From IMG/VR virus record IMGVR_UViG_3300029319_000641, positions 1 through 20,814 of that record: a DNA stretch of 20,814 nucleotides; one strand, written 5' to 3'. The stretch comes from a virus. Position 1 is the first letter of the stretch. Every line of letters starts with the position of its first letter. The position numbers and the translations under genes are program-made. This document shows positions 1 to 20,814 of the stretch, in pieces. The notes beneath the pieces were generated by a model, which worked only from the letters and a program-made list of their open reading frames with translations, had not been told where the DNA came from and made no database searches.

Positions 1-80
1 GTCACGGAGAAGCAGTGAATAAGATGAATTCATTGTTTAAACTAGCGTACCCTGATGAAAGTCCGATTACACCGGCGTAA
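1..80 (+). CDS. C-terminal end of an upstream gene (possible scaffolding protein)
   Basis: An open frame enters from the left edge (codons from base 3) and ends at TAA 78-80, giving 25 residues: HGEAVNKMNSLFKLAYPDES followed by PITPA. There is too little sequence to recognise a family. In T7-like phages the gene directly before the capsid gene encodes the scaffolding protein, so position suggests that role. That is inference only; the sequence shows just an uninterrupted frame with a plausible stop followed by a non-coding leader. Confidence 0.55.
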   Translation, partial: HGEAVNKMNSLFKLAYPDESPITPA

Positions 81-97
81 ATAATTATGTACGAAAT

Positions 98-206
98 TAT
101 CTACTAGTTATATAGTAGATAGTGATGGGGAGCCGAAAGGTCCATCCGTCGACAGTACCCACAGACGTAAACAAGGGGAGAAAATGTCTAAGGTTATACT
201 TGGGTA
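98..206 (+). promoter_or_regulatory. Structured 5' leader of the capsid gene (three hairpins, possible pseudoknot)
   Basis: The 174-base gap before the capsid gene holds strong inverted repeats. Hairpin 1: TATCTACTA (98-106) pairs perfectly with 113-121 around a 6-base loop and can extend by a G-U and an A-U pair. Hairpin 2: GATGG (124-128) pairs with CCATC (142-146), then a 3-base bulge, then GCC/GGT closing a GAAA tetraloop (135-138). Hairpin 3: CGTC (147-150) pairs with GACG (164-167). In its loop, TACCCA (156-161) is exactly complementary to TGGGTA (201-206), so a pseudoknot could form. I recognise no named RNA class. The likely role is control of capsid translation or mRNA stability or processing. 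The pairings are seen; the function is inferred. Confidence 0.5.
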
Positions 207-207
207 G
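184..207 (+). CDS. Possible 7-codon leader peptide (MSKVILG)
   Basis: ATG at 184 opens a 7-codon frame ending at TAG 205-207. A purine-rich AAGGGGAG (173-180) lies just upstream and could serve as a ribosome binding site, although the spacing from its GGAG core is short. The last codons and stop overlap TGGGTA (201-206), the strand that could pair with the loop of leader hairpin 3, so a translating ribosome would break that pairing. The ORF is short enough to arise by chance; it could also be an unused relic start. Confidence 0.28.
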   Translation: MSKVILG

Positions 208-254
208 CGTTTTCGATTAACTATAAAAACAATGACTAACGGAGGCAAAATCGT

Positions 255-1139
255 ATGTCAACTCAAATAACTACTGCTTTTGTAAACCAGTACAGAGCTA
301 ATGTTGAGCACCTTTTACAACAAAAAGGTTCAAAACTTAGACCTTTTGTAAGGGTTGAATCACAAAGCAGCGAGTTTGAATACTACGATCGTATTGGATC
401 TGTTGATGCGGTAGAAGTTACTTCTAGACATTCTGACACTCCTCTAATCTCAACTCCACATGATAGAAGACAAGTATCATTAAGAGATTTTGATTGGGCG
501 GATATGATTGACAGAACTGACAGAATCAGACTTTTAATCGACCCAGCATCTCCATACGCACAAAACGCCGCTTGGGCACTTGGCAGAAAAATGGATGATA
601 TTATCATCGAAGCAGCATTTGGAACAGCTAAATCAGGTAAAACTGGTGGAACGTCTGTTGCTCATGATGCAGCAAGCCAAATCGCTGTGAACTACGTAGA
701 GTCAGGAGGTGCGACTAACTCGGGCCTTACAATTGCAAAACTTAGAAAAGCGAAACAGTTATTGGACGCGAATGAGACTGATCCTTCAGATCCAAGATAC
801 ATTATCGTAACTTCTAAGCAAGTCACTGATCTGTTACAAACTACTGAAGTAACTAGCTCTGATTTTAACTCAATCAAAGCTCTTGTTGCTGGTGAAGTTA
901 ACACGTTCATGGGCTTTCAATTCGTAAGAACTGAAAGAGTTGCGACTGACGCTTCTTCTCACAGAAGAGTAATTGCTTATGCTAAAAGTGGTCTTCTTAT
1001 GGCTGTTGGCGCTGATATCAATGTTGATATTGGACCAAGAAGAGACAAAAGAAACTCTACCCAAGTATATTGTTCTGCTTCTTTCGGGGCAACTCGAATG
1101 GAAGAGGGCAAAGTGTTAGAAATTAAGTGTGCAGAATAA
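255..1139 (+). CDS. Major capsid protein (HK97-fold type, not the T7 gp10 sequence type)
   Basis: This 294-residue protein is most likely the shell subunit of the head. It starts at ATG 255 after a strong GGAGG site (241-245). The N-terminus (STQITTAFVNQYRANVEHLL) and the central segments GRKMDDIIIEAAFGTA (about 110-125) and TIAKLRKAKQLLDANE have the look of short capsid proteins in non-T7 podoviruses. It does not look like T7 gp10 and is shorter (gp10A is about 345 residues). Context agrees: a likely scaffold tail upstream, a small head protein downstream, then a terminator and the gp11/gp12 tail genes. GC and codon choice look richer than in the tail genes, as expected for a very highly expressed gene. 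Assignment rests on remembered family resemblance and position. Confidence 0.85.
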   Translation: MSTQITTAFVNQYRANVEHLLQQKGSKLRPFVRVESQSSEFEYYDRIGSVDAVEVTSRHSDTPLISTPHDRRQVSLRDFDWADMIDRTDRIRLLIDPASPYAQNAAWALGRKMDDIIIEAAFGTAKSGKTGGTSVAHDAASQIAVNYVESGGATNSGLTIAKLRKAKQLLDANETDPSDPRYIIVTSKQVTDLLQTTEVTSSDFNSIKALVAGEVNTFMGFQFVRTERVATDASSHRRVIAYAKSGLLMAVGADINVDIGPRRDKRNSTQVYCSASFGATRMEEGKVLEIKCAE

Positions 1140-1151
1140 TAGGAGAAAACA

Positions 1152-1637
1152 ATGGCTGTAACAACTCAAAAAAGTACTGAGTACACAAACGCTACTGCTA
1201 ATCCTGTTGTACAAAATGCTGTTCATGATTATCACGGAAGAGTAAGAATTGCTTACTTTACGCATGATCAAGACGGTGCTGGAGACGCAACATCATCTGT
1301 TGCTCTTTGTGCATTACCAGCAGGTAAAGTACGTGTTCTGCTAGCATCTTCAAGCGCTTATGTTAACTGGACTACTGGTTCAGCTACATTAGACTTAGGA
1401 TGGGACGCTTATACTAACACGGATGGCGATACAGTAGCTGCTGATCCTGATGGACTTGTAAATGGCTTAGACGTAGATACTGCTGGTTACCAAACTTTTG
1501 GTGCTGGTACAACTGCGACAGGCGGAACTCATCTTTTCGAAAGTCAAGGTGGTGTTGTGCTAAGAGCTACTTCTCAAGACCAGGCTCTAGCTGCTGGCGA
1601 CGATCTAGTAGGCTACATCATGTATGTAGTAGACTAA
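1152..1637 (+). CDS. Putative head decoration / capsid-associated protein
   Basis: A 161-residue protein starting 12 bases after the capsid stop, with an AGGAG site (1141-1145) before ATG 1152. It is rich in Ala, Gly, Thr, Val and Asp, has no membrane segment or signal peptide, and looks beta-rich: alternating hydrophobic stretches such as KVRVLLASSSAYVNW (about 58-72) and a C-terminal strand DDLVGYIMYVVD. A small soluble protein co-transcribed with the capsid and cut off from the tail genes by a terminator fits a decoration or cement protein present at high copy. I cannot name a family from sequence; the function is inferred from place and composition. It could instead be a minor head or head-completion protein. 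Confidence 0.6.
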   Translation: MAVTTQKSTEYTNATANPVVQNAVHDYHGRVRIAYFTHDQDGAGDATSSVALCALPAGKVRVLLASSSAYVNWTTGSATLDLGWDAYTNTDGDTVAADPDGLVNGLDVDTAGYQTFGAGTTATGGTHLFESQGGVVLRATSQDQALAAGDDLVGYIMYVVD

Positions 1638-1650
1638 TAAACTCAGGCTG

Positions 1651-1679
1651 AAGGGGCTTAGCTATTGCGGCCCCTTTAG
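1651..1679 (+). terminator. Rho-independent-like terminator after the head genes
   Basis: AAGGGGC (1651-1657) pairs perfectly with GCCCCTT (1670-1676) across a 12-base loop, followed by a short T run and AT-rich DNA. It lies between the head genes and the tail adaptor, the place of the T-phi terminator after gene 10 in T7. The T tract is only three bases, so it may be leaky, which would give much capsid mRNA and less tail mRNA. Confidence 0.65.
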
Positions 1680-1694
1680 TTAATAAGGAAAAAT

Positions 1695-2300
1695 ATGGCG
1701 AATACAAAGATAAATATTGTAAATAGAGCTTTAGGCTTGTTAGGTGCAGAATTTATAACTTCATTAACAGAAGATACTAAAGCTGCACGTTTTTCTAACG
1801 AGTTATTTGATGATACAAGAGATTCTATATTTAGATTACATCCTTGGAACTCATGCATTAAAAGAGCTTCATTATCTTTGTTAACAACTACTCCAGCATA
1901 TTATTTTACAAAAGAATTTCAATTACCTGCTGATTTTATAAGAATGCATCAGCCAGAAGATGATACTGTTGAATATAAAATAGAAAAAGATAAATTATTA
2001 TGTGATCAAGATACTTTTAAATGTACTTATATTTTTAGAAATACAGATGTAAGTACTTATGATTCTTTACTTATTGAAGTATTAGCATTAAAATTAGCTT
2101 GTAATTTAGTTATGCCTTTATTACAAGATTTAAGAACTTTAGACGCAATGAATAACCTATACTATCAAAAATTAGCTGAAGCAAGATCTGCAGATGCAAC
2201 TGAGGGAACTCCTGACGGAATTGTATCAGATTTCTGGCTAGAGTCTAGAACTTCTGGATCAAGCTTAAGCGATTATAGATGGAATAAATATACGACGTAA
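1695..2300 (+). CDS. Tail tubular protein A, T7 gp11-like adaptor
   Basis: A 201-residue protein, close to T7 gp11 (196). Gp11 forms the ring that joins the portal to the tail nozzle. The family signature is visible at the N-terminus: INIVNRALGLLG (6-17), followed by acidic and Arg-rich helices and RLHPWNSCIKRA (47-58), the HPW segment typical of the family. AAGGA (1685-1689) precedes ATG 1695. It is the first gene after the terminator-like hairpin and sits directly before the nozzle gene, as in T7. DNA becomes clearly more AT-rich here than in the head genes. Recognition is by pattern; no search was run. Confidence 0.88.
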   Translation: MANTKINIVNRALGLLGAEFITSLTEDTKAARFSNELFDDTRDSIFRLHPWNSCIKRASLSLLTTTPAYYFTKEFQLPADFIRMHQPEDDTVEYKIEKDKLLCDQDTFKCTYIFRNTDVSTYDSLLIEVLALKLACNLVMPLLQDLRTLDAMNNLYYQKLAEARSADATEGTPDGIVSDFWLESRTSGSSLSDYRWNKYTT

Positions 2301-2306
2301 AATGAC

Positions 2307-4328
2307 ATGGCTGAATCATCACCAATTCTTACAAACTTTACCTCAGGAGAGCTTAGTCCAAGGCTAAATGGTCGTATTGACATGGAGAAGTACTATAATG
2401 GTGCTTCAACAATTCATAATTTTCAAGTATTAATGCATGGTGGTCTTCAAAAAAGATCAGGTACAAGATATATTACACCAATTAAAAATGAAACAGGTTC
2501 TAATTCAGGAGCTAGATTAATTCCTTTTGTATTTTCTAAAACACAAGCTTATATATTAGAATTTGGTCATAATTATATTAGATTTTTTAAAGATGAGGGT
2601 GTCATAGTATCAGGTGGTACTACTCCTTATGAAATATCTACAACTTATACAGCAGCTCAACTAGATCAAATTGAATATGTTCAATCAGCTGACGTATTAT
2701 ACTTAGTACATGATGATCACCCACCTAGAAAATTATCTAGAACTGGACATACATCTTGGACAATATCAGATGTAGATTTTTTTGATGGCCCTTACGATCC
2801 TTCAAATACATCAGCTACAACAATGCAGCCTTCTGGAACTACTGGAAATATTACTATTACTGCTTCTACAAATGTATTTGTTGCGAATGACGTGGGAAGA
2901 TTAATAAGAATAAAGAATGGTACTGATTGGGGATTTGCTAAAATAACAGGTTTTACTTCGGCGACTTTAGTAGACGCAACTGTGAATGCTGATATGCCTT
3001 TTGCTGCTACGTCAGCAAATGCAGATTGGAGGTTAGGTTCTTTTTATACAGGTAATTATCCTACTAAAATAACTTTCTTTGAAGAGAGATTATTTTATGC
3101 AGGTACAACTCAACAACCTAGTACAGTATTTAGTTCTATGTCAGCTGACTTTGATAAATTTTCTCCTACAGCTAAAAATGGAGACGTTGCTGATGATAAT
3201 GCACTGCAGTTTACAATTGTTTCTGACCAAGTAAATCAAATAACAGGTCTTTATGGCGGAAAGTTTTTAGCAATATTTACTAAGAATGGCGCATTTAATA
3301 TGTCATCAGGTTCTGCTACACAGGGAATAACGCCTACTACAATTCAAGTTACTAATGAAACAAATGACGGAGCTGCAGATAAGAAAGTATCTCCTGCTTC
3401 TAAATCAGTTTTATTTATAGGTAAAAATAAAAAACGTTTAAGAGAATTTGCTTATAACATTGATTATGATTCATTTACTACTCCTGATATGACGGTTTTA
3501 TCAGAGCACCTGGGATATGGTCTTTTGGAAGAGTGCGCTTTTGCTAATTATCCTAATAATGTATTATGGGTAAGAAGAGGTGATGGTGTATTATTAGGTT
3601 TTACTTATTACAGAGATCAAGATGTTACAGCTTGGCATAGGCATACAATAGCTGGTACAAATGCTAAAGTAAAAAGTATTGCTGTTATACCTGGCATTGA
3701 TGATGCTTTTGATACATTATACATGATTGTCGAGAGAACAATAAATGGTGCTACAAAACAATACGTTGAATTTTTAGAAGATGATTATAGAGAAGCTGAT
3801 GGAGATACAAAAGATGATCAATTTTATGTAGACTCAGGATTAACTTATTCAGGCGGTTCTACGTCATCTATATCTGGATTAGATCACTTAGAAGGACAAA
3901 CAGTTGCTGTATTAAATAACGGTGCAGTTGAAGCAAATAAGACTGTATCATCAGGAGCAATTACTCTGACAAATGCTACTACTAAATGTCATGTAGGATT
4001 ACCTTTTACTGCTGAATTAGAATCTGTAAATGTTGAGCCAAAAAGTCAATATGGCACAACTCAAGGTAAGAGAGGCAGAATAGATAAAGCTATTTTTAGA
4101 TTATTTGAAACAGTAGGACTAAAAGCTGGACCGTCGTCTTCTAGTGTAGATGTAGTTCCTTTTAGAACCACAACTAGTACTATGTCAGCAACTTCTCCTA
4201 AGACTGGAGATTATACATTTTTAATGCCTGCTACATATACTACAGAAAATAAATTATATGTTAAATCGGATACTGCACAGGCTTGTACTATATCCGCTAT
4301 AATGATACAGATGAGTACTTATTCATGA
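2307..4328 (+). CDS. Tail tubular protein B, T7 gp12-like tail nozzle
   Basis: A 673-residue protein (T7 gp12 is 794) forming the tail nozzle through which ejection proteins and DNA pass. The conserved N-terminus is clear: NFTSGELSPRLNGRID (10-25) and GGLQKRSGTRYI (45-56). The rest is beta-rich with many Thr, Ser, Asn and Gly residues, as expected for a propeller-like nozzle. It starts six bases after the adaptor stop with no convincing Shine-Dalgarno site, so it may depend on translation of the previous gene. The stop TGA at 4326-4328 overlaps the ATG of the next gene (ATGA). The shorter length suggests loss of some peripheral loops or insertions relative to T7. Confidence 0.9.
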   Translation: MAESSPILTNFTSGELSPRLNGRIDMEKYYNGASTIHNFQVLMHGGLQKRSGTRYITPIKNETGSNSGARLIPFVFSKTQAYILEFGHNYIRFFKDEGVIVSGGTTPYEISTTYTAAQLDQIEYVQSADVLYLVHDDHPPRKLSRTGHTSWTISDVDFFDGPYDPSNTSATTMQPSGTTGNITITASTNVFVANDVGRLIRIKNGTDWGFAKITGFTSATLVDATVNADMPFAATSANADWRLGSFYTGNYPTKITFFEERLFYAGTTQQPSTVFSSMSADFDKFSPTAKNGDVADDNALQFTIVSDQVNQITGLYGGKFLAIFTKNGAFNMSSGSATQGITPTTIQVTNETNDGAADKKVSPASKSVLFIGKNKKRLREFAYNIDYDSFTTPDMTVLSEHLGYGLLEECAFANYPNNVLWVRRGDGVLLGFTYYRDQDVTAWHRHTIAGTNAKVKSIAVIPGIDDAFDTLYMIVERTINGATKQYVEFLEDDYREADGDTKDDQFYVDSGLTYSGGSTSSISGLDHLEGQTVAVLNNGAVEANKTVSSGAITLTNATTKCHVGLPFTAELESVNVEPKSQYGTTQGKRGRIDKAIFRLFETVGLKAGPSSSSVDVVPFRTTTSTMSATSPKTGDYTFLMPATYTTENKLYVKSDTAQACTISAIMIQMSTYS

Positions 4329-4771
4329 TTGTTGTACCTTTTGAAGACTGGCATTTTAAGATGATAGAATTAGAAGGCCCTGAACAGAAAATGATAGAGA
4401 ATTATGGTAAAACGTTTAATGACCTAGTGCAGTGTCTTAAACAAGTTGGTGCTACTTTCTCTTGGTATCACGATAAGAAGATTATTGGTATATGCGGAGT
4501 TATGCCACAATGGAATGGAGTCGGGGAAGCATATATGTTTTTATCTCCAGAGTTTAAAAAAAATAAAATTCGTTGTATAAAAGATATAAGATATTATTTA
4601 AAACTGATAGCGGATCAATTTAAGTTTCATAGGGTCCATTGTCACGTTATAAAAGATTTTGATCGAGCTGTTAAATTCGCTAAGTATCTTGGATTTAAAG
4701 AAGAAGCGGAACTTAAACAGTTTGGTCCAAATAAAGAGGATTATATAAAAATGGTAAAGTTCTATGAGTAA
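4325..4771 (+). CDS. GNAT-like internal virion protein, T7 gp13-position
   Basis: A 148-residue protein in the T7 gene 13 slot. I chose ATG 4325 because it forms an ATGA overlap with the nozzle stop; a TTG at 4283 would add 14 residues that lie inside the nozzle gene. The layout resembles an N-acetyltransferase fold: strand KIIGICGVM (52-60), strand GEAYMFLSP (67-75), a basic helix, VHCHVIKDFDRAVKFAKYLGF (104-124, given here in two parts by meaning: a strand, then a helix ending in LGF), and a final KMVKFYE strand. No clear acetyl-CoA loop (Q/RxxGxG/A) is visible, so catalysis is doubtful. Such GNAT-like proteins are common at this site in marine podoviruses and may be structural. Function beyond that is unknown. 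Confidence 0.65.
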   Translation: MIVVPFEDWHFKMIELEGPEQKMIENYGKTFNDLVQCLKQVGATFSWYHDKKIIGICGVMPQWNGVGEAYMFLSPEFKKNKIRCIKDIRYYLKLIADQFKFHRVHCHVIKDFDRAVKFAKYLGFKEEAELKQFGPNKEDYIKMVKFYE

Positions 4772-5234
4772 AGCAGTTGTAGCATTAGCATTCGCAGGAA
4801 CAGCCATACAAGCGTATGGAGCTTATCAACAAGGTAAGAATCAAAAAAGATTAAATGAATATAATGCTAAAGTAGCAGAGCAGAATGCACAGATAGCACA
4901 AGATAAAGCTGACTATGATAAAGAGCAGTTAAGAAGAAGAATTAGAAAAGTTAAAGGTTCTCAAGTTGTTGCTTTATCAAAAGCTGGAGTTGATGCAACT
5001 GAAGGTACGGCTATTGATCTATTTGAAGAGTTAGCTATAATGGGAGAGCAAGATTTATTAATGATTCAATATAACGCTGATCTTAAAAAACGTGGTTATG
5101 AAGTAGAAGCTGCAACAGCTAGATTTACTGGAGCTGCTGCTTATCAAGCTGGTAAGATGAGAGCTGCCGGAACATTATTAACTGGAGGAAGTGAAGGATA
5201 TAAATATGGAACTGAAACAGGAGTATTTGGATAA
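4764..5234 (+). CDS. Internal virion protein, T7 gp14-like
   Basis: A 156-residue protein (T7 gp14 is 196) overlapping the previous gene by eight bases and sharing one base with the next start (TAATG at 5232-5236). It begins with a short hydrophobic stretch, AVVALAFAGTAIQAYGAY (4-21). A long charged helix region with NEYNAKVAEQNAQIAQDKAD (about 31-50) and a Gly/Ala-rich tail follow. This pattern is typical of small ejection proteins that form a pore in the host outer membrane after leaving the virion. Order (GNAT-like gene, this gene, then a large helical protein) is the T7 order 13-14-15. Pattern and synteny agree; the sequence itself is only weakly like T7. Confidence 0.72.
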   Translation: MSKAVVALAFAGTAIQAYGAYQQGKNQKRLNEYNAKVAEQNAQIAQDKADYDKEQLRRRIRKVKGSQVVALSKAGVDATEGTAIDLFEELAIMGEQDLLMIQYNADLKKRGYEVEAATARFTGAAAYQAGKMRAAGTLLTGGSEGYKYGTETGVFG

Positions 5235-7438
5235 TGGTTAAAATTCCTACATACGATACACAAATACAAAAAAGAACGTCTACAGGAGAAGGAGCACAAG
5301 GTTTTTCTGGAGGTCAAATTGCAGTTGCGTCAGATACAGGTTTACAAGACTTTGGAAGAGGCGTAAGGAACTTAGCTAGCAATCTTAAAACAATCGAAGT
5401 TAATAGACAAAAGAAAGAAGCAACTTTATGGGCTTCTAGTAGCTATGAAAAAGTTTATAAAGAATATAGCGAGTGGGAAAAAGAAGCTGAAATAAACTAT
5501 GAGGAAGCAGGAGCAAAAGGTCATACAGAAAAAGCTTTAAAAAAATTCCAAGAAATATCAGATAAGTATTTAGCAGAATCTCCTAATCAATATGCAACTC
5601 AGGAATGGAAGCTTAAGATGAATCAATTTAAAATGCAAGTATTTAAAGATGCAACAGGGTTCGAAGCTGCAGAAACATTAGAGCATCAAAAAGATCAATT
5701 ACAAGAAACAGTTGAGAGTATAGCAATAAGAGCTGCAGAAAATCCTGAAGCATGGAAAGCAGGTCAATTTCAAGCTACAGTAGAACAAATAATAAATGGT
5801 CTTGCTGATAACAAAGACACTGAAAATATTGAAGGATACAATAATTTATGGAGTAAGAGTAAATTAAAAAATGCTAAAGAACAAGCTCTTGCTTATATTG
5901 CTGAGACAATGATTCAATCAGTAATTGACGAAGGAGACACTGCAAAAATTAATCAAGTTAAAGATATGTTTGACAAGGGAAGATTTAAACAAGTATTAAC
6001 TGCAGAGAAACACCAAGCTTTAAGAAATAAACTTTTTGGATTAAGCGGAGCCATTAATAAAGCAGAAAGAAAAAAATTTGAAATTAAGTTAGAAGATAAT
6101 GTAGTTAATATAGCAGAGAACGGGGTCCCTACTCATGAGGTTACTGAAGAAGAGTTTAATCATTGGTACGGAAAAAATAATGCTCAATGGGTTGAATATC
6201 AAAGGCAGGTTAAAAAATATGAGCAAGTTTATATAGGTGCATCAGCTATGGCAACTATGACACCTAACGGCATGGCTGAATATATAGATAATTTACCTAC
6301 CGTTACTGCTGATCAAAAAGAAATTAAAACATTAATGCAAGAGCACGCTCAAAAGATGATTAAATTAATGGATGACGATCCTATTCAATTTGCTTCTAGA
6401 TACAGAAAAGATATATTTAATAAAATACAGTCAGATGATAAAGCAACTAAACAACAAGGGTTATTTGAATTAGAGCAGATGCAGATAGGATTTGGAAAAC
6501 AACCTTCTGAAGTAATGTTCTTAGGAGATACTGAAAGAGAAAGACTTGTTACATACTTCTCAGATCCTGCTAACTCTGATGCTCAGAAAATTGGATTCAT
6601 GATACAGGAGATGAAAGAAGAGTATGGACAATACTTTGATGACGTTATGGCAGAACTAGTATTATCAGGAAAACTAGACCCGACTCTCTCTGCAGCAATG
6701 ATGTATGCAGATGATAATGATTTTGGCTTATTATTTCAATCAGCAAGAATACCTGTAGATACAAGTAATCTAAAAGAAAATACTATGACTGATATTAATA
6801 TAGGTATGCAAGCTAAATTTGAAGACATAAGAAAAGCTATTACTGAAACAAATCCAGAAGCTATTCCAATGCTAGATGGCTGGCAAAATCTTATTGAAAA
6901 AAGAGCTTTATTACTAGCTAAAAATATGGATGCTAACCAAGCAGTTGATCAAGCCTATCAACAATTTGTTAGCGATAAGTTTCACATTGGAGCAGATTTC
7001 CTTGTGCCAAAACAAATTAAAGATGGGAATAAAATTATTCCTTTAGGAGACTATGGCATAAATCAATTTCAAGAAGTACTAAACAATTATGTAAAAGGTA
7101 TATCAAATTCTGAAGAAGCAAATTTAAGTATTTTACTCGCTGGAGATGCTGATCTAGATGCCGCTGGTACTAATGACGGAAGTTATAAAACAATTCAAAG
7201 AAAAGTATTAGAAGCAAATACTAGATGGAGAATGACAGCTGACGGAAAGGGAGTAGAACTTGTATGGAACTTTCAAGAAAAAGGACACTACCCAGTTTAT
7301 ATTATGGATAATGGAAAAGAAAGAAAAATATCGTTTGATTATTTAACGCTTGTTGAAAAGATAGATCAGCAAGGAATAGAAAAAACAGAGCCACAAAAAC
7401 CTTTAACTTTTGGCGAAGTATTAATGCAGATTGACTAA
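5234..7438 (+). CDS. Internal virion protein, T7 gp15-like
   Basis: A 734-residue protein, close to the 747 of T7 gp15, a member of the internal core that is ejected and spans the periplasm as part of the DNA conduit. The sequence is strongly helical and charged throughout, rich in Lys, Glu, Gln and Ala, with no membrane segment or signal peptide. The N-terminus (KIPTYDTQIQKRTSTGEGAQ, from residue 3) resembles the start of many marine gp15-like proteins. It shares one base with both neighbours (TAATG at each junction), so translation of 14-, 15- and 16-like proteins is probably coupled. No lytic transglycosylase Glu motif is visible. Assignment is by length, composition and position. Confidence 0.72.
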   Translation: MVKIPTYDTQIQKRTSTGEGAQGFSGGQIAVASDTGLQDFGRGVRNLASNLKTIEVNRQKKEATLWASSSYEKVYKEYSEWEKEAEINYEEAGAKGHTEKALKKFQEISDKYLAESPNQYATQEWKLKMNQFKMQVFKDATGFEAAETLEHQKDQLQETVESIAIRAAENPEAWKAGQFQATVEQIINGLADNKDTENIEGYNNLWSKSKLKNAKEQALAYIAETMIQSVIDEGDTAKINQVKDMFDKGRFKQVLTAEKHQALRNKLFGLSGAINKAERKKFEIKLEDNVVNIAENGVPTHEVTEEEFNHWYGKNNAQWVEYQRQVKKYEQVYIGASAMATMTPNGMAEYIDNLPTVTADQKEIKTLMQEHAQKMIKLMDDDPIQFASRYRKDIFNKIQSDDKATKQQGLFELEQMQIGFGKQPSEVMFLGDTERERLVTYFSDPANSDAQKIGFMIQEMKEEYGQYFDDVMAELVLSGKLDPTLSAAMMYADDNDFGLLFQSARIPVDTSNLKENTMTDINIGMQAKFEDIRKAITETNPEAIPMLDGWQNLIEKRALLLAKNMDANQAVDQAYQQFVSDKFHIGADFLVPKQIKDGNKIIPLGDYGINQFQEVLNNYVKGISNSEEANLSILLAGDADLDAAGTNDGSYKTIQRKVLEANTRWRMTADGKGVELVWNFQEKGHYPVYIMDNGKERKISFDYLTLVEKIDQQGIEKTEPQKPLTFGEVLMQID

Positions 7439-10413
7439 TGGCAACCTTAACGTTACCTAAACCTGATGATAATGAGCTGTTAAAATTTACAGGTCATAGT
7501 CATTTAAAAACAAATTATGATGTTTTTGGAGACGCTATGTGGGACGAAGGAGAAACTTTTCGTCTCTTTAACTACTCTGATTTAGACTTTGATACTCAAG
7601 ATGATCAAGGTGCTAGTACTTTTAAAAGGTGGTATGACCAAAATGTTATATCAAGAAAAGATGACGAGACGATCTCAGTTGGCGGAGAGACTACTTACTT
7701 TAATAAAATTACAGGGGAAACTGAAGAAAGAACTGGTAAACTAATTACAGCTCAAGAAGCAAATGAAAAATATGGGCTTGATGGCAGAGTACCTTTTGAC
7801 AGAGATATAACAGTCGCAGAAGCTCAGATACTTCATGAAAGAAAACTTAAAGAGATGCAGTTTCAACAAAACTACGCTCTTGCTGAGGGCTTTTTAATGA
7901 AGTCTTATGGTATTGCAAAGTTAGGTGGTTCCGCTATGCTTGGAGATCCAGTTAACCTTGCCTTGCTATTTAATTGGGAGCCTTTATTTACAAAGCTAGG
8001 ATTCTTAGGTCGAGGTGTTAAAACAGCAGCACAAATTAACAAAGCATTACAAGCTGCAAGAATAACGAAAAAAGCAAGATTTTCAAGAGGTTTTAAACAA
8101 GCTTTAGTATTTACAGGAGCTACAGAGGTTCCAATTGCTTTACAAAAATATAATGAACACGCTGATTATACTGTTGTTGATTCTCTAATAAATGTTACTT
8201 TTGGCTCTGCTGTCGGAGGAGGTCTCCATGTTGTTGGTGGTAAAACTGCTGACTGGCTTACTGGAGTGTCTCAAAAAAGGCATGCTGCAGCATTAGACTT
8301 AGCATTTAAACAAGCTCTATCTGATCAAGATATAGAAGTTGACGCTTTAATTAGAGCTGTTAAAACGTTGTCTCGACAAAAAACAGCACCTAAAGGAAAA
8401 TTTGCAGATGACTATGATGCAGCAGATTTACAAAGAGCTTATAATGAACAAATAGGATATGTTCCTCCTAAAATAGAATATAAACCTACTGAAGTAGATG
8501 AGGGTCCAACTGTTGGCCAGTCAACATTTAATACTTTAGATTTAGATACACTACCTGGAAAACCTTTATTTGAAGATGAATTTAATGTTACTTCAGGAAA
8601 GTTAGGGTCAAATGACGGAAACACTATAGTTCATAAACAGACTGGAGAACAATGGTATCTTAAAAAACCTAAGGATATAGAGCAAGGTTTAAATGAAATG
8701 GTAGCTTCTACTATTCTTAGAAAAATACTAGGAGAACGTGCTCCTGAAGTTAATCCTGTTCATAATAAAGACGGTAAGTTTATTGGTATTGCTTCTAAAT
8801 GGAAAGAAGGAAAACCTATTAGTATGGCCGAGATGAAAGTTATTATAAAAGAACAACCTGAGCAATATAAAGAATTTTTAGAATCTTGGTTTACTCACGC
8901 TTGGTTAGCTAATAGAGACTTTGCAGCTCCTGGAAATTTAATTAAAGATTCTGCAGGAAATATTCATTCAATTGATGCAGGCGGCTCTTTGAAATATAGA
9001 GCTATGGGAGAGAAGAAAATTGATTTTAACGTAGAAAGAATAACTGAGTTTATGGATTTCCTAATGGGCAAAAACGCCGACATTAGTGTTCACATGGAAA
9101 ACTTAACATTAGACGCAATTAAAAATGCAATAACAAAAATATATAGTATAAGTGATGACGAGATTAGAGCTATTGTACAATCAGCTAGTAAGTATGCAAC
9201 TAATGATAAGATGAAATTTGATGTTGAAGAATTAGCTATTGCTTTAATGATTAGAAGAGATAATTTAGCTGATCAAGAGCTTATGGAGATTTTAGGTAAT
9301 AGCTTTAGTCTAGTTAGTAAATATGGTAAGGACGCTAATTATAACGCAAAATTACAGAAAGAAATAGATGATTTTCCAGCTAAAGAGAAGTTACCAATTG
9401 GTGAGTTTAAAAAATCTCAATTTATAGCGATGAAAAATAAAAAATTAAAAAAACAGTATTACAAAGAATGGGCTACTCAGGACTCTGCTTTTGAGTATAT
9501 AAATAAACAAATAAAAAATTTAAAAAAGAATCTAACTTCAGAAGAAGAATCTGCTTTAAGAAATTGGGCAGATCAATCCTTAAGACATAGCCACGTTAAA
9601 GAGTATCTAAATGGCACACTACCTAAAAAGCACTTTGCTTTTTATCCAACTAAACACTTATTAAGTGCTATTGAAAAGACTAAAACTCAAGATAATATTA
9701 TGATTCATGCAGGTAAAAAGACTACTGACTATTATAATTTAGACGGTATGCCTATGGGTCCAGTAAATCCAGAAGATGCTGCAAAACTAATAGGTCAAAT
9801 ATTTACTTCTGAATCTGTAATTAATGGCGCCTTAGCTTATAGAATAGGAAAACAGTTTGCTGAAAAACCTCATAATAACGTTAAATTTAGATTAATGGTT
9901 CCAAAAGGCACTAACATGACTTTTGCTGATAAAGGTTATAAATCAGCTACAAGTATGTATAATGAGACAGAAGTACTGCTTCCTCCTAAGACTAGCTTTA
10001 AAATTGTAGGAGCTACTAAGGGAAGAGATCTTTGGTATATAGATGCGGAGTTACAACCTAAGAATAGCATTCAGAATCTAGAGCTTCCAGAAGTTATACA
10101 AAGATCGGTTGCTGCTTATCATAAGAGTAAACATGGTCCAGTGACTGCAGATGTACAATTAAGTCCAAAACAAAAAGCTTTAAACGTTAGAGAGAGAATG
10201 CAAAAGATTGAATCTAATACTGAGAATCTAGAATTACAAGGATTAAATAAAGAGATAGATGATTTAACAGAAGAGCTAGCAGTATATAAAAAAGATAGTT
10301 TAGATACAGAAGTTAAAGATGTTAAAAAGAATATGATGGACCAAATTAAAGAAAGTAAAACAATACTAGGTGCTGCTAAAGCAGTTCTTGGTTGTGTAAT
10401 AGGGAAAAGCTAA
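7438..10413 (+). CDS. Large ejection-protein-position polyprotein with kinase-like and ADP-ribosyltransferase-like domains
   Basis: A 991-residue protein in the gp16 slot. Residues 1-350 look like a virion-protein head: conserved-looking YGLDGRVPFDRDITVAEAQI (about 111-130), long helices and two weak hydrophobic stretches (about 165-195 and 250-280). About 385-600 has a kinase-like signature: glycine-rich GKLGSNDGN (386-395), Lys409 in WYLKKP, Glu420 in the next helix, NRD 492-494, Asn500 and Asp513-Ala-Gly515 (DxG). About 695-865 resembles toxin-type ADP-ribosyltransferases: LTSEEESALRNWA helix (699-711), IMIHAG (754-759), FTSES (789-793), ETE (843-845) then VLLPP. The usual first Arg is His757. 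The C-terminal end is charged and helical. I see no transglycosylase motif. If ejected like gp16, it may modify host proteins; the domains are pattern calls, not search results. Confidence 0.7.
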   Translation: MATLTLPKPDDNELLKFTGHSHLKTNYDVFGDAMWDEGETFRLFNYSDLDFDTQDDQGASTFKRWYDQNVISRKDDETISVGGETTYFNKITGETEERTGKLITAQEANEKYGLDGRVPFDRDITVAEAQILHERKLKEMQFQQNYALAEGFLMKSYGIAKLGGSAMLGDPVNLALLFNWEPLFTKLGFLGRGVKTAAQINKALQAARITKKARFSRGFKQALVFTGATEVPIALQKYNEHADYTVVDSLINVTFGSAVGGGLHVVGGKTADWLTGVSQKRHAAALDLAFKQALSDQDIEVDALIRAVKTLSRQKTAPKGKFADDYDAADLQRAYNEQIGYVPPKIEYKPTEVDEGPTVGQSTFNTLDLDTLPGKPLFEDEFNVTSGKLGSNDGNTIVHKQTGEQWYLKKPKDIEQGLNEMVASTILRKILGERAPEVNPVHNKDGKFIGIASKWKEGKPISMAEMKVIIKEQPEQYKEFLESWFTHAWLANRDFAAPGNLIKDSAGNIHSIDAGGSLKYRAMGEKKIDFNVERITEFMDFLMGKNADISVHMENLTLDAIKNAITKIYSISDDEIRAIVQSASKYATNDKMKFDVEELAIALMIRRDNLADQELMEILGNSFSLVSKYGKDANYNAKLQKEIDDFPAKEKLPIGEFKKSQFIAMKNKKLKKQYYKEWATQDSAFEYINKQIKNLKKNLTSEEESALRNWADQSLRHSHVKEYLNGTLPKKHFAFYPTKHLLSAIEKTKTQDNIMIHAGKKTTDYYNLDGMPMGPVNPEDAAKLIGQIFTSESVINGALAYRIGKQFAEKPHNNVKFRLMVPKGTNMTFADKGYKSATSMYNETEVLLPPKTSFKIVGATKGRDLWYIDAELQPKNSIQNLELPEVIQRSVAAYHKSKHGPVTADVQLSPKQKALNVRERMQKIESNTENLELQGLNKEIDDLTEELAVYKKDSLDTEVKDVKKNMMDQIKESKTILGAAKAVLGCVIGKS

Positions 10414-13055
10414 TGGCAGATATAAGAGACTGTATAGGTATTATTAATGAGGTTGTTGGCGATGCTATGGATATGGCGTCAAAAGAAAAACTTTTAAATA
10501 AAATATCTAATAAAATTAAAAAAGAAAAAGGCACTCTTAAAGAACAAGAATTAGAAGATAATATTAAAAAATGGTTATCTGATAGCTCTACAAAAGAAGA
10601 AATTGCTGCAGCTGTTGAAGCTAGAGGGCAATTATTAAATATTCAAGCTTGGGAAAGAATAACAAGTCACATGAGTAACTTTCAAGACAGAGTGCTAGGA
10701 GTTAGAGCAATGATCGGAGGAACTATGCAGCAGTTAACTGGAGCAAGAAGATCTATTGACGCTACAGGAAAAGCTAGAGGAATGAATATGAATCTTAAAA
10801 TGATTAGACATTTAGAAGAAGAGTCTGTCTTTGAAGAATTTGTATCAGGAAAAATTGATGATGCTATTGCTCAAGAAATGTGGGAATTTAGACAAGGCGG
10901 TAAATCAGGAGTTTCTGGAAATAAGACAGCAGAGAAAATAGCAAGAATTGTAATGCAAGTCCAAGATGAATCCATTGACGGTTTAAATAGATGGGGAGCT
11001 TGGATTAGAAAACTTCCAGATTATATTACTAGACAGAGTCACGATCCTCGTAAAATTAGAAGAGACGGCTTTGATACTTGGTTTAAATTTATTCAAGAAG
11101 TGATTGATATGGATAGAACTATGGCTGAGGTTGACTTTGATCAACAAGGTACTTTTTGGAGAAATGTTTATGATGGCTTAATTTCTGGAATTCACTTAAA
11201 ACAAGGTACTCCTGACTTTGCAGATGATATTGCGAAAGGATTTACTGGATCAAAAAATTTAGCTAAGTCTATAAGTACTAAACATAGAATTTTACATTTT
11301 AAAGACTCTGCTGCTTTTATGAAATATAATAGAAAATATGGTACAAAAACCTTAAGAGAAAGTATTGTTCAATCTTTAGAGTATCAAGGTAGACAACAAG
11401 CTTTAATGGAATTTTTAGGAACTAATCCTGAAAATATGCTTGTTAGACTTATTAAGCAAGAAATTAGAACTGCTAAAAAAGCTGGTGATACAGATACAGC
11501 TACAAGATTTGCTAGAATGTTAGATCAGAATGGTAACTTAAATCCATGGAATATGACAACATGGCTATATAGAGAAGTTGATGGTTCAACTAGAATACCT
11601 GGAAATGTAACTGCTTCTTTTTGGAGTTCAACAATAAGAAATATACAGAATATGGCAAAACTAGGTATGGCAACAATATCATCTTTTACTGATATTCCTA
11701 ACCAAGTAGCCGAATTAAAGTATCAGGGTATAAATAGATTTGAAGGATACACAATTGCTTTTGAAAACTTATTTAAGGGAAGAGGTAAATTAAAAAGTGA
11801 GAGAAGAGAAATAGCTCAAATGCTTGGAGTAGGTTTTGATGGTATGATTGGAAATACTATATCTAGATTTAGTGCTGACGACGCACTACCAGGTATGTTT
11901 GCCAAAGCTCAAATGGCTTATTTTAAATTAAACTTACTATCTCCTTGGACTGATTCTCATAGAGTTGGAGCTTCTATTATGATGTCTAAGCACCTAGCTA
12001 ATCAAGCAGGAAAAGACTTTGTAAACTTAGATATTCCTACTCAGAGAATAATGGAGATGTTTGATATAGGAGAATTAGAATGGAATCATATAGTTAGAAA
12101 AGCTGTATTTAAAGGAAAAGAAGGTGGTAAATTTATAACTACAGATATGATAGACGCTTTAGATGATAAAGTATTTTTAGACTATTTAAAAGCAAAACAG
12201 CCGATAGTTAAGAAACATAGTAAAGCTAAAATAGGTAGAACAAAAGATAAATTAAAAGGTCAACTAATGGCTTATTATGCTGATCGAGCTGACTTTGCAG
12301 TCCCAATGCCAGGAGCAACTGAAAGAGCATTTATGAATATGGGAGCTCCTGATGGAACAGCTCTAGGTGTTACGGCTAGATTATTTTATCAATTTAAGTC
12401 ATTTCCAATTACTGTTATACATAAATCTCTTGGTAGAGAAGTATACGGGTATGGAGCTTCTTCTTTAAAAGAGGGACTTTTTAAAGGCAAAGCTTCATAT
12501 ACAGCTTTAGCACATTTTGTTGTATCAACATCTTTGCTAGGTTATCTATCACTATATATGAAAGACATATTAAGAGGTAAAGAACCTAGAAAATTTACGG
12601 ATGATATGGCTCATAATATAAAAGTTATACAAGCAGCCATGGCTCAGGGCGGAGGACTAGGTATCTATGGAGACTTCTTATTTGGTAATTTTAATAGATA
12701 TGGGTCAAGCTTAACTAATACTTTATTAGGACCAACTTTTGGACAGCTAGATAAAATCGGACAAATATGGTCTGCAGCTAAAACAGGAGATGATCCGTTT
12801 GCGAAGATGGCTGATTTAATCCAAGGGAATACACCATTTATAAATCTTTTTTATTTACGAATGGTCTTAGATTACTTAATATTATATAATATTAAGGAGT
12901 GGCAGTCTCCTGGATACTTAAGGCGGATGGAAAGAAGACTGCAAAAAAATCATAATCAAAGGTTTTATATTCCTCCTAGTCGTGTTATAAAGAGGGGTGG
13001 GGATATAAACCCTATAAATATATTAGAAAAAATGTACGAGCAAAGTAAAAGATGA
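10413..13055 (+). CDS. Large internal virion protein (second gp16-position protein)
   Basis: An 880-residue protein. ATG 10413 shares its A with the stop of the previous gene (TAATG), matching the junctions upstream; a TTG at 10392 would add seven residues and is less likely. The protein is mostly helical and basic. One hydrophobic segment stands out, ALAHFVVSTSLLGYLSLY (about 698-715), beside an FKSFPITVIHKSL stretch (about 660-672) that could insert in membrane. Segments such as NMAKLGMATISSFTDIPNQV (about 411-430) and LSPWTDSHRVGASIMMSKHL look like those in large virion proteins of marine podoviruses. Together with the 991-residue gene it fills the place of T7 gp16 (1318). No enzyme motif is visible. 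Likely an ejected conduit protein; I cannot name a family. Confidence 0.6.
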   Translation: MADIRDCIGIINEVVGDAMDMASKEKLLNKISNKIKKEKGTLKEQELEDNIKKWLSDSSTKEEIAAAVEARGQLLNIQAWERITSHMSNFQDRVLGVRAMIGGTMQQLTGARRSIDATGKARGMNMNLKMIRHLEEESVFEEFVSGKIDDAIAQEMWEFRQGGKSGVSGNKTAEKIARIVMQVQDESIDGLNRWGAWIRKLPDYITRQSHDPRKIRRDGFDTWFKFIQEVIDMDRTMAEVDFDQQGTFWRNVYDGLISGIHLKQGTPDFADDIAKGFTGSKNLAKSISTKHRILHFKDSAAFMKYNRKYGTKTLRESIVQSLEYQGRQQALMEFLGTNPENMLVRLIKQEIRTAKKAGDTDTATRFARMLDQNGNLNPWNMTTWLYREVDGSTRIPGNVTASFWSSTIRNIQNMAKLGMATISSFTDIPNQVAELKYQGINRFEGYTIAFENLFKGRGKLKSERREIAQMLGVGFDGMIGNTISRFSADDALPGMFAKAQMAYFKLNLLSPWTDSHRVGASIMMSKHLANQAGKDFVNLDIPTQRIMEMFDIGELEWNHIVRKAVFKGKEGGKFITTDMIDALDDKVFLDYLKAKQPIVKKHSKAKIGRTKDKLKGQLMAYYADRADFAVPMPGATERAFMNMGAPDGTALGVTARLFYQFKSFPITVIHKSLGREVYGYGASSLKEGLFKGKASYTALAHFVVSTSLLGYLSLYMKDILRGKEPRKFTDDMAHNIKVIQAAMAQGGGLGIYGDFLFGNFNRYGSSLTNTLLGPTFGQLDKIGQIWSAAKTGDDPFAKMADLIQGNTPFINLFYLRMVLDYLILYNIKEWQSPGYLRRMERRLQKNHNQRFYIPPSRVIKRGGDINPINILEKMYEQSKR

Positions 13056-14293
13056 CAGTAGCAGCACAAAACAGTTTTATAGCTTACACAGGGAACGGAG
13101 CGACGTCTGCGTACTCTTGGCCATATAAATTATTTCAAGCTTCAGATTTAAAAGTTTATACTGTAGTTATTGCAACTGGGGTAGAGACATTACAAACTTC
13201 TGGCGGCGCTGGAACTTATGACTATACTATTAACGGAGCATTAGACACTGTTACATTAAATAATAACTTACCTGCTACTCATAAATTATTTTTAACTAGA
13301 GTACAGGAGTTATCACAGCCAACTGACTATATTGAAGGTGATGCATTTCCTGCAGCTACTCATGAAGATACACTAGATAAAATTGTATTACAAATACAAC
13401 AGCAACAAGAACAATTAAATAGATCAATAAAGTTATCTCAATCTAATTCAGGTTCGACAATTATATCTTCTATTCCTGCAGACAGATCAGGTAAAGCTCT
13501 TACATTTGATTCTTCTGGAAATGCTATTGCTTCTCAAGAAATAGGAGATTATAAAGGAAACTGGTCATCAGGCACAGAATATAAAGCTAGAGCTATAATA
13601 AAAGATACGTCAGATCAAAGCATATACATTTGTAACACAGGACACACGTCTTCCGGATCTCAGCCCATAGGTAGTAACACAGATTCTGCTAAGTGGGATT
13701 TATTGATTGATGGAACTCAAGCAGGTATAGCTACAACAAAAGCGGCTGAGGCAGCAGCGAGCGCTACAGCGGCAGCAACTAGTCAAACAGGTGCAGCTTC
13801 GTCAGCAACAGCGGCAGCAAGTTCAGCTTCTGCAGCGTCTACGTCAGAAACAAATGCGGCAGCTTCTGCGACATCAGCTTCTACAAAAGCAGATGAAGCA
13901 GCGACATCAGCTACAAATGCAGCTTCTTCTGAATCTGCGGCAGCGGCAAGTGCTTCTAGTGCTGCGGCTTCTGCGGGAGGTGGAACTGTTAAAATAACTG
14001 CGTCTGATACTGCTCCTAACAACTTAAATACAAAATTATTAGTATCTGGCAATTTATCTAAGACAGTAGGAAATGCCGGTGGCAATGAAACATTAACATT
14101 ATCAACTATCGGCGGAGCAGAAGTTTATGGATTTAAAGTAAATGCTACTAATAATTTAATAGTAACAACAACTAACAGTGGTGCGGATGATATTGATGCA
14201 GCTACTTATGCTGCTTTTGATGATAAAGTATTAGCTTCCGTAGGATTTACGTGGTCTATAAATGCTACAGGGCACTTAATTGCAACGGTATAA
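13052..14293 (+). CDS. Tail fibre protein with T7 gp17-type N-terminal anchor
   Basis: A 413-residue protein starting in an ATGA overlap. Residues 1-130 match the T7 tail-fibre N-terminal domain that binds the tail: SYSWPYKLFQ-like segment (19-29), HKLFLTRVQELSQPTDYIEG (77-96), then EDTLDKIVLQIQQQQEQLNR (105-124). A small module follows (about 167-218), YKGNWSSGTEY to a Trp-Asp end, resembling carbohydrate-binding-like modules of fibres. Residues 230-308 are an Ala/Ser/Thr repeat, then a beta-rich tip. At 413 residues it is shorter than T7 gp17 (553) and its tip is small. The next four genes are fibre-like, so this protein may be an anchor to which separate tips attach. Confidence 0.82.
   Translation: MTVAAQNSFIAYTGNGATSAYSWPYKLFQASDLKVYTVVIATGVETLQTSGGAGTYDYTINGALDTVTLNNNLPATHKLFLTRVQELSQPTDYIEGDAFPAATHEDTLDKIVLQIQQQQEQLNRSIKLSQSNSGSTIISSIPADRSGKALTFDSSGNAIASQEIGDYKGNWSSGTEYKARAIIKDTSDQSIYICNTGHTSSGSQPIGSNTDSAKWDLLIDGTQAGIATTKAAEAAASATAAATSQTGAASSATAAASSASAASTSETNAAASATSASTKADEAATSATNAASSESAAAASASSAAASAGGGTVKITASDTAPNNLNTKLLVSGNLSKTVGNAGGNETLTLSTIGGAEVYGFKVNATNNLIVTTTNSGADDIDAATYAAFDDKVLASVGFTWSINATGHLIATV
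13739..13981 (+). repeat. Ala/Ser/Thr-rich degenerate repeat inside the fibre gene
   Basis: About 80 codons dominated by Ala, Ser and Thr, with recurring blocks such as AASATAAATS, ASSATAAASSASAAS and AATSATNAASS. This is the low-complexity helical shaft seen in many phage tail fibres, probably a trimeric coiled coil. The repeated GCA/GCG/TCT codons make the DNA less AT-rich than its surroundings and leave long open frames on the other frames and strand, which are artefacts. Confidence 0.85.
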
Positions 14294-14348
14294 AACAGAT
14301 GAATTTTAATAGTTTACATGAATTTAAAATAATGATAAAACTAGGGTT

Positions 14349-14819
14349 ATGGCAACAGTAGATTTAGGAAAATTAGCGTTTACGTTTAGAGGTACTTACG
14401 ATGGTAGTACTGCTTATACTCCGAGAGATGTGGTAACTTACACTGACGGGGGAGTACTAGGTACTTATATTTGTATTGCAAACACAACAGGGAACGCTCC
14501 ATCATCTGGAGGTTCTGCTCATGCTTCTTGGAACTTTATGTCAAAAAGTGCGAGTGGAATTTATAGTAGCGCTTTATCATTAGGTTCAGCTGGAGAGGCA
14601 TTACAAGTAAACGGAGCTGGAAACGCATTAGAGTTTGGTACAATTGAGGGTTCAGTTATTTCAACAGTAGGCACAATGTTTGCAAACTGGAATGAAATTA
14701 CTTCTGACTTAACAACTAATTTACCAACAACAAAAAATCATTTTATAGCAGGTCCAATAACTGTGACAAGTCCTGCTGTATGGACGGTAACGGGTTCAGG
14801 AACATTAACAGTAATATAA
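14349..14819 (+). CDS. Small fibre-like protein with carbohydrate-binding-like module
   Basis: A 156-residue protein 55 bases after the fibre gene, with only a weak ribosome site (AGGG, 14343-14346). Residues 12-66 (FRGTYDGSTAY to SWNFMSK) repeat the pattern of the module at residues 167-218 of the fibre: Gly-x-Tyr/Trp, Tyr, Val, a Tyr-Ile-Cys strand, Gly/Ser/Pro-rich loop and a final Trp. The rest includes ALSLGSAGEALQVNGAGNAL (about 76-95), a segment common in fibre tips of marine phages, and a Thr/Val-rich beta-strand end. It probably binds a surface sugar or joins the fibre to a tip. It has no signal peptide or membrane segment. Function is inferred from pattern and neighbours. Confidence 0.6.
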   Translation: MATVDLGKLAFTFRGTYDGSTAYTPRDVVTYTDGGVLGTYICIANTTGNAPSSGGSAHASWNFMSKSASGIYSSALSLGSAGEALQVNGAGNALEFGTIEGSVISTVGTMFANWNEITSDLTTNLPTTKNHFIAGPITVTSPAVWTVTGSGTLTVI

Positions 14820-14820
14820 T

Positions 14821-15435
14821 ATGACAACAATTAAAGTAGATAAAGTAATACCAAAAACAGGAACAAGTATAGCCTTAGGAGATAGTGGAGATACTTTTAC
14901 TATTCCTTCTGGAGCAACTTTTGAAAATTTAGGAACAGCTACAGGTTTTGGTGCAGCAGGAATTGTAGGGGTTAAAACAACACAATTTTTAGGTAGCTCT
15001 TCTAAGAGTGGATCTAACTGGAATGAATGGACAGAATTTAGACTTACATATACAGCAGCATCAACTTCAAATAGATTATTATTTATGGCTCAAATATGCC
15101 ATGCAAACACATCAGCTACGACTACAATTTTTAAATTTTATAATAATACAGCAGGAGCAGATGTAGCAAATGCTATAGCAGATGCAGACGGATCAAGACC
15201 AAGAGCAACAGGTCGAGGCCATAATAATTCTACATCTTGGGGTTCTACTAATTACTTACAAGCATGGGTAACTCCAATTAATACAAGTGCAAATGAATAT
15301 ACAATTCAAGCATACCTGCATAGTGGAACAGGAAGAATTAATTCTAACAGTAACAATGCAGATTCGGGTACTACTGACAATGCGAGAGCTGTAAGTCAGT
15401 TTACTATTATCGAATTTCAAAGTGGGATATTATAA
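14821..15435 (+). CDS. Tail tip / receptor-binding-like protein, paralogue 1 of 3
   Basis: A 204-residue beta-rich protein that begins one base after the preceding stop. Its N-terminus, IKVDKVIPKTGTSIALGDSG (4-23), then GATFENLGTATGFGAAG (31-47), recurs in the next two genes; the C-terminal part shares TSNRLLF (82-88), GSRPR (124-128), SWG (139-141), AWVTPINTSA (148-157), ADSGTTDNAR (180-189) and a final FTIIEFQSGI. Cys93 is the only cysteine. The family is common near fibre genes in marine phages and probably forms tips or side fibres that meet the host surface. Its exact family name I do not know. Arrangement beside two paralogues suggests duplication and divergence. Confidence 0.62.
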   Translation: MTTIKVDKVIPKTGTSIALGDSGDTFTIPSGATFENLGTATGFGAAGIVGVKTTQFLGSSSKSGSNWNEWTEFRLTYTAASTSNRLLFMAQICHANTSATTTIFKFYNNTAGADVANAIADADGSRPRATGRGHNNSTSWGSTNYLQAWVTPINTSANEYTIQAYLHSGTGRINSNSNNADSGTTDNARAVSQFTIIEFQSGIL

Positions 15436-16055
15436 TGGCTAGTGAAATTAAAGTAGATAAAATAAGTCCTTATTCTGGTTCAGCTATTAATTTAGGTGCT
15501 AGTGGACAAAAGATTCAAGTACCAGCAGGAGTAACTGTTACTAATTCTGGAACAGCTACGGGTTTTGCTGGTGGAAAAGTTCTTCAAACAAAAACTGTAA
15601 CTGTTCAGGGAAGAAAAACAATTTCTGCAACAGGTACTTCTTGGACAGAATTAAGTGGTTCTTCAATTACTCTTACTGCGGCTTCTACATCTAATAGATT
15701 ATTATTTTTATGTTCTTACACAGGAACAGAAAACGGAACTTCTTGGCATTGTAGATACTATAATAAAACTACAGGTGCTATTCCTACAAATGGTTGCCAT
15801 CCAGGAGAAGGTAGCAGACCAGGTTGTACAACTAAACATAATTCAAACAATGCTTCATGGGCAACTTCAGTTCCAATGTTCACTTTTGTAACTCCACCAA
15901 ATACTTCTGCTAATGAGTATTGCTTACAAGGAGCAGCTCACAGTGGCCCAGGATATGCAAATAGTAATCATAATAATACCAATTCTGGTAATGCAGATGA
16001 TGCTAGAACACAAATTACGTTTACAATTATGGAGATATCGAGTACTATAGTTTAA
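15435..16055 (+). CDS. Tail tip / receptor-binding-like protein, paralogue 2 of 3 (cysteine-rich)
   Basis: A 206-residue protein sharing one base with the previous stop (TAATG). The N-terminal motif is kept (EIKVDKISPYSGSAINLG, 4-21; SGTATGFAGG, 38-47), as are TSNRLLF (85-91), GSRPG (126-130), FVTPPNTSANEY (151-162) and a final TFTIMEI. It differs by its cysteines: 93, 106, 121, 131 and 163, against one each in its two paralogues. Four extra cysteines in the outer domain could bind metal or give disulfides after release from the cell. It is likely a beta-rich trimeric tip. Function is inferred from the shared pattern. Confidence 0.62.
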   Translation: MASEIKVDKISPYSGSAINLGASGQKIQVPAGVTVTNSGTATGFAGGKVLQTKTVTVQGRKTISATGTSWTELSGSSITLTAASTSNRLLFLCSYTGTENGTSWHCRYYNKTTGAIPTNGCHPGEGSRPGCTTKHNSNNASWATSVPMFTFVTPPNTSANEYCLQGAAHSGPGYANSNHNNTNSGNADDARTQITFTIMEISSTIV

Positions 16056-16056
16056 T

Positions 16057-16692
16057 ATGAGTGAATTAAAAATTAACACATTAAAACCCGTTTCTACTAC
16101 AGGAACAACTATTATAGGTGATTCTGGTGATACAATAACTATTCCAGCAGGTGCTACTATTGCTAATAGCGGAACTGAAATAGGTTTTGGTGCTAAAGAT
16201 TTAATAAAAGTTTCTAGTGTTACATATACAGGTAGAGTAAGTCAAACTTCTGCTCCTAATGCGGCATGGTTTGCATTAACAGGCTTAAATTTAGATCACC
16301 AAGCTACATCTACTAGCAATAGACTTTTATTTATAGGACAAGTTTGTGGAGCATTAAACCCTTCGGGTTCATCTTGGGTTACAAGATTTTATGATAGAAC
16401 AAACAGCGATATTGGTACAGGTATGAATGCTGATGTTCAAGGTTCAAGAGAAAGAGCAAACTCAAAAAATTATATTGATGGAACTTCTTGGGGAGCTACA
16501 GCTCCTATGATGGCTTGGGTTACACCTATTTCTACAGCTAATATTACTTATGGAATAGATGTAAAACACCAGCATGCAGATTGGGCAATTAATGGAAATT
16601 GGGATAACAGTGATTCTGGAACTGTTGACAGATCAAGAGGTTTATCAACTTTTCATATAATAGAATTTGACAGTGGGATAATACAAGCATAG
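16057..16692 (+). CDS. Tail tip / receptor-binding-like protein, paralogue 3 of 3
   Basis: A 211-residue protein one base after its paralogue. Shared features: LKINTLKPVSTTGTTIIGDS (4-23), IPAGATIANSGTEIGFG (29-45), TSNRLLF (86-92), GSRER (129-133), DGTSWG (141-146), AWVTPIST (153-160), NSDSGTVDRSRG (184-195) and FHIIEFDSGI. The middle (about 100-128 and 160-180) is where it differs most from the other two, as expected if that face meets the receptor. Cys97 matches the single conserved cysteine. A ribosome site for the following gene overlaps its stop codon. It probably acts as a fibre tip; which receptor is bound cannot be told. Confidence 0.62.
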   Translation: MSELKINTLKPVSTTGTTIIGDSGDTITIPAGATIANSGTEIGFGAKDLIKVSSVTYTGRVSQTSAPNAAWFALTGLNLDHQATSTSNRLLFIGQVCGALNPSGSSWVTRFYDRTNSDIGTGMNADVQGSRERANSKNYIDGTSWGATAPMMAWVTPISTANITYGIDVKHQHADWAINGNWDNSDSGTVDRSRGLSTFHIIEFDSGIIQA

Positions 16693-16700
16693 GAGAAAAT

Positions 16701-17096
16701 ATGGCAGATTATGTAGATTCAGAAATTATTTTAGAGGCATTAAGACTACTTAATCCAGATGCCGCAGTATCTATAGAAGATAATCCAGATTATAGAAATG
16801 CTGATGGCGAATGGGAAGAACAAATTTCTTATTCTGGTGTTTATTGGCCTCCAGGAGCTTCAGAAGCAACTGAGCAACCTCAATTTACTCTTGAAGAAAT
16901 AAGAGCTAAATATCCTGAAGCTGAAAAAATAGTTAATAATAATAGGATTAGAAGAACTAGAGAAATAGAATACGGCAGAATAAATGATCAATTAGATAAA
17001 TTATATCACGATATTGATGCTGGTAAATTAGATGAAACTGGAGAATGGTTTAAATCTATTAAAGCTGTTAAAGACGCAAATCCTTTAGAAGAATAA
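16701..17096 (+). CDS. Tail-assembly-chaperone-like protein
   Basis: A 131-residue acidic protein with a strong AGGAG site (16691-16695) before ATG 16701. The C-terminal EYGRINDQLDKLYHDIDAGK (90-109) matches the pattern R..EY..I.DQLD.L..D found in small tail proteins annotated as tail assembly chaperones, next to fibre genes in many phages. The N-terminal part has an acidic stretch and EWEEQISYSGVYWPPGASE (37-55). It may help fold or attach the fibre tips encoded just upstream. It has no membrane segment. It could also be a minor structural protein; the chaperone name rests on motif and place. Confidence 0.62.
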   Translation: MADYVDSEIILEALRLLNPDAAVSIEDNPDYRNADGEWEEQISYSGVYWPPGASEATEQPQFTLEEIRAKYPEAEKIVNNNRIRRTREIEYGRINDQLDKLYHDIDAGKLDETGEWFKSIKAVKDANPLEE

Positions 17097-17133
17097 TATT
17101 TATTTTTGTTAATTAATAGTATATATTATTTAT

Positions 17134-17721
17134 ATGCTAACACTTCCACCATTAAGCAATCAACATATTAATACTTTATATGTCAAACATAAATTGTTTG
17201 ATGATGAACAAGTAAAAAATATATTAAAAGAAACTAAAATTGAACTATGGAGAAGTGCAGAAGCTGTTGATCCTAATACAGGACAATCAGTAAAGTCTAA
17301 AGATAGAGTATGTCAAGGACAAGCTGTATCAAGTAATTTTCCTTTAAATAGTCTTTTACATGTAATTACTCAAATGAACTCTCAATACTGGAGATTTGAT
17401 CTTAATAGCGTTGATTTAGTTAGAGATTATCCTAGCGTATATAAGTATGGAGTTGATGGTCATTTTGATTGGCATGTAGATATGTCAACAGCTATTTCTA
17501 CTCGTAAGCTAGGATTTACTATTCAACTAAGTAATCCGGAAGATTATGAAGGAGGAGAGTTACAATTTTATGATGGTAGCAAAACAAGAGTAGAACCTGA
17601 ATTAAAAGAAAAAGGAACATTAATAGTATTTCCTTCTTTTGTTTGGCATAGAATTTTACCTATAACTAAAGGAACAAGGTATGCTGTTGTAGGTTGGATT
17701 CACGGGAATCATTTTAAATGA
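17134..17721 (+). CDS. 2-oxoglutarate/Fe(II)-dependent oxygenase, PKHD-type hydroxylase-like
   Basis: A 195-residue protein with the full active-site pattern of the PKHD-type (PiuC-like) 2OG-Fe(II) hydroxylases. Iron ligands would be His114 and Asp116 (HVD, in FDWHVDM) and His172 (FPSFVWHRI), with Arg182 binding 2-oxoglutarate (TKGTRYAVVGW). Typical linking motifs are present: RKLGFTIQLSNPEDYEGGEL (124-143). This fold hydroxylates protein side chains or small molecules using oxygen; the phage substrate is unknown. It is preceded by 37 very AT-rich bases and no clear ribosome site. It overlaps the next oxygenase gene by ATGA. Its place between fibre and lysis genes may mean that fibre, head or host proteins are its substrate, but this is inference. 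Confidence 0.85.
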   Translation: MLTLPPLSNQHINTLYVKHKLFDDEQVKNILKETKIELWRSAEAVDPNTGQSVKSKDRVCQGQAVSSNFPLNSLLHVITQMNSQYWRFDLNSVDLVRDYPSVYKYGVDGHFDWHVDMSTAISTRKLGFTIQLSNPEDYEGGELQFYDGSKTRVEPELKEKGTLIVFPSFVWHRILPITKGTRYAVVGWIHGNHFK

Positions 17722-18272
17722 TCAAAGTTATAGATAACTTTCTACCTAAACCTGTTTTTAAAACTTTATTATCAGAAGTAGAAGACGAGTATTTTCAGTG
17801 GGAATGGCAGAATGATTCTATTTTTAATCCTCGTACAGGTACTGGAGATGGTCATTTTAAATTTGGAAAACCTATATACATGCATCCAAATCTAAATACT
17901 GTAGGCAATCCTATTGATAAAGAATATATAAAATTATTTGAGGTATTTAGAAATTACCAAGAAGAAATAATACCTTCAAAATTTTTAGTAAAATTAAAAT
18001 TAAATCTATACCCTAATCAAGGCAAACAAGTTAAGCACGGAAGGCATAGTGACGTTAGTAACGGAGGCGTTCCTGATCCTAATATTATTACTTCGGTATT
18101 TAATTTTCATACTTGCAACGGGTATACTGCTATAGAAAAAGAAGATGGAACAGAAGAAATAGTCCCATCTGTAGCTAATCAAATAGTTATATTTAGTAAT
18201 GCTTACCACTATGGAGTGACTCAATCAGACATTCCTAGGCGGATAGTATTAAATATGAACGTATCAAAATAA
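17718..18272 (+). CDS. Second 2-oxoglutarate/Fe(II) oxygenase-like protein (prolyl-hydroxylase-like type)
   Basis: A 184-residue protein overlapping the first oxygenase (ATGA at 17718-17721). It belongs to the same superfamily but to another branch. It begins MIKVIDNFLPKPVFKTLLSE, the usual start of small phage and cyanophage 2OG oxygenases. Candidate iron ligands are His110 and Asp112 (GRHSDVS) and His164 (NAYHYGV), with Arg174 or Arg175 near the end for 2-oxoglutarate. Strands KFLVKLKLNLYPNQG (about 88-102) and IVLNMNVSK flank them. The residues for iron are all present, so it is probably active. Substrate unknown. It ends just before a sigma70-like promoter. Similarity to the neighbour is limited to the fold and active site. 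Confidence 0.75.
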   Translation: MIKVIDNFLPKPVFKTLLSEVEDEYFQWEWQNDSIFNPRTGTGDGHFKFGKPIYMHPNLNTVGNPIDKEYIKLFEVFRNYQEEIIPSKFLVKLKLNLYPNQGKQVKHGRHSDVSNGGVPDPNIITSVFNFHTCNGYTAIEKEDGTEEIVPSVANQIVIFSNAYHYGVTQSDIPRRIVLNMNVSK

Positions 18273-18276
18273 ATTG

Positions 18277-18305
18277 TTTACACTAGTTATAAATCTGTTT
18301 AAAAT
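18277..18305 (+). promoter_or_regulatory. Sigma70-like promoter before the lysis genes
   Basis: TTTACA (18277-18282) and TAAAAT (18300-18305) each match five of six consensus bases and are 17 bases apart, the best spacing. It lies in the short gap between the oxygenases and the lysis block. Transcription would begin near 18312, so the first gene would have almost no leader. AT-rich DNA gives such matches by chance fairly often, so this is a moderate call. Confidence 0.42.
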
Positions 18306-18311
18306 GCCCGT

Positions 18312-18518
18312 ATGAAGGAAATACAAGATTTAAAAATAGAAGTCACAGAAGTTAAGGGCGATATCAAGCTTATTAACAAGGATATAGATGTAATTAAAAA
18401 TAATCATTTATGCCATATCCAAAAATCAATATCAAATATAAATAAAATAATATGGACAGTGGGGATTCTAGTTTTCGCGGAACTAGTTCTTTTGTTAAAG
18501 CATTTTATACTGGGGTAA
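18312..18518 (+). CDS. Small coiled-coil/membrane protein, XhlA/holin-like
   Basis: A 68-residue protein with a heptad-like N-terminal region, IQDLKIEVTEVKGDIKLINK (4-23) continuing to residue 45, and one C-terminal membrane segment IIWTVGILVFAELVLLL (46-62). This two-part form is that of XhlA-type hemolysin/holin-associated proteins. It opens the lysis block, which supports a role in membrane disruption. No Shine-Dalgarno site precedes ATG 18312, and the candidate promoter puts the transcript start close to this ATG, so it may be read from a nearly leaderless message. Family call is by topology only; sequence conservation with known XhlA was not tested. Confidence 0.55.
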   Translation: MKEIQDLKIEVTEVKGDIKLINKDIDVIKNNHLCHIQKSISNINKIIWTVGILVFAELVLLLKHFILG

Positions 18519-18541
18519 ATAAAACATGGAAGGGCCGGACT

Positions 18542-18757
18542 ATGATCAGATGGATCGGATTTATTCTAGCAGTACTGGCAGTTTATTTGCTATCTACAGC
18601 AAACCCTAGTATACAACATTGGGGCTGGCTTCTTTCTGCAATATCCTGTGCGATATGGGTTTATGCCGGCGCAAGGGACGGGGACATCGCCAGGACATTG
18701 ATGGAAATTTGTTATACAATCTTAGCAATTCGTGGTATAATAAACTGGTGGCAGTAA
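18542..18757 (+). CDS. Small membrane protein with three hydrophobic segments
   Basis: I place the start at ATG 18542 because GGAAGGG (18528-18534) lies seven bases upstream; the earlier ATG 18452 lacks a ribosome site and overlaps the preceding gene. This gives 71 residues with hydrophobic segments at about 4-18 (WIGFILAVLAVYLLS), 28-43 and 51-69. Arg46-Asp47-Asp49 lie between the second and third. Function is unknown; a holin, antiholin or other lysis helper fits the neighbourhood. The DNA is richer in GC (about 42% over 18481-18720 by hand count, against about 32% in sampled lines of the structural genes), a possible sign of module exchange. Confidence 0.6.
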   Translation: MIRWIGFILAVLAVYLLSTANPSIQHWGWLLSAISCAIWVYAGARDGDIARTLMEICYTILAIRGIINWWQ

Positions 18758-18767
18758 GGAGAATATT

Positions 18768-19160
18768 ATGTGGCTAAATATCGCAGCTAAGCTTGTACCA
18801 GGCATTATAAAGACTGGCATGAGTATAGCTTCTAATAGAAGACGAACTAAGGAACTCGAATCCGTGGCCGAGATGAAGCATGCAGAACGTATGGCTAACG
18901 GTGAGTTAGAGTATAAGAAGGCAGTTATACAGAATAATCAACAGGGATGGAAAGACGAATTCGTGTTGATTCTCGTGTCAGCTCCGGTTATGCTCTTAAT
19001 ATGGTCTATCTTTAGTGACGACCCAGAGATTATGGCTAAGGTAGATAGGTTTTTTGATCAATTCAATAATATGCCTTTTTGGTATCAGGCATTATTTATT
19101 GGTGTAGTTTCAGCAATTTATGGTTTAAAAGGTGCTGATATAATAGGAAAAAGGAAGTGA
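18768..19160 (+). CDS. Holin-like protein (resembles the 3TM gene-transfer-agent holin type)
   Basis: A 130-residue protein with a strong ribosome site (AAGGAGAATATT, 18756-18767) before ATG 18768. It has an amphipathic N-terminus (WLNIAAKLVPGIIKTGMSIA, 2-21), a charged helical linker with RRRTKELESVAEMKHAERMA (24-43), then two clear membrane segments at 64-82 (EFVLILVSAPVMLLIWSIF) and 102-121 (MPFWYQALFIGVVSAIYGLK). The NQQGWKDEF junction and overall arrangement resemble the 3TM holin family linked to gene-transfer-agent release. It would permeabilise the inner membrane and free the amidase encoded downstream. Of the candidate holins here it is the best supported, by topology and motif. Confidence 0.7.
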   Translation: MWLNIAAKLVPGIIKTGMSIASNRRRTKELESVAEMKHAERMANGELEYKKAVIQNNQQGWKDEFVLILVSAPVMLLIWSIFSDDPEIMAKVDRFFDQFNNMPFWYQALFIGVVSAIYGLKGADIIGKRK

Positions 19161-19161
19161 T

Positions 19162-19272
19162 ATGACATTACCTGATTTAAAGGATAAAGTTATAGATTTA
19201 TGGGATAGAATGAATCCAAAAGTTAAGATTGGATTATTTGTAGTTTATTCTATAATTCTTATAGCTATGTAG
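19162..19272 (+). CDS. Tiny single-membrane-segment protein (36 aa)
   Basis: ATG 19162 follows the holin stop by one base and has AAGGAAG (19152-19158) at good spacing. The frame of 36 codons ends at TAG 19270-19272. The protein has a charged N-terminal half (TLPDLKDKVIDLWDRMNPK, 2-20) and a hydrophobic C-terminal segment, KIGLFVVYSIILIAM (22-36), that could span the membrane once. It is not resolved as a known family. Tight packing, the ribosome site and the hydrophobic end make it a likely real gene, perhaps a lysis regulator or antiholin. That last part is inferred from place alone. Confidence 0.55.
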   Translation: MTLPDLKDKVIDLWDRMNPKVKIGLFVVYSIILIAM

Positions 19273-19275
19273 TAT

Positions 19276-19419
19276 ATGGGCAAGGCTCCTAAGTTCGGTG
19301 CTGTTGTTCAATATACAAAGACTTTTAAAGGAACCAGCATCGGTAGGAGGCCGATAACTAGTACTATGAATAAAAAGAAAAAGGCAAGTTTTAAAAAATA
19401 CCGAGGGCAGGGCAGATGA
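19276..19419 (+). CDS. Small, very basic protein (47 aa)
   Basis: ATG 19276 lies three bases after the previous stop, and the 47-codon frame ends at TGA 19417-19419 inside the ATG of the next gene (ATGA). The product is strongly basic, above all at its end: STMNKKKKASFKKYRGQGR (29-47). The N-terminal half is MGKAPKFGAVVQYTKTFKGT. I recall similar short basic proteins with a KKYRGQGR-like end in marine podovirus lysis regions, but give this from memory. It could bind nucleic acid or acidic membrane lipid. The start and stop overlaps on both sides support that it is translated. Function unknown. Confidence 0.6.
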   Translation: MGKAPKFGAVVQYTKTFKGTSIGRRPITSTMNKKKKASFKKYRGQGR

Positions 19420-19820
19420 GCTTAAAGATTTCTGAAGAAGCTAAAGTGCAAATGCCGATGAAGACGGTTGCCAGCTTGATTACAATCGTAGCAATTGGAG
19501 TGTGGGGCTATTTTGGTATCGTAGAAAAACTAAATCAGCATAGCACGACATTACAATTAATGTCATCTGACCTAGAGAAAAACACTGAGTTTAGAATAGG
19601 TTGGCCTAGAGGTACATTAGGTTCTCTGCCTGCGGACTCCGAGCAATTTATGCTCATCGAGGATTTATATAAGCAGGTAGAAAAACTGCAGACACAGCAA
19701 GAGGCTGGAATGCATAACAAAGTCAACATTGAGTTTCTACAAAAACAAGTAGAAAAATTATTAGAAGATGTTGAAAGATTAAAAGATAAGGTTAGACAAA
19801 ATGGAAAGTATACACAATGA
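19416..19820 (+). CDS. Membrane-anchored coiled-coil protein, spanin-like
   Basis: A 134-residue protein with one N-terminal membrane segment (KTVASLITIVAIGVWGYFGI, 16-35) and a long periplasmic-type region. A conserved-looking block EFRIGWPRGTLGSLPADSEQ (58-77) is followed by a coiled coil from about 78 to 128 (LIEDLYKQVEKLQ, LQKQVEKLLEDVERLKDK). This topology is that of an i-spanin, which joins inner and outer membranes in the last step of lysis. The PRG..GSLPADSEQF block is, from memory, shared among marine phages in this position and is not part of classical spanins. It starts in ATGA overlap with the small basic gene and ends in ATGA overlap with the next. Spanin is the best guess; other membrane roles remain open. 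Confidence 0.55.
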   Translation: MSLKISEEAKVQMPMKTVASLITIVAIGVWGYFGIVEKLNQHSTTLQLMSSDLEKNTEFRIGWPRGTLGSLPADSEQFMLIEDLYKQVEKLQTQQEAGMHNKVNIEFLQKQVEKLLEDVERLKDKVRQNGKYTQ

Positions 19821-20035
19821 TTGAAACAGTAGTAGCATTATTAATGATTGTAAACAATGAGATTAAGGAGCACAGAATCCAAGAATCTATGGCTACATGT
19901 TTAAAAGGAAAACGTATAGCAGAGCGTCAACTAAAAGGTGGCGGTAACGTTAGATACCAATGTCTAAAGTCTGAAGCAGAGTTAGAAACGGATAGTTTAG
20001 GCAATGTACATATTAAAAAATTAATATTAAAATAG
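19817..20035 (+). CDS. Small conserved-looking protein of the lysis block (72 aa)
   Basis: A 72-residue protein in ATGA overlap with the spanin-like gene. A short hydrophobic start (IETVVALLMIV, 2-12) is followed by NNEIKEHRI (13-21) and two cysteines, Cys28 and Cys49, that could pair. The rest is charged, ending HIKKLILK. There is no lipobox cysteine near the N-terminus, so it is not a typical o-spanin even though the overlap with an i-spanin-like gene would suit one. The start might be a weak signal peptide or membrane anchor. Function unknown; the place immediately before the amidase suggests a lysis role. Real coding is supported by the overlap and the tight spacing. Confidence 0.5.
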   Translation: MIETVVALLMIVNNEIKEHRIQESMATCLKGKRIAERQLKGGGNVRYQCLKSEAELETDSLGNVHIKKLILK

Positions 20036-20042
20036 GAGTAAT

Positions 20043-20465
20043 ATGATACCAAGAGAAAAAACAGATACGATAGTAATTCATTGTGCAGATACACCTGACG
20101 ACAGAGATGTCGATATGGCTACTATTAAGAAATGGCATGTTGAAGAAAGAGGATGGAGTGATATAGGATACCACTTTGTTATTAGACGTAATGGTCTAGT
20201 TGAAGCTGGTAGAGATGTTAAGCTATCTGGAGCTCATGCTGTACAAGTTAACGGTACATCAGTCGGTATATGTATGGTTGGTCGAGAAAACTTTGACCCT
20301 AGACAATTTGAATCGTTAAGAGATACTGTGCAAATGTTATTGAAACTATATCCTGAATGTAAAGTTATCGGTCACTGTGACGTTGAACCTAAGAAACCTC
20401 AATGTCCAGGATTTGATGTGGCTAAATGGTTTAACGAAGCCATTCCTTCCATTGATCGCCCATAA
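20043..20465 (+). CDS. N-acetylmuramoyl-L-alanine amidase, T7 lysozyme-like endolysin
   Basis: A 140-residue amidase_2-type enzyme (T7 lysozyme is 151) that cuts the bond between muramic acid and L-alanine in peptidoglycan. Zinc ligands are His13 (TIVIHCADT), His111 (VIGHCDVE) and Cys121 (KKPQCPGF); Tyr43 (DIGYHFVI) and Lys118 are likely catalytic partners. The motif WHVEERGWSDIGYHFVIRRN (31-50) is characteristic. GGAG (20035-20038) precedes ATG 20043. There is no signal peptide, so release depends on a holin, several candidates for which lie upstream. In T7 the homologue also inhibits the phage RNA polymerase; nothing here tells whether this one does. Its 3' end overlaps the helicase gene on the other strand by 35 bases. 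Confidence 0.93.
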   Translation: MIPREKTDTIVIHCADTPDDRDVDMATIKKWHVEERGWSDIGYHFVIRRNGLVEAGRDVKLSGAHAVQVNGTSVGICMVGRENFDPRQFESLRDTVQMLLKLYPECKVIGHCDVEPKKPQCPGFDVAKWFNEAIPSIDRP

Positions 20466-20814
20466 CTTGTCTAGCTATATCTTTCTTAGCTTTTAAGGAT
20501 TTAATAATCTTATTGTCCACTGTCCCTAGTGTAGTTATATCTATATAGTGTACATTTTTCTTTTGCCCTATACGGTGACAACGATCCTCGGACTGTAGCC
20601 TGTGTTCTAAATTATAGCTATTACTATAATATATTACTGTATTAGCTACTTGTAAGTTAAGACCAAAGCCTGCAGTTGCTGGATTAGCTACAAAGAATTT
20701 AGGTCTGCCATGCATAAACTCTTGTATATTCTCTTTCCTTTGTTTATCATCTGTATCTCCCCAGTACTCTACAACCATATCAGTACCATGCTGTTCTCTA
20801 AGCTTTTCTGCAAT
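20431..20814 (-). CDS. SNF2-family helicase-like protein, C-terminal part (5' end outside the window)
   Basis: An open frame on the minus strand enters from the right edge and ends at TAA (complement of 20431-20433). About 127 residues are visible. It is the second RecA-like domain of an SNF2/Rad54-type helicase: TAGFGLNLQVANTVIYYS is motif V, and QSEDRCHRIGQKKNV is motif VI with its Arg finger. Upstream HGRPKFFV belongs to the strand before motif V. An internal ATG at 20778 is not the start. Such helicases occur in marine podoviruses, probably in DNA replication or repair. Opposite orientation and the overlap with the amidase mark the border between the late genes and another module. Confidence 0.9.
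   Translation of the reverse strand: MAEKLREQHGTDMVVEYWGDTDDKQRKENIQEFMHGRPKFFVANPATAGFGLNLQVANTVIYYSNSYNLEHRLQSEDRCHRIGQKKNVHYIDITTLGTVDNKIIKSLKAKKDIARQVMGDQWKEWLR

Follow-up and report, generated by a model that had tools for sequence, protein, structure and literature searches.

Introduction

In phage T7, the leader of gene 10 has its own promoter, a 5' stem-loop and a UUAACUUU-like stretch before the Shine-Dalgarno sequence, and it is followed by the capsid gene and a terminator. In phage HK022, the putRNAs (putL and putR) consist of two stem-loops whose internal bulges matter, according to the part of the published account drawn on here (PMC9378689). For Escherichia coli, 5'-terminal stem-loops that stabilise the ompA and papA mRNAs are known from works cited in PMC3997798. 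A structured cis-acting leader is familiar as a kind of RNA; the class considered below, with its permuted double module, has not been described as far as could be seen. By comparative sequence analysis, this class is a conserved element in the leader of a viral capsid gene, in which two stem-loops with the same small internal loop are joined by a predicted pseudoknot.

The leader that contains the element resembles that of T7 gene 10 in its layout, including a TAACT-type stretch. T7 differs in having its own RNA polymerase, and its sequence, in which promoter phi10 was found, gives no match to R1, our covariance model of the element. The likeness to HK022 put lies in two stem-loops that stand soon after a host-type promoter, in a phage using host RNA polymerase; unlike the element, put occurs on early operons in two copies, and a pseudoknot between the stems is not described in the part of the source used here (PMC9378689). 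This put-like layout, two stem-loops soon after a predicted promoter, is seen in the window group and in phages ZP6, K227 and VP5. Neither the module finder nor inspection by eye revealed a wobble-YAR module in the HK022 putL and putR regions, which were located by their mutual similarity, and R1 found nothing there, its sole HK022 match (E 0.106) lying elsewhere; descent from a common ancestor with put is therefore unsupported. With the ompA and papA leaders the element would share a structure at or near the 5' end of the message, and the passages drawn on mention neither a duplicated wobble-bulge module nor a pseudoknot (PMC3997798).

The initial annotation of this DNA had recognised no known RNA class in the leader, and the searches agree. 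Rfam 15 (4227 families) gave no match at gathering score for the window or for 20 relatives, the best weak match on the sense strand being sucC with 14.8 bits against a threshold of 50. No description of the element was found in the open-access literature, a silence that proves nothing for literature elsewhere.

Results

The window, that is, the whole 20.8-kb virus contig that was analysed (20,814 nucleotides), holds only the 3' end of the upstream gene, followed by the leader and a structural module; the promoter, RNA and capsid-gene features of the window given below lie on the plus strand, as does the hairpin at 1651..1676. The major capsid protein gene (phrog_3437, E 3.2e-87) occupies 255..1139, and its Shine-Dalgarno sequence GGAGG, read directly from the sequence, lies at 241..245. 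Two genes of the structural module, at 1152-1637 and 5234-7438, are without a PHROG match.

The three hairpins previously placed at 98-121, 124-146 and 147-167, with a GAAA tetraloop, are present in the leader. Stem-loop A (124..146), delineated by covariation and folding, comprises an outer helix (124-128/142-146), an inner helix (133-134/139-140) and the GAAA loop, and between the helices lies an internal loop made of the wobble G129.U141 and the bulge 130-132, which reads GAG here and UAG in most relatives. It is followed by P2 (147..167, helix 147-150/164-167), the hairpin of an H-type pseudoknot, which is invariant in the window group and co-varies in the L080 group. The 5' strand of the pseudoknot (158..160, CCC in the loop) pairs with its 3' strand (176..178, GGG) across the A-rich UAAACAAG, as indicated by covariation of the two strands. 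Stem-loop B (180..214) has an outer helix 180-186/208-214 and an inner helix 188-192/199-203, with a folding z of -3.51 for 178-216, and its internal loop, composed of the wobble U187.G204 and the bulge U205-A206-G207, is the loop of A with the strand order reversed. We infer the register of the B bulge from relatives; the folding program instead pairs U187 with G207 and bulges 204-206.

The Shine-Dalgarno sequence is not taken up by the conserved helices, and no expression platform was seen by eye in the folds. Nor does the module fit a kink-turn, in which tandem sheared G.A pairs follow a 3-nt bulge: here the neighbours of the bulge are standard pairs and a wobble, G.U or A.C. A reading frame at 184-207 (MSKVILG), preceded by AAGGGGAG, was considered as a leader peptide and dropped, its start codon being TTG in L027 and ACG in L029.

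Folding energy is weak evidence for this structure, because the z-scores are only modest and the core is less remarkable than its surroundings: the stretch singled out by the initial annotation, 98-206, does beat most shuffled sequences (z -2.45; 2 of 200 shuffles as good), 81-254 has a z of -1.99, and the RNA core 122-216 fares less well (z -1.43; 17 of 200 as good). Compensatory changes were sought in the leaders of capsid homologues from IMG/VR, which were divergent enough to test pairing. Because the structures come from the very sequences that MAFFT aligned, slide controls favour them; shuffles, and a tree-based null that preserves the tree and how often each column has changed, are the better controls. 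In the window group, for which 24 of 26 distinct cores were aligned, 99.6% of the cells were paired in the helices tested (both helices of A, P2, the pseudoknot, and the outer helix of B with two inner pairs), while slid versions of the structure gave 30-49%. Seven of the 23 pairs had changed on both sides, with 35 double-change cells against 9.7 in shuffles (reached in 0 of 500), and the pseudoknot pair 159-177 occurs as CG in 12 sequences, GC in 10 and AU in 2.

The L080 group, aligned from 41 of 53 distinct sequences after close copies had been removed by eye, follows the same plan with an additional hairpin. Double changes affect 14 of its 26 pairs, in 137 cells against 41.6 in shuffles (0 of 500). 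In the pseudoknot of this group, pair 62-74 is CG in 13, GC in 12, UA in 7 and AU in 3 sequences and unpaired in 6, and a neighbouring pair of the helix is unpaired in 18 of the 41. Under the tree-based null, the covariation scores of both structures and of both pseudoknots were reached in 0 of 1000 simulations each.

Covariation upholds the earlier proposal that the capsid leader forms a compact structured RNA including a pseudoknot, except as to the pseudoknot partner. TACCCA (156-161) and TGGGTA (201-206), which had been put forward as the pairing strands, are complementary; in the relatives no double change was found between them, one pair is broken in 12 of 24 sequences and another in 7 of 24, and the helix does not rise above the nulls (score reached in 500 of 500 shuffles and in 153 of 1000 tree-based simulations), although the folding program uses it in longer stretches. 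TGGGTA belongs to stem-loop 180-214, which had been missed, the annotated range 98-206 ending inside B.

A sigma70-type promoter is predicted immediately upstream of the element, with a -35-like hexamer TGTACG at 88..93, a 17-bp spacer and a -10 hexamer TATAGT at 111..116. Across 22 aligned relatives, T.TAC of the former, the letters that matter in a -35, is invariant, as are T111, A112 and T116 of the latter. From promoter geometry, transcription of the window leader would start at about 122-123, some 7 nt past the -10, with stem A beginning at 124; starts and promoters alike are predictions rather than mapped positions. ZP6 and L104 have a perfect TTGACA-17-TATAAT. The predicted start adjoins stem A in the window group, L104 and K227, and about 1-5 unpaired nucleotides would precede stem A in the window group, ZP6, L104 and K227; with a start 7 nt past the -10, this number would be about 22 in VP5 and about 14 in L054. 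No recognisable promoter was found upstream of the element in the L080 group.

Hairpin 1 (98..121, pairing 98-106 with 113-121), which had been taken for a hairpin of the leader RNA, does co-vary: 8 of 9 pairs show double changes, in 20 cells where shuffles give 5.5 (0 of 500), and the covariation score was reached in 0 of 1000 simulations under the tree-based null; it is lost in L018. Since it contains the -10, most of it would lie outside the transcript of this promoter. Its pairs include U.G, which would suit RNA read through from upstream, and the repeat might also serve as a DNA operator. Inverted repeats that enclose the -10 of the capsid promoter were seen in the window (98-121), L444 (1046-1099), L054, L081 and VP5; in these distant phages the arm sequences differ while complementarity is kept, and the arms are long in VP5 and L054. 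Repeats of comparable strength near A occur in 11 of 98 leaders and in 10 of 980 shuffles. Such repeats around the -10 may be operators, RNase III sites or insulating hairpins in read-through RNA.

The module common to A and B consists of a helix, a wobble pair (G.U or A.C), a bulge of 3 nt whose central base is A, and a second helix, the bulge lying on the 5' strand in A and on the 3' strand in B, so that the loop of B is that of A closed from the opposite end; in Alteromonas phage ZP6 both copies are of the A type. Among modules called in 171 dereplicated leaders, the wobble is G.U in 58 and A.C in 36 cases for A, and G.U in 64 and A.C in 16 for B, and the commonest bulges are UAG, CAA and UAA; these counts are descriptive and constitute no test, as the finder admits only G.U or A.C wobbles and YAR bulges. 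In a rule-free search, A.C was the commonest mismatch (36 of 85 A and 34 of 69 B, against 9 of 87 shuffled B), an excess that is the only readable result of this search, given that it counts G.U as a pair and mixes registers. An anchored search with a position limit overlooked many A stems of the L080 group, and its rows for that group do not enter the counts. G.U and protonated A.C wobbles are near-isosteric, and their exchange therefore looks like the conservation of one geometry, in a module whose exact register we infer. The wobbles of A and B are both G.U in 42 leaders, both A.C in 10 and mixed in 6; a strict match was thus discarded, and a required contact between A and B is not argued. 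AUAC variants are common in the L077 group and were recognised, partly by eye, in Vibrio phage 1.182.O (where the finder calls B only) and Yersinia phage YeP5 (where it calls nothing). The A of the window is itself missed by the finder, the first base of its bulge being G.

The finder was shaped on loci L001-L097. In a set of 107 dereplicated leaders that includes these training data, it called A in 62, B in 57 and the pair in 42, against 36, 16 and 0 in 2140 shuffles; fixed beforehand and applied to 64 new dereplicated leaders, it called A in 32, B in 23 and both in 16, against 24, 14 and 0 in 1280 shuffles. Neither module was called in 30 of the 107 and 25 of the 64 leaders. The distance from the end of B to the start codon has a median of 40 nt (quartiles 37-42, n=80), within the 25-55 nt that the finder accepts.

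R1, which was built from the L080 group alone, was run over 81 loci totalling 455563 bases and returned 25 matches at E <= 1. Of these, 23 are in the sense orientation, with their ends no more than 150 nt from the capsid start; L097 and L326 are the exceptions to this placement, and two of the 23, L297 and L302, are short partial matches. The best matches outside the L080 group are L051 (5.6e-9) and L195, of HTVC010P type (8.5e-6); at this threshold R1 misses the window itself and most of the 81 loci. In the whole record of Vibrio cholerae phage VP5, the single R1 match (E 0.0025) falls on the capsid leader, where both modules are clear. Among 26 loci from bacterial or archaeal assemblies, R1 matches L458 (9e-11) and L459 (0.0047) at the capsid leader, and a relaxed finder detects further A-type modules, including some in prophages of Burkholderia and Cupriavidus. 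The element precedes capsid genes of SAR11, Alteromonas and V. cholerae phages, and the module is kept between the window and VP5 at a capsid identity of 22%. Nothing recognisable was present in some relatives, for example Vibrio phage 1.138.O, Acinetobacter phage TPWB-05 and Dunaliella virus SI2.

Across whole genomes of the capsid family, the finder located a capsid-leader pair in 7 of 10 (ZP6, G001, G003, G004, G010, G013 and G014) and none in HTVC010P, G006 and G015, where A or B falls outside its rules. Scattered weak pairs occur in all 10 genomes and also in HK022, lone modules often arise by chance (12-38 per strand per genome), and the clear copy is one per genome, before the capsid gene. 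A lone B-type module on the minus strand of G003, a relative of L018, from 32086, just inside a gene start and about 0.9 kb upstream of the capsid leader, was dropped, such chance modules being common. In L073 and L414 the element stands 100-150 nt from the capsid start, and L414 has an extra small reading frame (1297-1498) apparently between the two. In L080-group leaders (for example L107, 2360-2463), the element extends into the 3' end of the upstream reading frame, where the sequence is constrained as RNA and as protein alike.

The interval from B to the start codon contains TAACT in 57 of 173 leaders, against 12.9 expected. TAACT or TAACTT is enriched from B to the Shine-Dalgarno sequence, mostly 20-36 nt before the start codon. 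A terminator-like hairpin lies within 1.1 kb 3' of the capsid gene at 66 of 138 loci, against 10 of 138 for the interior of the capsid gene, a somewhat shorter stretch used as control; many of the terminators past the capsid gene are canonical and are located 30-50 or 500-600 nt downstream. Canonical intrinsic terminators follow the capsid gene or the next gene, before the tail genes, for example in L082, L208, L291 and L444. A sequence reading of the window shows a GC-rich, terminator-like hairpin with a poor U tract at 1651..1676, 3' of the second gene of the capsid module; it was not called by the terminator scans, which count the window as lacking a terminator within 1.1 kb, and relatives have canonical terminators near the matching place. 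Pfam model PF00940 detected a T7-type single-subunit RNA polymerase in T7 and in none of 28 other phage records, some of which may be fragments; these phages therefore probably use host polymerase. The unit of promoter, capsid gene and terminator resembles that of T7, yet it is found in phages without a T7-type polymerase.

Discussion

The structure of the element and its novelty are well supported, and its mechanism is a proposal from comparative data. We propose, tentatively and with somewhat less than even confidence, that it is a cis-acting structured RNA forming the 5' leader of a separate capsid transcript, which stabilises the message and at whose modules a partner docks. The unit would consist of a promoter, the leader, the capsid gene with or without the next gene, and often a terminator. 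Comparison places the stem-loops shortly after a sigma70-type promoter, wherever such a promoter can be recognised, and the Shine-Dalgarno sequence in the stretch that follows them. The transcript would start at or a few bases from stem A; its 5' end would therefore be tied up in structure and the message long-lived, and the ribosome site would stay open. A single conserved partner, probably a host factor, would dock at the two copies of the module and reinforce this stability. Such a partner is suggested because a simple effect on the message leaves unexplained why two copies of a loop outlast the capsid sequence. Covariation, the performance of the finder on held-out leaders, the placement of R1 matches, the persistence of the module at 22% capsid identity, the predicted starts, the spacing of B, the terminators and TAACT are all consistent with this leader, and the stabilising 5' stem-loops of E. 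coli provide a precedent. Against it can be set that plain stabilisers need no conserved bulge, as well as the spacing in VP5 and L054, the distance in L073 and L414, the missing promoter and the overlap in the L080 group, and the leaders in which nothing was called.

An effect on message stability or translation is our first guess, and a put-like effect on host RNA polymerase the second. In the latter case, by analogy with put, whose antitermination acts by way of the zinc-binding domain of the polymerase, the nascent two-stem leader would bind host RNA polymerase and keep it from pausing or terminating within the late operon, with no phage protein involved, which we consider fairly unlikely. 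The anatomy and setting shared with HK022 put, the absence of a PF00940 polymerase from the 28 non-T7 records, the conservation of the element across hosts from SAR11 to Vibrio and the terminators downstream would all suit such a role; it is weakened by putL and putR matching neither module nor R1, and by the single clear copy before the capsid gene rather than at the head of the late operon. Moreover, an antiterminator right before a terminator-ended capsid unit would partly defeat the terminator. It can also be imagined, as a slightly more doubtful idea, that the element represents a second, unrelated and far more widespread put-like class, in which the nascent capsid leader, in phages without a T7-type polymerase, uses two copies of the permuted wobble-bulge module to bind the RNA polymerase of the host, or some other universal machine of the host, and reprogrammes it without a phage protein. 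Host RNA polymerase is the boldest candidate for the partner; by analogy it would fit the setting. The tie between element and capsid gene, the occurrence of one clear copy per genome and the terminator shortly downstream count against it.

The link to this particular capsid gene, together with two recognition-like copies of a module that would suit a dimer or oligomer, could also point to an autogenous operator, at which unassembled capsid or scaffold protein binds both modules and holds capsid synthesis down. The scaffold of phage P22 offers a precedent for feedback on assembly proteins. This explanation appears still less probable, the module being nearly unchanged while the capsid drifts to about 20% identity (20-25%), and a protein bound to B, which ends about 40 nt from the start codon, would not directly cover the ribosome site.

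Although the two-module layout with a pseudoknot would resemble an aptamer, a metabolite or ion riboswitch is highly improbable: no expression platform was seen, the Shine-Dalgarno sequence is free of conserved helices, capsid genes would be an odd target and Rfam gave no match. Ordinary hairpins, arising as a by-product of the promoter palindrome and compact gaps, would agree with a folding energy that is only moderately unusual, and are already contradicted by covariation and held-out recurrence to the point of being barely credible.

For the proposed capsid leader, the breadth of distribution is of consequence. HTVC010P-type phages rank among the most abundant marine phages, and V. cholerae phages with barely similar capsid proteins have the same RNA before their capsid genes. 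The RNA is more conserved than the protein that it precedes, which points to an ancient, shared partner. The element is also found in culturable phages (ZP6, VP5 and K227), and its role is therefore directly testable.
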